NCBI GenBank assembly: GCA_017849615.1
Contig: JAFIGS010000016.1
Location: forward strand, 1-64,000
From: Pseudolabrys sp.
GTDB taxonomy: Bacteria > Pseudomonadota > Alphaproteobacteria > Rhizobiales > Xanthobacteraceae
DNA length: 64,000 bases
Direction of reading: 5' to 3'
In this document: positions 1 to 64,000 of the stretch, piece after piece
Position numbering within the stretch: position 1 is the stretch's first letter
Layout of the letters: each line of letters starts with the position of its first letter
Program-made: the position numbers and the translations under genes
Notes under the pieces: generated by a model
Database searches by the model: none
Seen by the model: only the letters and a program-made list of their open reading frames with translations
Told to the model about the DNA's origin: nothing

Positions 1-136
1 GCTGGAAACCTGGCGCGGTTTGGACCGCCGGGAGGGGAAACCGCGCCGCATCTCCGACGCCCCGTCCCGGCCACCGCTCCCCGCCCCAGCATCTGAAGAT
101 GCTGTACAGACACCCCTCGTTAACAGGGGCGGGATA
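1..136 (-). other. Structured leader or 5' part of a small RNA (partial)
   Basis: The predicted transcript from the promoter at 143-172 contains two clear hairpins. One has a 7-bp stem with a TGAA-like loop (87-104). The other has a 10-bp stem GGCGCGGTTT/AAACCGCGCC (12-21 with 38-47). There is no open frame and no U-run after the second hairpin inside the window. It could be a long 5' UTR or an independent small RNA; the sequence past the edge decides. Confidence 0.35.
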
Positions 137-142
137 GGTGGG

Positions 143-172
143 AATATAGGGCTAGGCGGAAGGCAAAGTCAA
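143..172 (-). promoter_or_regulatory. Strong sigma70-type promoter firing leftward
   Basis: On the minus strand there is a -35 TTGACT (plus 167-172) and a -10 TATATT (plus 143-148) separated by 18 bp. Transcription would start near 136 and run off the left edge of the window. It reads away from flgH, so it must serve a gene or RNA beyond the edge. Confidence 0.55.
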
Positions 173-259
173 TAGTCCTAGGAAATAATATTTTGAAAGC
201 CGACATTCCGGAGGCCCGGAGGACGGAACCCGGACTCCAGCCGCGTGCTCATGCATCGC

Positions 260-299
260 TGGATTCCGGTTCGCGCCTTCGGCGCGCCCCGGAATGACG
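260..299. repeat. Intergenic palindrome, family B (short copy)
   Basis: A hairpin bounded by GGATTCCGG and CCGGAATGACGG with a GC-rich core. The same arms occur as an inverted pair at 47794-47897. Repeats of this type are common between genes in Bradyrhizobium-like genomes. Confidence 0.6.
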
Positions 300-311
300 G
301 GATTCTCTCCA

Positions 312-408
312 CCCTCATGGTGAGGAGCGGCCGCAAGGCCGCGTCTCGAAGGATGGGACGGCCTCGTGGTTCGAGACGCGCTCCTTCGGAGCGCTCCTCA
401 CCATGAGG
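312..408. repeat. Intergenic palindrome pair, family A
   Basis: Two inverted hairpin units with the signature CCTCATGGTGAGGAGC and GTCTCGAAGGATGG facing each other. The same signature recurs at 28872-28967 and 30436-30566. Short open frames across it are artefacts of the repeat. Confidence 0.7.
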
Positions 409-653
409 CCGGTCGAGGCTTCGCTCGCCGCGCTCGCGGCCGGGAATGACGAGGGTGCAGGGAAGGCAAGCGCAGAAAAACACGACCCCCGGCAGGGGAG
501 CTACCGAGGGCCGTGTCTTGGTCGTTGTCACTTACGCTCGCGAGACGCAAAGACAACGCGGGAGCACTTCAATTTCGGGAGGTCGTTACGAGTGGGGATC
601 TCCGGTTTCGAGGGCGTCTGGCCCCGCTTGGGCGGGGATGAGCGGCGGTTTCG
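409..653. other. Intergenic, nothing recognised
   Basis: Between the palindromes and the end of flgH no gene, hairpin terminator or promoter could be supported. Small open frames here have no protein-like features. Confidence 0.4.
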
Positions 654-1400
654 CTAGAACGGCAGAATGACGTCCATGACCTGCTGGCCGTAACGGGGCT
701 GCTGTACGTCGGTGATCTGGCCGCGGCCGCCATAGGCGATGCGGGCCTGGGCGATCTTGGTGGAGTCGATGGTGTTGTCGCTTTCGATATCCTCGGGGCG
801 GACGACGCCGCCGACGATGAGTTCACGGATCTCGAAGTTGACGCGGATTTCCTGCTTGCCCTCGATGACCAGGTTGCCGTTCGGCAGCACCTGCATCACG
901 ACGCCGGCGACATTGGTGGACAGCGCTTCGGAACGATCGACCGAGCCCTTGCCTTCGCTCGACGCATTGGAGTCGGCGGTAAAGAGGCGGGTCGGCAGCA
1001 CCGAATTGGTGATCGGCAGCTTGCTCTTGCCGAAGAAGTTTTCGACGCCGGAGTCTTCGTTGTTCGCTCTCGAGCGCTTGGTGTCGTTGGCGATGTTGGC
1101 CTTGTCGGTGATATTGACCTTCACCGTGAGAATGTCGCCGACCTGATGAGCGCGCTGGTCCTTGAAGAAGGCGCGCGAGCCGTTCCGCCAGAGCGAGTTC
1201 GGATTGTAGGTCGCGGGCTGCGCCGCCGGCATCGGCATTTGCACCGGCTTGTAGCCGGGGCGCGTCGCCGGATTGTCGATCTCGGAGAGCTTGGGCTGCT
1301 CGCCGATGTTCTTGAGCCGGTCGAACGCTGCGCAGCCGCTCAGCAGCGAGGTCGCGAGCGCCGCAAAGATGGCGTGGCGGGTCAAGGTCAATATCCTCAT
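654..1400 (-). CDS. flgH: Flagellar L-ring protein FlgH
   Basis: Outer-membrane lipoprotein that forms the L ring, the bushing that carries the rod through the outer membrane. The 248-residue product begins with a lipoprotein signal peptide ending in the lipobox LLSGC (Cys22). The FlgH core follows, with the conserved stretch around SLWRNGSRAFFKDQRA and a C-terminal beta-rich part ending in VILPF. Length matches the family. It is the last gene of the flgF-flgG-flgA-flgH run, 80 bp after flgA, and its partner flgI (P ring) is not in the window. Identity is secure from family features and context. Confidence 0.95.
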   Translation of the reverse strand: MRILTLTRHAIFAALATSLLSGCAAFDRLKNIGEQPKLSEIDNPATRPGYKPVQMPMPAAQPATYNPNSLWRNGSRAFFKDQRAHQVGDILTVKVNITDKANIANDTKRSRANNEDSGVENFFGKSKLPITNSVLPTRLFTADSNASSEGKGSVDRSEALSTNVAGVVMQVLPNGNLVIEGKQEIRVNFEIRELIVGGVVRPEDIESDNTIDSTKIAQARIAYGGRGQITDVQQPRYGQQVMDVILPF

Positions 1401-1480
1401 CTCAACAGACTTTCACTCGTGTTCATCAATTCAACTTGGCAGGCGAGGGCGGCATCGCCGTCGTCTGCGGCTTGTTCGTT

Positions 1481-2485
1481 TCAGCGTCCGGTCCGCGCGG
1501 TTGCCGGGAGGTTGGCGGCAAACCGCGGGGCCGTCGTCGACACCACCACGTGGCCTGGACCGGCCACCACGCCCTGCACAGTGCGTTTGGACTGCTCGTT
1601 GAGAACCGCGACGGTGTCGCCTTCGGCGCCGCTCTCGGTCGCCTTGCCGCGCAAGGTCAGCGTCAGCCCGGGCGCTTCGAATACGAGCGTCACCATCTGA
1701 CCGCGCTGCACGATCTCGGGCCGCGTCAGATCGGCAGCGCGCAGCGCCTGGCCGGGGCGGATGACATTGCGCGCGGCGAGGCCGGCGGCGCGCTCGATGC
1801 CGACAATGGCGTCGCGTGCGACGTCGGCGCGCGGGCGGCGCTCGACCACCAGATCGGAAGCTTTCAGCACGGTGCCGCGATCGATCGAATTGACCACCGT
1901 CACCGTTTCGACGGTGGCGAAGGCGCGGCCGGACAGGCGCAGCACCGCATGCTGCGTCGCGCCGGTGGGGATTTCCAGTGCGGCGTCGAAGCGGCCGTTG
2001 CGCGCATCCCAGGACAGGCGGGCGATGGCGACATCGCCGCGCGAGGACGGATCGACCTGGATGGCGCGCGGCTCACGATCGAACACCACCGTTATGTCGG
2101 CAGCCGGGCCGGCGTTGAAGCGGCTCGACACCGCGGCGGCGAGGGTGCGCTCGATCTCGGCCATCGGGATTTCGCGGCTGGCGCGGGTCACGGTGATTTC
2201 GCTGGCGCCGCCGGTATCGAAGCCGATCAGCGCGTGCGGGCGCACGGCTTCGATCACCGTGCTGACCGGCACGGTGCCGGTGGTGCCGAGATCGGGCGCG
2301 CGGAAGATCGCCACATCGGCGACGATGCCGGCATTCTCGATCAGGTCGCCGATGCGCACGAGGCTCGAATTGACGGTGACACTGGACTTGAGCAGCGGGC
2401 GCGCCGGCTCGGTTGTCTGCGCCGAAGCGGCGGCTATGCCGAAGGTCAGCGTGACGGCAGCGATGCGAAGGGCGTTGGCGATCAT
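1481..2485 (-). CDS. flgA: Flagellar P-ring assembly chaperone FlgA
   Basis: Periplasmic chaperone for FlgI during P-ring assembly. The 334-residue protein starts with a Sec signal peptide (cleavage likely after ASAQ). It has a long N-terminal part and a C-terminal SAF/FlgA domain with the typical stretch RAAGLAARNVIRPGQALRAADL near residues 230-250, then an OB-like end (GQMVTLVFEAPGLTLTLRGKA). The long form, about twice the size of minimal FlgA, is usual in Rhizobiales. It starts 9 bp after the flgG stop, so the two are likely co-transcribed. Confidence 0.92.
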   Translation of the reverse strand: MIANALRIAAVTLTFGIAAASAQTTEPARPLLKSSVTVNSSLVRIGDLIENAGIVADVAIFRAPDLGTTGTVPVSTVIEAVRPHALIGFDTGGASEITVTRASREIPMAEIERTLAAAVSSRFNAGPAADITVVFDREPRAIQVDPSSRGDVAIARLSWDARNGRFDAALEIPTGATQHAVLRLSGRAFATVETVTVVNSIDRGTVLKASDLVVERRPRADVARDAIVGIERAAGLAARNVIRPGQALRAADLTRPEIVQRGQMVTLVFEAPGLTLTLRGKATESGAEGDTVAVLNEQSKRTVQGVVAGPGHVVVSTTAPRFAANLPATARTGR

Positions 2486-2494
2486 GTCTGGACC

Positions 2495-3283
2495 TCAGCG
2501 CATCAGGTTGGAGGTGGCCGACAGCATCTGGTCGGCGGCGGAGATCACCTTGGCGTTCATTTCGTAGGCGCGCTGCGCGGCGATGAGATCGGAGATTTCG
2601 CTCACCGCTTCGACATTGGCCTGTTCGAGATTGCCCTGCTGCAGGTCGCCGAAGCCATTGAGCTGCGGCGTGCCGTTCTGCGGCGCGCCGGAGGCCGGCG
2701 TTTCCAGATACAGGTTGTCGCCGATGCCCTTGAGACCGGCCTTGTTGATGAACATCGACAGTTCGATCTGGCCGACCTGGTTCTGCGTGGTCTGGCCGGG
2801 CAGCGACACCAGCACCTGTCCCTGGGCGTTAATGGTTACGCCGGTGGCGTTCTGCGGGATCGTGATGCCCGGCTGGATCAGATTGCCGTTGGCGGTCACG
2901 ATGCGGCCCTGATGATCGAGTTCGAACGAGCCGTCGCGGGTGTAGGCGGTGGTGCCGTCCGGCATCGTGACCTTGAAGAAGCCTTCGCCGCGAATGGCGA
3001 CATCGTAGTCCTTGCCGGTCTGCGCCATCGTGCCCTGCGTCATGATGCGGGGCGTGCCGACCGTCTTGACGCCTGAGCCGAGTTCGATGCCGGCGGGCAG
3101 GATATTGCCCTGCGACGAGGTCTGCGCGCCGACGCGGCTGACGTGCTCGTAGAGCAGATCCTGGAATTCGGCGCGCTGCCGCTTGTAGGCGGTGGTGCGC
3201 ATGTTGGCGATATTGTTGGAGATGACCTGAACGTTGAGTTCCTGGGCCATCATGCCGGTCGCGGCGGTGTGCAGGGCGCGCAT
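2495..3283 (-). CDS. flgG: Flagellar distal rod protein FlgG
   Basis: Builds the distal rod, the driveshaft crossing the periplasm. The 262-residue protein has the N-terminal rod signature MRALHTAATGMMAQELNVQV with the SNNIAN motif, and the C-terminal helix QRAYEMNAKVISAADQML typical of FlgG. Length matches the family. A good ribosome site (GAGGAG) lies upstream of the ATG. It follows flgF with a 12-bp gap and is followed closely by flgA. Confidence 0.96.
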   Translation of the reverse strand: MRALHTAATGMMAQELNVQVISNNIANMRTTAYKRQRAEFQDLLYEHVSRVGAQTSSQGNILPAGIELGSGVKTVGTPRIMTQGTMAQTGKDYDVAIRGEGFFKVTMPDGTTAYTRDGSFELDHQGRIVTANGNLIQPGITIPQNATGVTINAQGQVLVSLPGQTTQNQVGQIELSMFINKAGLKGIGDNLYLETPASGAPQNGTPQLNGFGDLQQGNLEQANVEAVSEISDLIAAQRAYEMNAKVISAADQMLSATSNLMR

Positions 3284-3295
3284 GGTCTAATCTCC

Positions 3296-4063
3296 TCAGG
3301 CCGGAACTTCGGCGAGCTTGTCGATCGCGGTTTTGCGCATATCGCTCTGCTGCTGCAGCATGTTCGCGACCTGGGTATAGGTGCGCGTGATCTCGATCAT
3401 GCGGGTCATCTCGACGACCGAACGCACGTTCGACTTCTCGATCGAGCCCTGCTCGAACTTGGATTGCGTGTCCGCCACGACGTTGGCGCCGTTGCCCAGC
3501 GAGAAGGTGCCGAGGCCGGCCTTCTGCAGCAAAGCGGGATTGTCGATGCCGACCATGCGCAGCTTGCCGCGCTGGGCTTCCTGGCCCGGCGTGCCGGCGA
3601 CCGCGACGCTGACGGTGCCGTCACCGCTGATCTTGATCTGGATGTCGTTCGGCTGGAACTGTATCGGGCCGTTCTCGCCGAGCACGGGATGGCCTTCGGA
3701 GGTGACGAGCTGCCCGGTGTTGTTGATGAGGAAGCCGCCGTTGCGGGTGTAGCGCTCGCCGGCGGGCGTCTGCACGGCGAAGAAGCCCTTGCCGTTGATC
3801 GCGACGTCGGTCGGGTTGCCGGTGCGCTCCATCGTGCCCTGGCTGAAGTCGATCCAGGTGGCGCGGTCGCGCACGAACGAGACCTGACGGTCGTGGTTCG
3901 TCATCTTGTCGGACCGGGCGACCCGGCCGATGAATTCCTCGAACACCGTGCCATCGGCCTTGAAGCCGGAGGTGTTCACATTGGCGATGTTGTTCGCCAC
4001 GACGTCGAGCTCGCGCTTCAGCGCGACCTGACGCGATAGTCCGACCAGCAGGCTGTTCTGCAT
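3296..4063 (-). CDS. flgF: Flagellar proximal rod protein FlgF
   Basis: Proximal rod subunit, a shorter paralogue of FlgG. The 255-residue protein carries the rod-family N-terminus (LKRELDVVANNIANVNTSG) and a C-terminal helix ending in QQQSDMRKTAIDKL. The weaker C-terminal match and the presence of the adjacent true FlgG point to FlgF. It is the first gene of the minus-strand operon flgF-flgG-flgA-flgH. The start is supported by an upstream AGGGGAG ribosome site. It faces away from fliL across a 382-bp control region. Confidence 0.93.
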   Translation of the reverse strand: MQNSLLVGLSRQVALKRELDVVANNIANVNTSGFKADGTVFEEFIGRVARSDKMTNHDRQVSFVRDRATWIDFSQGTMERTGNPTDVAINGKGFFAVQTPAGERYTRNGGFLINNTGQLVTSEGHPVLGENGPIQFQPNDIQIKISGDGTVSVAVAGTPGQEAQRGKLRMVGIDNPALLQKAGLGTFSLGNGANVVADTQSKFEQGSIEKSNVRSVVEMTRMIEITRTYTQVANMLQQQSDMRKTAIDKLAEVPA

Positions 4064-4445
4064 CGGTCATCTCCCCTTGATCCCGCCGGCGCCTGCCCTC
4101 CCGAGGCCGGTGCCGCCGTGTGGTGAAAGACTGGCTCTCCCAAGCCGGCCTCTCGGGGAGAAAGGATTGCAGGCGCCGTGCCAAGTGCAAAAATCCAGGT
4201 ATTTCAGTAGTTTAAGGAATTATCAGTCATACATCGCAAGGCAAAAAACACCATAACGGCCGATATGACCCGGCAATTCTTGCCGCTTCGGGAACCCGGG
4301 AAAGGAACTGTTAACCATACCGCCCCTAACGTGGCGCATCTGCCACGTACATGGCGGTCAGGGGGCGGCTTGCGGGCGACGAGACGGCGCGCCGGCCGGC
4401 GCGGCGCGCATTGCTCGAAAATTTGTTGGGGAACAGGGGTCGTTG
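4064..4445. promoter_or_regulatory. Divergent control region flgF / fliL
   Basis: AT-richer than its surroundings. It holds an inverted repeat CGGCAA-TTC-TTGCCG (about 4271-4285), a second inverted repeat GTGGC-GCATCT-GCCAC (about 4331-4346), and the CtrA-type half-site listed separately. Promoters for both flagellar operons should lie here, but no clear sigma54 or sigma70 hexamers were found. Confidence 0.5.
4311..4318 (+). promoter_or_regulatory. CtrA-type half-site TTAACCAT
   Basis: The exact 8-mer TTAACCAT, known as a CtrA-associated half-site in Caulobacter, occurs 127 bp before the fliL start. The same extended form CTGTTAACCATA precedes flgB (13410-13417). Regulation by CtrA is inferred. 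Confidence 0.45.
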
Positions 4446-4955
4446 ATGGCCAAGGCGAAGTCTGAAGCGGAACCGGAAGTCGAGGCCGAAGGCGAACAGG
4501 CTCCCAAGAAGAGCAGGCTGCCGTCCAGGAAGGTGATGATCATTGCCGCGGTGGCGCTGCTGGTCGTCGGTGGCGGCGGTTTTGGCGCCATGAAGATGAT
4601 GGGCGGCAAGGACAAGCACGAAGAGCCCAAGAAGGAAGTGGTCAAGCCCGCGACCTTCGTCGATCTGCCGGATGTGCTGGTCAACCTCGCCAATTCGGGC
4701 GGCGATCGCACCCAGTATCTCAAGGTGAAGGTCGTGCTGGAAATTCCGGATCCCGAACTGGTTCCGAAGATCCAGCCGCTGATGCCGCGGGTGATGGACG
4801 CCTTCCAGACCTATCTGCGCGAATTGCGGCCGACCGATCTCGACGGCTCGGCGGGCCTCTACCGTCTCAAGGAAGAGCTGACGCGCCGCGTCAATGTCGC
4901 GGTCGCTCCCAACAAGGTGACCGCGGTTCTGTTCAAGGAAATCGTCGTCCAGTAG
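4446..4955 (+). CDS. fliL: Flagellar basal-body protein FliL
   Basis: Inner-membrane protein that sits around the stator units and supports torque. It is 169 residues from the ATG at 4446; an in-frame TTG three bases upstream is less likely. A charged cytoplasmic N-terminus (residues 1-30) precedes a single membrane helix (VMIIAAVALLVVGGGGFGAM) and a periplasmic FliL domain containing the family-typical FVDLPDVLVNL and QYLKVKVVLE, ending with VTAVLFKEIVVQ. It heads the operon fliL-fliM-DUF6468-motE-like. Confidence 0.94.
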   Translation: MAKAKSEAEPEVEAEGEQAPKKSRLPSRKVMIIAAVALLVVGGGGFGAMKMMGGKDKHEEPKKEVVKPATFVDLPDVLVNLANSGGDRTQYLKVKVVLEIPDPELVPKIQPLMPRVMDAFQTYLRELRPTDLDGSAGLYRLKEELTRRVNVAVAPNKVTAVLFKEIVVQ

Positions 4956-5008
4956 CGCCGGGGCGCAGGGACGAACGCACGACGAAATAACCGGACGCAA
5001 AGACGAGC

Positions 5009-6205
5009 ATGGCGGGCAAGGACCAGATCGACCAGGAAGCGCTGGCGGCGGAGTGGGGCGTTGCGCTCGAAGCCGAGGGCGGCGGCGCGGCCGCGGCGGC
5101 GGCGCCGGCGAGCAGCGTCGATCAGGCCGCCGCGCAATGGGCGGCGATGGTCGACGAAACCGCTTCCTTCCAGCCCAGCAGCAAGGGCGGCGCCGAGCGC
5201 ATCCTCAATCAGGAGGAAATCGACAATCTGCTCGGCTTCAGCCTGGCGGATGTGACGCTCAACGACAATTCCGGCATCCGCTCCATCATCGACTCGGCGA
5301 TGGTCTCTTACGAGCGCCTGCCGATGCTCGAAATCGTTTTCGACCGCCTGGTGCGGCTGATGACGACCAGTTTGCGCAATTTCACCTCGGACAACGTCGA
5401 AGTTTCGCTCGACCGCATCACCTCGGTGCGTTTCGGCGACTATCTCAACTCGATCCCGCTGCCGGCCATTCTCGCCGTGTTCAAGGCCGAGGAATGGGAC
5501 AATTTCGGCCTCGCCACCGTCAATTCGAGCCTCATCTATTCGATGATCGACGTGCTGCTCGGCGGCCGCCGCGGCCAGAGCTCGGTGCGCGTCGAAGGCC
5601 GGCCCTATACGACGATCGAAACGAGCCTCGTCAAGCGCATGATCGAGGTCGTTCTCGCCGATGCCGAGCTCGCCTTCAAGCCGCTCTCGCCGGTGAAATT
5701 CAATATCGATCGGCTCGAGACCAATCCGCGCTTCGCCGCGATCTCGCGCCCGGCCAATGCCGCGATCCTGGTGCGCCTGCGCATCGACATGGAAGACCGC
5801 GGCGGCAACATCGAGCTGCTGCTGCCCTATGCGACCATCGAACCGATCCGCGCCACGCTTCTCCAGATGTTCATGGGCGAGAAGTTCGGTCGCGACCAGA
5901 TCTGGGAAGGCCATCTGGCGACCGAGATCGGCCAGGCCGCCATCGGCGTCGATGCCGTGCTCTATGAAGAGAATTTGCCGTTGCGCAAGATGATGCAGCT
6001 CAATGTCGGCGACACGCTGATGCTCGAACTCAAGCCCGACGCGCTGGTCAAATTGCGCTGTGGCGACATTACCTTGACCGAAGGGCGCATGGGCAAGGTC
6101 GGCGATCGCATCGCCGTGCGGGTCACCAAAAATCTGCGCAAGCCGCGCACCACCTTCGCGATGTTCGAGAAAGCGGACGAGAAAATCCGCATGGAGACGC
6201 AGTGA
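5009..6205 (+). CDS. fliM: Flagellar motor switch protein FliM
   Basis: C-ring component that binds CheY-P and controls rotation sense. The 398-residue protein has an alphaproteobacterial Ala/Gly-rich N-terminal linker, then the FliM core beginning at LNQEEIDNLLGFSLAD (about residue 67). The middle domain includes VFKAEEWDNFGLATVNSSLIYSMID, and a C-terminal SPOA domain includes LNVGDTLMLELKPDALVKLRCGD. Stop and next start overlap as TGATG, indicating translational coupling with the downstream gene. Confidence 0.95.
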   Translation: MAGKDQIDQEALAAEWGVALEAEGGGAAAAAAPASSVDQAAAQWAAMVDETASFQPSSKGGAERILNQEEIDNLLGFSLADVTLNDNSGIRSIIDSAMVSYERLPMLEIVFDRLVRLMTTSLRNFTSDNVEVSLDRITSVRFGDYLNSIPLPAILAVFKAEEWDNFGLATVNSSLIYSMIDVLLGGRRGQSSVRVEGRPYTTIETSLVKRMIEVVLADAELAFKPLSPVKFNIDRLETNPRFAAISRPANAAILVRLRIDMEDRGGNIELLLPYATIEPIRATLLQMFMGEKFGRDQIWEGHLATEIGQAAIGVDAVLYEENLPLRKMMQLNVGDTLMLELKPDALVKLRCGDITLTEGRMGKVGDRIAVRVTKNLRKPRTTFAMFEKADEKIRMETQ

Positions 6206-6657
6206 TGTTCCAATACGGCTATCTCATCGAAAGCCTGGTATCCGTCCTGCTGCTGATGACGATTCTCTACTGCGTGCGGCTCAACAAGCAGATCCGCCTG
6301 CTCAAGGCCGACGAGCAATCGCTGCGCGCAACCATTGCTGAGCTGATTACCGCCACAGAGATCGCCGAGCGCGCCATTGGCGGCCTCAAGGCGACCATGC
6401 GCGAAGGCGAACAGACGCTCGGCGAGCGCATCAAGCGCACCGAGGCGCTTGCGGCCGATCTCGGCCAGCAACTGAACGCCGGCGAGCAACTCCTGACGCG
6501 GCTGGTGCGCATCACCGAGGCCGGCCGCCCCGACGCGACGCCGGCGGCGCCGGCCGTGCCGCGCGCGCAGGCGCTCGCCGCCGCGGCGCAGGCCTTGGCC
6601 GAGCGACAGATGGCGCGGCTCAAGATGGCCGGCGAAGGCAACGGGCTGGCGGCATGA
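6205..6657 (+). CDS. DUF6468 flagellar-cluster protein
   Basis: A 150-residue protein with one N-terminal membrane helix (YLIESLVSVLLLMTILYCVRL) followed by a long amphipathic, probably coiled-coil region (residues 25-105) and an Ala-rich tail. I assign it to the DUF6468 family, found between fliM and motE-like genes in Rhizobiales; its function is unknown. ATG at 6205 overlaps the fliM stop, and its own stop overlaps the next start as ATGA, so it is tightly built into the operon. A membrane anchor plus coiled coil suggests a structural or chaperone role in motor assembly (inference). Confidence 0.7.
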   Translation: MFQYGYLIESLVSVLLLMTILYCVRLNKQIRLLKADEQSLRATIAELITATEIAERAIGGLKATMREGEQTLGERIKRTEALAADLGQQLNAGEQLLTRLVRITEAGRPDATPAAPAVPRAQALAAAAQALAERQMARLKMAGEGNGLAA

Positions 6658-7628
6658 TCAGGCTGGGGCGCGAATTCCGTCTTATTCCGATCGTCCTTCT
6701 GGCGACGATCTGCCTGCTTGGGCTGAAGGTGACGGGGCTCGTGTTCGACGGCGGCTATACGTTGGGCGAGAAGCTCAGCCAGCGCGGCAAGCCGCCCGGC
6801 ATGACGGTGACCTCCGGCGAATCCGTGCCGGACTATCCACGCATCGTTGTGGCGGGCGAACCGGTGCAGCCCGAAGCGCCGGCGGCAAATTCGTCGAGCC
6901 CGTGGGCCAAGGAGATGTTCAATTTCGGCGGCGGCCGCGCGCGAGAGCCCGAGGTCACCGGGTCGGTCGCTGATCGCACCGCGACCTTGCCGAAGATCGG
7001 CGCGGCGTCGGCCGACAGTGACATCGTCACCGGTTCCTCCGGCGGCAGCAAGCCCGCGGCGCCGGCCGGCCAGGCCCCGTCCGAGCCGCTCAAGTCCACC
7101 GAACAACCTCCGGCGCCGACCAAACTCGAGGTCGGCGGCGATGCGCAGCCCATGGCGCCCGGCAGGATCAACTCGCCGGCCGAGCGCGCGCTGCTCGGCC
7201 GTTTGCAGGATCGCCGCGAGACGCTCGACAACCGCAACAAAGAACTCGACATGCGCGAGAGCCTGATCAAGGCGGCGGAGAAGCGGCTCGAAGCCAAGGT
7301 CGGCGAAATGAAAGACATCGAGACGCGTATCAAGACAGCGACCGATGCTCGCGACAAGGAGGAGAAGGAGCGCCTCAAGGGTCTCGTCGCCATGTACGAG
7401 AACATGAAGCCGAAGGATGCGGCGCGCATCTTCGACCGTCTCGACCTCAAAGTGCTTGTCGATCTGTCGACCGCGATGAAGCCGATCACCATGTCGGCGG
7501 TGCTTGCCCAGATGACGCCTGAGACCGCCGAGCGTCTGACGGTCGAACTGGCCACGCGGGCGAACGCCCCCAAGACGCAGGGCGCCGGCGAATTGCCGAA
7601 GATCGAAGGCCAGCCGGGCCGGCTGTGA
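6654..7628 (+). CDS. motE: MotE-like flagellar protein (MgtE N-like domain)
   Basis: MotE acts as a periplasmic chaperone for MotC in Sinorhizobium and relatives. This 324-residue protein has an uncleaved N-terminal helix (LIPIVLLATICLLGLKVTGL), a Pro/Ala-rich linker (residues 40-175), a coiled coil (180-245), and a C-terminal MgtE_N-like module containing GLVAMYENMKPKDAARIFDRLD and MSAVLAQMTPETAERLT. Domain order matches the MotE/FliG-like family. It is coupled to the previous gene by ATGA. The exact role in this organism is inferred, so the symbol is provisional. Confidence 0.75.
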   Translation: MIRLGREFRLIPIVLLATICLLGLKVTGLVFDGGYTLGEKLSQRGKPPGMTVTSGESVPDYPRIVVAGEPVQPEAPAANSSSPWAKEMFNFGGGRAREPEVTGSVADRTATLPKIGAASADSDIVTGSSGGSKPAAPAGQAPSEPLKSTEQPPAPTKLEVGGDAQPMAPGRINSPAERALLGRLQDRRETLDNRNKELDMRESLIKAAEKRLEAKVGEMKDIETRIKTATDARDKEEKERLKGLVAMYENMKPKDAARIFDRLDLKVLVDLSTAMKPITMSAVLAQMTPETAERLTVELATRANAPKTQGAGELPKIEGQPGRL

Positions 7629-7678
7629 CGCCTTGTCCGGTGTCCCGGTGCCCTTTGGGGTGTGTTTTACCGCAACAG

Positions 7679-7693
7679 TTAATCCGTCGTTAA
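7679..7693 (+). promoter_or_regulatory. CtrA box TTAA-N7-TTAA
   Basis: A perfect CtrA consensus (TTAA TCCGTCG TTAA) lies 47 bp upstream of the ATG at 7740 and between it and the motE-like gene. Position and fit suggest that the large TPR/AMIN gene has its own CtrA-controlled promoter. CtrA binding itself is inferred. Confidence 0.7.
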
Positions 7694-7739
7694 ACGCGGG
7701 TCCGTAAGGTCTTTCGGACACATTTGCGCGAAAGATCGT

Positions 7740-10700
7740 ATGAAGTCTCGTCCTGCCGGCAAGTCCACCGCGATGGCGCGGGCGCTCAACGCAGCGCGCG
7801 CGGCGCTGGCGCTTGTCGTGATCGGCGCCGCGGGAGCGGCCGCCGCGGCCGAGCCGGTCAAGGGCGACGTCAAGGCGGAGGCCGAGGCCGGCTACGGCCG
7901 TCTGATCTTCAAGTTCGAGGATCCGGTCGACGCCAGGGTCCGCGTCGCGGGCGCCATCCTCGTCATTGAATTCAAAGAGCCGGTGGCCGTTGCGGTCGAT
8001 CGTATCAGCGGTCGCATGCGTGACTATGTCAGCGCGGCCCGCGTCGACCCGGACGGCAAGGCGGTGCGCATCGCGCTGGCTGGAAAATTCCGCATCAACT
8101 CGATTCCCGCGGCCGAGCGGCTTTTCATCGACCTGCTGCCGGAACCGTGGGTCGGCATGCTGCCGGGCCTGCCGCAGGATGTGGTGGATGAGTTGGCCAC
8201 GCGCGCTCGCGCCGCCGAACTCGCCGCGCGCAAGAAGCGGACCGCCGAGCAGGCGGCGGCGCTCCCCGCGGTGCGGGTGAAAGTGGTCAAGCTGCCGACC
8301 TTCATGCGTTACGTTTTCGATCTGCCGCAAGGCAACGACGTCACGCCCGAACTGTCCGATGGCAAATTCAAGCTGCATTTCAGCAAGCCGGCGAAATGGG
8401 ATTTGGCCGATGTGGCGGCGACCCTGCCGTCCACCGTCTCCGCGGTGAGGCCGGAAGCCGAGTTCGACTCGATCGGCGTCATCTTCACGCTCAACGGCGC
8501 CCCGGAGACGCGCTCGTTCCGCGAAGACAAGAGTTTCGTCGTCGATATCGGACTTGGCGCCGATGTGGCGCCGCAGGCGGCCGCGATGCCGGCGTTGCCA
8601 TCGGTGGCCGCGTCCGGCGTGCAGATCGCGCCGCCGGAGACTGTGCCGGCCAGCGAGGCTGGCCCCGAGACGGCGCCGCCCCTGAAAGACATGCCGGTGC
8701 TGAAGGATGCGCCGGCGCCGAAACCGGACGCGAAAGCCGAGCCTGCCGCCGCGCCGACACGCGAGGCGGCGAAGCCGGACGTCAAACCGGCCGAGACCAA
8801 GCCCGTTGAGACGAAGCCGGCTGTCGCCGAAGTGCCGCGTGCCCCGGAGCCGATCAAGGCACAGCTCGCACTGGAAGCGGCGCCGAAGCCGCAAGCGGCT
8901 GCTGCCAAGGCCGAGAGCGCGATGCAGGCCATTGCTTCCGCCTCGAGCGATAATATGCGCATCAGTCTGCCGTTCGCGGCTCCGACGCCGGCGGCGATGT
9001 TCAAGCGCGGCGACTCGCTGTGGCTGGTATTCGACAGCAACAAGCCGATCGACGTGTCGCAGCTTGCGCGCGACTTCGGGCATATTGTTCGCCAGGCCGA
9101 CTACCAGAGCGGCGGCCGCGCCGACGGCGTCGTGCGGCTGCGCCTCACGCGGCCGATGCTGGCGAGCCTCGAGGCCGACGACAATGGCTGGGTGCTAAAG
9201 GTCGGCGACACCGTCGCGACACCGCCGCAGGCGCTGCCGATGTCGCGGCTGATCAACGGCAGCAAGCGTGGCATCGTAGTGCCGCTCGAGCAGGCCGGAA
9301 CGCTGCATTATCTGACCGACCCCGATCTCGGCACGCGGATGATGGCAATCACCGCGCTGGCGCCGGCGCGCGGCTTGATGCGACCCCAGAATTTCGTCGA
9401 GCTGCGTGTCCTGCAATCCATGCACGGCGTCGCTCTCGAGCCGCTGGCCGACGACATCACCGCCGACGTCACTGCCGATCAGGTGACGATCTCGCGGCCG
9501 GGCGGCCTGACCTTGTCGGCGGAAAGCCTCGTACAGCAGCAGCAGATGTCGCCGACTCTGCGCGACGGCTCGATCGATCCGGAGACGTGGGAAGCGGATC
9601 GCCAGGCACCGTTCGAAGCACGGCAGTCGGCGCTGATCGCCGGCGCGGCGGCGGCCGGCGAGGGCACCAAGCGCGCTGCGCGCTATGACCTTGCACGCTT
9701 CTATCTGGCCAATGGAATGGGCGCCGAAGCCAAGGCCGTGCTCAGCGTGGCGCTGGACGACAAGGCCAATGGCGGCGACGAAGTGACAGGCTCGATCCTG
9801 CGCGCGCTGGCGAACGTCATGATGTATCGGCCGGAAGACGCGCTGAAGGATCTTTCCAGCCCGGATATCGGCGATCGGAAGGAAGCGCCGATCTGGCGCG
9901 CCATGGCGCAATCGCGGCTCGGCCGCTGGCCGGAGGCGCACGCGGCATTCAAGCCGCTCGACAAGCCGATCGCGGCGCTGCCAACCGGTCTGCAGCGTAT
10001 GGCCTTGCTCGATCGCATCCGCACCGGCATCGAGGTCAAGGATTTCGATGCCGCCGCGCGCTTGGTCAATGACCTGGATACCGTTGGCGTGCCGGACGAA
10101 GTCACAGCGTCGGTTGCGGTGCTGCGCGGCCGCCTGGCCGAAAATCTTGGCCGTCAGGACGAAGCGCTCAAGGAGTACCGGGCGGCGGTGATGTCGTCCG
10201 ATCGCCGTGCCGGCGCGCAGGCGAGGCTGCGAGAGATCGAGTTGATGTCGAAGAGCGGCGCGATGCCGCGCAACGAGATGATTCACGAACTCGAAATCCT
10301 GACCACGGTGTGGCGCGGTGACGAGACCGAGACGCAAGGGCTGCAGCTGCTCGCTCATCTCTATACCGGCGACGGCCGCTATCGCGACGCGTTCCACGTC
10401 ATGCGCGCCGCGCTGCTGGCGCACCCCAACGCCGACGAGACCCGCAAGATCCAGGACGAGGCCGCCAAGACTTTCGATGCACTGTTCCTCGGCGGCAAGG
10501 GCGACGGGCTGCCGCCGATCGAGGCCCTGGCGCTGTTCTACGACTACCGCGAACTGACGCCGGTCGGGCGGCGCGGCGACGAGATGATCCGCCGGCTCGC
10601 TGAGCGTCTGGTCGCGGTCGATCTGCTCGACCAGGCGGCCGACTTGCTGCAGCATCAGGTCGATCATCGGTTGCAGGGTGCGGCGCGCGCGATTGTCGCG

Positions 10701-11393
10701 ACCCGGCTGGCGACCATCTATCTGATGAACCGCAAGCCCGACCACGCGCTCGCCACGTTGCAGCGGACGCGGTCATCGGAGTTGTCGAACGAATTGCGCG
10801 ACCAGCGCCTGCTGCTCGAGGCGCGAGCGCTGTCGGATGTCGGCCGTAATGACGTCGCGCTCGAGGTGATCGCCAATCTCAAAGGACGCGAGGCGCTCCG
10901 CCTGCGTGCCGATGTTGAATGGGCGGCCAAACACTGGCGTGTCGCGGCCGAACAGATCGAACTGATGCTCGGCGAGCGCTGGAAGGACTTCCGGCCGCTC
11001 AGCGATTCCGAGCGCATGGACGTGTTGCGCGCCGCCATCGCCTACACCTTGAGCGACGAGGGCATCGGCCTGTCGCGGCTGCGCGAGAAATACGCGGCCA
11101 AGATGGCCGGCACGCCGGACAGCCGCGCCTTCGATGTCGTGGGCGCGCCGATCGGTTCCGACTCCGCCGAATTTCAGTCGGTGGCGCGCCGCATCGCCAA
11201 TACCGACACGCTCGACGCTTTCCTGCGCGATCTCAACGAGCGCTACGGCGCCGAATCCTCGAAGCTGCCGCAGGCCCGCAATGGCGCCATGCCGCCTGCG
11301 AGCGAAGCACGAAATGACCGGCGCGCCGATCCGGCGCCGACCGGCTCGATCCGCCCGCGCGCGGCGACGTTCCGCGATCAGCCGAAGCGGTGA
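7740..11393 (+). CDS. Large periplasmic AMIN-like/TPR protein of the flagellar cluster
   Basis: An uncharacterised 1217-residue exported protein. A basic start and hydrophobic stretch (about residues 15-37, ending AAAAAEPV) look like a signal peptide. AMIN-like beta domains follow: one near 40-135 (GYGRLIFKFEDPVDARV), one near 165-250, and a third near 395-500 (DNMRISLPFAAPTPAAMFKRGDSLWLVFD), separated by a Pro/Ala/Lys-rich linker (250-395). Residues about 640-1150 are all-helical with TPR-like repeats. AMIN domains bind peptidoglycan and TPRs bind proteins, so an envelope scaffold for the motor, loosely like PflA/FimV proteins, is plausible but unproven. It has its own CtrA box and converges on fliP. 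Confidence 0.7.
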   Translation: MKSRPAGKSTAMARALNAARAALALVVIGAAGAAAAAEPVKGDVKAEAEAGYGRLIFKFEDPVDARVRVAGAILVIEFKEPVAVAVDRISGRMRDYVSAARVDPDGKAVRIALAGKFRINSIPAAERLFIDLLPEPWVGMLPGLPQDVVDELATRARAAELAARKKRTAEQAAALPAVRVKVVKLPTFMRYVFDLPQGNDVTPELSDGKFKLHFSKPAKWDLADVAATLPSTVSAVRPEAEFDSIGVIFTLNGAPETRSFREDKSFVVDIGLGADVAPQAAAMPALPSVAASGVQIAPPETVPASEAGPETAPPLKDMPVLKDAPAPKPDAKAEPAAAPTREAAKPDVKPAETKPVETKPAVAEVPRAPEPIKAQLALEAAPKPQAAAAKAESAMQAIASASSDNMRISLPFAAPTPAAMFKRGDSLWLVFDSNKPIDVSQLARDFGHIVRQADYQSGGRADGVVRLRLTRPMLASLEADDNGWVLKVGDTVATPPQALPMSRLINGSKRGIVVPLEQAGTLHYLTDPDLGTRMMAITALAPARGLMRPQNFVELRVLQSMHGVALEPLADDITADVTADQVTISRPGGLTLSAESLVQQQQMSPTLRDGSIDPETWEADRQAPFEARQSALIAGAAAAGEGTKRAARYDLARFYLANGMGAEAKAVLSVALDDKANGGDEVTGSILRALANVMMYRPEDALKDLSSPDIGDRKEAPIWRAMAQSRLGRWPEAHAAFKPLDKPIAALPTGLQRMALLDRIRTGIEVKDFDAAARLVNDLDTVGVPDEVTASVAVLRGRLAENLGRQDEALKEYRAAVMSSDRRAGAQARLREIELMSKSGAMPRNEMIHELEILTTVWRGDETETQGLQLLAHLYTGDGRYRDAFHVMRAALLAHPNADETRKIQDEAAKTFDALFLGGKGDGLPPIEALALFYDYRELTPVGRRGDEMIRRLAERLVAVDLLDQAADLLQHQVDHRLQGAARAIVATRLATIYLMNRKPDHALATLQRTRSSELSNELRDQRLLLEARALSDVGRNDVALEVIANLKGREALRLRADVEWAAKHWRVAAEQIELMLGERWKDFRPLSDSERMDVLRAAIAYTLSDEGIGLSRLREKYAAKMAGTPDSRAFDVVGAPIGSDSAEFQSVARRIANTDTLDAFLRDLNERYGAESSKLPQARNGAMPPASEARNDRRADPAPTGSIRPRAATFRDQPKR

Positions 11394-11411
11394 GGGGAGC
11401 GCGGACGGCGC

Positions 11412-12179
11412 CTAACCCCCGTAGCTCTGGATCAACGATCCCGCGACCAGCGACCAGCCGTCGACCAGCACGAAAAAGATCAGCTTGAACGGCAGGGACA
11501 CCACGACCGGGGGCAGCATCATCATGCCCATGGACATCAGCACCGAGGCGACGACGAGGTCGATGATCAGGAATGGGATAAATAAAAGAAAGCCGATCTC
11601 GAAGGCCCGTTTCAATTCCGAGATCATGAAGGCCGGGATCAGGATGCGCAGCGACAATTGATCGGGGCTGGCCGGCGGCGGCTCGCGCGTCATGTCGATG
11701 AACAGTTTGAGGTCCTTGTCGCGCACATGCTTCTGCATGAAGGCGCGCAACGGCACCGAGCCGCGCTCGAAAGCCTGCTCGGCGGTGATCTCGTTGGCGA
11801 CCAGCGGGCGGATGGCGCTGTCGTAGGCCGTCTGCAGTGTCGGCGCCATGATGAAGGCAGTGAGGAAGAGCGCGAGCGCCACCAGCACCGAGTTCGGGGG
11901 GGCGGTCGCGGTGCCCATCGCGGTGCGCAGCAGCGACAGCACGACGACGATGCGCGTGAACGACGTCATCATCACCAGGATCGACGGCGCCAGCGACAAC
12001 ACCGTCAACAACGCAATCATCTGGATGACGCGTTCGGTCAGCCCGGCATTGCCGGGCCCGCCGAAATTGATGCTGACGTCCTGGGCGGCCGCCGGGGCCG
12101 CGAGCAGGAGGAGCGTTCCTGATACTCCAACCGCCACCGTCAGAAGTTGACGAACCCGGCGGTCGGAACGGCCCCTCAA
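11412..12179 (-). CDS. fliP: Flagellar type III export protein FliP
   Basis: Core of the FliPQR export gate. It is 255 residues with a cleavable signal peptide (LLLLAAPAAAQDV), as in other FliP proteins. Four membrane helices follow, with the conserved SLAPSILVMMTSFTRIVVVL, the periplasmic loop with ERGSVPLRAFMQKH, and the C-terminal stretch FEIGFLLFIPFLIIDLVVAS. The start codon appears to be TTG (12177-12179) overlapping the fliO stop, or else a GTG slightly downstream; no ATG fits the signal peptide. It follows fliO on the minus strand. Confidence 0.95.
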   Translation of the reverse strand: MRGRSDRRVRQLLTVAVGVSGTLLLLAAPAAAQDVSINFGGPGNAGLTERVIQMIALLTVLSLAPSILVMMTSFTRIVVVLSLLRTAMGTATAPPNSVLVALALFLTAFIMAPTLQTAYDSAIRPLVANEITAEQAFERGSVPLRAFMQKHVRDKDLKLFIDMTREPPPASPDQLSLRILIPAFMISELKRAFEIGFLLFIPFLIIDLVVASVLMSMGMMMLPPVVVSLPFKLIFFVLVDGWSLVAGSLIQSYGG

Positions 12180-13204
12180 GTCTTACCCGGAGGACGGCCG
12201 AGCAGGCTGGCCATCTCCTGTTCAAGGCTGTCGTAGACAGACTTGCCGGCGGGCGCCGCCGGGCGGGATGATTGCGGAGCGGGCCGCTCGATGCGTGGTT
12301 CCTGACGGCCGCCGCGCGGCGGCTCAATGGCTGGCTCGGGCCAGCCGTCATCCGCCGGCTTGGCTGCCGGGGCTGTCTCGATGCGCGGATCGACCCGCAG
12401 CTTGTAGTCGCGGCGCGGCACTTCGACCGGTTTCGGCGCGGCCGGCACGGCGAGCGGATCGGTCACGGGGGCGCGGCTTTCGGACGGGGCGCGGCGCAGC
12501 GCGGCTTCGAGTTGATGCGCCATGTCGGCCAGGTTCTGGTCGGTCTGCGGCGCCTCGCCTGGCTCATGATCCATCGCCACCGGCGGGGCGACGGGCGGGG
12601 CCACAGGCTGCGGCGCAGCGGCGCGCGGCGGCTCGACCCGGATCGGCGCGACTTCGGGTGGCGGTGCGATGCGGCTGGAGAGTTCGGCCGCGAGCCCGCT
12701 CAGGCTGGATTCGGATGTGGCCGGCCGCGGGCGGGCACCGGGCTCCGGTGCATGCCACGGTTCTTCGGTGGCCGGCTGGCGATAAGGCCGCGGTGCCGGC
12801 AGTGGCGCGGTTTCGCTGACCGGCTGCAGCGGGAATGTGTCGGTTGCGGGAGCGGTGCGCATTGCCGGCTCGGCGGGACGGCCGTTCGGCTCCGGCGCAC
12901 GCGGCGCGGCGGGAGCGGCGCGCACGATATTCTGTTCGACGACGACATCGGTCGGGCCGCCGATCATCATCAGATGCTCGACATTGTCGCGGCGGATGAG
13001 CACGAGGCGGCGACGAGCATCGACGGTCGCCGCATCGATCACCGCAAGACGGGGCTGGCGGCCGCGCGCGCCGGCACCGCCAAGCCGGTCGGCCGCGAAG
13101 CGGCGCACCACCCAGGCCGTCAGCGCTATCAGCGCCAGGACCGCCGCAAAGGCGATGAAGAACTTTAACGCGGTAGGCATTTCCGCGCCGAAAAGGTCGA
13201 ACAT
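12176..13204 (-). CDS. fliO: Flagellar export gate assembly protein FliO
   Basis: FliO helps assemble the FliP ring. From ATG 13204 the protein has 342 residues: a single membrane helix (LKFFIAFAAVLALIALTAWVV), then a small FliO beta domain with RLAVIDAATVDARRRLVLIRRDNVEHLMMIGG, then a long Pro-rich, low-complexity tail (about 120-342) of unknown purpose that is far longer than in enterobacterial FliO. An upstream in-frame start at 13309 would add residues unlike the family. The stop overlaps the fliP start, so the two are coupled. Confidence 0.88.
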   Translation of the reverse strand: MFDLFGAEMPTALKFFIAFAAVLALIALTAWVVRRFAADRLGGAGARGRQPRLAVIDAATVDARRRLVLIRRDNVEHLMMIGGPTDVVVEQNIVRAAPAAPRAPEPNGRPAEPAMRTAPATDTFPLQPVSETAPLPAPRPYRQPATEEPWHAPEPGARPRPATSESSLSGLAAELSSRIAPPPEVAPIRVEPPRAAAPQPVAPPVAPPVAMDHEPGEAPQTDQNLADMAHQLEAALRRAPSESRAPVTDPLAVPAAPKPVEVPRRDYKLRVDPRIETAPAAKPADDGWPEPAIEPPRGGRQEPRIERPAPQSSRPAAPAGKSVYDSLEQEMASLLGRPPGKT

Positions 13205-13355
13205 CGCAGCGCTCCGTGAACCAGTTGAACCCAACGCAACAGAATCAGACGAATAGTTAACGGCAGTAGGCACGATTTGCCGGACGGGCCGCCATTGAAA
13301 TCTTAACAAAATGCCGGCGGTTTGGCACCGGGCGGGGAAAAGCCAACCGCCCCAT

Positions 13356-13363
13356 ATGGTTAA
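13356..13363 (-). promoter_or_regulatory. CtrA-type half-site TTAACCAT (minus strand)
   Basis: ATGGTTAA on the plus strand is the reverse complement of TTAACCAT. It faces fliO and lies 152 bp from its start. Paired with the plus-strand copy at 13410, about 54 bp apart. Confidence 0.45.
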
Positions 13364-13409
13364 CGCCGCGCCTTTGGCGCGGTCAGAAACCGGCCCCGTT
13401 TACCACCTG

Positions 13410-13417
13410 TTAACCAT
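13410..13417 (+). promoter_or_regulatory. CtrA-type half-site TTAACCAT (plus strand)
   Basis: Exact TTAACCAT within CTGTTAACCATA, 91 bp before the flgB start; the same 12-mer precedes fliL. Confidence 0.45.
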
Positions 13418-13507
13418 AGGCCCGGCAAAGTCTGCCTAGTTGGCTTCGTGTCGCGAAGCAAGCCGGCGATTCCCTAACCGGCGGTTTCCAGCGCGAAAGA
13501 GGGCCTC

Positions 13508-13915
13508 ATGGCGATCACCGATGTTCCCATCCTGTCGATGCTGCGGACCAAGATGTCATGGGCGCAGGAGCGGCAGAAGGTGCTCGCCCAGAACGTCGCC
13601 AATTCCGACACGCCGAATTACCGCGGCAGGGATCTGGTGGCGCCGAAGTTCGACGACGCCGTGTCCAGCGCGGTGCGGCCGGTCGATCAGGTGACGCTGG
13701 CGGCAACGGCGCCGGGGCACATCGGGGGCTCGCTGGGCGGCGCCACGCGCTACGGCACCGCGAGAGGCGGCTACGAGGTCAGGCCGACCGGCAACTCCGT
13801 CAATCTCGAAGACGAGATGATGAAGGTCTCGAACAACCAGATGGAGTACCAGGCGGCGACCGCGCTCTACACGCGCAGCCTCACGCTTCTCAAAGTGGCG
13901 CTCGGCAAACGCTGA
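13508..13915 (+). CDS. flgB: Flagellar proximal rod protein FlgB
   Basis: First rod subunit, linking the MS ring to the rod. The 135-residue product has the family N-terminus (LAQNVANSDTPNYRGRDL, residues 30-47) and the C-terminal helix with VSNNQMEYQAATALYTRSLTLLK, which was kept to a short quote here. Length fits FlgB. It leads the operon flgB-flgC-fliE-fliQ-fliR-flhB and is 27 bp before flgC. Confidence 0.95.
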   Translation: MAITDVPILSMLRTKMSWAQERQKVLAQNVANSDTPNYRGRDLVAPKFDDAVSSAVRPVDQVTLAATAPGHIGGSLGGATRYGTARGGYEVRPTGNSVNLEDEMMKVSNNQMEYQAATALYTRSLTLLKVALGKR

Positions 13916-13942
13916 GGCGGCGCGGCGAACGGAGATTGAACG

Positions 13943-14353
13943 ATGGACTTCATGAAGACCATGGCGATCGCGGCGTCCGGCCTCAAGGCGCAGTCCGGCC
14001 GCATGCGTGTCATTTCGGAAAACATCGCCAACGCCGACTCGGTGCCGAACGCGCCGGGCGCCGATCCGTACCGGCGCAAGATTCCGACCTTCAAGACCGA
14101 GCTCGACCGCTCTCTCGACGCCCGCGTCGTGGAGCTCGGCCGCGTCGCCACGGACAAAAGCGACTTCCGTCTCAAATACGAGCCGGGTCATCCCGCGGCC
14201 GATGCCAACGGGAACGTCAAATATCCGAACGTGAACTCGCTCGTCGAAATGACCGACATGCGTGAAGCGCAGCGTTCCTACGAAGCCAATGTCAACATCA
14301 TCAGTGCCACGCGCCGGATGATCCAGCGCACCCTCGACATCCTCAAAGCCTGA
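13943..14353 (+). CDS. flgC: Flagellar proximal rod protein FlgC
   Basis: Rod subunit that stacks on FlgB. The 136-residue protein starts MDFMKTMAIAASGLKAQSGR and carries the SENIANADS motif and the C-terminal helix EAQRSYEANVNIISATRRM. Length and motifs match FlgC. A GGAG ribosome site precedes the ATG. Confidence 0.96.
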   Translation: MDFMKTMAIAASGLKAQSGRMRVISENIANADSVPNAPGADPYRRKIPTFKTELDRSLDARVVELGRVATDKSDFRLKYEPGHPAADANGNVKYPNVNSLVEMTDMREAQRSYEANVNIISATRRMIQRTLDILKA

Positions 14354-14409
14354 AGCCGCCGGTCCCGCGCAGGCGGGATCGACGCGGCGCCCCGAAAGGA
14401 TAAATCCTC

Positions 14410-14733
14410 ATGGCCAGCCCGATTTCAGCCGCAGGCGCCTATGCCAACATGGCGCGCATCGCCAGCGATCCGTCTTCGGCGGTCGGCGGCATTGGCGCCG
14501 CCCAGGCGAAGGGCGACAGCAGCTTCGCCTCGGTGCTCAAGGACGCCATCGGCGCGGTGCAGGAGACCGGCCAGAAGTCCGATGCGCTGTCGCAGCAGAT
14601 GGTGAAAGGCCAGTCCAACATGGTCGACGTCGTTACCGCCGTGGCTGAAACCGAGGTGGCGATCGACGCCGTGGTCGCCGTGCGCGACAAGGTGATCGCC
14701 GCCTATGAAGAAATCATGCGGATGCCGATCTGA
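14410..14733 (+). CDS. fliE: Flagellar hook-basal body protein FliE
   Basis: Adaptor between the MS ring and the rod and a partner of the FliPQR gate. The 107-residue product has the FliE core (FASVLKDAIGAVQETGQKSD) and the C-terminal helix VDVVTAVAETEVAIDAVVAV and ends EEIMRMPI, all family-typical. AAAGGA lies upstream of the ATG. Confidence 0.95.
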   Translation: MASPISAAGAYANMARIASDPSSAVGGIGAAQAKGDSSFASVLKDAIGAVQETGQKSDALSQQMVKGQSNMVDVVTAVAETEVAIDAVVAVRDKVIAAYEEIMRMPI

Positions 14734-14743
14734 GTCTGAGGCC

Positions 14744-14846
14744 GTCATGCCCGCGCAGGCGGGCATCCAGTAACCGAGTGCGTCGAACGTTTGGCGGGTC
14801 CGGTAGCGGCCCGCGTTTACTGGATCCCCGCTTTCGCGGGGATGAC
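14744..14846. repeat. Intergenic palindrome pair, family C, inside the flagellar operon
   Basis: Two hairpins, CATGCCCGCGCAGGCGGGCAT and CCCCGCTTTCGCGGGG, flank about 60 bp between fliE and fliQ. The same two hairpins recur at 51320-51388. Sitting inside an operon, it may act as an mRNA processing or stability element. Confidence 0.65.
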
Positions 14847-14858
14847 ACGGAGAGTGAA

Positions 14859-15122
14859 ATGACCGGCCCGGAAGTTCTCGATGTGGCGCGCGACGCCATA
14901 TATACCCTGATCGTCGTTTCGGCGCCGGTGATGCTGGTGGGACTGACCGTCGGCGTGGGCATCTCGCTGCTGCAGGCGCTGACGCAGATCCAGGAAATGA
15001 CATTGGCTTTCGTGCCGAAGATCCTGGCGATTTTCGTCTCTTTGTTGATAGCGCTGCCATTCATGGCCGAGAAGCTGCACGCCGAAATGCTGCGTATCGC
15101 GTCGCGAATCGTGACAGGGTGA
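14859..15122 (+). CDS. fliQ: Flagellar type III export protein FliQ
   Basis: Small export-gate subunit of 87 residues with two hydrophobic hairpin helices. MTGPEVLDVARDAIYTLI and the stretch VGISLLQALTQIQEMTLAFV are typical of FliQ. Start chosen at ATG 14859, just after the repeat; the open frame extends further up only through repeat sequence. Followed by fliR after 86 bp. Confidence 0.95.
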   Translation: MTGPEVLDVARDAIYTLIVVSAPVMLVGLTVGVGISLLQALTQIQEMTLAFVPKILAIFVSLLIALPFMAEKLHAEMLRIASRIVTG

Positions 15123-15208
15123 CGCGGGCGCCGGACGGCGCTCGATTCGCCGTCGGAATTCCCGCTCGCGCGGGAGCGATCGGAGCTTGCCTTTCGGCCT
15201 GAGCATCG

Positions 15209-15979
15209 ATGCAGATCAACATTTCCTTCCTGCCGGTCCTGGCGGCGGCGTTCATGCTGACCTTCGCCCGCATCGGCACGATGGTGATGCTGATGCCGGG
15301 CATCGGCGAGAGCAATATGCCCGCCCGGGTGAGGCTCACAATTGCACTGGCGTTGACGGTGGTGATCATGCCGCTTCACCAGAACGCCTATAACGTCAAT
15401 CTGGGCAGCTTCGGCCCGGTATTGCTGCTGCTGTTTCAGGAAATCATCGTGGGCGCCGTGCTGGGTCTGACCGCAAGGCTCACCATCTCGGCGCTGCAAA
15501 CCGCCGGCGCCATCGTCGCCCAGCAACTGGGGCTCGGTTTCGCCATGGCGGTCGATCCGACCCAGAACCAGCAGGGCGTCGTGGTCGGCAATTTTCTCGC
15601 TGTCGTCGGCGTGGCGATGATTTTCGCGACCGACCTGCATCATCTGGTCATTGCCGCGCTCAACGATTCCTATCTGATCTTCGCGCCGGGCGAGATGCCG
15701 CTCACGGGCGATGTCGCGCAGCACTTTACCCACGTGGTCGCCACGTCATTCCGCATCGCCATTCAGTTGTCGGCGCCGTTTCTGGTGTTCGGTCTGATTT
15801 TCAACCTCGGCCTGGGCATTCTTGCCCGTCTGATGCCTCAGATGCAGGTGTTCTTCATCGGCTTGCCGCTGTCGATCCTGCTCGGCTTCCTGCTGCTGCT
15901 GCTGGTGCTCGCCGCCATGATGGGCACGTTCACCGGCTACGTCGAGAATGTGCTTCTCGACCTTGCGCCGCGCCGGTGA
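15209..15979 (+). CDS. fliR: Flagellar type III export protein FliR
   Basis: Export-gate subunit. The 256-residue, strongly hydrophobic protein has about six membrane helices, with the conserved VLAAAFMLTFARIGTMVMLMP at the start, GLTARLTISALQTAGAIVAQQ in the middle, and LGLGILARLMPQMQVFFIGLP near the C-terminus. Lies 11 bp before flhB. Confidence 0.95.
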   Translation: MQINISFLPVLAAAFMLTFARIGTMVMLMPGIGESNMPARVRLTIALALTVVIMPLHQNAYNVNLGSFGPVLLLLFQEIIVGAVLGLTARLTISALQTAGAIVAQQLGLGFAMAVDPTQNQQGVVVGNFLAVVGVAMIFATDLHHLVIAALNDSYLIFAPGEMPLTGDVAQHFTHVVATSFRIAIQLSAPFLVFGLIFNLGLGILARLMPQMQVFFIGLPLSILLGFLLLLLVLAAMMGTFTGYVENVLLDLAPRR

Positions 15980-15990
15980 CGGGGTAGCGC

Positions 15991-17061
15991 ATGGCAGAGG
16001 AACCCGATCTAGAGGATAAAACAGAAGATCCTTCGCAAAAGCGCCTCGACGATGCGTTCGAGAAGGGCAATGTCGTCAAGAGCCAGGAGGTCAATACCTG
16101 GTTCATGATCGCCGGCGCGACATTGGTGCTGATGATGTTCTCCGGCGGCCTGGGGCAGGGCCTCACCACCATCATGCGCGGCCTGATCGCCAATTCATCG
16201 GGCATCACCATGGACGGCCCGGCGTTACCGCGGCTGTTCGAGAAGATCGGTGTCGAGCTGCTGGCTGTGCTGGCCGTGCCGCTTCTTATTCTGATGCTGG
16301 CGGCGCTGGCCGGCAACATGATCCAGCATCGCCTGATCTGGTCCACCGAATCGTTGGCGCCGAAATTTTCGAAGATCTCGCCTCTCGCCGGCATAAAACG
16401 ATTGTTCTCGAAGCAGTCGCTGGCCAATTTTCTGAAAGGCCTGGTCAAGCTCGGCATCATCGGCACCGTGATGGTGGTGCTGCTATGGCCGGACCGCGAC
16501 CGCATGGAAGGCCTGGTCACGATGGATCCGGCGGCGCTGCTGCCGTTCACCTCGACGCTTGCGCTGAAAGTCATGGGCGCGGTGGTCGCGCTGCTCGCGG
16601 TCGTCGCCGCCCTGGACTTCCTGTTCCAGTACCGCACCTGGTACGGCAAACTGAAAATGTCGTTGCAGGAGCTGAAGGACGAATACAAGCAGACCCAGGG
16701 CGATCCGTTCATCAAGGGCAAGCTCAAGCAGATCCGGCAGATGCGCTCGAAGCAGCGCATGTCGGCGGCGGTGCCGAAGGCCTCGGTCATCATCACCAAC
16801 CCGACGCACTACGCCGTCGCCCTGCAATACGAGCGCGGCATGGATGCGCCGCTCTGCGTCGCCAAGGGCGTCGATGCCATGGCCCTGCAGATCCGAAAGA
16901 TCGCCACCGAGCACGATGTCCCGATCGTCGAAAATCCGCCGCTGGCCCGGGCGCTGCATGCCACCGTCGAGGTCGATGAGGCCATTCCGGCTGAGCACTA
17001 CAAGGCGGTGGCCGAGGTCATCGGCTACGTCATGAAGTTGAAGCGGGCCATCCATCATTAA
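15991..17061 (+). CDS. flhB: Flagellar export switch protein FlhB
   Basis: Controls the switch from rod/hook to filament export by self-cleavage. The 356-residue protein has four membrane helices, then the soluble domain with the NPTH autocleavage site (ITNPTHYAVALQYERGMDAP, around residue 269). The N-terminus EDKTEDPSQKRLDDAFEKGN is the classical FlhB start. Last flagellar gene in the window. Confidence 0.96.
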   Translation: MAEEPDLEDKTEDPSQKRLDDAFEKGNVVKSQEVNTWFMIAGATLVLMMFSGGLGQGLTTIMRGLIANSSGITMDGPALPRLFEKIGVELLAVLAVPLLILMLAALAGNMIQHRLIWSTESLAPKFSKISPLAGIKRLFSKQSLANFLKGLVKLGIIGTVMVVLLWPDRDRMEGLVTMDPAALLPFTSTLALKVMGAVVALLAVVAALDFLFQYRTWYGKLKMSLQELKDEYKQTQGDPFIKGKLKQIRQMRSKQRMSAAVPKASVIITNPTHYAVALQYERGMDAPLCVAKGVDAMALQIRKIATEHDVPIVENPPLARALHATVEVDEAIPAEHYKAVAEVIGYVMKLKRAIHH

Positions 17062-17225
17062 AAGTGTTTCCGGGCGAAGCGAAGGCCGGACCGCCCGCCC
17101 GGATGCTCACCCCGCCACGGGGCTTCCGGAACCGGGCGAAAACGGCGCATAAGGTCCCTCAAAAACAGGGATTTCCGGCCGGCGGCTCTTGCGCGAAGCA
17201 GCTTCGATAAGGCACTTGGTTAGTC

Positions 17226-19847
17226 ATGAACGCCGAGCGACCGAATGAGCCCCGCTCCGCCCCGCGCGATGGGCAGGGTAGACGGCAAGCCTTCGACAAG
17301 AGCCAGAGCGCGCCGCGCTCGGGGTCGGTCGGCATGGTGTTGCTGGTCGCATTGCTGCTGGTCGGCACCGCCGGCGGCCTCATCTACATCGGCCCGGCCC
17401 ACGCCGAGACCTATATCCTCGCACTGCTCTCGGTGCTCGGCACCATCGGCGTGTTCGCGTTGTTCGCGCTGGCCTCCGGCATCATGCGGCTGTCCAGCCG
17501 CGAGCAGAGCAATCCGCTGCTCAAGTCGGTGATCGATCAGGGGTTCGACGGTATCGTCGTGACCGATCAGACGGGCCGCGTGTTCTATGCCAACGCCACC
17601 TACCTCGATCTGATCGGCGCGGTCGACGACAATGACGTGCGCCCGATCGAGCGCGTTTTCATCGGCGACCCGGAAGTGTCGGAAGCCATCTACCGCCTGC
17701 TCAAGGCGTCGCGCGAGGGCCGCCGTCTGCAGGAGGAGGTGCGCATTGCGGGTGCCTCCGGCGAAGCGGCGCGCTGGCTGCGGATGCGCGTGCGCCCGCT
17801 CGGCGAATCGCGCCGGGACGCCAAGTTCGCGGTCTGGTCGATCGCTGACGTGACGCGGGAGCGCGAGCGTCAGGAAAACGTCTTTCAGGAATTGCAGCAC
17901 GCCATCGACTATCTCGATCACGCGCCGGCCGGCTTCTTCTCGGTCGATCCGCGCGGCGACATCGTCTATCTCAACGCCACTCTCGCGGCCTGGCTTGATC
18001 AGGATCTCGCCCAGGTCGCGGTCGGCTCGCTCAAGCTCACCGACATGGTCGCGGGCGAGGGGGCGGCGCTGCTGGCTACGCGGAGCGGTGCGCCGGGTGA
18101 CGTGAAGACGGAAGTGCTCGATCTCGACCTGCGCACCCGCACCGGCAAGCCGCTGCCGGTCCGGCTGTTTCACAAGGTGGCTTACGGCGCTGACGGTGCG
18201 CCGGGCGTTTCTCGCACCCTGGTGCTCAACCGCGGCAAGGACAGCGGCGAGGACGCGCAGCGCGACGCGGAAGTGCGTTTCATGCGCTTCTTCCAGAACA
18301 CGCCGATGGCGATCGCGACGGTCGATCGCTCGGGCCGTATCGCCCGCACCAATGCGCGTTTCGCCGCCGCCTTCGACGGCATGACCGGCGACAGCCGCTC
18401 GATCCTGTCGGTGGTGAACGAGCGCGACCGCGGCGCGCTCGAAGCCGCGATCAAACGCGCCGCCGGCGGCCAGGGCGAAATCCCGCCGGTGGATGCGCAA
18501 CTTGCCGGCGGGAACGAGCGCTGGGCCAATTTCTTCGTGTTGGCGGTCGACGACAAGGACTCCGAGGGCGAAGCCGCCATCGTCTATGCGCTGGAGACCA
18601 CGGCGCAGCGCACGCTTGAGAACAAGGTCTACCAGCAGCAGAAAATGGAGTCGGTCGGGCAACTGGCCGGCGGCATCGCGCACGACTTCAACAACGTGCT
18701 GTCCGCCATCATGATGGCGACCGACTTCCTGCTCAACGCCCACAAGCCGACCGATCCGTCGTTCCAGGACATCATCCAGATCAAGCAGAACGCCAACCGC
18801 GCCGCGGCGCTGGTCCGGCAGTTGCTCGCCTTCTCGCGCAAGCAGACCTTGCGGCCTCAGGTGCTCGATCTCGGCGAGGTGCTCGGCGATCTCGGCATGC
18901 TTCTGAAGCGGCTGATCGGCGAGAAGGTGACGTTCGGCGGCGTCAAACACGGCCGCGATCTGTGGCCGGTCAAGGCCGACCTGTCGCAGTTCGAACAGGT
19001 CATCGTCAATCTCGCTGTCAACGCGCGCGACGCCATGCCTGACGGCGGCACGCTGAGCATGCGGACTGCGAATGTGGCGGCGGCGGAATGCGCCACGTTC
19101 GGCCACAAGGGCATGCCCGCGGCGGATTACGTGCTGGTCGAGGTCAGCGATACCGGCACCGGCGTTCCGCAGGACATTATCGACAAGATCTTCGAGCCGT
19201 TCTTCTCGACCAAGGAAGTCGGCAAGGGCACCGGCCTCGGCCTGTCCACGGTCTATGGCATCGTCAAGCAGACCGGTGGCTTCGTTTATGTCGATTCAGT
19301 GCCGGGCCGCACCACGTTCCGTATTTTCCTGCCGCGCTACGTGGCGGCTGCGGAGGAGAAGCCCGCCGTTGGCGCGCCGCCAATTGCGCCGGCGCTCGAT
19401 GCCGCAAGATCGCTGGAAGCGACGCGGAGCGCGGCCGAAAACATGGCGAAGCAGGCGCACGCCAGCGCCGATCTGACCGGGCAGGGCGTCATCCTGCTGG
19501 TGGAAGACGAAGAGGGCCTGCGAGCGCTTAATGCCCGCGGCCTCGTCTCCCGCGGCTATACCGTGCTTGAAGCCGGCAACGGCGTCGAGGCGATGGAAGT
19601 GATGGAGCGGGAAGGCCACGTCGATCTTGTCGTGTCCGACGTGGTGATGCCGGAAATGGACGGCCCGACCTTGCTGCGCGAACTGCGCGCGCGCGATCCG
19701 AATGTGAAATTCATCTTCGTGTCGGGCTATGCCGAAGAGGCCTTCGCCAAGAACCTGCCGCAGGACCAGCAGTATCACTTCCTCGCCAAGCCGTTCACGC
19801 TCAAGCAGTTGGTCGCCGAAGTGAAGGGCACATTGAGCGGCGGCTAG
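17226..19847 (+). CDS. cckA: Hybrid histidine kinase CckA
   Basis: CckA phosphorylates ChpT, and through it CtrA and CpdR, in alphaproteobacterial cell-cycle and motility control. The 873-residue protein has two membrane helices (about 37-56 and 63-87), tandem PAS domains (about 95-215, 220-335, 345-460), a DHp domain with [15 protein letters not shown] (His486), an HATPase domain with [15 protein letters not shown] and the [15 protein letters not shown] box, and a C-terminal receiver (Asp805 in [13 protein letters not shown]). The closing [15 protein letters not shown] is typical of CckA. It lies 164 bp after flhB, near several CtrA-like sites. Confidence 0.92.
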
Positions 19848-20110
19848 TAACAAGCCTGGGCGAGCGTCACCTTGGCGAAGACCATGGTCGATACCGTGCA
19901 GCGCTCCGGTTGCTTCATCGCTTCATTGGTACGCGGGGCCTGGAAGTAGCTGCGCTCCATCTCGGCAGCGGCAGGCCCCGTGTATAAGGTTACCACGTCG
20001 GTCTGCGCCTCGGCGGTCCTGGCCTCACGAGCGCCGTCAAACGGGGTGAGTTTGGCCTGGGCCGCCGATGCGGCAAGCAAGCTCGCAAAAATAATGACGG
20101 CGACTCTCAT
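19844..20110 (-). CDS. Small secreted hypothetical protein
   Basis: An 88-residue product from ATG 20110 with a clear Sec signal peptide (MRVAVIIFASLLAASAAQA). The mature part is about 69 residues with two cysteines (in PERCTVSTMVF and the C-terminal QACY) that could form a disulfide. No family recognised. Its stop codon overlaps the cckA stop by three bases in convergent orientation. The same frame is open upstream to 20248 but without secretion features. Confidence 0.6.
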   Translation of the reverse strand: MRVAVIIFASLLAASAAQAKLTPFDGAREARTAEAQTDVVTLYTGPAAAEMERSYFQAPRTNEAMKQPERCTVSTMVFAKVTLAQACY

Positions 20111-20357
20111 CGCGCGGGCTCCGGGTTGTCTTGTTGACGCCTTGTTTGCACGGACAAACCGGTCAGGCCGCGATGTGTTCCGGATACCTCGGTGAACAAG
20201 TCGTGAGCGGGCGGTTTTTCGCCGAATCAAGCAGCCGGGCCCCTCCACAGGGGGGGGCCTGCGGCTTTGCGGCGCAGTGGGCCCCCGGACCCTTACAAAC
20301 CTCGCGCGCGCTACCTATTCTCTGCTTCGCCTATTTGGCCGGGAGGAAATAAGGACG

Positions 20358-21353
20358 ATGACGCGTAACCGCTGGCTGATTGCGCTCGCCGCAATTGCAA
20401 CCGTTTTCACTTTGGCTGCCGCCGACTATGCCGACGCCCGCGCCGGGCGCGGTGGTTCTTTCGGCAGCCGTGGCTCCAATACCTTCTCGGCCCCACCTGC
20501 CACCAACACCGCGCCGCGTGCGGCCCAGCCGATCCAGCGCTCGCAGACTGCGCAGCCTGGCGCCGCGGCGACGGGCGCGGCCGGGCAGGCGGCGCGTCCC
20601 GGTCTGTTCGGTGGCGGCATGCTCGGCGGCTTGGCCGCCGGCTTCCTCGGCGCTGGCCTGTTCGGCATGCTGTTCGGCGGCGGCTTCCTCGCCGGCATGG
20701 GCAGCTTCGCCTCGATCCTCGGCCTGATCCTGCAGGTCGTGCTGGTGATCTTCGTCGCCCGCTTGGCTTTCAACTGGTGGCAGCGCCGTAACAACCCGGC
20801 ACCGGCTTACGGTGCGGCGAATGGCCAGCAGCCGACGAATCAGAACAACGCCGCTTTCACCGGCCTCGGTGCCGGTACCGGTGGCGCTGCTGGGGCCGGC
20901 GGCGCCTTTGGCGGCATGTTCGGCGGCGGCGCCAAAGCTGCGCCGGTGACGCAACCGATCACCATCGGCGAAGAGGACTTCAACGAGTTCGAGCGTCTGC
21001 TGTCGGAAATTCAGGCCGCTTACTCGGCCGAGGACCTCAACGCGCTCCGCGCCAACGCTATGCCGGAGATGGTGTCGTACTTCGCCGAGGAGATCGACGA
21101 GAACGCCAAGCAGGGCGTCGTCAACCGCGTGACCGACGTGAAGCTGTTGCAGGGCGATCTCGCGGAAGCCTGGCGCGAGAACAACGACGAGTACGCGACG
21201 GTAGCCATGCGCTTTGCGGTGACCGACAGCGTGGTCCAGCGTTCGACCGGTCAGGTCGTCGAGGGCGGTACGCCGGGCGAGGCAACCGAGCTGTGGACCT
21301 TCCGCCGCTCGCGCGGCGCGCCGTGGATGCTGTCGGCGATCCAGCAGGGTTAA
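20358..21353 (+). CDS. Tim44-like domain membrane protein
   Basis: A 331-residue protein starting MTRNRWLIALAAIATVFTLA (signal or anchor), followed by a Gly/Ala/Ser-rich linker, a glycine-rich double membrane segment (FGGGMLGGLAAGFLGAGLFG and about residues 125-145), a second low-complexity linker, and a C-terminal Tim44-like domain (about 200-331, EFERLLSEIQAAYSAEDLNA to WTFRRSRGAPWML). Mitochondrial Tim44 descends from such proteins; bacterial members are poorly characterised. The start at 20358 has an AAGGA site upstream. Confidence 0.85.
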   Translation: MTRNRWLIALAAIATVFTLAAADYADARAGRGGSFGSRGSNTFSAPPATNTAPRAAQPIQRSQTAQPGAAATGAAGQAARPGLFGGGMLGGLAAGFLGAGLFGMLFGGGFLAGMGSFASILGLILQVVLVIFVARLAFNWWQRRNNPAPAYGAANGQQPTNQNNAAFTGLGAGTGGAAGAGGAFGGMFGGGAKAAPVTQPITIGEEDFNEFERLLSEIQAAYSAEDLNALRANAMPEMVSYFAEEIDENAKQGVVNRVTDVKLLQGDLAEAWRENNDEYATVAMRFAVTDSVVQRSTGQVVEGGTPGEATELWTFRRSRGAPWMLSAIQQG

Positions 21354-21386
21354 CGGTTAACGGCCAAGCACGATCGAAGAAAAAAG

Positions 21387-21414
21387 GCGCGCGCTCCTGC
21401 AAGGGGGCGCGCGC
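21387..21414 (+). terminator. Possible terminator hairpin after the Tim44-like gene
   Basis: An 8-bp GCGCGCGC stem (21387-21394 with 21407-21414) 33 bp after the stop. The downstream run is only weakly T-rich (TGTCGTTT), so termination is uncertain. Confidence 0.35.
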
Positions 21415-21498
21415 TGTCGTTTGGGCCGGCCGGCTGGCATGCTGCGGTGCAAGAGAGCGGGCGGCGCCCCGTCGCCGCCTTTGCCGCAGCCTCCGGCG

Positions 21499-21527
21499 TT
21501 GACCCAGGCCCGAATAACGTCTATTTG
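21499..21527 (+). promoter_or_regulatory. Candidate promoter of the cold-shock gene
   Basis: TTGACC (21499-21504), 17-bp spacer, TATTTG (21522-21527). It would give a leader of about 135 nt before the ATG at 21670, as is usual for csp genes with regulated leaders. The rest of the 316-bp gap holds nothing else recognisable. Confidence 0.45.
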
Positions 21528-21669
21528 GCGCGCCGCAACTTGGTTTTCGGCCTCATCTTCGTTCGCTCCCGGTTTTGGGCTGCGCTGCAAGTGATCCCCC
21601 AAAACTCGGATAGTTGCCGCCGGCCCAACAGAGGGGAACGGCGTACAACGCGGAGCGAAAGGAACTACG

Positions 21670-21873
21670 ATGGCTACCGGAACTGTGAAGTTCTTCAATA
21701 CCCAGAAGGGCTACGGCTTCATTCAGCCGGATGATGGCTCGAAGGACGTGTTCGTCCACATCACCGCCGTTGAAAAGGCCGGCATGCGTTCGCTGGTCGA
21801 AGGCCAGAAGATCTCGTTCGAGATCGTCACCGAGCGTGGCAAGCAGGCCGCCGGTAACCTGCAGCCGGCCTGA
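21670..21873 (+). CDS. cspA: Cold-shock domain protein
   Basis: A 67-residue single cold-shock domain, an OB-fold RNA chaperone. RNP1 is KGYGFI and RNP2 is VFVHI; the start MATGTVKFFNTQKGYGFI is typical. Several paralogues usually occur in such genomes, so the cspA label indicates the family only. It has its own promoter candidate and a strong terminator, so it is likely monocistronic. Confidence 0.95.
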   Translation: MATGTVKFFNTQKGYGFIQPDDGSKDVFVHITAVEKAGMRSLVEGQKISFEIVTERGKQAAGNLQPA

Positions 21874-21898
21874 TCGCCGGTTCTGATATCGAATACGA

Positions 21899-21927
21899 AG
21901 CCCGGCGCTTGCGCCGGGCTTTTTGTT
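21899..21927 (+). terminator. Rho-independent terminator of the cold-shock gene
   Basis: A 10-bp stem AGCCCGGCGC/GCGCCGGGCT with a 2-nt loop followed by TTTTTGTT, 25 bp after the stop. Confidence 0.9.
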
Positions 21928-22035
21928 GTCCGCCGGCAGACCACGCAGATGTGAGGAATAGCGCTCAGGGACCGGTGTTAGCCTTCGCGAGCGCGCCAGG
22001 GCACAAGACCCAGGCGCCGAACCGGGAGGAATTGC

Positions 22036-22704
22036 ATGTCTGCACGTCGAACCGCGGCCGTCGCCTCGGCAGCGCTGATCACCGCCCTGATGGCCGGAGC
22101 CGTGCCGGCCTCGGCGCAGCAATCCTCGATGAGTTTCTTCGTGACCAGCGCCGGTGTCGGCAACGGGGCCAATCTCGGCGGCCTCGAAGGGGCCGACAAG
22201 CATTGCCAGACGCTGGCCGCCGCCGCCGGAGCCGGGGCCAAGACCTGGCGCGCCTATCTCTCGACGCAAGGCCAGGGCGCGGTCAATGCCAAGGACCGCA
22301 TCGGCAAGGGCCCCTGGGTCAACGCCAAGGGCGTCACGATCGCCAAGGACGTCGCCGAGCTGCATGGCGCCAACAATCTGACCAAGCAGACGGCGCTGTC
22401 GGAGAAAGGCGACGTCATCAACGGCCGCGGCGACCAGCCGAACCGGCATGATGTCCTGACCGGCACGCAGGCCGACGGCACGGCCTTCCCGCCGGACAAG
22501 GACATGACCTGCAAGAACTGGACGAGCGCCACCGACGGTACGGCGATGGTCGGGCATTCCGACCGTACCGGGCTGGACGACAGCGCGCCGGCCAAATCGT
22601 GGAATGCCTCGCATCCCTCGCGCGGGCCGGGCGGCGGCTGCACGCAGGCCGATCTGCGCTCGACCGGCGGCGACGGACTTCTGTACTGCTTCGCCACGAA
22701 CTAA
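22036..22704 (+). CDS. Secreted lectin-like / endostatin-fold protein
   Basis: A 222-residue exported protein with a signal peptide ending PASAQQ. The mature part resembles bacterial secreted proteins with a C-type-lectin/endostatin-like fold: four cysteines (ADKHCQTLAAAAG, MTCKNW, GGGCTQADL, LLYCFATN), the motif TWRAYLSTQG, and many Trp/Gly loops. Such proteins are often annotated lectin in Rhizobiales; ligand unknown. A good GGAGG site precedes the ATG. No obvious operon partner. Confidence 0.65.
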   Translation: MSARRTAAVASAALITALMAGAVPASAQQSSMSFFVTSAGVGNGANLGGLEGADKHCQTLAAAAGAGAKTWRAYLSTQGQGAVNAKDRIGKGPWVNAKGVTIAKDVAELHGANNLTKQTALSEKGDVINGRGDQPNRHDVLTGTQADGTAFPPDKDMTCKNWTSATDGTAMVGHSDRTGLDDSAPAKSWNASHPSRGPGGGCTQADLRSTGGDGLLYCFATN

Positions 22705-22870
22705 CAGGCGCGGCGGTTGCCGGAATCATGGCATGAAGACGGGCGGCTCCATCCGGGCCGCCCGTTTGCCGTTCGGCGGGGGCCGGACGGCAAGCTTTCG
22801 CTCCGCTTCGAGCAACGTCAAATTGCCCTGACCGGCGCCGGGTCGATGGCGCCGCTGCCATGCGGGTTCG

Positions 22871-24139
22871 ATGCCTGAACTGACCAACGTCCTGCTGCTC
22901 GCCGCCGATGCGCTGATCTATTTCGCGGCGCTGGCCGGCCTGTTGCGTTTGCGCGACCGCATCGGCCTTGGCCCCTTCTTCTGCGCGCTCGGCGTGCTGC
23001 ACTTTCTCGAGACCTATCTCGCCAGCATCTTCTACGTCGCGCTGCCGTCCGGCATCGTGACCTCGCCGGGTTCGACCATTCTGTTTGCCGGCAAGCTGAT
23101 GCTGCTGCTGATCCTCTACATTCGCGAAGACGCGGTCGTCGTGCGCCAGCCGATCTACGGCCTGCTCTTCGGCAATGTGCTGGTGTTCGTGCTCGGCTTC
23201 GTGCTGCGCTATCACGCCCTGGCTCCGCTGCAGGGGGATCGCGCCGCGGACTTCGTCTTCCTCGACGAGATGGGCGGGCTGATGGTGTGGGGCACCGTCA
23301 TCCTCTTTGTCGACTGCGTCATGATCATCCTGCTCTATGAGCGCACGCGCGTCTGGTTCGGCGATCGTGTGTTCCCGCGGCTCCTGACGGCGAGTGCGTT
23401 GGTGCTGACCTTCGATCAGGTCGCTTTCTTTTCCGGACTCAGCGTCCTGACCGGAGCCGGGCTGCCGGTGCTGATCGGCGGCTGGATCGCCAAGATGGGC
23501 GCGGTCGCGCTCTACAGCGTGCTGGGGGCCATCTACCTTGTTTATTTCGACCGGCCGCTTGGCAGCCCGGCGGCGCCGCGCCTGCGCGACGTGTTCGATA
23601 CGCTGACCTATCGCGAGCGCTACGAGAACCTGCTGGCGCGCACCGGCTGCGATGCGCTGACCGGCACGCTCGACGGCCACGCGCTGGAAACCTATGGCCG
23701 CCGCGCCGTCGATGGGGCCGCCGCTACGCAGCGGCCGCTGTCGCTGCTGCTGATCGACCTCGACCGCCTTCATGCCGTCAACGAGGGCTTCGGCCGCGCC
23801 GCCGGCGATCGCCTGCTCAAGCTGACGGCGCGGGAGATCATGAGCGCGGCGCGGCTGTCCGATTTCACCTACCGTTTCGGCGGCGAGGAGTTCGTGGTGA
23901 TCGCCGATGGCCTTTCGGCAAGCGAGGCGCTGGCGCTGGCGGAGCGCATACGGCACGCCGTCGCATCGGCTTCCGCTGCCGATCCCGCCGGACCGCTCAC
24001 AGTGTCGATCGGGGTGGCGAGCGTCCCTGTCGATGGCGCGAGCTACGATGCGCTCTTCGCCGCAGCCGCCGGCCGGCTCGAGCGGGCCAAGGCATCGGGC
24101 CGCAACAAGGTGACCGGCCCGTTGCCGGCGAGCGCCTGA
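22871..24139 (+). CDS. Membrane diguanylate cyclase (GGDEF)
   Basis: Makes c-di-GMP from two GTP. The 422-residue protein has a seven-helix-like membrane sensor part (about residues 1-235) followed by a GGDEF domain (about 255-420). The active site is FGGEEF, and an inhibitory RxxD site (RLSD) sits five residues upstream, so product inhibition is expected. No EAL domain. Signal unknown; c-di-GMP output may affect the flagellar and polysaccharide loci in this window (inference). Confidence 0.88.
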   Translation: MPELTNVLLLAADALIYFAALAGLLRLRDRIGLGPFFCALGVLHFLETYLASIFYVALPSGIVTSPGSTILFAGKLMLLLILYIREDAVVVRQPIYGLLFGNVLVFVLGFVLRYHALAPLQGDRAADFVFLDEMGGLMVWGTVILFVDCVMIILLYERTRVWFGDRVFPRLLTASALVLTFDQVAFFSGLSVLTGAGLPVLIGGWIAKMGAVALYSVLGAIYLVYFDRPLGSPAAPRLRDVFDTLTYRERYENLLARTGCDALTGTLDGHALETYGRRAVDGAAATQRPLSLLLIDLDRLHAVNEGFGRAAGDRLLKLTAREIMSAARLSDFTYRFGGEEFVVIADGLSASEALALAERIRHAVASASAADPAGPLTVSIGVASVPVDGASYDALFAAAAGRLERAKASGRNKVTGPLPASA

Positions 24140-24143
24140 TCCG

Positions 24144-25868
24144 TTATTCGCCCGGCGCCATACCGAGCGCCTCGACGATCACGCGGAAGACTTCGGTATT
24201 GTCCATGGAGCCGCGGACCCGTTCGCTGCCGGGACCGGTCGCGGTGAAAATCACGTCCTCGCCGGAATGCACGCTGGCGTTCATCATCGCCGGCAGGTTG
24301 CCCATGCGCAGCACCGCGCCGGGCACGTTTTTGTAGGCCTCGTTGGCGACGAAGGTGCCTTTCTCCGAACCGGCGACGGTCGGGTTGTTCGGATTGTCGA
24401 GTTTCGGCCGGAAGGTCTCGTAGTGATCCGGCAGCGCCGCCGAGAAAATCGCGATGCGGCGCTTGCCGTCGATCCTCTCGGGATAGCCCTCGGCATTGGC
24501 TTTCGGATAATCGGGAAAGCCGGCCTGTTCGTAGACGCCGACGCGCTCGCGCATCGGCACGTTCGGCGTGCTCGCCATGTCGTCGTTGATGGTGCCGACC
24601 AGCGAGTTCGGGTGGTTGTGGTCGGAGACGACGAGGATCAGCGTATCGTCACCCCGCGCTTGTGCCCACTCCCTGGTCTGGCGCACGGCATTGTCGAGCA
24701 TGATGGTGTCGTAAACGGCGCGGTCGAAGTCGAGCGCGTGAGCGTATTTGTCGATCAGGCCGGATTCGACCATCAGGAAGAAGCCGTTGTCGTTTTTCGA
24801 CAGCACGGCGAGGGCGGCCTTCACCTCGTCGGTGAGGTCCGGCTGATCGGGAAATTTCCTGACGGTGCCGCCCTTGAGAAATTTGCGGTCCAGCACGCCG
24901 TCCATGTTGCCGAGTGCGAACAGGCCGAGCAGCTTCGTCGTGGCGCTGTCGCCTGCCGCCGCGGACAATTCGGTCGCGTTGGCGGCGTAGCGATAGCCGG
25001 CCTCCTTGAATTTGGTGAGGTAGTCGGTGTCGTCCTTGCGTTTGGAGCCCTCGGTCTTGCCGGGCAGGAAATTGGCAAGACCGCCGCCCATCAGCACGTC
25101 CGGTTTGATGTCGAAGAACTGTTCGACGATCTGATCGTAGGTCGAGCGACGCCGGGTGTGGGCCGCCATCGCCGCCGGCGTGGCGTCCTCGATTTCGGTG
25201 TTGGTGACGATGCCGAGGGCGAGGCCGCGGCGCTTCACCAGCGAGCCGATGGTTTCCACCTTCGGATCGTCAAACGGATTGGCGGTGCGGTCGGCATAGA
25301 CGCCCATCGCGTTGACCGCCGCCTTGTGACCGGTCGCATAGGCGCTCGCCGAATTGGCCGAGTCGGTGATGATCGAGTCCGAGCCGGCGGTGGCGACCAG
25401 CGCCATCTGCGGCATGTCGTCCATGGCGAGCTTGCCGAGGCTCTTGCCCTGGTCGATGCCCTTGGAGAGGAGGCGCGCGCCGATGCGGTGCGCGGGCGAC
25501 ATGCCGTCGCCGATGAACAGGATGACGTTCTTGGCCCGGCGCGCGCCGGTGGCGAAGACGTTCCATGTTACGGTGCTGGCGCCGGCCGTGACCGTATACG
25601 TGCCCGGCTTCAGGGTGACGTCGCGCAGGATGAGGGCGGATTGCTCCTTACCGTCTTCTTTTTCGACCAGAACCGCCTTGCCGCCGAGGACCTTGTCGTA
25701 GGCTGAGCCGTTGATGGTGACGTCGCCGACGTTCGTACCCGGGTACTCGACTTTGAAATCGAAGCGGGAGCCGGCGAGAATGTCGGCGCGGTCGATCGGG
25801 TAGATCGTCTGGGCCTGCGCCGGTGCAATGAGGGCGGCGGCGAGCGGCAGAGCGAGGACAAGGCGCAT
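24144..25868 (-). CDS. phoA: Alkaline phosphatase (PhoA family)
   Basis: Periplasmic phosphomonoesterase. It has 574 residues from ATG 25868 with signal peptide LVLALPLAAALIAPAQAQ. An extra N-terminal beta domain (about 21-110) precedes the PhoA core. Metal and nucleophile motifs are intact: NVILFIGDGM (Asp121), IITDSANSASAYATGHK with TDS (Ser170 the likely nucleophile), and VSDHNHPN. The C-terminal HSGEDV supplies another metal His. The open frame extends upstream to 25940 but without export features. Pho-box not identified. Confidence 0.9.
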   Translation of the reverse strand: MRLVLALPLAAALIAPAQAQTIYPIDRADILAGSRFDFKVEYPGTNVGDVTINGSAYDKVLGGKAVLVEKEDGKEQSALILRDVTLKPGTYTVTAGASTVTWNVFATGARRAKNVILFIGDGMSPAHRIGARLLSKGIDQGKSLGKLAMDDMPQMALVATAGSDSIITDSANSASAYATGHKAAVNAMGVYADRTANPFDDPKVETIGSLVKRRGLALGIVTNTEIEDATPAAMAAHTRRRSTYDQIVEQFFDIKPDVLMGGGLANFLPGKTEGSKRKDDTDYLTKFKEAGYRYAANATELSAAAGDSATTKLLGLFALGNMDGVLDRKFLKGGTVRKFPDQPDLTDEVKAALAVLSKNDNGFFLMVESGLIDKYAHALDFDRAVYDTIMLDNAVRQTREWAQARGDDTLILVVSDHNHPNSLVGTINDDMASTPNVPMRERVGVYEQAGFPDYPKANAEGYPERIDGKRRIAIFSAALPDHYETFRPKLDNPNNPTVAGSEKGTFVANEAYKNVPGAVLRMGNLPAMMNASVHSGEDVIFTATGPGSERVRGSMDNTEVFRVIVEALGMAPGE

Positions 25869-25951
25869 GGCGGGCTCCATATCGACAGATATGTCAGGCC
25901 TAAACCCGCTTTGTGACAGGGTTGTTGCGGGCCGGCGCAAGGAGGACAGCT

Positions 25952-26668
25952 ATGCGCTACCAACTCTATTACTGGCCGGGCCTGCAGGGCCGCGGGGAAT
26001 TCGTGCGCCTCGCGCTGGAAGACGCCGGCGCCGGCTATGACGACGTGGCGCGCGAGCCCAGCGGCATGGCGCAGATGATGGCCGCCCTGAAAGGCGAGGG
26101 CGTCGGCGAAGGCCGGCCGCCCTTTGCGCCGCCGTTCCTCAAGGCCGGCAAGCTCGTCATCGCGCAGGTGGCGAACATCCTGTTCTACCTCGGCCCGCGC
26201 CACGGCCTCGCGCCCAAGGACGACGGCGCCCGGCTGTGGCTCAACGCGCTGCAGCTCACGGTGACCGATTTCGTCCAGGAGGTGCACGGCACGCACCACC
26301 CGATCGCCACCGGGCTCTATTACGACGACCAGAAGGCGGAGGCGAAACAGTACACCGCCCATTTCCTCAAGGATCGCGTGCCGAAATTTCTCGGCTATTT
26401 CGACCGCGTGATCGGCGAGAGCGGCGGGCCTTATGTGCTGGGCCGCCGCATCAGCTACACCGACCTGTCGCTGTTCCAGATCGTCGAAGGGCTGCGCTAC
26501 GCCTTTCCCAACGCCGCGAAACGTTTCGAGAAGAAAGTGCCGCGCGTGATCGCGGTTCGCGACCGGGTGGCGGAGCGCGATCGTCTCAAGGCCTATTGCG
26601 CCTCGAACCGCCGCGTGCCGTTCAACGAGGACGGCATCTTCCGCCACTATCCCGAACTTGATGGTTAA
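25952..26668 (+). CDS. Glutathione S-transferase-like protein
   Basis: A 238-residue protein from ATG 25952 with an AAGGAGG ribosome site. N-terminal thioredoxin-like domain (YQLYYWPGLQGRGEFVRLAL) and C-terminal all-helical domain (about 90-225), in the pattern of sigma-class GSTs, with Tyr near position 6 as the possible catalytic residue. An insertion around residues 30-50 (EPSGMAQMMAALKGEGVGEG) is longer than usual. Divergent from phoA. Substrate unknown. Confidence 0.8.
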   Translation: MRYQLYYWPGLQGRGEFVRLALEDAGAGYDDVAREPSGMAQMMAALKGEGVGEGRPPFAPPFLKAGKLVIAQVANILFYLGPRHGLAPKDDGARLWLNALQLTVTDFVQEVHGTHHPIATGLYYDDQKAEAKQYTAHFLKDRVPKFLGYFDRVIGESGGPYVLGRRISYTDLSLFQIVEGLRYAFPNAAKRFEKKVPRVIAVRDRVAERDRLKAYCASNRRVPFNEDGIFRHYPELDG

Positions 26669-26671
26669 AGT

Positions 26672-27151
26672 TCAGCCCTGCGGCAGCAGCGGCTTGCCGT
26701 TCGCGGTGACAGGCCTGGCCGCGATCAGCGAGAAGGCGATGACGCAGGTCTCCGTGCCGTTGTTGACCCAGTCGTGGATGGTGCCGCGCTGCACCAGCAC
26801 GTCGCCGGCGCGCAACGTGACGGAAACGCCGTCATCGAGGATCATGTCGATCTCGCCCTGCATGACGACGCCGTAGTCGATCGACGAGGTGCGGTGATTG
26901 CGCGGCGCGACGCCGGGCGCGAAGCTGACGATGCGGAACACGCTGCCGTTCTCGATCGCGGTGCCGATCTTCTTGTTCGCCGGGTCCTCGTTGCCGTCAT
27001 TGCTCACCGGGAAGCCTTCGGTGGACCAGATGACGCTGAACTCCGCGCCGGCGCGGTGCGAGAACGTGTTCTGCACCTGCTCGTCGATCAGCACCCTGGC
27101 GCGGCCATTCTCGTCATGGCCGGTCACGACGCGGCGAAGCTTGATGGTCAT
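26672..27151 (-). CDS. Cupin-domain protein
   Basis: A 159-residue protein with a single cupin barrel in the C-terminal half: RNHRTSSIDYGVVMQGEIDM and AGDVLVQRGTIHDWVN contain the two cupin motifs, with His residues that may bind metal. No N-terminal DNA-binding domain. Enzymatic role unknown. Its ATG overlaps the stop of the upstream SET gene (ATGA), so it is the third gene of a SET-SET-cupin unit. Confidence 0.85.
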   Translation of the reverse strand: MTIKLRRVVTGHDENGRARVLIDEQVQNTFSHRAGAEFSVIWSTEGFPVSNDGNEDPANKKIGTAIENGSVFRIVSFAPGVAPRNHRTSSIDYGVVMQGEIDMILDDGVSVTLRAGDVLVQRGTIHDWVNNGTETCVIAFSLIAARPVTANGKPLLPQG

Positions 27152-27660
27152 CGGTCAACTCTCCTTGCACTGGCGCGCTTGACGCGCGCTTTCTTGAGCT
27201 TGATTTTGGCGGCCTTTCTTTTGGCCGCCTTGCAGGCATCGCACAGGCAGCCGGCCGGGCCGAAATACAACTCCATATGCTCTTCGCCGTAATCGAGGGT
27301 AATTTCCTCGCCTTGCGCGATCTTGCGCACGGTGCGGAACATCATGCGGCCGCGGTTCGATTCCGCCTCGGTGTTCGGATCGCAGGAGTGATTGACGTAA
27401 CGCGCCAGATTGCTGCGCGCGGAGCCGTCGATGGTGAAGCGGTTGTCGATCTCGAACAAATATTTGTTGGCGCGGCGCCTGTCGATTTCGCGCGCCTCCC
27501 GGGTGGGGATGCGGGTGCCGGTATATTCGATCAGCAATTTCCCGGAGGGGATATCGACGGTGGCGAACAGCCCCAGGCCGGTGCGGGCGCGGCCGACGCG
27601 ATAGAGCTTGGGCTTATCCTTCTGCCCGGTCTGGCGCGCGCGGACTGTCGCCTTCGCCAT
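27148..27660 (-). CDS. SET-domain protein-lysine methyltransferase (copy 1)
   Basis: Transfers methyl groups from SAM to lysine. The 170-residue protein is nearly all SET domain (residues 20-125): GRARTGLGLFATVDIPSGKL, the SAM/active-site motif RYVNHSCDPN, and EEITLDYGEEH. A post-SET-like CxCxxC (CLCDAC) near residue 140 probably binds zinc with the Cys of NHSC. A lysine/arginine-rich tail ends the protein. It lies 5 bp after its paralogue and is coupled to the cupin gene. Substrate unknown. Confidence 0.88.
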   Translation of the reverse strand: MAKATVRARQTGQKDKPKLYRVGRARTGLGLFATVDIPSGKLLIEYTGTRIPTREAREIDRRRANKYLFEIDNRFTIDGSARSNLARYVNHSCDPNTEAESNRGRMMFRTVRKIAQGEEITLDYGEEHMELYFGPAGCLCDACKAAKRKAAKIKLKKARVKRASARRVDR

Positions 27661-27665
27661 TGGCC

Positions 27666-28229
27666 CTAACGCGTCGTCTTACGCGTCGTCTTGCGCGTCT
27701 TGAAGGTTTTTTTCTTTTTCGCGCCGACCGTCTTCTTCACGGCCTTCTTGACCGCGGTACCCCTGGCCGCCGCGGCGGCGAGGCGCTTCTTGCGGCGCGC
27801 ATTGCGCTCACGCGCCTCGGCGCGCTGCCTGGCGCGGCGCTTGCGGCAGCGCGAGCACTGGCAGTTCTCCAGCCCGATGACGTTCTTGAGGTAGTCGCGG
27901 CCGTAATCGTAGGTGATCTCGTCGCCCGGCTCGATGTTCTTGATGGTGCGCACGAACACCCGCTTGCCGCGGATGAAGGTGTCGGCGTTCGGATTGCAGG
28001 AATGGTTGAAATAGCGGGCGATATTGCCGCGCTTGGCCCCGTCGATGGTCCACTTGGAGTTGACCTCGTACAGGTAACGGTTGCCGCTCTTCTCGGCCTT
28101 CACCGCGGCTTCGACGCCGAGCATCTTGCCCCGGTATTCGGCGATGGTCTGGCGCTTCTTGATGGGGCGGGTGGCGAAGATGCCCAGACCCGTGCGGGCG
28201 CGGCCAAGGCGGAACGGACGGGGAGCCAT
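27666..28229 (-). CDS. SET-domain protein-lysine methyltransferase (copy 2, histone-like tail)
   Basis: Paralogue of the neighbouring SET gene, 187 residues: GRARTGLGIFATRPIKKRQT, RYFNHSCNPN, DEITYDYGRDY and post-SET CQCSRC are all present. The C-terminal 45 residues are a Lys/Arg/Thr-rich tail (KKAVKKTVGAKKKK and RKTTRKTTR) resembling histone H1-like DNA-binding tails. First gene of the SET-SET-cupin unit. A chromatin- or nucleoid-targeted methyltransferase is plausible (inference). Confidence 0.88.
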   Translation of the reverse strand: MAPRPFRLGRARTGLGIFATRPIKKRQTIAEYRGKMLGVEAAVKAEKSGNRYLYEVNSKWTIDGAKRGNIARYFNHSCNPNADTFIRGKRVFVRTIKNIEPGDEITYDYGRDYLKNVIGLENCQCSRCRKRRARQRAEARERNARRKKRLAAAAARGTAVKKAVKKTVGAKKKKTFKTRKTTRKTTR

Positions 28230-28457
28230 ATGATTTGCTGACGATTCCAGAGGATTACACGGCGCAGGCGGAGATTGCAGATGGCAGGCCCTGCGTCAAT
28301 GCTTGGGCGCGGCTTTCGGCCTTGCGCTGTGGAGGGGCAGACCGCGCGCCGCGGGCAAGGACCGGGCCGCAGCGAGGGCGGCAAAGGCGTCCGGGATGTC
28401 GCCGCAATCGTGCCTCTTCATGGGCAGGCCTGTTCGTCCATCAAGGGAGTTTCGTCG

Positions 28458-28844
28458 ATGAAGCCGCTACCGCTTGCCTGCGCCCTCACCATGGCCGCCA
28501 CGCTGGCCGGAATGTTGACCTTGTCCGCGCCCGCTTTGGCGCAAAGCAGCCATTCCGGCCATGGCACGGCTTCCGGCGCCGCCAGCCCGGCGGGCGAGGC
28601 CTATATGAAGTCCATGAAGGTCATGGACAACGCCATGAAGACCGCCACGATGACCTGCGACCCCGACAAGGACTTCATCATCATGATGAAGCCGCACCAC
28701 CAGGCCGCGGTGGAAATGGCGCAGGCCTATCTCAAATACGGCAAGGACCCGATGGTCACCAAGATGGCCAAGGACATCATCGCCAGCCAGAACGACGAGA
28801 TCGCCGCCATGGACAAGTGGATGAAGGAGAAGGGCGGGAAGTAG
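28458..28844 (+). CDS. Secreted DUF305 family protein
   Basis: A 128-residue protein from ATG 28458 with signal peptide ending PALAQ. The DUF305 helical domain includes the metal-like motif FIIMMKPHHQAAVEMAQAYL and ends MDKWMKEKGGK; an N-terminal HSGHG adds histidines. DUF305 has a ferritin-like fold and is often associated with copper or metal handling; function here unknown. Upstream start codons in the same frame lack secretion features. Confidence 0.85.
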   Translation: MKPLPLACALTMAATLAGMLTLSAPALAQSSHSGHGTASGAASPAGEAYMKSMKVMDNAMKTATMTCDPDKDFIIMMKPHHQAAVEMAQAYLKYGKDPMVTKMAKDIIASQNDEIAAMDKWMKEKGGK

Positions 28845-28871
28845 GAGGCCGGTCGTCCCGCCTTCGCCCGG

Positions 28872-28967
28872 CCTCATGGTGAGGAGGCGCGGAACGCGCC
28901 GTCTCGAACCATGTGGCCGCCTCCATCCTTCGAGACGCCGCGCTTCGCGCGGCTCCTCAGGATGAGG
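28872..28967. repeat. Intergenic palindrome pair, family A
   Basis: Second copy of the CCTCATGGTGAGGAG / CTCCTCAGGATGAGG inverted pair, directly after the DUF305 gene. Confidence 0.7.
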
Positions 28968-28997
28968 CGGGTTGAGCCTCTCGATCCTATTCGATTG

Positions 28998-29267
28998 TCA
29001 AACAGCCCGCGCGCCGCACTGGCGCGCGTCATCGCCCGTATTGTTTGTCGAGGCGCCGGGTTCGCCTGTCGTGACCTTTGAATTCCTGAACCTCTCCAAC
29101 GAGAGGGTGTGGCGCGCCGAAAGGCGCCGCCATTCCTTATGGGTGCGCACCCGTTGCCGGATGCGCCGCGCCTGACGGCGCGCCACGAAGCGGCGTTCTT
29201 CCTTAAGTCCGCGGGGCCGTAACTTCCGGGTGCCGGTCAGCGATCGAGCCGCCTTGTGAGCGGACAT
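28998..29267 (-). CDS. Possible small basic hypothetical protein
   Basis: An 89-residue frame (ATG 29267) with a very basic centre (RRFVARRQARRIRQRVRTHK) and a polar tail. No family recognised. It is downstream of the minus-strand promoter candidate at 29506-29534, but about 240 bp separate them and no ribosome site stands out. It may instead be part of a non-coding transcript. Confidence 0.3.
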   Translation of the reverse strand: MSAHKAARSLTGTRKLRPRGLKEERRFVARRQARRIRQRVRTHKEWRRLSARHTLSLERFRNSKVTTGEPGASTNNTGDDARQCGARAV

Positions 29268-29500
29268 CGACCTCCGGCAGGCTTTCGCCCGCCTTCACCG
29301 AACCCCCGTCCAGCCATTGAAGGCAGAGCCCCGTAGTGGGCCCGGACGGCTGCCCGCGGACTCCCGGGAGCAAGGTTACGAGCCTCGCGCGCGGGCGCCG
29401 CACCGCCGTTTCGGGATCGCTCCCGTCCCGGCCCGCCCTTTTTGGGGCGGCTGCTCCATCATCGGAACGTCTCGCGACGACGCCCTCTCATGAGCCGGCG
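29200..29500 (-). ncRNA. Candidate structured transcript, identity unknown
   Basis: A region with several GC hairpins (for example CCGCCCC-AAAAA-GGGCGG near 29439-29453) following a promoter candidate on the minus strand, with only short overlapping open frames. I looked for tmRNA tag, RNase P and SRP RNA signatures and found none. It could be a small RNA or a long leader for the basic frame at 28998-29267. Confidence 0.3.
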
Positions 29501-29505
29501 AAGGG

Positions 29506-29534
29506 ATAAAAGCATAGGAAGATAGGTTGGTCAA
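29506..29534 (-). promoter_or_regulatory. Candidate minus-strand promoter
   Basis: TTGACC (-35, plus 29529-29534), 17-bp spacer, TTTTAT (-10, plus 29506-29511), reading away from the toxin gene into the unexplained 29200-29500 region. Confidence 0.45.
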
Positions 29535-29604
29535 GGGCGGTTGCGGGAAATAATGGCCGCAACCTAAAATTAGATTTCCCGGCCGCTAAAGCTGTCTTGC
29601 CGTT

Positions 29605-29622
29605 TATACATTTAGTTGTATA
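29605..29622. promoter_or_regulatory. Toxin-antitoxin operator (inverted repeat)
   Basis: Perfect inverted repeat TATACA-N6-TGTATA ending 5 bp before the ATG of the toxin gene, in an AT-rich patch. Location fits autoregulation by the downstream XRE-type antitoxin (inference). Confidence 0.6.
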
Positions 29623-29627
29623 TTTGT

Positions 29628-29990
29628 ATGCCCGATGCCGTCAAACCCGTGATCTGGATGGGCTCCAGTCTGCGCGATCTGCGGGCCATGCCCGAGGCGG
29701 TGCGGCGTGATATCGGCCAGGCGCTCTACACCGCGCAGCAGGGCGACACCGACCCGGCGGCGAAACCGCTGAAAGGCTTCGGCGGCGCGCGGGTGATGGA
29801 GATTGTCGAGCGCGACCCAAGCGGGGCCTATCGCGCGGTCTATACGGTGGAATTCGCGGACGCGGTTTATGTGCTGCATGTGTTTCAGAAGAAATCGAAG
29901 CGCGGCATCGCAACGCCGAAGCAGGACATCGACCTGATCCGGCGACGGCTTGCCGAGGTGGAGCGGGATTACAGGCACAGAGAAGCGTAA
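29628..29990 (+). CDS. HigB/RelE-type toxin (phage Gp49-like, DUF891)
   Basis: Probable mRNA interferase of the RelE/ParE superfamily. It has 120 residues from ATG 29628 (a TTG at 29616 is in frame but falls inside the operator). Core: VIWMGSSLRDLRAMPEAVRR, AKPLKGFGGARVMEIV and a C-terminal YVLHVFQKKSKRGIATPK with the Lys/Arg-rich segment typical of Gp49-like toxins. The toxin gene comes first, as in HigBA systems, 24 bp before the antitoxin. Confidence 0.85.
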   Translation: MPDAVKPVIWMGSSLRDLRAMPEAVRRDIGQALYTAQQGDTDPAAKPLKGFGGARVMEIVERDPSGAYRAVYTVEFADAVYVLHVFQKKSKRGIATPKQDIDLIRRRLAEVERDYRHREA

Positions 29991-30014
29991 GCCAAGGCAG
30001 AAGGCGGGATTGGA

Positions 30015-30347
30015 ATGGCAAAAGCAGCGGGCAAATCACGAGCGGTGCGCGGCAGCGGCAATGTGTTCGCCGATCTCGGCCTGCCCAACCCGGAGCAGGA
30101 GCTTTTGAAGGCGCAGCTGACGTTGCAGATCTACCGGATCGTCAAGGTGCGCAAGCTGACGCAGGCGCAGGCCGCCGCCGCGCTCGGCATCAAACAGCCG
30201 AATGTCTCGGCGCTGCTGCGCAATCGCGGCGGCCCGTTCTCGGTCGGGCGCCTCATGGAATTTCTCACCGCGCTCGGACAGGACGTGACCGTGACGGTGA
30301 CGCCGACGAAGAAAGCGGTGGGGGAGTTGGAGGTTGTGGAGGGGTGA
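30015..30347 (+). CDS. XRE-family antitoxin (HigA-like)
   Basis: A 110-residue antidote and repressor. The helix-turn-helix is in the middle (KLTQAQAAAALGIKQPNVSA, about residues 49-68), followed by LLRNRGGPFSVGRLMEFLTA and a beta-rich C-terminus. Partners with the preceding Gp49-like toxin, and likely binds the inverted repeat at 29605-29622. Confidence 0.87.
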   Translation: MAKAAGKSRAVRGSGNVFADLGLPNPEQELLKAQLTLQIYRIVKVRKLTQAQAAAALGIKQPNVSALLRNRGGPFSVGRLMEFLTALGQDVTVTVTPTKKAVGELEVVEG

Positions 30348-30351
30348 GATT

Positions 30352-30424
30352 TGTAGCCCGCATGGAGCCAAGCGCAATGCGGGGTGTGCGATCCCGGGTT
30401 TCGCTGCGCTTCACCCGGGCTACA
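30352..30424. repeat. Intergenic palindrome, family E
   Basis: Begins TGTAGCCCG and ends CGGGCTACA with inner hairpins; a widespread repeat type in Bradyrhizobium-like genomes. Starts directly after the antitoxin stop. Confidence 0.6.
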
Positions 30425-30435
30425 GGCCAGAACCG

Positions 30436-30566
30436 CCTCATCCTGAGGAGGGCGCGAAGCGCCCGTCTCGAAGGATGAGGGCGGCCAACCGATCTCGGGT
30501 TTACCCGAGATCGGCATCAGAATGTCCTTCGAGACGCATCGCTTCGCGATGCTCCTCAGGATGAGG
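30436..30566. repeat. Intergenic palindrome pair, family A, with nested palindrome
   Basis: Third family-A copy (CCTCATCCTGAGGAG ... CTCCTCAGGATGAGG). A nested palindrome CCGATCTCGGGT-TT-ACCCGAGATCGG sits between the arms. It separates the toxin-antitoxin pair from the AT-rich gene downstream. Confidence 0.7.
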
Positions 30567-30668
30567 CCGGGAGAGGTTATGCGTAGGGCGATAGCGAAGC
30601 GTGACGCGCCGGGATGCGATTAGCGGGCTGCGCGGGGATAATGCGCTCTATGGGCCGCGGGCCACACT

Positions 30669-32276
30669 TTATTGTATCGCCGCATTGAGTTCAGGAGCCT
30701 TACTCCCCTCAATGATGGGTCGATTCACGACAAGACCCAGTGCATTTGTTTTGGATTTCTGAATTTCAACGAACGTTTCGAACTCGTCTGAAATGCTCTT
30801 GAACTCGATGATGTCGCGTATGTTGTACTTTTCGGCACGAAGTTCGTAGCCGTTTTTGCCTTCGGTGAGCTTCAAGTCAGTCAGGAGGGAATAGCCAATC
30901 GCTCTGCCGGCAATGATTATAAAATTTATGATAAGAGTTTCAAATTTCTCCATTTTTTGTAGCTCTCGCAGTTTGTCTTCGAATGGCAGTATTCCAATAG
31001 AAAGCCCCTCCGTCGTCCCGTCGAGCATCGCGGCAAAATCGAATATGGAGGACCGGCTTTCGATTATGTCCGGCAGGGTTAGCGTGGGATCATGATCGCC
31101 GATTGTGCTAAAAATGCGCTTGGTAGAAGATAGTAGGGCTAATTGTCGGTCTGCCAGGGCCTCATTTTCGGCGGAGACCTTTTCTTCTATTGATAAAGAC
31201 GTGCTGGGCAGCGTTGTTGGAGTGATGGTGACAGTGCAATTTCCTCGCGCGAGTGTTCTCCAGAGTCGGGCGACATTCATCATTTCTGATAAAGGTCTTG
31301 CTTCCGAGTGCGAGTTGTCGGGGAGGGTGTCGAATCTCGTGCTGCGTGTTCCGTTTATCTTAGAGATCGTAATGTTAAATTTGTCGTGACGAATAAGTAT
31401 CTTCCAGCCTATCGAGTTTGAAAAAATAGCAGGTGTCGAATAAACGTCGCAATTGAATGTGGCGGGTTCGTCGCTCCCAGATCGAAATATGACTTTGCAT
31501 TTATCTGTTGGATTTGGGTCGATGGTGAGGTGGCCCTTGTTGGGCCCCTTACTTGTTTTCGGCAATGAAATATCGAAGCGGGTCTCAAACGCCTCGAAGT
31601 CGGTTACTTCGATTCTGCCTTTGCCCAAGAAGGCGTCGATAAATGCCTCGTTGTTGCCGTATCGCAGCGAAACTTCTCCGTGAAATCTGGGTTTGTTATA
31701 GCCAATCTCATTCAGTAATTTCTTCTTCTTGTCTGCGTAGCTCGCGAGATCGTTACCGCAGGCGCTTGTGACGGCTTGCAGCAGACTCGTGCCGGTTGAG
31801 TTGATCTCCTTTCCTAGCTCCTTGATTGGAAGAGAGATAAATTTGCTATTTATCCTTCGTGTTCCTTTGGCGTGCTCGCTTCGCAGCCGTTTGAGGGTGG
31901 TTGCTAGTGTCTCGTCAAACAAGTGCATGAGATACGAGGTCGAATAACTCAGGTCTTTATTAATTCGAAAGATATAGATGAATGTTGGTTTTAATTCTTT
32001 GGCGAGCAGCTCGGCCATTGAAAGGCGCAGTTTGATCTTGGTGTTTTTGCTCCATATCGTTTTGACTTGAAAGTGGCAGGAGAGGGGCGCCGGACGCTGG
32101 TCTATTGAATTTGTGTCTTGGCTCGTCATTGGGAATTCGACAATGAAGTCCCATCCACTACGGTCGCGAGCGGTTGACGGGTTAGCGGTTAGTTTGGCGT
32201 CGTTGCAAATTTCACCAAACCGCGTTTGTCCTTTGTGGCCGAGCTGATCCGAGTTTAAGGGGCGGTCGTCAGTCAT
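30669..32276 (-). CDS. AT-rich orphan protein with PD-(D/E)XK nuclease-like N-terminus (DUF4365-like)
   Basis: A 535-residue protein unlike its neighbours in base and codon use (many A/T-ending codons), indicating recent transfer. Residues 13-75 match the pattern of DUF4365-type restriction-endonuclease folds: Glu22 in a helix (GQTRFGEICND), Asp43 in SGWDFIVEF, and Gln70-Val-Lys72 in FQVKTIW. The remaining 450 residues show no domain I know; they mix beta-rich segments with a helical C-terminal third. No methylase or helicase is adjacent. An anti-phage effector is possible. It faces fumarase across 99 bp. Confidence 0.7.
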   Translation of the reverse strand: MTDDRPLNSDQLGHKGQTRFGEICNDAKLTANPSTARDRSGWDFIVEFPMTSQDTNSIDQRPAPLSCHFQVKTIWSKNTKIKLRLSMAELLAKELKPTFIYIFRINKDLSYSTSYLMHLFDETLATTLKRLRSEHAKGTRRINSKFISLPIKELGKEINSTGTSLLQAVTSACGNDLASYADKKKKLLNEIGYNKPRFHGEVSLRYGNNEAFIDAFLGKGRIEVTDFEAFETRFDISLPKTSKGPNKGHLTIDPNPTDKCKVIFRSGSDEPATFNCDVYSTPAIFSNSIGWKILIRHDKFNITISKINGTRSTRFDTLPDNSHSEARPLSEMMNVARLWRTLARGNCTVTITPTTLPSTSLSIEEKVSAENEALADRQLALLSSTKRIFSTIGDHDPTLTLPDIIESRSSIFDFAAMLDGTTEGLSIGILPFEDKLRELQKMEKFETLIINFIIIAGRAIGYSLLTDLKLTEGKNGYELRAEKYNIRDIIEFKSISDEFETFVEIQKSKTNALGLVVNRPIIEGSKAPELNAAIQ

Positions 32277-32375
32277 GGGGCTACCGGTTTTGCGTTTCCT
32301 AAAGGATTGTATAATGGTTCCAAAAAGTTGTAAGGACGCCGTAGCTCATATCGCACAACTTGGTCTGATATCCCC

Positions 32376-34019
32376 ATGAACGCCCCCGTCACACCGCCGC
32401 TGCCCCCATACTCCCATTCCCCCCTGTTTCCGCTCGGTCCCGACACGACCAAGTACCGCAAGATCACGTCCGAGGGCGTGCGGGTCGAGACGGTGATGGG
32501 CCGCGACATGCTGGTGGTGGAGGGCTCCGCCATCAAGGCGCTGTCGGAAGCGGCGTTCGAGGACATCAACCACCTTTTGCGCCCGGCGCATCTTTCGCAG
32601 CTGCGCCGGATTCTGGACGATCCGGAATCCACGGCGAACGACAAGTTCGTCGCCTATGACCTTTTGAAGAACGCCAACATCGCCGCCGGCGGCGTGCTGC
32701 CGATGTGCCAGGACACCGGCACCGCCATCATCATGGGCAAGAAGGGCCGGCTGGTGTTCACCGACGGCTCCGACGAGGCGGCGCTCGCCGAGGGCGCGCG
32801 CGATGCGTATCTCAAGAAGAACCTGCGCTATTCGCAGCTCGCGCCGATCTCCATGTTCGAGGAGAAGAACACCAAGTCGAACATGCCGGCGCAGGTCGAG
32901 ATCTATGCCGAGGGCGAGGACGCCTACAAGTTCCTGTTCGTCGCCAAGGGCGGCGGCTCGGCCAACAAGACGTTTCTGTTTCAGGCGACGCCGTCGATCC
33001 TGACCCATGATCGCATGGTGGCGTTCCTCAAGGAGAAGATCCTCACGCTCGGCACCGCGGCGTGCCCGCCTTATCATCTGGCGATTGTGATTGGCGGCAC
33101 CTCGGCGGAGCTGACGCTCAAGACGGTCAAGCTCGCCTCGACCAAGTATCTCGACAACCTGCCGACCTCCGGCAGCGAGGACGGCCACGCCTTCCGCGAT
33201 CTCGCCATGGAGCAGGAGATCCAGAAGCTGACGCAGAGCCTCGGCGTCGGCGCGCAGTTCGGCGGCAAGTATTTCTGCCACGACGTGCGCGTCATCCGTC
33301 TGCCGCGCCATGGCGCATCGCTGCCGATCGGGCTCGGCGTGTCGTGCTCGGCCGACCGCCAGGCGCTCGGCAAGATCACCAAAGACGGCGTCTTCCTCGA
33401 GGAGCTCGAGCATCACCCGGCGCAGTATCTGCCCGAGGTCGATCAGGAGAAACTCGGCGGCGAGGTGGTCAAGGTCGATCTGTCAAAGCCGATGAAGGAG
33501 ATCCTCGCGCAGCTCTCGCAGTACCCGGTGAAGACGCGGCTCTCGCTCTCCGGCACCATGATCGTCGCGCGCGATCTGGCGCACGCCAAGCTGCGCGAGC
33601 GACTGGAGAGCGGGCAGGGCCTGCCGGACTACTTCAAGAACCATCCCGTCTATTACGCCGGCCCGGCCAAGACGCCGGACGGTTACGCCTCGGGCGCCTT
33701 CGGCCCGACCACTGCGGGGCGCATGGACTCCTATGTCGATGCCTTCCAGGCGGCCGGCGGCTCGATGATCTCGGTTGCCAAGGGCAACCGTTCATCCCAG
33801 GTGCGCGACGCCTGCAAGAAGCACGGCGGCTTCTATCTCGCCTCGATCGGCGGCGCCGCGGCCAATCTCGCCGAGCACTGCATCAAGAAGGTCGAGGTGC
33901 AGGAGTTCCCCGAGCTCGGCATGGAAGCGATCTGGAAGATCGAGGTGGTCGATTTCCCGGCCTTCATCGTCATCGACGACAAGGGCAACGATTTCTTCAA
34001 GGAGCTCAATCTCGGCTGA
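32376..34019 (+). CDS. fumA: Fumarate hydratase, class I (iron-sulfur)
   Basis: TCA-cycle enzyme interconverting fumarate and malate with a [4Fe-4S] cluster. The 547-residue length and fused alpha-beta architecture match the FumA/FumB type. Cys111 in [17 protein letters not shown] is the first cluster ligand; [11 protein letters not shown] and [10 protein letters not shown] carry further cysteines. The C-terminal beta part contains [13 protein letters not shown] and KGNRS. Oxygen-labile compared with FumC; whether a FumC exists elsewhere cannot be seen. Confidence 0.93.
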
Positions 34020-34358
34020 GGCCGTCCTTGAACTCTCGCCTCATGGGCGGCGCCGGGTCCCGAACCGATCCGGCGCCGCTTTTCGTTGGGACGGCGCGCG
34101 GGCCGGCGGCGCGGCGGAATTTATAAACAACTGTCCGATAACGGCACAGGTCGCGGCGGATGCCATGCGCATGACGCGAAAGGTTGCGCATCGAACCAAT
34201 ATTGTCCGCAATTTTTTATGCGACGGATGCGCGGCGAATTCAGATCGACCTTGTCGACTCGAAACCGGCGTGCAAGTCTTCCGGTGGCATATTACCGTAT
34301 AGCCGCATCGCATAAGAAACGCGCCGGACAGACTGCAAGGCGAGAGGAGACTGCGCCC
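34020..34358. other. Gap upstream of the PYP-like gene
   Basis: Moderately AT-rich with no supportable gene. Open frames running through it into the PYP-like gene lack family features. No convincing promoter hexamers or terminator after fumarase were found. Confidence 0.4.
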
Positions 34359-34739
34359 ATGGCGGACGCCATTGATTTCGACGCGCCGGATATTGCCCGG
34401 CGGGTCGAAGCGCTCACCCAGCATGAGCTGGATCAGCTACCGTTCGGCGTCATTCTGCTCGACCGACATTTCATCGTGCATTTCTATTCGGCGACCGAGG
34501 CGCGCGACAGCGGCTACGGCATGAGCCCGCTCGGCCGCGACTTCTTCGAGGTGTCGCAGTGCGACGACAAACACGACCTGCGCGCGCGCTGGCTCGCGGC
34601 GATGGAACAGGGGCCGGTCGATCTCGACCTGACGCGCACCGGCGATCTCGCCCAGCCCAAGCGCGAGCTGCGCATGCGCATCGTGTCGGCGCGCAATGGC
34701 GGGCTATGGTTGTTCGTCGATCGCGACAAGCCGCGCTAG
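34359..34739 (+). CDS. Photoactive-yellow-protein-like PAS protein
   Basis: A 126-residue single PAS domain that aligns along its whole length with photoactive yellow protein of Halorhodospira. HELDQLPFGVILLD matches PYP's LDGLAFGAIQLD. Tyr43 and Glu47 fall on PYP Tyr42 and Glu46, which hold the chromophore phenolate; Cys68 in FFEVSQCDD falls on chromophore-binding Cys69. Thr50 is Ser51 here and Arg52 is Tyr53. The C-terminus LWLFVDRDK matches YWVFVKRV. This suggests a blue-light sensor using p-coumarate, but chromophore genes are not in the window and PYP-like PAS proteins without chromophore exist. The alignment is by eye. Confidence 0.75.
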   Translation: MADAIDFDAPDIARRVEALTQHELDQLPFGVILLDRHFIVHFYSATEARDSGYGMSPLGRDFFEVSQCDDKHDLRARWLAAMEQGPVDLDLTRTGDLAQPKRELRMRIVSARNGGLWLFVDRDKPR

Positions 34740-34766
34740 GTCCGGCGCGATCTCAGCGCAGACGTA

Positions 34767-35102
34767 TCAGCCTTGCGCGGCGCTGCTGACATAGTGGGGA
34801 TCGGCCTGCGCCGCCAAGGCGCGGTGATGTTCGAGCACATAGACGCGGATCGCCGACGACAGGTTGGCGTGGCCGCGCTGGCCGTCGATGGTCTGCAGCA
34901 GCATGGGCAGCGGCGTGCGGGTGCGCTCGGCGATATCGCGCAGGCCGTCCCAGAACTGGTCCTCCAGCGACACGCTGGTCTTGTGGCCGTGCAGTTCGAT
35001 CGAGCGCTTGACGATCGCCGATTTGCGGCCGAGCGGCCCCTCGGTTCTGCTGCGCTTCGTGCCGACCGCGGCTTCCGGCCGGGTCATAGTGTCGTCCATC
35101 AT
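34767..35102 (-). CDS. Ribbon-helix-helix domain protein
   Basis: About 111 residues from ATG 35102 (35099 also possible). A basic N-terminus precedes the RHH_4-like domain: AIVKRSIELHGHKTSVSLED, FWDGLRDIAERTRTPLPMLL and the C-terminal NLSSAIRVYVLEHHRA. This fold binds DNA as a dimer. In Rhizobiales such proteins are small predicted regulators of unknown target. Its neighbours are small zinc-ribbon and membrane proteins on the same strand. Confidence 0.78.
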   Translation of the reverse strand: MMDDTMTRPEAAVGTKRSRTEGPLGRKSAIVKRSIELHGHKTSVSLEDQFWDGLRDIAERTRTPLPMLLQTIDGQRGHANLSSAIRVYVLEHHRALAAQADPHYVSSAAQG

Positions 35103-35246
35103 CGCTCTCGCCCTCTGCAATCGCTGCGATGTCGCGTGCGGTTCGCAACCATCGGCGCGACTCCAGCGACGCTCCACTATTAGGCGCGCCCGCGGTGTGG
35201 ATTTTGAGCGATGTCAAATCGCCTTCACAATTTACGCCGCGGCGAT

Positions 35247-35432
35247 TCAGGTCTCGCCGGCGGGCGGCGTCCGTTTCGGCCGCAGCGGCGCGGCGTCGAT
35301 CGTGGTGTGGCAGTTGAGGCAATTGAAGCGGTCGAAATAATCGAGATGGTCGCGCGTCTTCGTCGCCTGCATGGCGACGCCGCAAACCGGGCAATGGCGC
35401 AGGGGAGGACGGGGCGGGGGACGTTGGACCAT
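35247..35432 (-). CDS. Small zinc-ribbon-like protein
   Basis: A 61-residue product from ATG 35432 with two CxxC pairs (HCPVCGVAM and FNCLNCHTT) spaced by about 20 residues, as in zinc ribbons, and Pro-rich ends. No family name known to me. Both pairs and the compact core make it more likely real than a shadow frame. Confidence 0.5.
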   Translation of the reverse strand: MVQRPPPRPPLRHCPVCGVAMQATKTRDHLDYFDRFNCLNCHTTIDAAPLRPKRTPPAGET

Positions 35433-35585
35433 GAAAAATGCGGCGCGTTGACAGTGCGCCACATCTTGGGATGGTAAGCCGATATAGGTTTGATAAAAAT
35501 CAAAGAATCGCGCTTGCGATCCGGTTTCGTGACCTGGAGTGCACGGGGGACGTGCCGTCAGGCCGCCATGCGACCTGACGCTGCG

Positions 35586-35729
35586 CTACTTGTCGATGCC
35601 GACCACCGGCGTCGACGGCACATAGGCGCTGGCGCGGCCGGCGAACTGATAGAGCGCGACCGACACGAGCACGATCAGGATGATCGCGAAGCCGAGCCGG
35701 ACGCACTGATCGGTGAAGCTGGCATGCAT
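35586..35729 (-). CDS. Small single-pass membrane protein
   Basis: A 47-residue product from ATG 35729: MHASFTDQCVRLGF, then a membrane helix (AIILIVLVSVALYQFAGRA) and a short polar tail. Many small hypothetical proteins of this shape occur in Bradyrhizobium-like genomes. No function assigned. Confidence 0.42.
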   Translation of the reverse strand: MHASFTDQCVRLGFAIILIVLVSVALYQFAGRASAYVPSTPVVGIDK

Positions 35730-36037
35730 GAGAAGTCCCCTGTTCCGCATGAGCCGTTGCCGCGACGCCAAACTAGTCCCCGGGCGTCAGGGCCGGCCAT
35801 TGCCGGTTTCCGTTAAGGTCAACGGCTATCGTTAAATCCGGGCCGCTTGTCGACGGCGTTGCGGCAATAGAAGGGCAGGGTGAAGGGCGGGTTAACGGCG
35901 CGGCGGCGCCCGCCCGGCATGTCATACGCGGGAAGCCGCGGCGGATGTATCAAATGGCAAAGGCCGCGCCGCGGCCGATTCGGCGGCCCCATTTCAGCGG
36001 ACCCATTTCGACGGACGCAATTCGACGGACCCTTGCC

Positions 36038-36304
36038 ATGGACCAGGTTTCCCTGCTGACGACCGTGCTCGGTCTTGCCGCCGCCTTCTGCACCACCGCG
36101 GCCTTCGCGCCGCAGGCGCTCAAGGCGTGGCGCTCGCGCTCCACCGCCGACATCTCGCTGAGCATGTTTCTCCTGATGGTGACCGGCATCGTGCTGTGGC
36201 TCGCCTATGGTGTGCTGATCGGCGACCTGCCGCTCATCCTCGCCAACGGCGTCACCTTGTGCCTCGCCGGCACCATCCTGGCGCTGAAGCTGCGCCACGG
36301 CTGA
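36038..36304 (+). CDS. SemiSWEET-type sugar transporter
   Basis: A bacterial half-transporter that dimerises to move sugars. From ATG 36038 it has 88 residues and three membrane helices (about 4-24, 38-58, 62-82). The PQ-loop motif is present (AFAPQALKAWRSRSTADISL), as is the second-helix stretch FLLMVTGIVLWLAYGVLIGD. Longer open-frame starts upstream lack similarity. Substrate not predictable. Confidence 0.88.
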   Translation: MDQVSLLTTVLGLAAAFCTTAAFAPQALKAWRSRSTADISLSMFLLMVTGIVLWLAYGVLIGDLPLILANGVTLCLAGTILALKLRHG

Positions 36305-36694
36305 GCGCGGTCCCGTCAGTGGCGATCGCGCCTTTGACGTTCGGGACGCCGACCTGCGGCGTGATCGGCGGCGGCCGTCCCTGACGACGCGGCCGCATGC
36401 GTGCCTTGCGCCAGGCTTTTGCAATACCGTGTTTGGCATTCGCCGCCGATCGTCTTTCGATCATGCCTTCGTCAGGGTGTCGCGTCGGCACCCGCGCTCC
36501 ATCGTTCAGTCGGCAACGAAGACGAGGCATTTCAGCGCCCGTGCAACCGCAAGCATCGCTCAATGGTATTCAGTTAAATTCCTGAAGTGGCAGAGGAAAT
36601 ATTTTCGTAATTCAGCTTGTTGGAAATCTTTAAGCCACATTTATCAACTTGATCATGCGCGACGTCGCGCGGCCGGCGTTCCAAGAAACGCCCC
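36305..36694. other. Gap upstream of the polysaccharide locus
   Basis: The first 250 bp show no gene. The last 130 bp become AT-rich and contain the promoter candidate at 36617-36645. Short frames here are not protein-like. Confidence 0.45.
36617..36645 (+). promoter_or_regulatory. Candidate promoter of the polysaccharide operon
   Basis: TTGTTG (36617-36622), 17-bp spacer, TTTATC (36640-36645) in an AT-rich stretch 50 bp before the glycosyltransferase start. Confidence 0.35.
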
Positions 36695-38026
36695 ATGCAT
36701 GACCTCTTTCTTCTAAGCGTCCTGACGATAAGCCTGCTTATCAGCCTGTGTTCGCTCGACGACGCCTTTATCGATCTGCTTGCTCTGAGCATCGGCCAGG
36801 ACCCGCTTCGGGCCGGCGGACACGGGGACGCCGTGATTCCGCGCACCGCCGTCTTTATCGCGAACTGGGACGAGGAGGATGTCATCGGCCGCATGGTCGA
36901 AGGCAACCTGTCGCGGATAAGTGAGGCGAATGTCCTCATCTATCTCGGCGTCTATCCCAATGACGAGGGCACGCTTCGCGTGGCCAACGAGGTCGCGGCG
37001 AAGTATCCCGGCCGTGTCAGGGTGATCGTCAACAGTCTGAACGGTCCGACGTCGAAAGGGCAGATGCTCAACGAGATGTTCGAGCAGGTGTTCTCGCGCG
37101 ACGACGCGCCGGATCTCGTCGTGCTTCACGACAGCGAGGACGTCATCGACCCGCGCAGCTTCGCCGTCTACGCACGCTTTGCGTCCCGTTACGATTTCAT
37201 CCAGGTCCCGGTATTTTCGCTGCAGCGACGCCGTTCGGATTTTGTCGCCGCGACTTACATGGACGAGTTCGCCGAGCGCCACACCCGCGAGATGATCGTG
37301 CGCAACGCGCTAGGCGTCGCCATTCCTTCCGCGGGCGTCGGCACCTGCCTGTCGCGCCGGCTGGTGCAGCATTTTCTCAAGACGCACGGCCGCGTGCTGA
37401 TGCCGTCGACCGTGACCGAGGATTACGTCCTCGGCGTCGAAGCCAAGCGCGCCGGCTTCCGGCCTGTGTTCGCCGCGGTGCTGGCCGATGCCGACGAAGG
37501 CTACGACTACATCGCGACCCGCGAGTTCTTTCCGCAGAAGCTGTCGGCGTCGATCAAGCAGCGCACGCGCTGGATTTACGGTACGTCTTTCGAAGCGACG
37601 CACAAGCTCGGCTGGAGTGCCTCGGCCTGGGACATCTACTTCATGATCCGCGACCGCAAGGGCGCGATTGCCAACTTTTTGCCGGCGGCCTCACTGGTGC
37701 TGTGGGTGCTGGTGTTTCTCGACGTCATCGAGGTGGATTCGATGAGCGATGGCATGGCGAACCTGTTCGCCGTGTCGATGGTCTTCAATGTCGCGATGTC
37801 CGTCGTTCGCTATGTCACGCGCATCGTCTCAAGCTATCAGGTTTACGGCACCGTTGACTGGATCGGTATCGCGCTCCGCTGGCCTGTCGGCATCTTGATA
37901 ACTATGAGCGCAACTTATCGCGCCTGGAAGATTTACTTCGGTGAATCGGATTTCGCGACCAGACCCATCGTCTGGTCGAAAACCGTTCACGATCTGCCGG
38001 ACGATTTCTCGACGGCAACCCGATAG
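36695..38026 (+). CDS. NfrB-like family 2 glycosyltransferase
   Basis: A 443-residue processive-type membrane glycosyltransferase. N-terminal membrane helix (LFLLSVLTISLLISL), GT2 domain (about 45-310) and three to four C-terminal helices. Catalytic motifs: FIANWDEEDVIGRMVEGN, the DxD-like HDSEDVID, TEDYVLG and QRTRW (QxxRW). The segment LIYLGVYPNDEGT recalls E. coli NfrB, which makes the phage N4 receptor glycan. The c-di-GMP-binding MshEN domain of E. coli NfrB is absent. It heads an operon with a UDP-GlcNAc 2-epimerase and an HlyD-like protein. Confidence 0.8.
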   Translation: MHDLFLLSVLTISLLISLCSLDDAFIDLLALSIGQDPLRAGGHGDAVIPRTAVFIANWDEEDVIGRMVEGNLSRISEANVLIYLGVYPNDEGTLRVANEVAAKYPGRVRVIVNSLNGPTSKGQMLNEMFEQVFSRDDAPDLVVLHDSEDVIDPRSFAVYARFASRYDFIQVPVFSLQRRRSDFVAATYMDEFAERHTREMIVRNALGVAIPSAGVGTCLSRRLVQHFLKTHGRVLMPSTVTEDYVLGVEAKRAGFRPVFAAVLADADEGYDYIATREFFPQKLSASIKQRTRWIYGTSFEATHKLGWSASAWDIYFMIRDRKGAIANFLPAASLVLWVLVFLDVIEVDSMSDGMANLFAVSMVFNVAMSVVRYVTRIVSSYQVYGTVDWIGIALRWPVGILITMSATYRAWKIYFGESDFATRPIVWSKTVHDLPDDFSTATR

Positions 38027-38042
38027 CCCAGCGGTTCATCTC

Positions 38043-39206
38043 ATGCGTATCCTTCTCGTCTTCGGCACCCGGCCGGAGATCATCAAGCTCGGCCCTGTCT
38101 ATCGTGCGCTGAACGATGCCGGCGCCGACATCGACGTTTTCTGGTCGGGACAGCATGTCGAACTCGCCGACGGCCTGCTCGATTTGTTCGGCATGACGCC
38201 GACTTATCGCGGGGCCGAAGTCGTTCTGCAGATGGGACTGGCCGGCAAGCACGGCGTCATCATGCAGCAGATCGACAAGATACTGCGCGAAGTCCGCTAC
38301 GACTGGGTCGTCGTGCAGGGCGACACAACGACGGCGGCCGCCGCGGCGACCGCCGCCTTCACCAGCCGTGTGCCGGTGGCGCATGTCGAGGCGGGCCTGC
38401 GGACGGGAACGATCATGTCGCCGTGGCCTGAGGAGTTCAACCGCCGGGTAATCGGGCAGGCGGCGGCGCTGCATTTCGTGCCGACGGCACTGGCGCGCGA
38501 CAACCTGCTGAAGGAGGGCGTCGGTCCGCGCCGCATCGCGGTCGTCGGCAATACCGTGGTCGACGCCCTGCTTTACGCGCGGAACAGGATCGGGTCGGAC
38601 TATGTGCCGCGCGATCCGGAGGTCGCCACGCTGCCGGCCGACAAGAAACTCGTTCTGGTGACGCTCCACCGCCGGGAGAACATCGGCGAGCCGATGCGCG
38701 ACATCCTGCTGGCGCTGCGCGACCTCGGCGGCGACGGCGACAAGATCATCGCGCTGCCGGTGCATCTCAATCCCGGCGTCCGCGCCGACGTCAAAGCCGT
38801 GCTCGGCGACGCGCCGAACGTCCGCCTGCTGGCGCCGCTGTTCTATGGCGATTTCGTCCACCTCATGGGACGGGCCTGGACGGTGGTGACGGATTCAGGC
38901 GGCGTTCAGGAAGAGGCGCCCACATTCGGGCTGCAGATCCTGATCGCCCGCGAAAGCACGGAACGGCCGGAAGTCATCGAAGCGGGCTTCGGTACGCTGG
39001 TCGGCAGCGATCGCGGGAAGATCGTCGAAGGCGTGCGCCGCCTGACCGAAGGCAGCGCGCGTCAATTGTTGCCTGCTCACAATCCGTTCGGCGACGGCGC
39101 CGCTTCGCGCCGCATCGCCGAGTGCCTGACCGAAAGCAATGTAAAGCCAATCGAATGTTACACGTCCCTCCCAAGCAATTACAGGCTGTGGCAAGCGGGC
39201 CGCTGA
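38043..39206 (+). CDS. wecB: UDP-N-acetylglucosamine 2-epimerase (WecB-like, non-hydrolysing)
   Basis: Converts UDP-GlcNAc to UDP-ManNAc. The 387-residue protein from ATG 38043 has the family signatures LLVFGTRPEIIKLGPVYRAL, VVVQGDTTTA, VAHVEAGLRTG, the EEFNRRVIGQAAALHFVPT active-site region, and TDSGGVQEEAP. Seventeen bases separate it from the glycosyltransferase, and it overlaps the next gene, so one operon is likely. Its product is the expected donor for an NfrB-like enzyme. Confidence 0.92.
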   Translation: MRILLVFGTRPEIIKLGPVYRALNDAGADIDVFWSGQHVELADGLLDLFGMTPTYRGAEVVLQMGLAGKHGVIMQQIDKILREVRYDWVVVQGDTTTAAAAATAAFTSRVPVAHVEAGLRTGTIMSPWPEEFNRRVIGQAAALHFVPTALARDNLLKEGVGPRRIAVVGNTVVDALLYARNRIGSDYVPRDPEVATLPADKKLVLVTLHRRENIGEPMRDILLALRDLGGDGDKIIALPVHLNPGVRADVKAVLGDAPNVRLLAPLFYGDFVHLMGRAWTVVTDSGGVQEEAPTFGLQILIARESTERPEVIEAGFGTLVGSDRGKIVEGVRRLTEGSARQLLPAHNPFGDGAASRRIAECLTESNVKPIECYTSLPSNYRLWQAGR

Positions 39207-40294
39207 AAGTCAGTCGGCTGCGCCGGCGCAAGCTGCACAAGGTGCTGCTGACCGGTTTCGTCCTGATCGTCGGCGGTCTGATCGTGGCCGACGTCATCGG
39301 CGGCAGTACGCTGCTTTTCAGCGCCGAAGGCATCGTGACACGCGAGCGCGTGGCGATCTCTGCGCCTTATGAAAACACCCGTATACGCGAATTGTTCGTC
39401 CGCCCGGGCGACCGGGTCGAGGCGGGGCAGAAAATCGCCGCGGTCGAATCCGGCGCGGTGTCGCGTTCGGTTGCCGATCTGTCGGTCGAAAGGGCGAGGC
39501 TGCGCAGCAGGCTCGCGGAAATCGAGGCGCGCGAAGCGGCGGTGGACGAGCTGCTGCCGACGGCGGAAGCCGCGGTGAAGCAGTTCAAGTCCTATCTCGA
39601 TCGCGTCTCGGGCGCGAGCGCGGGCGGCTTCGTCAACGACAAGACCGTGACGGACATCGTCAGCGCGCACTTCGCGGCCGCCGAAAAGCTCGCTTCGCTG
39701 CAGGCCGAGAAAAAATCGCGGGCCAAGGAGCGCGAGCCCTATGTCGCGGCGCTCGCCGACGTCAGCGCATCCTACGACTCGCTGCAACAGTCCTACGGCA
39801 GCGGCACGCTGGCGACGCCGGTCGCCGGCTATGTCGGCACGCGCCTCGGCGCCGTCGGCGAAGTGCTGAGCGCGTCGGCGGCAACGGTTGCCGATATCTA
39901 TACCGGCGAAAGCTACGTGCTCGCCTACGTCCAGGATGGCTATACGCTCGGCGTCGAACCGGGCCAGCGCGTGAAGGTCGAGTTGCGGTCCCGCTCGACG
40001 CTGGGCGTGGTCGCGCAACTCCTGCCGGTGACCGCGGCGATGCCGCCGGAATTCCAGATGCCGGCGCGGCCGCGGCTGCGGGGCCAGTTGATGCGGGTGT
40101 CGATTCCGGACGCCGCCGACTTTCCCATCGGGGAACAGGTCAAGCTGTCGGTGTGCTACTTCGACACCTGCGAGAGCCTGATGGACACGATCCGGCCATC
40201 GAAAATCCTGCAGCGTGTTGCCAAGCGGGTCCGCGAACTTCTCCCGGCGGCATCCGGCAGAAACGTGCAGGCGCGGCCATCGGCCGCGCTGTAG
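39155..40294 (+). CDS. HlyD-like membrane-fusion/adaptor protein of the polysaccharide locus
   Basis: A 379-residue protein with a cytoplasmic basic N-terminus, one membrane helix (LLTGFVLIVGGLIVADVIGG), a biotinyl-lipoyl-like half (APYENTRIRELFVRPGDRVE), a coiled-coil hairpin (about 105-215) and a second beta half with ATPVAGYVGTRLGAVGEVLS. This is the layout of HlyD/Alg44-type periplasmic adaptors. The ATG at 39155 overlaps the epimerase; a GTG at 39122 is in frame but less likely. It may guide the nascent polymer across the periplasm (inference). Confidence 0.78.
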   Translation: MLHVPPKQLQAVASGPLKVSRLRRRKLHKVLLTGFVLIVGGLIVADVIGGSTLLFSAEGIVTRERVAISAPYENTRIRELFVRPGDRVEAGQKIAAVESGAVSRSVADLSVERARLRSRLAEIEAREAAVDELLPTAEAAVKQFKSYLDRVSGASAGGFVNDKTVTDIVSAHFAAAEKLASLQAEKKSRAKEREPYVAALADVSASYDSLQQSYGSGTLATPVAGYVGTRLGAVGEVLSASAATVADIYTGESYVLAYVQDGYTLGVEPGQRVKVELRSRSTLGVVAQLLPVTAAMPPEFQMPARPRLRGQLMRVSIPDAADFPIGEQVKLSVCYFDTCESLMDTIRPSKILQRVAKRVRELLPAASGRNVQARPSAAL

Positions 40295-40324
40295 ACGACG
40301 GGCTTTCGCCGCCGCGAAGCGGCG

Positions 40325-40741
40325 TCAGTCGACGACGCCGTCGCGGCCGACAATGGCCATCAGCGTCGCGGTCAGATGCGCGATGAGCTTTTCCTCGCCG
40401 CCTTTGATCGCAAAGACATCGGCCTGCGACAAAGTCAGGGTGCGGCCGGCCTTGACGACGCGGCCGCGCTCGCCGGCGGCGGGCGCGAGCAGATTGATCT
40501 TGAACTCGGCGGTGAGCACGCCCGAGCCTTCCGGCAAGACGGAGAGCGCGGCATAGCCGGCGGCGCTGTCGGCAATCGCCGCCACCGCGCCGGCGTGGAC
40601 GAAACCGTGCTGCTGCGACACCGCCGGCGCCGGCGACAGCGCGATTTCGACAAAGCCGGGCTCGACCTTATCGAGGCTGGCGCCGAGCGTCGTCATCAGG
40701 CCTTGTTTGGCAAAGCTCGAACGGATGCGGGCAAGGGGCAT
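40325..40741 (-). CDS. Hotdog-fold thioesterase, PaaI family
   Basis: A 138-residue single hotdog domain from ATG 40741. The family-typical VSQQHGFVHAGAVAAIADSA contains the catalytic Asn/Asp-region equivalents (HGFVHAG). Hydrolyses acyl-CoA thioesters; substrate unknown. Start chosen because residues upstream in the same frame are not family-like and overlap the neighbouring gene. Confidence 0.85.
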   Translation of the reverse strand: MPLARIRSSFAKQGLMTTLGASLDKVEPGFVEIALSPAPAVSQQHGFVHAGAVAAIADSAAGYAALSVLPEGSGVLTAEFKINLLAPAAGERGRVVKAGRTLTLSQADVFAIKGGEEKLIAHLTATLMAIVGRDGVVD

Positions 40742-41066
40742 GAGGTGACGTCTCGCTGACAGTGGCCATCCGGCCGGAGCCCGAGTAAAGCGCACTGCGG
40801 CCGCAGCGCAACCGCCGGCGTTGCGCCTGGCGCCCGGCGTCGTCGCGGGTGATGGCGACGGTGAGGGCGCGAATACCCGGCGCCGCCGGCAGTACGATCG
40901 GCATCATCGCCGCCCGGGCGATGAGCCATGACAGCATCCCGTGCGTCAGGAACTGCGCGAGGCTCGGCTCCGGGAAGCTGGCGATGCCGGTGGCGACCAC
41001 GGTGGTCAGCCCGGATTGAATGACGCCGAAAACGAAGTGGCTGTAGCGGCCGGGAATTCCAGGCAT
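40668..41066 (-). CDS. DUF2798 membrane protein with aberrant C-terminus
   Basis: The first 72 residues form a two-helix DUF2798 protein (FVFGVIQSGLTTVVATGIAS and GMLSWLIARAAMMPIVLPAA). After VAITRDD the frame continues for about 58 residues of polar, cysteine-rich sequence unlike the family and overlaps the start of the PaaI gene by 74 bases. A lost stop codon or a frameshift is likely. ATG 41066 is preferred; 41102 is an alternative. Confidence 0.6.
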   Translation of the reverse strand: MPGIPGRYSHFVFGVIQSGLTTVVATGIASFPEPSLAQFLTHGMLSWLIARAAMMPIVLPAAPGIRALTVAITRDDAGRQAQRRRLRCGRSALYSGSGRMATVSETSPHAPCPHPFELCQTRPDDDARRQPR

Positions 41067-41150
41067 GATCGGGGCAGCGGCCCCAAATGAAAGCGGCACC
41101 AAATGAAAGAGGCCGCCAGCAGGCGGCCTCCTGGGCTCCGCTCGTTATGG

Positions 41151-41528
41151 TCAGTGCCCTCGATACGGCTTACAGACGCCATCCTGAATTGTGTAATTGG
41201 GCCTGCCGCACCGCGGGTCTCCGTAATCGAAATTGTAGCCGTAAGGGTGGCTCGGATCGGCATAGCGGGGGCGATGGCGTTCCCGGTAATAAACGCGCGG
41301 TCCCTCATCGTAGTAGCCGTATCGCGGCCCCTGATAGTGGCCGTATCGCGGCCCCTGATAGTAGCCGTACCGTGGCCCCTGATAGTAGCCGTACCGTGGC
41401 CCCTGCATGGGGACGCACCGATAGCCATTGTTATACCAGCCGCGGCCGCATCCATCGGCCGCCTGGCTCGAGGCCGGCACCGCGGCAAGCGCGGCCAGTC
41501 CCAGCATCCCAGCAAGCACTATCTTCAT
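41151..41528 (-). CDS. Secreted GCG_CRPN-type protein with tandem repeats
   Basis: A 125-residue secreted protein. Signal peptide ends SSQAAD; then the GCG prefix GCGRGWYNNGYRCVP, four copies of an eight-residue repeat (YYQGPRYG with one YHQ variant), an Arg/Tyr-rich segment, and a terminal cysteine pair (RCGRPN and GVCKPYRGH). Fits the 'GCG_CRPN prefix-to-repeats' class seen in Rhizobiales; function unknown. Repeat number is likely variable between strains. Confidence 0.75.
   Translation of the reverse strand: MKIVLAGMLGLAALAAVPASSQAADGCGRGWYNNGYRCVPMQGPRYGYYQGPRYGYYQGPRYGHYQGPRYGYYDEGPRVYYRERHRPRYADPSHPYGYNFDYGDPRCGRPNYTIQDGVCKPYRGH
41311..41404. repeat. 24-bp tandem repeat inside the GCG_CRPN gene
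   Basis: About four head-to-tail copies of a 24-bp unit encoding YYQGPRYG; copies differ at a few positions (TATCGCGG versus TACCGTGG), pointing to stepwise duplication. Confidence 0.85.
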
Positions 41529-41671
41529 CGTCGTTCACCTCCGGCCGCCCCAGTCTGCGACATTCAACAGCGGCGAAGATGAACGCCGGCGGAATGAACT
41601 TGTTCAGCGGCCGTGAGGGTGTGCGCAGGGCGAAAGGCGCCCCGAAGGGGGAGTCCCCAGGTTCAGAATAA

Positions 41672-41686
41672 GAACATATTGCGAAC
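41672..41686 (+). promoter_or_regulatory. LexA/SOS box GAAC-N7-GAAC
   Basis: Perfect alphaproteobacterial SOS box (GAAC ATATTGC GAAC) 107 bp before the recA start, with another GAAC four bases later. LexA repression of recA is well established for this group. Confidence 0.85.
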
Positions 41687-41793
41687 AGAGAACAAATGGT
41701 GTACGGTGTCCGGACAATCGTTCAAGACCGCCGGGGAGGGCCTGTCCCTCGCGTTGTCGGGGTCCGAATCTGAGGCCATATAGGAGCGCCATC

Positions 41794-42876
<1,083 letters not shown>

Positions 42877-42943
42877 AAAGCTCCGGGCACGCCGGATGAT
42901 CGTGGCATTGCGCCACGCTCCGGCGCCGGCACCGGCGGTGAAA

Positions 42944-42965
42944 GCCTCTCCGTAGCGGGAGAGGC
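42944..42965 (+). terminator. Hairpin after recA without T-run
   Basis: GCCTCTCC/GGAGAGGC 8-bp stem with a 6-nt loop, about 70 bp after the recA stop; a second hairpin CGTGGC/GCCACG lies at 42901-42917. No T-run follows, so this may be a weak terminator or a repeat. Confidence 0.3.
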
Positions 42966-43020
42966 GGCAACCGCCGCGAATCCGGCACAGGCGAAGACCT
43001 CGTCTTCGCTTGCAGCGCCC

Positions 43021-43080
43021 AAGCCTACCAATAACAAGCCGACCAGTAACAAGCCGACCAGTAACATGCCGACCAGTAAG
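43021..43080 (+). repeat. 15-bp tandem repeat
   Basis: Four copies of a 15-bp unit around AAGCCGACCAGTAAC (encoding KPTSN), running into the ATG at 43066 of the Lys/Ala-rich gene. Confidence 0.8.
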
Positions 43081-43461
43081 CCTGCTGATGAAGAGAAGCC
43101 GGCGATCGAGGCTGCGGCCGCCGTCGAAATGGTCGAGCCCACGACCGGCGAGATCATCGTGCTGGCGCAGCACAAGCCCGCGACTCCTGCCAAGGCCGAG
43201 GAGCAGGTGACGCCTTTGGCCAAGCCGGAGAAGCGAACGAAGGGCCGCGCGAAACTGAAGACCAAGCCCGCCGAGGACGGGACCACGCCGGATATGACGG
43301 CAACGGCGAAGTCCGACGCGGGTGCTAAATCGGCCGAGGTGCTGGCCGCCAACGCCGCGCGCAAGGAGCGCAAGGCGGCGGAAAAGGCCAAGGCTAAAAG
43401 CTCGGCCAAAACTTCGGCCAAAGCCATGGCTGGCGGGTCGAAGGCGAAGAAGGCCCGCTGA
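43066..43461 (+). CDS. Lys/Ala-rich low-complexity protein in frame with recA
   Basis: A 131-residue hypothetical protein from ATG 43066: an acidic first part ([20 protein letters not shown]), a middle with [10 protein letters not shown], and a Lys/Ala-rich histone H1-like C-terminus ([20 protein letters not shown]). No family recognised. The same frame is open from the recA stop through a KPTSN repeat up to this ATG, with no ATG, GTG or TTG between, so the real 5' end is unclear. Confidence 0.5.
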
Positions 43462-43866
43462 ACGCGGGCGGGTTACGGGCCTTGCGGCCCGTGGATGTCA
43501 GGTTGTGCGTAAACGTTTGTCGCCCCCGTCGGCACCCGGCTGCGTAAAGCGGCCGTCACCGAGGACGGGGGCGTCGGCGTGCGAGGATGTGGGCGGCGGA
43601 GCTTGCGGCCGCGGCATCTCGTCAGCCGCCTGGTCCGCGCGGCGCGCCGTCCGATGGCGCGCACTGTTCCATCGGGCGCCCTGCGGCATCCTGTCATGAC
43701 GCTGCGACGGTGCGCGGGCTTGCGGCAAGGCCCCGCGATCATGACATTTTTCCCCGATACCCAAGCGAGATACTTGCATGCGTACTTGGGCGCGTAACTC
43801 GGCCGCGGAACTTGGGCGCGAAGGCCGCGCCGCCGCGCGGCGTGACGCGCCCGCCATGAGGGAACG
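43462..43866. other. Gap before htpX, nothing recognised
   Basis: GC-rich throughout except a short AT-richer patch near 43740-43790 containing two ACTTGGGCGCG copies (about 43784 and 43811). No gene, terminator or promoter could be supported. Confidence 0.4.
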
Positions 43867-44850
43867 ATGAACTATTTCCGGACTGCGCTGCTGCTGGCGG
43901 GTCTCACCGCGCTGTTCATGGGCATCGGCTTTCTGCTCGGCGGCTCCGGCGGCGCCATGATCGCGCTGGTCGTGGCCGGCGGCATGAACCTGTTCGCCTA
44001 CTGGAACTCCGACAAGATGGTCCTGTCGATGCACGGCGCACAGGAGGTCGATCCGCGCTCGGCGCCGGATCTCTATCGCATGGTCGCGGAGCTGGCGCAT
44101 CGCGCCAACCTGCCGATGCCGCGCGTCTACATCATGGACAATCCGCAGCCGAATGCCTTCGCCACCGGCCGCAATCCGCAGAACGCGGCGGTCGCGGTGA
44201 CCACGGGCCTGCTGCGCTCACTGAGCCGCGACGAGGTTGCGGGCGTGGTCGCGCACGAACTGGCGCATATCGCCAACCGCGACACCTTGATCATGACCAT
44301 CACCGCGACCATTGCCGGCGCCATTTCCATGCTCGGCAATTTCGCGATGTTCTCGGGCCTGTCCGGCAACCGCGACAACAACAACGGTCTCGGCCTGATC
44401 GGCACCATGGCGATGGTGATCCTGGCGCCGCTCGCCGCGATGCTGGTGCAGATGGCGATCAGCCGCACGCGCGAATACGCCGCCGACAATCTCGGCGCGC
44501 AGATCGCCGGCGATCCTTTGTCGCTCGCCTCGGCGCTCGGCAAGATCGCCGACATCGCCCACATGGTGCCGAACGAGCAGGCCGAGCGCTCGCCCGCCAC
44601 CGCGCACATGTTCATCATCAATCCGCTGTCGGGCCAGCGCATGGACAACCTGTTCTCGACCCATCCGGCGACCGAAAACCGCATCGCCGCGCTGCGTCAG
44701 ATGGCGGCGGCCTATGGCCAGCGTCCCGCCGCGGCGCCGGCTGCCGGTCCGCGCCACGGCGTCTGGGGCGGCGGCTCGGCCAGGCCGGGCGGGCCGTCGC
44801 AAGGCCCCTGGGGTGGTGGCGGCGGCAACCGCCGTGGGCCGTGGGGGTGA
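43867..44850 (+). CDS. htpX: Membrane zinc metalloprotease HtpX
   Basis: Inner-membrane quality-control protease. The 327-residue protein has two N-terminal membrane helices, the catalytic HELAH motif ([13 protein letters not shown], His130-Glu131-His134), two more helices, and the third ligand region [14 protein letters not shown]. The last 40 residues are Gly/Pro/Trp-rich ([12 protein letters not shown]), an extension common in Rhizobiales. Start supported by GAGGGA upstream. Confidence 0.94.
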
Positions 44851-44856
44851 CTCCAA

Positions 44857-44965
44857 TCCCTCCCCGCAAAGCGGGGAGGGTGGACGCGCGCGGACGGGTG
44901 GGGGCTTTGACGAACCCCACCCGGCTCGCTGACGCTCGCCATCCTCCCCAAAGACGGGGAGGGAT
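44857..44965. repeat. Intergenic palindrome pair, family D
   Basis: CCCTCCCCGCAAAGCGGGGAGGG and CCTCCCCAAAGACGGGGAGG hairpins flank a GC-rich spacer, immediately after htpX. Could double as a terminator. Confidence 0.65.
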
Positions 44966-45042
44966 AAGGCCCTCCCTCGACTCTCGCTGCCCCCGTCGCT
45001 AAATAGAACCCGAGAAAAATCAAAGCCGGACGGGCCTTTACG

Positions 45043-45069
45043 CCCCCGGCCGGGCAGCGTGGCCGGGGG
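45043..45069 (+). promoter_or_regulatory. Hairpin in the alaS leader
   Basis: A 9-bp stem CCCCCGGCC/GGCCGGGGG with a 9-nt loop, followed by GCCTTTCG, 45 bp before the alaS ATG. Possible attenuator-like structure; no T-run and no leader peptide seen. Confidence 0.3.
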
Positions 45070-45114
45070 GCCTTTCGCGCGCCCGTTCAGCAACCGGGAT
45101 AGCGGCGTTCGGAC

Positions 45115-47787
<2,673 letters not shown>

Positions 47788-47793
47788 CCATCC

Positions 47794-47897
47794 GTCATTC
47801 CGGGGCGCGCGCCAGCGCGAACCGGAATCCAGCGGCAAGCTCAAAGCATCTGGCTGGATTCCGGGTCCGCGCATGTCACGCGCGTCCCGGAATGACG
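47794..47897. repeat. Intergenic palindrome pair, family B
   Basis: CGTCATTCCGGGGCGCGC and GCGCGTCCCGGAATGACG are inverted around a ~70-bp core with GGATTCCGG/CCGGAATCC. Matches the short copy at 260-299. It lies just after alaS. Confidence 0.7.
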
Positions 47898-47924
47898 AGG
47901 CAGGAAACCGAGTTCACCCATGGT

Positions 47925-48132
47925 CGGCCATATTGCTGACCGGTTCCTCCACCTGGTCGATCGGCGCGGCGGCGGGACTGTCCGCCGTGATGCTGGCCAA
48001 TGCCTGGCTCATCGAGATCATCCGCTGTTCGTGCGCGGCTATCTGAAGTCGCGTCGCTGGTTCGAGGACACCTTCGCGCTGGCCTTCGGCTATGCCGGCT
48101 ACAAGATTCTGTCGGTCAAGCTGCAAAGCTAG
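47925..48132 (+). pseudogene. Truncated, frameshifted LysE-type transporter remnant
   Basis: Reading two frames gives the end of a LysE/RhtB-like exporter: a hydrophobic stretch (WSIGAAAGLSAVMLANAWLI) ending near 48026, then in another frame YLKSRRWFEDTFALAFGYAG-YKILSVKLQS, which resembles the LysE C-terminal 'RRW...GxxxxxGxKL' pattern. One indel joins them. The N-terminal two thirds are missing; the family-B repeat lies at the truncation side. Also readable as a 70-residue open frame from 47920. Confidence 0.45.
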
Positions 48133-48674
48133 CCGGTCGCCGCCGTGACGAAGCGCACGCGCTCGTCGAGCGGCGCGCGCGGCACCTCGACCAGCGTATA
48201 GTCAAGCGCCGTGTAGACGTCGATCATTTCGGCGTGGGTCCGCTCGGCAACCTCCCATGTCTGCCGCCGTTCGCTGTCGGTCCCATAGATCGCGCGCCAC
48301 GGCGGGCAGATGAATACGCGCTCCCGATAGCGATGCGTTTCGGCCGCGCGCCACATCGCCGGCGGCACGGCAAGGCCTACCAGCCTGAGATAGCCGATCG
48401 TGTCGGGAATGCCGCGGTCGCAGAACACCGGACCGGCCGCGCCGCGAAGGCGCGCAAAGGCAGCGGCGTCGTGATCCAGCATGGCCTGGGCGAAGGCAAG
48501 CGGATCGATCCAGGGCAAGGCGCGGCCGCCTTGCGCCTGCTGCTCCCGAAGGATGCGCCGGCCGGCCTCCGGCGCGACCGTAAAGCCGGCCCGCGCCAGT
48601 GCTTCGATCAAGGTGGTCTTGCCGGCACCGGGGCCGCCGGTGATGACAAAGAGCGGTGGCGGCGTGTCCGGCAT
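48129..48674 (-). CDS. AAA_28-type P-loop ATPase
   Basis: A 181-residue single-domain NTPase. Walker A is ITGGPGAGKTTLIEAL (residues 11-26); GPVFCDRGIPDTIGY resembles a Walker B/lid region as in AAA_28 proteins. Such proteins are predicted nucleotide or small-molecule kinases. Its stop overlaps the end of the LysE remnant (convergent). Function unknown. Confidence 0.82.
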   Translation of the reverse strand: MPDTPPPLFVITGGPGAGKTTLIEALARAGFTVAPEAGRRILREQQAQGGRALPWIDPLAFAQAMLDHDAAAFARLRGAAGPVFCDRGIPDTIGYLRLVGLAVPPAMWRAAETHRYRERVFICPPWRAIYGTDSERRQTWEVAERTHAEMIDVYTALDYTLVEVPRAPLDERVRFVTAATG

Positions 48675-48776
48675 CGTTGCGCTCCTTTCGTCGTCATGGC
48701 CGCCTGCGGTCAGCCCTTAAGGGCAAATACCGACGGCGGCCCGACGGGGTTGGTATAAACTTCGGCGTCCGATTCG

Positions 48777-49991
48777 ATGGCAACCGCCATGACGCCCAGA
48801 AAAACGTCCGAACTGCGCCGGCGTGTTTACACGATCCTCGAGCAGGGTCCGGTCGGCGACGGCGTCGGCCGGGTGGTCGATCGCTTTCTCATCGCGCTGA
48901 TCCTCATCAATCTCGTCAATGTCGTGCTGGAATCGGTGCCGTCGTTGTCGGCCCGCTATGGTGCGGCCTTCCACGCCGTCGAATATTTTTCACTTGCCGT
49001 TTTCTCGGCCGAGTATCTGCTGCGCTTGTGGGCGGCGGTCGAGCACGGGCCGCACCGCGATCTCACCCCGCTGCGGGCGCGCCTCAAATACGCGCTGAGC
49101 GCGTTCGGGATCATCGACCTTCTGGCGGTCCTGCCGTTCTGGCTCGAATTCGTCACCCCCGCCGACCTGCGCTTCCTGCTCGTCTTCCGCATGGTGCGCT
49201 TTTTCAAGATCGCGCGGTACACGCCCGCCATGCGCTCGCTGTTCGACGTCATCTATCGCGAACGCCGCGCGCTGTTCGGCTGCACGGTGATGACCGCCGG
49301 CGCAACCCTGGTCACGGCTTCGCTGATGCATCTGGCGGAGGGCCATATTCAACCCGACAAACTCGGCACCATTCCGGACGCGATGTGGTGGGCGATCGTC
49401 ACCATCGGCACCATCGGTTATGGCGACGTCATCCCGGTGACGGCGCTCGGCAAGCTGATTGCAACGGGCACCATCTTCATCGGCGTGATGATGATCGCCC
49501 TGCCGGTCGGCATTATCGCCACGGCGTTTTCCGAGCAGATCCACCGCCGCGAGTTCATCGTCACCTGGAGCATGATCGCGCGCGTGCCGCTGTTCGCCGA
49601 GCTCGATGCCGAGGAGATCGCCAATGTCTCCGAGCTGTTGCGCGCACAGGTGGCCGAGACCGGGCAGGTGATCGTGCGCGAGGGCGATGCCGCGCATTCG
49701 ATGTATTTCATCGCCGCCGGAAGCGTCGAGGTGGCGCTCAAGGGCCGCGATCCGATCGTGCTCGGCCCGGGCCAGTTTTTCGGCGAGGTCGCGGTGCTGC
49801 GCCGGGCGCGGCGTTCGGCCACCGCGATGGCTCTGACCCGCACCAGCCTTCTGGTGCTCGATGCGCAAGACCTGCACACGCTGATGAGCCGCGAGCCGCG
49901 CATTGCCGCGCGCGTCCACGACGTCGTCAAGACGCGGCTGGGCGAGCCGGTGACGCCCAAGGGCGATATCGCCGAGGGCGAAGTCGGCTAG
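48777..49991 (+). CDS. Cyclic-nucleotide-gated K+ channel (MloK1-like)
   Basis: A 404-residue six-helix channel with a C-terminal cNMP-binding domain. S1-S4 span about 35-155; S4 has LRFLLVFRMVRFFKIARY with several Arg/Lys. The pore helix and filter are TIGTIGYGDVIP (TIGYGD 212-217), S6 about 225-252. The CNBD (about 272-375) has GQFFGEVAVL and RRSAT with Arg346, the phosphate-binding residue. The build matches Mesorhizobium MloK1, gated by cAMP. An ATG 12 bp downstream is an alternative start. Confidence 0.9.
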   Translation: MATAMTPRKTSELRRRVYTILEQGPVGDGVGRVVDRFLIALILINLVNVVLESVPSLSARYGAAFHAVEYFSLAVFSAEYLLRLWAAVEHGPHRDLTPLRARLKYALSAFGIIDLLAVLPFWLEFVTPADLRFLLVFRMVRFFKIARYTPAMRSLFDVIYRERRALFGCTVMTAGATLVTASLMHLAEGHIQPDKLGTIPDAMWWAIVTIGTIGYGDVIPVTALGKLIATGTIFIGVMMIALPVGIIATAFSEQIHRREFIVTWSMIARVPLFAELDAEEIANVSELLRAQVAETGQVIVREGDAAHSMYFIAAGSVEVALKGRDPIVLGPGQFFGEVAVLRRARRSATAMALTRTSLLVLDAQDLHTLMSREPRIAARVHDVVKTRLGEPVTPKGDIAEGEVG

Positions 49992-49996
49992 CGCCC

Positions 49997-51220
49997 TTAC
50001 GCCGCCATCGCCTTCTTCAGGTTCTCGTCGATCTTGTCGAGAAAGCCCGTGGTGGACAGCCACTTCTGGTCGGGGCCGACGAGCAAAGCGAGGTCCTTGG
50101 TCATGAAGCCCGATTCGACCGTGTCGATGCAAACCTTCTCCAAAGTCGCCGAGAACTTCGCCAGCGCGTCATTGCCGTCGAGCTTGGCGCGGTGCGCGAG
50201 GCCGCGCGTCCAGGCGAAAATCGAGGCGATGGAGTTGGTCGAGGTCTCCTGGCCCTGCTGATGCTGGCGGTAGTGCCGCGTCACGGTGCCGTGGGCGGCT
50301 TCCGCTTCCACCACCTTGCCGTCGGGCGTGAGCAGCACCGAGGTCATCAGGCCGAGCGAGCCGAAGCCTTGCGCCACGGTGTCGGACTGCACGTCGCCAT
50401 CATAGTTCTTGCAGGCCCACACATAACCGCCCGACCATTTCAGCGCCGAGGCGACCATGTCGTCGATCAGGCGGTGCTCGTACCAGATCTTCTTTTCGGC
50501 GAACGCCGCCTTGAACTCGGCGTCGAACACGGCCTGGAAGATATCCTTGAACTGGCCGTCATACTGCTTGAGGATGGTGTTCTTGGTCGAGAGGTACAGC
50601 GGATAGCCGCGATCCAGCGCGTAATTCATCGAGGCGCGGGCGAAATCGCGGATCGACTCGTCGAGATTGTACATCGCCATGGCGACGCCGGCGTCGGGCG
50701 CCTTGAACACCTCCTTCTCGATCGTCTTGCCGTCATTGCCGACGAACTTGATCGACAGCGTGCCCGCCGAGGGAAACTTGAAATCGGTGGCGCGATACTG
50801 ATCGCCATAGGCGTGGCGGCCGATGATGATCGGCTGCGTCCAGCCGGGCACGAGGCGCGGCACGTTCCTGCAGATGATCGGCTCGCGGAAGATGGTGCCG
50901 CCGAGAATGTTGCGGATGGTGCCGTTCGGGCTCTTCCACATTTCCTTGAGGCTGAACTCCTTCACGCGCGCTTCGTCCGGCGTGATGGTGGCGCACTTGA
51001 CCGCGACGCTGACTTCCCTGGTCTTGTTGGCGGCGTCGATGGTGATCTGGTCGTTCGTCTCGTCGCGCTTCTGGATCGACAGGTCGTAATAGAGCAGGTC
51101 GATGTCGAGATAGGGATGGATCAGCTTGTCCTTGATGAGTTGCCAGATGATCCGGGTCATCTCGTCGCCGTCCATTTCGACGACGGGGTTCTTCACCTTG
51201 ATCTTGGCCATTTCAGACAT
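49997..51220 (-). CDS. icd: NADP-dependent isocitrate dehydrogenase (homodimeric)
   Basis: TCA-cycle enzyme making 2-oxoglutarate, CO2 and NADPH. The 407-residue protein is the eukaryote-like subfamily II type used by Rhizobiales: [37 protein letters not shown], and [20 protein letters not shown]. Most relatives begin at MAKIKV, giving a start at 51211; ATG 51220 adds three residues. It lies 184 bp after an unrelated monomeric IDH, with a family-C repeat between. Confidence 0.95.
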
Positions 51221-51319
51221 CCATCTCTCAAGAACCGGCAGCGCAGTCGTGGCGGCTCTATAACATCGACTTTTGTGCCGAGAAAGCGGCGCCGCTTTGG
51301 CTCCGGCGCAATACTCCGC

Positions 51320-51388
51320 TCATGCCCGCGGAAGCGGGCATCCAGTCTTCGACCAAGGAACCGGGTCCCCGCTTTCGCGGGGACGGGC
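51320..51388. repeat. Intergenic palindrome pair, family C
   Basis: CATGCCCGCGGAAGCGGGCAT and CCCCGCTTTCGCGGGG flank a 25-bp core, between the two isocitrate dehydrogenase genes. Same family as 14744-14846. Confidence 0.65.
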
Positions 51389-51404
51389 GGACGAATGCGT
51401 GGCC

Positions 51405-54953
<3,549 letters not shown>

Positions 54954-54957
<4 letters not shown>

Positions 54958-55763
54958 AACGCGTCTTTCGCGCCGGAAGCCTGCACCGGCAACTGCTTCA
55001 GCGCGCCGGAGGCGCCTTCGCGCACCAGGGAAAAGTCGCTGCCCACGGTCATGAAGCGGAAGCCGCGCTTGGCCATGTCGAGCGCGCGCCTGGCGTCGCG
55101 GCAATAGATGCCGGGGATCTTGCCGGCGGCGATGGCGGCGGCGCAGATCTTGTCGATGGCGACGTTGACCTCCGGCGCCTCGATGTCCTGCGCCTTGCCG
55201 GCCGACAGCGACGTGGAGAGATCGTAGGGGCCGATGAACAGCGCGTCGATGCCGGGCGTGCCCGCGATTTCCTCGACGTTGCGCAGCGCTTCCGGCGTTT
55301 CGATCATCGCAAAGGTCAGCGTGCCCGCATTGGCGGCGGCGAGGTAATCGGTGGCCGCCATCTGCCCCTGCAGCATCATCGCCCGCGGCGGCCCGAAGGA
55401 GCGCTCGCCCAGCGGCGGATATTTCGCCGCGGCGGCGAAGCGCCGCGCGTCCTCGGCGTTGTTGATCATCGGCGCGACGATCCCTTCGGCGCCGAAATCC
55501 AGCGCGCGGCTCACCAGCCCGACATCCTCGAGCGGCACGCGCACGAAGGGCGCGGCGCTGGCATGGTGCACGGCGCCGATCCCTTCACGGAGCGTGTCGG
55601 TATTCCACAGGCCGTGCTGCGCATCGAGCACCACGGCGGCAAAGCCCTCGCGCGCGATCGTCTCGGCGACGATCGGCGAGCCCATCATGCACCAGCCGGA
55701 GAAGACCGTTTCTCCGGCGCGCAAGCGCTGGGCGAGGGGGAAGGGCGGCATGGGTGCGGCCAA
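54954..55763 (-). CDS. HpcH/HpaI family aldolase
   Basis: A 269-residue TIM-barrel class II aldolase/citrate-lyase family protein. Signatures: [61 protein letters not shown] and [14 protein letters not shown]. Uses divalent metal and cleaves 2-keto-4-hydroxy acids; natural substrate unknown. Twenty or fewer bases separate it from the DUF1476 gene upstream on the same strand (gap of 4 bp), so co-transcription is likely. Confidence 0.9.
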
Positions 55764-55767
55764 TGCC

Positions 55768-56082
55768 TCAGCCGGCCTGGATCTGGGCGACGGCGGTGGC
55801 GAGCAACTCGGTCATTTTCGCGCGCACCTGCTGCTCGGTAACGCCCTTGCCTTCGAGATCCTTGACGACTTTCTTCAAAACGTCGTTGTCGCCGGCTTCC
55901 TCGAAATCGGCCAGCACGACGTCCTTGGCGTAGGCGTTGGCGTCGTCGCCCGACTTGCCGAGCAGCTCCGCGGCCCACAGGCCGAGCAGCTTGTTGCGGC
56001 GGGCCATCGCCTTGAACTGCAATTCCTCGTCATGCGCGAACTTCTTCTCGAAACCTTCTTCGCGCTTGTCGAAAGTGGTCAT
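55768..56082 (-). CDS. F1-ATPase inhibitor zeta (DUF1476)
   Basis: A 104-residue all-helical protein: [20 protein letters not shown] is the DUF1476 start. In Paracoccus this family is the zeta subunit that blocks ATP hydrolysis by F1FO-ATP synthase in alphaproteobacteria. The inhibitory part is the N-terminal segment. Divergent from purC across 288 bp. Confidence 0.9.
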
Positions 56083-56370
56083 GCCGCCCTCATAAATCCT
56101 TGGATTTTACCGCGTTTGCATATCGCCCGACCGGGGTCAAGGCAACCTATCAGCCTCTTAATACGGCAAAATTGCGAGGTGGAAAACGCCCCGTCCCGTC
56201 GATTGTGTCGCACGGGGCGTTGGGCTAGGTTGACCCGGTGGCCGAGACGTTTTAGCGCATATCCACATGAGCTTGCGCTGGATCGAAAAGAACCACAGCC
56301 GAGGGTCTTTAGGCGCTTCAACAAGGAACCACGGCACCCCATGGACATTCACAAACCACGGTACATCCCG

Positions 56371-57138
56371 ATGAGCCGACGCCGCCGCATTTACGAAGGC
56401 AAGGCGAAGGTCCTCTATGAGGGCCCGGAGCCAGGGACGCTGATTCAGCATTTCAAGGATGACGCGACCGCCTTCAACGCCAAGAAGCACGAGGTGATCG
56501 AAGGCAAGGGCGTGCTCAACAACCGCATCTCCGAGTACGTCTTCCAGCACCTCAACGACATCGGCGTGCCGACGCACTTCATCCGCCGGCTCAACATGCG
56601 CGAGCAGTTGATTCGCGAGGTCGAGATCATTCCGCTCGAGGTGGTGGTGCGCAACGTCGCCGCCGGTTCGCTGTCGACCCGCCTCGGCATCGAGGAAGGC
56701 ACGCAACTGCCGCGCTCGATCATCGAGTTCTATTACAAGAACGACAAGCTCAACGACCCGATGGTGTCGGAAGAGCACATCACGGCGTTCGGCTGGGCCT
56801 CGCCTCAGGAGATCGACGACATCATGGCGCTGGCCATCCGCGTCAACGACTTCCTGTCCGGGCTTTTCCTCGGCGTCGGCATCCGTCTCGTGGATTTCAA
56901 GATGGAGACCGGCCGGCTCTGGGAAAACGACGTGATGCGCATTGTCGTGGCCGATGAGATCTCGCCGGATTCGTGCCGGCTCTGGGACATCAAGACCAAC
57001 GACAAGATGGACAAGGACCGCTTCCGCCGCGACATGGGCGGGCTGGTCGAGGCCTATACCGAGGTTGCCAAGCGTCTCGGCATCGTCGCCGAGGGCGAGC
57101 GCCCGCAGGGCACCGGCCCGGTGCTGGTGAAAGGCTGA
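56371..57138 (+). CDS. purC: SAICAR synthetase PurC
   Basis: Purine step joining CAIR and aspartate. It has 255 residues from ATG 56371, the family length; ATG 56341 would add ten residues. Motifs: [47 protein letters not shown], and the C-terminal SPDSCRLWD with [10 protein letters not shown]. First of four adjacent purine genes; the spacing to purS (183 bp) is filled by a repeat. Confidence 0.95.
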
Positions 57139-57141
57139 CTT

Positions 57142-57296
57142 CCTGTCCCGGACGCGGTGCAGCGCGCGAGCGGTGCACCGCAGATCCGGGATCGTTGCGC
57201 CCCGTGTTCTTGACGGTCCCGGCTCTGCGGCGCATCACCATAGCGCGTTGAAGACGCGCGTTAACGCGCTTATGGTGCTACGCCGCGTCCGGGACA
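57142..57296. repeat. Intergenic palindrome, family F
   Basis: TGTCCCGGACGCGG at the left and CCGCGTCCGGGACA at the right form a long inverted repeat with inner hairpins including GCGCGTTAACGCGC, between purC and purS. Confidence 0.65.
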
Positions 57297-57321
57297 AGTG
57301 ATTCTCCAGGTAGTCCGCCCC

Positions 57322-57564
57322 ATGAAAGCTCGCGTCACCGTTACCCTCAAATCCGGCGTTCTCGACCCGCAGGGCAAGGCGATCGAGGGCGCGCTGCGCT
57401 CCCTCGGCATCGACGGCGTCGCCGCGGTGCGTCAGGGCAAGGTGTTCGACATCGAATTGGACGGCGGCGACCGCGCCAAGGTCGAGGCGCTGCTCAAGCA
57501 GGCCGCGGACAAGCTGCTGGCGAATACGGTGATCGAGAATTATCACGTCGAGGTTCTGGGCTAG
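57322..57564 (+). CDS. purS: FGAM synthase subunit PurS
   Basis: Small 80-residue subunit that links PurL and PurQ and channels ammonia. MKARVTVTLKSGVLDPQGKA and LGIDGVAAVRQGKVFDIEL are family-typical. Start at ATG 57322; a GTG at 57298 lies in the repeat. Sixteen bases before purQ. Confidence 0.95.
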   Translation: MKARVTVTLKSGVLDPQGKAIEGALRSLGIDGVAAVRQGKVFDIELDGGDRAKVEALLKQAADKLLANTVIENYHVEVLG

Positions 57565-57579
57565 GAACGGGAGCGCACC

Positions 57580-58281
57580 ATGAAAGCCGCCGTCCTCGTC
57601 TTCCCAGGCATCAACCGCGAACGCGACATGGCGCGCACGCTCCGGCTCACTTCGGGCCGCGAGCCGGCCATGGTCTGGCACACCGAGCATGACCTCCCGG
57701 CGGGCACCGATCTCGTGGTCGTGCCGGGCGGCTTCTCCTACGGCGATTACCTGCGCTGCGGCGCCATTGCCGCGCGTTCGCCGGTCATGGACGCGGTGCG
57801 CAAATTCGCCGCTGGCGGTGGCCTGGTGCTGGGCGTCTGCAACGGCTTCCAGATCCTGTGCGAATCCGGCCTGCTGCCGGGCGTGCTGATGCGCAACGAG
57901 AACCTGCGCTTCATCTGCCGCGACGTCTTTCTGAAGGTGGAGCGCTCCGACACGCCGTTTACCCGTGGCTATAACGCCGGGCAGGTGGTCCGCGTGCCGG
58001 TTGCTCACGGCGAGGGCAACTACATTGCCGACGGCGAGACCATTGCGCGGCTGGAAGGCGATGGCCGGGTGATTTTCCGCTATTGCGGCCCGGACGGCAT
58101 GATCGACCCGGACTGGAATCACAACGGCGCCCTCAACGCCATTGCCGGTATCGTCAATGACGGCGGCAACGTGCTCGGCATGATGCCGCATCCGGAAAAC
58201 CACGTCGAAGCCGACATCGGCTCGACCGACGGCCGCGGCCTGTTCGCCGGGCTCGCCGAGGCGCTCAAGAAGGCGGCCTGA
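57580..58281 (+). CDS. purQ: FGAM synthase glutaminase subunit PurQ
   Basis: Class I glutamine amidotransferase that supplies ammonia to PurL. It is 233 residues with [19 protein letters not shown], nucleophile Cys in [13 protein letters not shown] and the C-terminal His-Glu in [21 protein letters not shown] site precedes the ATG. Confidence 0.96.
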
Positions 58282-58433
58282 AGCCGCTTCGGCGGAAGAG
58301 CCCGCGAAAACCCCGGTTCTGGCGGCCCGATTGCGTCCGGGCCTCGAATTTCCTCTGGAAGCCGCGCACAAGGGTGTCTAAGTCCCGGGGTGTCCGTGCT
58401 AGGCCCAATTGCGCCGCCGCTCCTAGGAATCCC

Positions 58434-60644
58434 ATGCTCGCCAACGACGTCAAAATCACGCCCGAACTGGTCGCCGAACACGGCCTCAAGCCGGACGAGT
58501 ACCAGCGGATTCTGGACCTGATCGGCCGCGAGCCGACCTTGACCGAACTCGGCATCTTCTCGGCGATGTGGAACGAGCACTGCTCGTACAAATCCTCGAA
58601 GGTTCACCTGCGCGGGCTGCCGACCAAGGCGCCGTGGGTGATCCAGGGACCGGGCGAGAACGCCGGCGTCATCGACATCGGTGACGGGCTGGCCTGCGTC
58701 TTCAAGATGGAGAGCCACAACCACCCGAGCTACATCGAGCCCTATCAGGGCGCGGCGACCGGCGTCGGCGGCATCCTGCGCGACGTGTTCACGATGGGCG
58801 CGCGGCCGATCGCCTGCCTCAACGCGCTGTCCTTCGGCGCGCCGGAACATCCCAAGACGCGGCATCTCGTCTCCGGTGTCGTCGCCGGCATCGGCGGCTA
58901 TGGCAATTCCTTCGGCGTTCCGACGGTCGCCGGTTCGGTGCGCTTCCACAAGCGCTATGACGGCAACATCCTGGTCAACGCCATGGCGGTCGGCCTCGCG
59001 GAGACGGACAAGATCTTCTACGCTGCCGCCTCGGGCGTCGGCATGCCGATCGTCTATCTCGGCTCCAAGACCGGCCGCGACGGCATTCACGGCGCCTCGA
59101 TGGCCTCGGCGGAGTTCGACGACAATTCGGAAGAGAAGCGCCCGACCGTGCAGGTCGGCGATCCCTTCTCGGAAAAACTTTTGCTGGAAGCCTGTCTCGA
59201 GATCATGGCCAAGGATTGCGTCATCGCCATCCAGGACATGGGCGCGGCGGGACTGACATCGTCGGCGACTGAAATGGGCGCCAAGGGCAATCTCGGCGTC
59301 ACGCTCGATCTCGACAAGGTGCCGTGCCGCGAAGAGGGCATGAGCGCCTATGAGATGATGCTGTCGGAGAGCCAGGAGCGCATGCTCATGGTGCTCAAGC
59401 CCGACAAGGAAAAGGAAGCCGAAGCGATCTTCCGCAAATGGGGCCTCGACTTCGCCGTGGTCGGCGAGACCACGCCGTCGATGCGCTTCATCGTCAAGCA
59501 CCACGGCCAGGTGATGGTCGATCTGCCGATCAAGGAACTCGGTGACTCCGCGCCGGAATACAAGCGGCCCTTCGTCAGCCTGGAAAAGCCGGCGCCGATC
59601 GACGCCGGCGCCATCGAGCCGCCGGGCTCGATTGCCGATGCGCTGGAGCGGCTCGTCGCCACACCCGACCTGTGCTCGAAGCGCTGGGTCTGGGAGCAGT
59701 ACGACCACATCATCGGCGGCAACACCGTGCAGCGTCCGGGCGGCGACGCCGCCGTGGTGCGCGTTCTTGATGGCCCCAAGGGCCTCGCGCTGACCACCGA
59801 CGTGACGCCGCGCTATTGCGAGGCCAATCCGTTCGAGGGCGGCAAGCAGGCGGTCGCCGAGTGCTGGCGCAATCTCACCGCCGTCGGCGCGACGCCGCTC
59901 GCCATCACCGATAATCTCAACTTCGGCAATCCGGAGCGGCCCGAAATCATGGGCCAGTTCGTCGGCTGCGTGCGCGGCATCGCCGAAGCCTGCAAGGCGC
60001 TCGACTTCCCGGTCGTGTCCGGCAACGTGTCGCTCTACAACGAGACGAACGGCAAGGCGATTTTGCCCACGCCGTCGATCGGCGGCGTCGGTGTCATCGC
60101 CGATTTCAAGAAGAGCGCGTCGCTGGCGTTCAAGAAGGAAGGCGAGGCCATCCTCGTTGTTGGTGAGACGACGGGCTGGCTCGGTCAGTCGATCTATCTG
60201 CGCGAGATCTGCGCACGCGAAGAAGGCGCGCCGCCGCCGGTCGATCTGATCGAAGAGCGCGAGAACGGCGAATTCGTGCGTTCGCTCATCCTCGATGGCG
60301 CGGCTACCGCCGCGCACGATCTGTCCGATGGCGGCTTGCTGGTGGCGCTGGCCGAGATGGCGATGGCCTCCGGCATCGGTGCGAAACTCGACGCCGCACC
60401 GGATGATATCCCGGGCCACGCCTACTGGTTCGGCGAGGATCAGGCCCGCTACATCGTGACGGTGCCGGCGCAGGCGGTCGAACTCGTGATGGCGCGCGCG
60501 CGCAAGGCCAGCGTGCTGGTGTCGCGCATCGGCACGACCGGCGGGGCCGCCGTCGCGATAGACGGCCAGCGGGCGCTGGCGGTGCCAGATCTGAACGAGC
60601 GCAGTGAGGGCTGGTTGCCGGGCTACATGGCCGGTCGGGACTAA
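58434..60644 (+). CDS. purL: FGAM synthase PurL (small form)
   Basis: ATP-dependent amidation of FGAR. The 736-residue form works with PurS and PurQ, consistent with their presence next door. Motifs: [28 protein letters not shown]-like [20 protein letters not shown], and [19 protein letters not shown] 58434 chosen; upstream frame residues are not family-like. Confidence 0.96.
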
Positions 60645-60671
60645 CTCTTTCAGTCTGAGACTTGCGGCCGA

Positions 60672-61562
60672 TCAGCGGATCGGCGCCGTGCCCTTGAGCG
60701 CCGCCTTGCATAGCGGCGCCAGGCTGGCCTCGTTCGCCTGCAGGCAGGCGATCTTCTGTCCGTCGCCGGCGCCGGTGTCGCGGCATCGCCGCACCAGATC
60801 ACGCAGACAGGCGCGGCCGATCACCGCGGTCATCACCACCGGCGCATCGGGACGTTGCGTGACCGGGCCGGTTGGCGCGGCCGGCGGCGCCGTGTCGGCG
60901 ATATCCGCGAGCGAGGTCAGGCAGTTCGGCGACAACTTGGCGGCGTTGCGCTGCAGGCAGGCGAGGGCTTCCGGCCCGCCGGGCGGCACGCCCTTGCAGT
61001 TGCGGGTGAAGTCGCCGCGGCAGGTGGTCTTGATGGCGTTCATCTGCGCGGCGGTCGGTGGCGGCGGTGCGTCGGCGGCGGGAGCCGGCGGGACGGCGGC
61101 CTGCTGCGGTGCCGGCACGGGTTTGGGCGGCGTCGCGGCCCGGGCAGGGGCGATGGGCGCTGGTACAGCCGCGGGCTTGGCGGCGGGGATAGTTGCGGCC
61201 GGTGGCTTGGCCGCCTGAATGGTCGGGGTTGTCGCGGCTGGCGGCGCGGCGGGCGCCGTTGCGGCCGGCGCAGGTGGAGGAGGCGGCGCGGCAGCGGCAG
61301 GAGCCGGTTTCGGCAAGGTGGCGGTGACCGCAGTCCGGCAGGATGGCGAGAGCGTCGCGACGTTCGTCTGCAGGCACTGCAGCGCTTCCTTGCCGCCGGG
61401 CGTCACGCCGGAGCATTTCGACATGAAATCGGAGCGGCACGAGGCCTTGATCGCGGCCTGCTGCTCAGGCGTGACCTGCGCGCCCGCGCTTTGGCTCAGC
61501 GCCGCCAGAAAGACGGCCAAACCCACTGATTGGAGAAACCTGCTGCTGCCGGCCACGGCCAT
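60672..61562 (-). CDS. Secreted cysteine-rich GLG1-like repeat protein
   Basis: A 296-residue exported protein (signal peptide ends SAGAQ). Three copies of a ~40-residue four-cysteine module: CRSDFMSKCSGVTPGG...CLQ...SC (about 42-79), CRGDFTRNCKGVPPGG...CLQ...NC (about 180-217) and CLRDLVRRCRDTGAGD...CLQ...LC (about 252-289), separated by a Pro/Ala-rich linker. Pattern resembles cysteine-rich GLG1/Golgi apparatus protein repeats. Function unknown; oxidised periplasmic protein likely. Confidence 0.8.
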   Translation of the reverse strand: MAVAGSSRFLQSVGLAVFLAALSQSAGAQVTPEQQAAIKASCRSDFMSKCSGVTPGGKEALQCLQTNVATLSPSCRTAVTATLPKPAPAAAAPPPPPAPAATAPAAPPAATTPTIQAAKPPAATIPAAKPAAVPAPIAPARAATPPKPVPAPQQAAVPPAPAADAPPPPTAAQMNAIKTTCRGDFTRNCKGVPPGGPEALACLQRNAAKLSPNCLTSLADIADTAPPAAPTGPVTQRPDAPVVMTAVIGRACLRDLVRRCRDTGAGDGQKIACLQANEASLAPLCKAALKGTAPIR

Positions 61563-61707
61563 GACTCACCCTTATTGCGCGATATTTTTTACACACTATA
61601 CCACTCGTCCGGGGGACGCGGGATCGACATTTTTTGGGTGCAAACCGTCGGCCAAGGGCTGCCCGGGACGCGGGTGTCGCGTAGTCTGACGGTCAAGGAG
61701 TACGGCA

Positions 61708-61938
61708 ATGGCGATGGATGCGGGTGAAATCGAGCGGCTGATCCGGGAGGGCATTCCGGACGCCGAGGTCACGATCCGGGACCTCGCCGGCGACGGCAAT
61801 CATTACTCCGCCACGGTGCTGGCGCCGTCCTTCGCCGGCAAGACCCGGGTCCAGCAGCATCAGCTCGTCTACAATGCGCTCAAGGGCAATATGGGCGGCG
61901 TCCTGCACGCGCTGGCGCTGCAGACCGGGACCCCCTGA
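61708..61938 (+). CDS. BolA-family protein
   Basis: A 76-residue BolA-type protein: IERLIREGIPDAEVTIRDLA, the core GNHYSATVLAPSFAGKTRVQ with HQLVYNAL helix. Works with monothiol glutaredoxins to bind and hand on [2Fe-2S] clusters; the glutaredoxin gene follows 180 bp downstream. ATG 61714 is an alternative start. Confidence 0.92.
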   Translation: MAMDAGEIERLIREGIPDAEVTIRDLAGDGNHYSATVLAPSFAGKTRVQQHQLVYNALKGNMGGVLHALALQTGTP

Positions 61939-62117
61939 CGACGGCCGTCAGCGGTCGAAATTTGTCGAAAAGTCCGAATTAACAATCATTTCGTCCCCTT
62001 TTTGCCGCCCCCCTTGGGGTGGCGGTGCGACCTGGGGTACATATATCCGCGATACCGAAGGGCGGTTGCGGCCCGCGTGCCGCGACGCATAACCGGATAC
62101 ACAAGGATTCCGCTGCC

Positions 62118-62450
62118 ATGGCCATCGAGCAGTTCATCGATAACGAAGTGAAGTCCAACGACGTGGTGCTGTTCATGAAGGGCACGCCGCAGTTTCCGCA
62201 GTGCGGCTTCTCCGGCCAAGTCGTGCAGATTCTCGATCATCTCGGCGTGCCGTACAAAGGCCTGAACGTGCTGGAGTCGATGGACTTGCGCGAAGGCATC
62301 AAGGCCTATTCGAACTGGCCGACGATTCCCCAGCTCTACATCAAGGGCGAGTTCGTCGGCGGCTGCGATATCATCCGCGAGATGTTCCAGGCCGGCGAGT
62401 TGCAGCAGGCGCTCAAGGATGCCGGCGTCCCGGTTGCCGCGCGTGCCTGA
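62118..62450 (+). CDS. grxD: Monothiol glutaredoxin Grx4/GrxD type
   Basis: Iron-sulfur carrier with a CGFS active site ([20 protein letters not shown]). The 110-residue protein from ATG 62118 also has the GSH-binding [20 protein letters not shown]. Partner of the preceding BolA-family protein. Followed by a strong terminator. Confidence 0.95.
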
Positions 62451-62471
62451 TCGCCGATAGTTTTTTCTTCA

Positions 62472-62509
62472 AAAGCCGCTCACGACGCCCCGCCGTTGTG
62501 AGCGGCTTT
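62472..62509. terminator. Bidirectional terminator between grxD and the MBL gene
   Basis: AAAGCCGCTCAC/GTGAGCGGCTTT, a 12-bp stem with a 14-nt loop and A/T flanks on both sides, serving both convergent genes. Confidence 0.85.
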
Positions 62510-62510
62510 G

Positions 62511-63425
62511 TCATGCCGCCACGAAGCGATAGGCGCCGTCCTGGCGTTCGACCATGCCCGTGCCCGGATAGGGCAAGTGGAAGCCGATCAGCCTGGCCTT
62601 GTCGGCGGCGAGACGGTCGAGCAGTTTGGCGCGCGTTGCCGCGCCGAGCTCGGGCATGTGGTCGGCGGCGGTCCGCCATTCCGGATGGGCGAATGAAATC
62701 GCCGGATGCGAGATGGCGTCGCCGGTGATGATGAGGTCCTCGCTGCCCTTGAGCGCGATCGAGACATGTCCCTGGGTGTGGCCGGGCGTCGAAACGATCT
62801 GCAGGCCGGGCACGACCTCGTCGCCGTCCTTCATCATGGCGACGCGATCCTTGATCGCCGCGTAATTGCGGCGCGCCCCGGTGACGAAACCGGCGCGCTC
62901 GGCCGGCAAGCCGTAACTGGCGTTGCTGCCGTGCCAGAAGTCCCACTCGGCGGCGCCGACATGAAAGACCGCATCCGGCAGCATCGGTTCGTCGAACTCG
63001 TCGATGGTGCCCCACAGATGATCGGGATGGCCGTGGGTGAAGATCACCTTGGTGATCTTCGTCTTGTCGATGCCGGCGGCCTTGAGGTTGTCCCAGAGCT
63101 TGCCGGCGGTCGGCATGAAGCGGTCGCCGGAGCCCATGTCGATGAGAATGAGATCGCCGCCGCGCCTGAGCAGCGTGACATTGGTCGGCGAGTCGTAGCT
63201 GGCGCCGGTCTGGCCGGCAGCCTTCAGCAACGCATCGCGTTCCGCGGGATTGGCGTCGGGGGCGAGAAAACTTGTCGGCAGCACCAGATGGCCGTCGCTG
63301 ACCACCATGACCTCGAACTCGCCGTGCCTGAAGCGCGCGAGCGGGGCGGCAAGAGCCGGCAAGTTGTGAAAGGCGAGACCGGCAGCGGTGCCGGCGAGCA
63401 ACGCGCGGCGTGTCAGGTTCGTCAT
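62511..63425 (-). CDS. Secreted MBL-fold metallohydrolase
   Basis: A 304-residue exported protein from ATG 63425; the twin-arginine-like start MTNLTRRALLAGTAAGLAF suggests Tat export. Metallo-beta-lactamase fold: IFTHGHPDHLWG (HxHxDH), VSTPGHTQGHVS, and LIITGDAISHPA. Similar to lactonase or quorum-quenching-like hydrolases, but substrate cannot be inferred. Convergent with grxD. Confidence 0.85.
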   Translation of the reverse strand: MTNLTRRALLAGTAAGLAFHNLPALAAPLARFRHGEFEVMVVSDGHLVLPTSFLAPDANPAERDALLKAAGQTGASYDSPTNVTLLRRGGDLILIDMGSGDRFMPTAGKLWDNLKAAGIDKTKITKVIFTHGHPDHLWGTIDEFDEPMLPDAVFHVGAAEWDFWHGSNASYGLPAERAGFVTGARRNYAAIKDRVAMMKDGDEVVPGLQIVSTPGHTQGHVSIALKGSEDLIITGDAISHPAISFAHPEWRTAADHMPELGAATRAKLLDRLAADKARLIGFHLPYPGTGMVERQDGAYRFVAA

Positions 63426-63451
63426 GGCGGGGCTCCCGGCAATGGCAGCAC

Positions 63452-63487
63452 CCAAATAACAAATCCCCCGCCTTTTGGGCAGGGGAT
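63452..63487 (-). terminator. Rho-independent terminator of rpsD
   Basis: On the minus strand ATCCCCTGCC-CAAAA-GGCGGGGGAT followed by TTGTTATTT, about 35 bp after the rpsD stop. Confidence 0.7.
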
Positions 63488-63521
63488 CTGAAGTCTTGTC
63501 GCTGAAGCGGAAACGAAGCGC

Positions 63522-64000
63522 TTAGCGCGAATAGTATTCGACGACCAGCGACGGCTGCATCTGAACCGGGAACGGCACGTCCGACAGCGCCGGCACGCGC
63601 GCGATCTGCGCGGTCATCTTGCCGGTATCGACGGCGATGTAGTCCGGCACGTCGCGCTCGGCCAGGGCCTGGGCTTCGAGCACCAGGTTCATCTGCTTCG
63701 ACTTCTCGCGGATTTCGACGACATCGCCGACCTTGAGGCGGTAGCTGGCGATGTTCACGCGGCGGCCGTTCACCTTAATGTGGCCGTGGCTGATGAACTG
63801 GCGCGCGGCGAACACGGTCGGCACGAACTTGGCGCGGTAGACGACAGCATCGAGACGGCGCTCGAGGAGGCCGATCATGTTGGCGCCCGAGTCGCCCTTC
63901 ATGCGCATGGCTTCGTCGTAGATGGCGCGGAACTGACGCTCCGAGATGTTGCCGTAGTAGCCGCGCAGCTTCTGCTTGGCCTTGAGCTGCACGCCGAAGT
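63522..64000 (-). CDS. rpsD: Ribosomal protein S4 (partial, 5' end beyond window)
   Basis: Primary 16S rRNA binding protein of the small subunit. The visible 159 codons run from [16 protein letters not shown] to LVVEYYSR. The S4 domain is present ([15 protein letters not shown] and [20 protein letters not shown]). About 45 N-terminal residues lie past the right edge. Confidence 0.97.

Follow-up and report, generated by a model that had tools for sequence, protein, structure and literature searches.

A cassette of three genes, encoding a membrane GT2 synthase of the NfrB superfamily (hereafter the GT), the epimerase WecB and an HlyD/EmrA-type adaptor, was confirmed in the 64,000-nucleotide stretch of Pseudolabrys sp. 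DNA analyzed here (the window), and it probably makes a ManNAc-containing homopolymer or simple copolymer and exports it through the adaptor and TolC. The three open reading frames lie on the forward strand: (i) the synthase gene at 36695..38026 (443 aa), (ii) wecB, for a non-hydrolysing UDP-GlcNAc 2-epimerase predicted to form UDP-ManNAc, at 38043..39206 (387 aa), and (iii) the gene of the adaptor, a membrane fusion protein recognized mainly by its predicted fold, at 39155..40294 (379 aa, ATG at 39155). The compactness pointed out in the preliminary description stands, the adaptor gene overlapping wecB by 52 bp, but the gap between the synthase gene and wecB is 16 bp and not 17.

In the mechanism that we propose, WecB would convert UDP-GlcNAc into UDP-ManNAc, the membrane GT2 would polymerise this donor processively and the chain would leave through the transmembrane channel of the GT2 itself, as in BcsA. 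The EmrA-type adaptor would be anchored in the inner membrane, presumably in contact with the synthase, and would collect the chain at the periplasmic side; its long alpha-hairpin would dock on an outer-membrane channel of the TolC type whose gene lies elsewhere, giving the polymer access to the cell surface.

Linkage and Common Descent of the Trio

The linkage of the three genes is real and exceeds chance. All three are present in the 17 complete loci of the close clade of the GT (the window and 16 others), a count made without L034 and L054, which are the same Rhodomicrobium contig (letter-for-letter check) ending within wecB, and without L057, a disrupted copy with a partial GT, wecB in pieces and no adaptor match. 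The genes are contiguous and in the same order in 14 of these 17 loci; order or contiguity is broken in L050, L051 and L052, where linkage is kept. The adaptor was found in none of 65 more distant GT loci. The gene neighbourhood of relatives, on which the preliminary description had made its proposal depend, does not refute it, the three genes being conserved together.

The trio was apparently assembled once, because its members fall into one clade in each of the GT, WecB and adaptor trees (SH-aLRT of 99, 96 and 98, respectively), and the three trees have nested groups in common. L054 falls into the GT clade as well, its contig stopping short of the adaptor. All trees were quick ones with SH-aLRT as the only support, and several outside rows are long-branched: the GT tree has 52 rows (L034, L057, L080 and L090 left out, more distant loci thinned), the WecB trees have 43 and 27 rows (thinned likewise) and the adaptor tree combines the 17 trio rows with seven of 10 plasmid adaptors. 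A congener carries the same site without the trio, i.e., an empty site.

These results bear on the idea that the HlyD-like protein serves a pump for efflux or type I secretion and merely neighbours a GT-wecB pair. Only generic pump-adaptor models match it by sequence, and three loci do have pump genes within several kb of the trio: L050 has an ABC-HlyD pair, L049 a gene of the AcrB family and L047 one of the ABC exporter type. However, the pumps of L050 and L049 come with their own adaptor-like genes, and among the trio loci with listed neighbours (12 + 3, mostly read by eye) no pump is seen repeatedly. The descent of the adaptor matches that of the GT, and adaptor homologues adjoin a GT2 in all 10 plasmid records described below. 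We consider a chance neighbour very improbable.

The Synthase

The GT matches NCBIfam model NF011306 (PRK14716.1-4 glycosyl transferase family protein) with 679.9 bits for a cut-off of 504, its residues 1-443 covering model positions 1-442. E. coli NfrB is 32% identical to it over the GT length. The residues mutated in E. coli NfrB, D169, D267 and W330 (numbering as in the available text of PMC8669469), align with D146, D243 and W293 of the GT, which therefore has the core of the superfamily. They lie in the HDSED (residues 145-149, 37127..37141, forward strand), TED (residues 241-243, 37415..37423, forward strand) and QxxRW (residues 289-293, 37559..37573, forward strand) motifs, respectively, and are invariant in all 35 rows of an alignment picked from 80 loci plus the window. 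This agrees with the NfrB active-site layout proposed earlier for this enzyme. NfrB proper was rejected as an identity for the GT, which scores 243.7 bits against model NF008411 (cut-off of 1170) and has neither the MshEN domain nor an NfrA partner.

The absence of the c-di-GMP-binding MshEN domain, also claimed beforehand, was corroborated: the GT ends at 443 aa with GT2 domains as the only ones detected by Pfam, and neither MshEN nor PilZ was detected in any of the three cassette proteins (Pfam, E 0.1). The lack of MshEN is not unique to this GT. The C-terminal region of NfrB was matched in 11 of 84 loci by a single-sequence search, which under-calls, although MshEN was reported in 1,705 of 1,841 NfrB homologues, most of them from E. 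coli, in the available text of PMC8669469.

The preliminary description had proposed a structural comparison of the synthase with NfrB and BcsA. The predicted GT model (pLDDT 89.4, pTM 0.89) has BcsA as its top match (TM by query length of 0.64-0.65), NfrB being the relative compared by sequence, and hyaluronan synthases are among its best structural matches; when the GT was compared by sequence profile with solved structures, nothing matched at E 0.01. As to the substrate class of GT homologues, the placement of the GT within the NfrB superfamily is in keeping with the original proposal, and the outcome named there as refuting, closest homologues of an unrelated class, was not found.

In the GT tree, the GT forms a clade of its own, E. 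coli NfrB is further off and the nearest outside neighbours adjoin DUF2334 (deacetylase-like) genes. GH113 (mannanase-family) genes are present at least at L056 and L060, near outside relatives of the GT; the GH113 query from L056 matched no other locus, yet Pfam found GH113 in L060.

The same machine could make another product, the GT alternating UDP-ManNAc and UDP-GlcNAc to give a copolymer, or unlinked enzymes modifying the polymer later. Hyaluronan synthase alternates two donors, and the resemblance of the GT model to such enzymes favours a copolymer, as does the availability of both the substrate and the product of the epimerase to one GT. Modification is suggested by the DUF2334 genes beside the GTs of neighbouring clades and beside one trio; nevertheless, no DUF2334 match was found in the Pseudolabrys genome itself, though relatives carry one. 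We regard this other product as unlikely, though it deserves more weight than the remaining alternatives.

WecB and the Presumed Sugar Donor

WecB exceeds the cut-off of TIGR00236 (370.7 bits against 210, precisely 210.15), and its best solved relatives are 1vgv and 1f6d at 316 bits (1vgv 315.9, best of 22), both of which we take to be E. coli WecB. The only other PF02350 epimerase of the genome is also over the TIGR00236 cut-off (280 bits against 210) and is WbpI-like, with 375 bits to 8sxv and 144 to E. coli WecB. Because this second epimerase matches WbpI more closely, the WecB of the trio may be the only source of UDP-ManNAc. Use of UDP-ManNAc in a ManNAcA pathway was judged unlikely, since no WecC-type dehydrogenase of the genome is over the cut-off (best 173.6 against 459 bits).

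The presumed presence of ManNAc in the polymer is supported by context and by two published parallels, E. coli NfrB-WecB and the clostridial operon described below. What counts against it is that ManNAc was postulated from genetics even in the E. coli N4 glycan receptor (NGR), a phage receptor (available text of PMC8669472). The epimerase linkage and this context fit the ManNAc polymer of the preliminary description, which had also called the export system minimal; this second part did not hold as well, the system probably being incomplete because the design of the cassette implies a TolC-type outer-membrane channel.

The Adaptor and Its Proposed Outer-Membrane Partner

The HlyD-type identity of the adaptor is weak by sequence and clear by predicted fold. 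Its best sequence model gives 33.5 bits, below every cut-off, and the Pfam HlyD models are also below cut-off, although two of these cut-offs are exceeded by its relative in L048. The AlphaFold2 model (pLDDT 77, pTM 0.51) includes an N-terminal helix, lipoyl halves, an alpha-hairpin and beta domains, and its top Foldseek match is EmrA 8zar from EmrAB-TolC (E 7.4e-15), with a modest global TM of about 0.5. The N-terminal helix (residues 20-49, 39212..39301, forward strand) is a low-confidence stretch of the model, and its membrane nature is read from the sequence; the hairpin (residues 100-156 and 162-214, 39452..39796, forward strand) is seen in the AlphaFold2 model and by Foldseek. In EmrA and MacA pumps, a long alpha-hairpin docks on TolC. 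The adaptor had been likened to both HlyD and Alg44, and the HlyD part is upheld by the EmrA-like predicted fold. Alg44, from the Alg8/Alg44 alginate system, carries a PilZ domain; the adaptor has none by Pfam and its fold is nearest that of a TolC-pump adaptor, so the likeness to Alg44 was discarded.

No NfrA_C match was found in the genome in a search whose E. coli control was positive, in line with the absence of NfrA noted earlier. The window cassette includes neither a TolC gene nor any other outer-membrane gene. Four TolC-type genes are present elsewhere in the genome, which thus holds a synthase, an adaptor and a TolC-type channel together. In L053, the trio has a TolC-type gene upstream of it, 44% identical to the TolC homologue at G000:C32 of the Pseudolabrys genome; this locus is the only one of the 17 in which TolC was seen beside the trio, neighbours having been scanned with one query and single proteins by Pfam.

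Adaptor homologues of alphaproteobacterial plasmids (L152-L161, 24-31% identity) provide a comparison. A PgaC-like GT2, nearest the PgaC model yet below its cut-off in the three tested, directly adjoins the adaptor homologue in 10/10 records, the pairing of a GT2 with this kind of adaptor being common to the trio. Unlike the trio, these cassettes have no wecB within about 6 kb of the adaptor homologue (0/10) and have a TackOD1-type gene upstream in nine (tblastn). A TolC-type gene lies beside two of them, both from Methylocystis iwaonis. Since the plasmid adaptor homologues sit by a PgaC-like GT2 without wecB, wecB goes with the NfrB-type GT.

Alternatively, the GT and WecB would make the polymer and the adaptor would use another channel or only stabilise the synthase, like BcsB, the polymer being periplasmic or leaving by another barrel. 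The lack of an outer-membrane gene in the window cassette is compatible with this, as are the different neighbours that NfrB-like GTs have in other loci, namely an NfrA_C protein in L115 (found by Pfam and missed by the one-sequence E. coli NfrA search of the loci, which under-calls) and a weak BcsB match in L078 (18 bits for a cut-off of 21). The predicted long hairpin and EmrA-like fold of the adaptor, and the TolC-type genes beside one trio (L053) and two of the 10 PgaC-type cassettes, argue against it, and we find it improbable. Returning to export through TolC, we give even chances to a broader reading, in which an EmrA-like adaptor common to PgaC-like and NfrB-like GT2s would thread a self-translocated polymer into a housekeeping TolC, with no c-di-GMP domain of the kind used in E. 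coli. ManNAc polymers of the NfrB type would then have one more export route, and TolC would act as a polysaccharide exit in Hyphomicrobiales.

Comparison with Known Systems

No earlier report of an NfrB-related synthase with wecB and an efflux-pump-type adaptor was found in the open-licence literature. The E. coli NfrB-NfrA-WecB system shares the homologous GT2 core, the three mutated residues and WecB as donor former. The cassette differs by its lack of MshEN and NfrA, its EmrA-type adaptor, the location of wecB inside it and a separate NCBIfam model. The available text of PMC8669469 reports that wecB adjoins nfrB where a species has no other WecB homologue. In the BgsBA system for mixed-linkage beta-glucan of Sinorhizobium/Rhizobium (same bacterial order), a GT2 synthase adjoins a protein with an HlyD-like domain, a likeness drawn by description only; however, BgsA makes glucan and is activated by c-di-GMP, and wecB is not mentioned in the available text of PMC9495663. 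The XcsA-XcsB-TolC model of cyanobacterial cellulose also proposes a GT2 synthase, an HlyD-like adaptor and TolC, but the product is cellulose, the synthase has PilZ and the genes are scattered in T. vulcanus; the review, in its available text, describes the model as lacking experimental validation (PMC12430437). Finally, a clostridial GT2/GH113/WecB/deacetylase operon associates a GT2 with WecB, a ManNAc-rich polymer being proposed there, and GH113 and deacetylase-like genes likewise lie beside the near outside relatives of the GT (L056, L060). It has a BcsA/B-type pair and no adaptor mentioned in the available text of PMC7710045, whereas the window cassette has no GH113 or deacetylase gene.

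If the proposed mechanism is true, an undescribed aminosugar polymer would be made in a clade of soil, root-associated and methylotrophic bacteria, and a TolC channel, not a dedicated barrel, would be the outer-membrane gate of a self-secreted polysaccharide. The question of which donor NfrB-type synthases use can be tested directly by setting adaptor cassettes with wecB against those without it, and a cassette of three genes is easy to reconstruct in a laboratory strain.

The exact trio was found in none of 72,556 plasmid records; 27 of them match query P0001, all at <60% identity (best about 33-35%). The hosts of the trio are soil and water bacteria.

Prevalence and Linkage of the Three-Gene Cassette

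Three tightly packed forward-strand genes, as proposed in the preliminary description, encode a GT2 membrane protein of 443 aa (GT, 36695-38026), a WecB of 387 aa (38043-39206) starting 16 bp after the GT gene, and a HlyD-like adaptor of 379 aa (39155-40294) that overlaps wecB by 52 bp. The GT passed the NCBIfam model NF011306 (679.9 bits, cut-off 504) and the WecB passed TIGR00236 (370.7 bits, cut-off 210); the adaptor obtained weak scores, solely against generic pump-adaptor models. The G+C content of the GT gene (60.7%) and of the stretch preceding it (59.0%), together spanning 36305-38026, is lower than that of the window (65.0%), with no such drop, unlike the GT gene, in wecB (66.1%) and the adaptor gene (66.7%). 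Between the cassette and recA (a gene name assigned by eye), 41151-41528 on the reverse strand encodes a small protein with repeated GPRYGYYQ-like units, also found in the congener G004.

The linkage of the three genes was searched in the best 80 of at least 489 related loci, obtained by a scan of genome contigs, and in loci from further genomes. All three genes are present in the 17 complete loci of the close clade (the window, L033, L035, L036, L043-L053, L055 and L066) within this combined set, which bears out the proposed linkage. They follow the order GT-wecB-adaptor with no intervening gene in 14 of these 17 loci; the others are L052 (adaptor-GT-wecB), L050 (GT and wecB separated by about 2.1 kb) and L051 (GT about 5 kb from wecB-adaptor, on the opposite strand). 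L034/L054 (one contig, ending within wecB) and L057 were not counted; in the latter (Bradyrhizobium sp. MOS002), the cassette is disrupted, with a partial GT gene and wecB in pieces. Among the 65 other loci of the best 80, some ending early at contig ends, wecB was found in 52 and the adaptor in none, and a 14-row adaptor profile (unfiltered, E 0.1) matched none of these 65 loci. While each component is already known, their combination is a conserved three-gene unit for which no earlier description was found in the open-licence literature searched.

The distribution of the GT family is patchy: it exceeds the cut-off in two of 60 relatives (the genome under study and G004, both Pseudolabrys, a genus accounting for 36 of the 60), at the level of the order, in four genomes out of 397, this one among them, and at that of the class, in one out of 385, namely this one. 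Bradyrhizobium diazoefficiens SZCCT0423 carries two unlike cassettes (L045 and L052) differing in gene order. L055 comes from a metagenome-assembled genome labelled Terriglobia (Acidobacteriota) and lies inside the alphaproteobacterial clade, through either transfer or binning error. In L050, two ORFs whose listed sequences start identically (7200-7730 and 10968-11291) precede GT and wecB, which suggests a duplicated segment.

Descent of the Cassette

In quick maximum-likelihood trees, the members of the trio form a single clade for the GT (SH-aLRT 99, including the incomplete L054), the WecB (SH-aLRT 96) and the adaptor (SH-aLRT 98). Three groups are common to all trees (the window with G004, four adjacent Bradyrhizobium-type rows and four Hyphomicrobium-type rows), and the deeper forks are discordant or weakly supported. 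In G004, the trio is flanked by the same neighbours as in the window. It is absent from the congener G010, in which matches to the flanking PQ-loop and thioesterase genes end 22 bp apart; in G017, on a short contig, the ends of the fumarase and thioesterase matches are separated by about 1.3 kb, consistent with a locus devoid of the trio. The remaining congener loci compared show one flank at most.

The nearest outsider in the GT and WecB trees is L056, followed in the GT tree mostly by Bdellovibrionota rows with DUF2334 genes nearby. In L056 (6145-14111, Hyphomicrobiaceae metagenome-assembled genome), the NfrB-like GT is fused to about 490 extra residues with no clear Pfam family and neighbours wecB, DUF2334, GH113 and BcsS genes. 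In L060 (7983-14121), one of these rows, and in similar loci, a DUF2334 gene comes directly after the GT gene, followed by a gene for a 571-aa protein of unknown kind and by a GH113 gene (Pfam assignment); these loci are possibly a second ManNAc-type polymer cluster. According to PMC9032380, GH113 enzymes of known activity act on mannans, one large clade being not assignable. The presence of GH113 in these outside clades fits a manno-configured product there and says nothing direct on the trio clade.

Relationships of the GT and of the Adaptor

The preliminary description had called the GT NfrB-like. It shares 32% identity with E. coli NfrB over its length, and its D146, D243 and W293, invariant in 35 of 35 aligned rows, align with NfrB D169, D267 and W330, positions at which mutants are described in PMC8669469. 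However, the GT belongs to a clade of its own, with NfrB on the opposite side of the tree, and cannot be considered as NfrB proper (243.7 bits for the NfrB model, cut-off 1170). Neither MshEN, whose absence from the GT had been noticed, nor PilZ was found by Pfam in the three proteins. A sequence-profile search of solved structures with the GT found no chain. Its confident AlphaFold2 model (pLDDT 89.4, pTM 0.89) best matched the cellulose synthase BcsA (E 2.9e-13, TM by query length 0.64-0.65), one of the comparisons initially suggested, ahead of a mannosyltransferase and of hyaluronan synthases.

The model of the adaptor (pLDDT 77, pTM 0.51) comprises a low-confidence helix at the N-terminus, lipoyl-like strands, a hairpin with arms of 57 and 53 residues, and additional beta strands; A154 and G158, in the region of the hairpin turn, are invariant in the 14-row alignment. 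Its top match is EmrA, from the EmrAB-TolC pump, followed by MacA. The HlyD-type fold therefore stands but not the likeness to Alg44, since Pfam finds no PilZ and EmrA is the best match: judging from the model, the adaptor is of the EmrA/TolC type.

Proposed Donor Supply and Exit Route

The genome, listed as 99.99% complete, carries two PF02350 genes. Among solved relatives, the cassette WecB is nearest to E. coli WecB (316 bits, compared to 142 for the WbpI type, WbpI being the name of the enzyme of structure 8sxv). The second protein is nearest to a UDP-2,3-diacetamido-2,3-dideoxyglucuronic acid 2-epimerase (375 bits, compared to 144 for E. coli WecB); it also exceeds the TIGR00236 cut-off (280 bits), and its gene adjoins a nucleotide-sugar dehydrogenase gene. 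Because this other protein is WbpI-like and no WecC-type dehydrogenase exceeds its cut-off in this genome, the cassette is likely the sole maker and user of UDP-ManNAc there.

Homologues of the adaptor (24-31% identity) were also found in 10 plasmid records, which represent few species and cannot be taken as independent. In all 10, a GT2 of another kind adjoins the adaptor gene: three were scored, the PgaC model being the nearest, below its cut-off, and the remaining ones are homologous to the GT2 of L152 (31-79%). No wecB or NfrB-type GT match was detected within about 6 kb in any of them. Since these adaptor cassettes have another GT2 and no wecB, wecB goes, in these sequences, with the NfrB-type GT and not with the adaptor, as donor supply predicts. 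A TolC-type gene lies downstream in two of the 10 records, both from Methylocystis iwaonis. With a TackOD1-type gene upstream in nine of 10 (tblastn), these records (L152-L161, about 3200-7100 each) reveal a recurrent alphaproteobacterial unit of TackOD1-type protein, PgaC-like GT2 and HlyD-like adaptor; in L155, response-regulator, Hpt and diguanylate cyclase genes lie nearby.

Neither NfrA_C nor DUF2334 had a match in the genome under study, where seven OEP-domain matches correspond to four TolC-type genes. Upstream of the trio in L053 lies a TolC-family gene (TIGR01844, 309.7 bits), whose best match among the OEP stretches of this genome is a gene on contig C32 (44%). Four ORFs near the latter were scanned (one PCMT, one valyl-tRNA synthetase, two without Pfam match) and none was recognised as a pump gene. 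As its neighbourhood is that of the housekeeping TolC in other alphaproteobacteria and no pump gene was seen nearby, it may be read as the housekeeping TolC.

The proposal of a ManNAc-polymer export system thus mostly stands, with TolC added as partner: WecB would supply UDP-ManNAc, the GT would polymerise the sugar and translocate the chain, and the adaptor would convey it to TolC. In PMC8669472, ManNAc in the E. coli NfrBA product is itself postulated, and PMC8669469 describes the wecB linkage for the NfrBA system. Further parallels include the HlyD-like BgsB of BgsBA (PMC9495663), the XcsA-XcsB-TolC export model, presented in the review PMC12430437 as devoid of experimental validation, and an operon of clostridia whose proposed product is a partially deacetylated polymer rich in ManNAc (PMC7710045).
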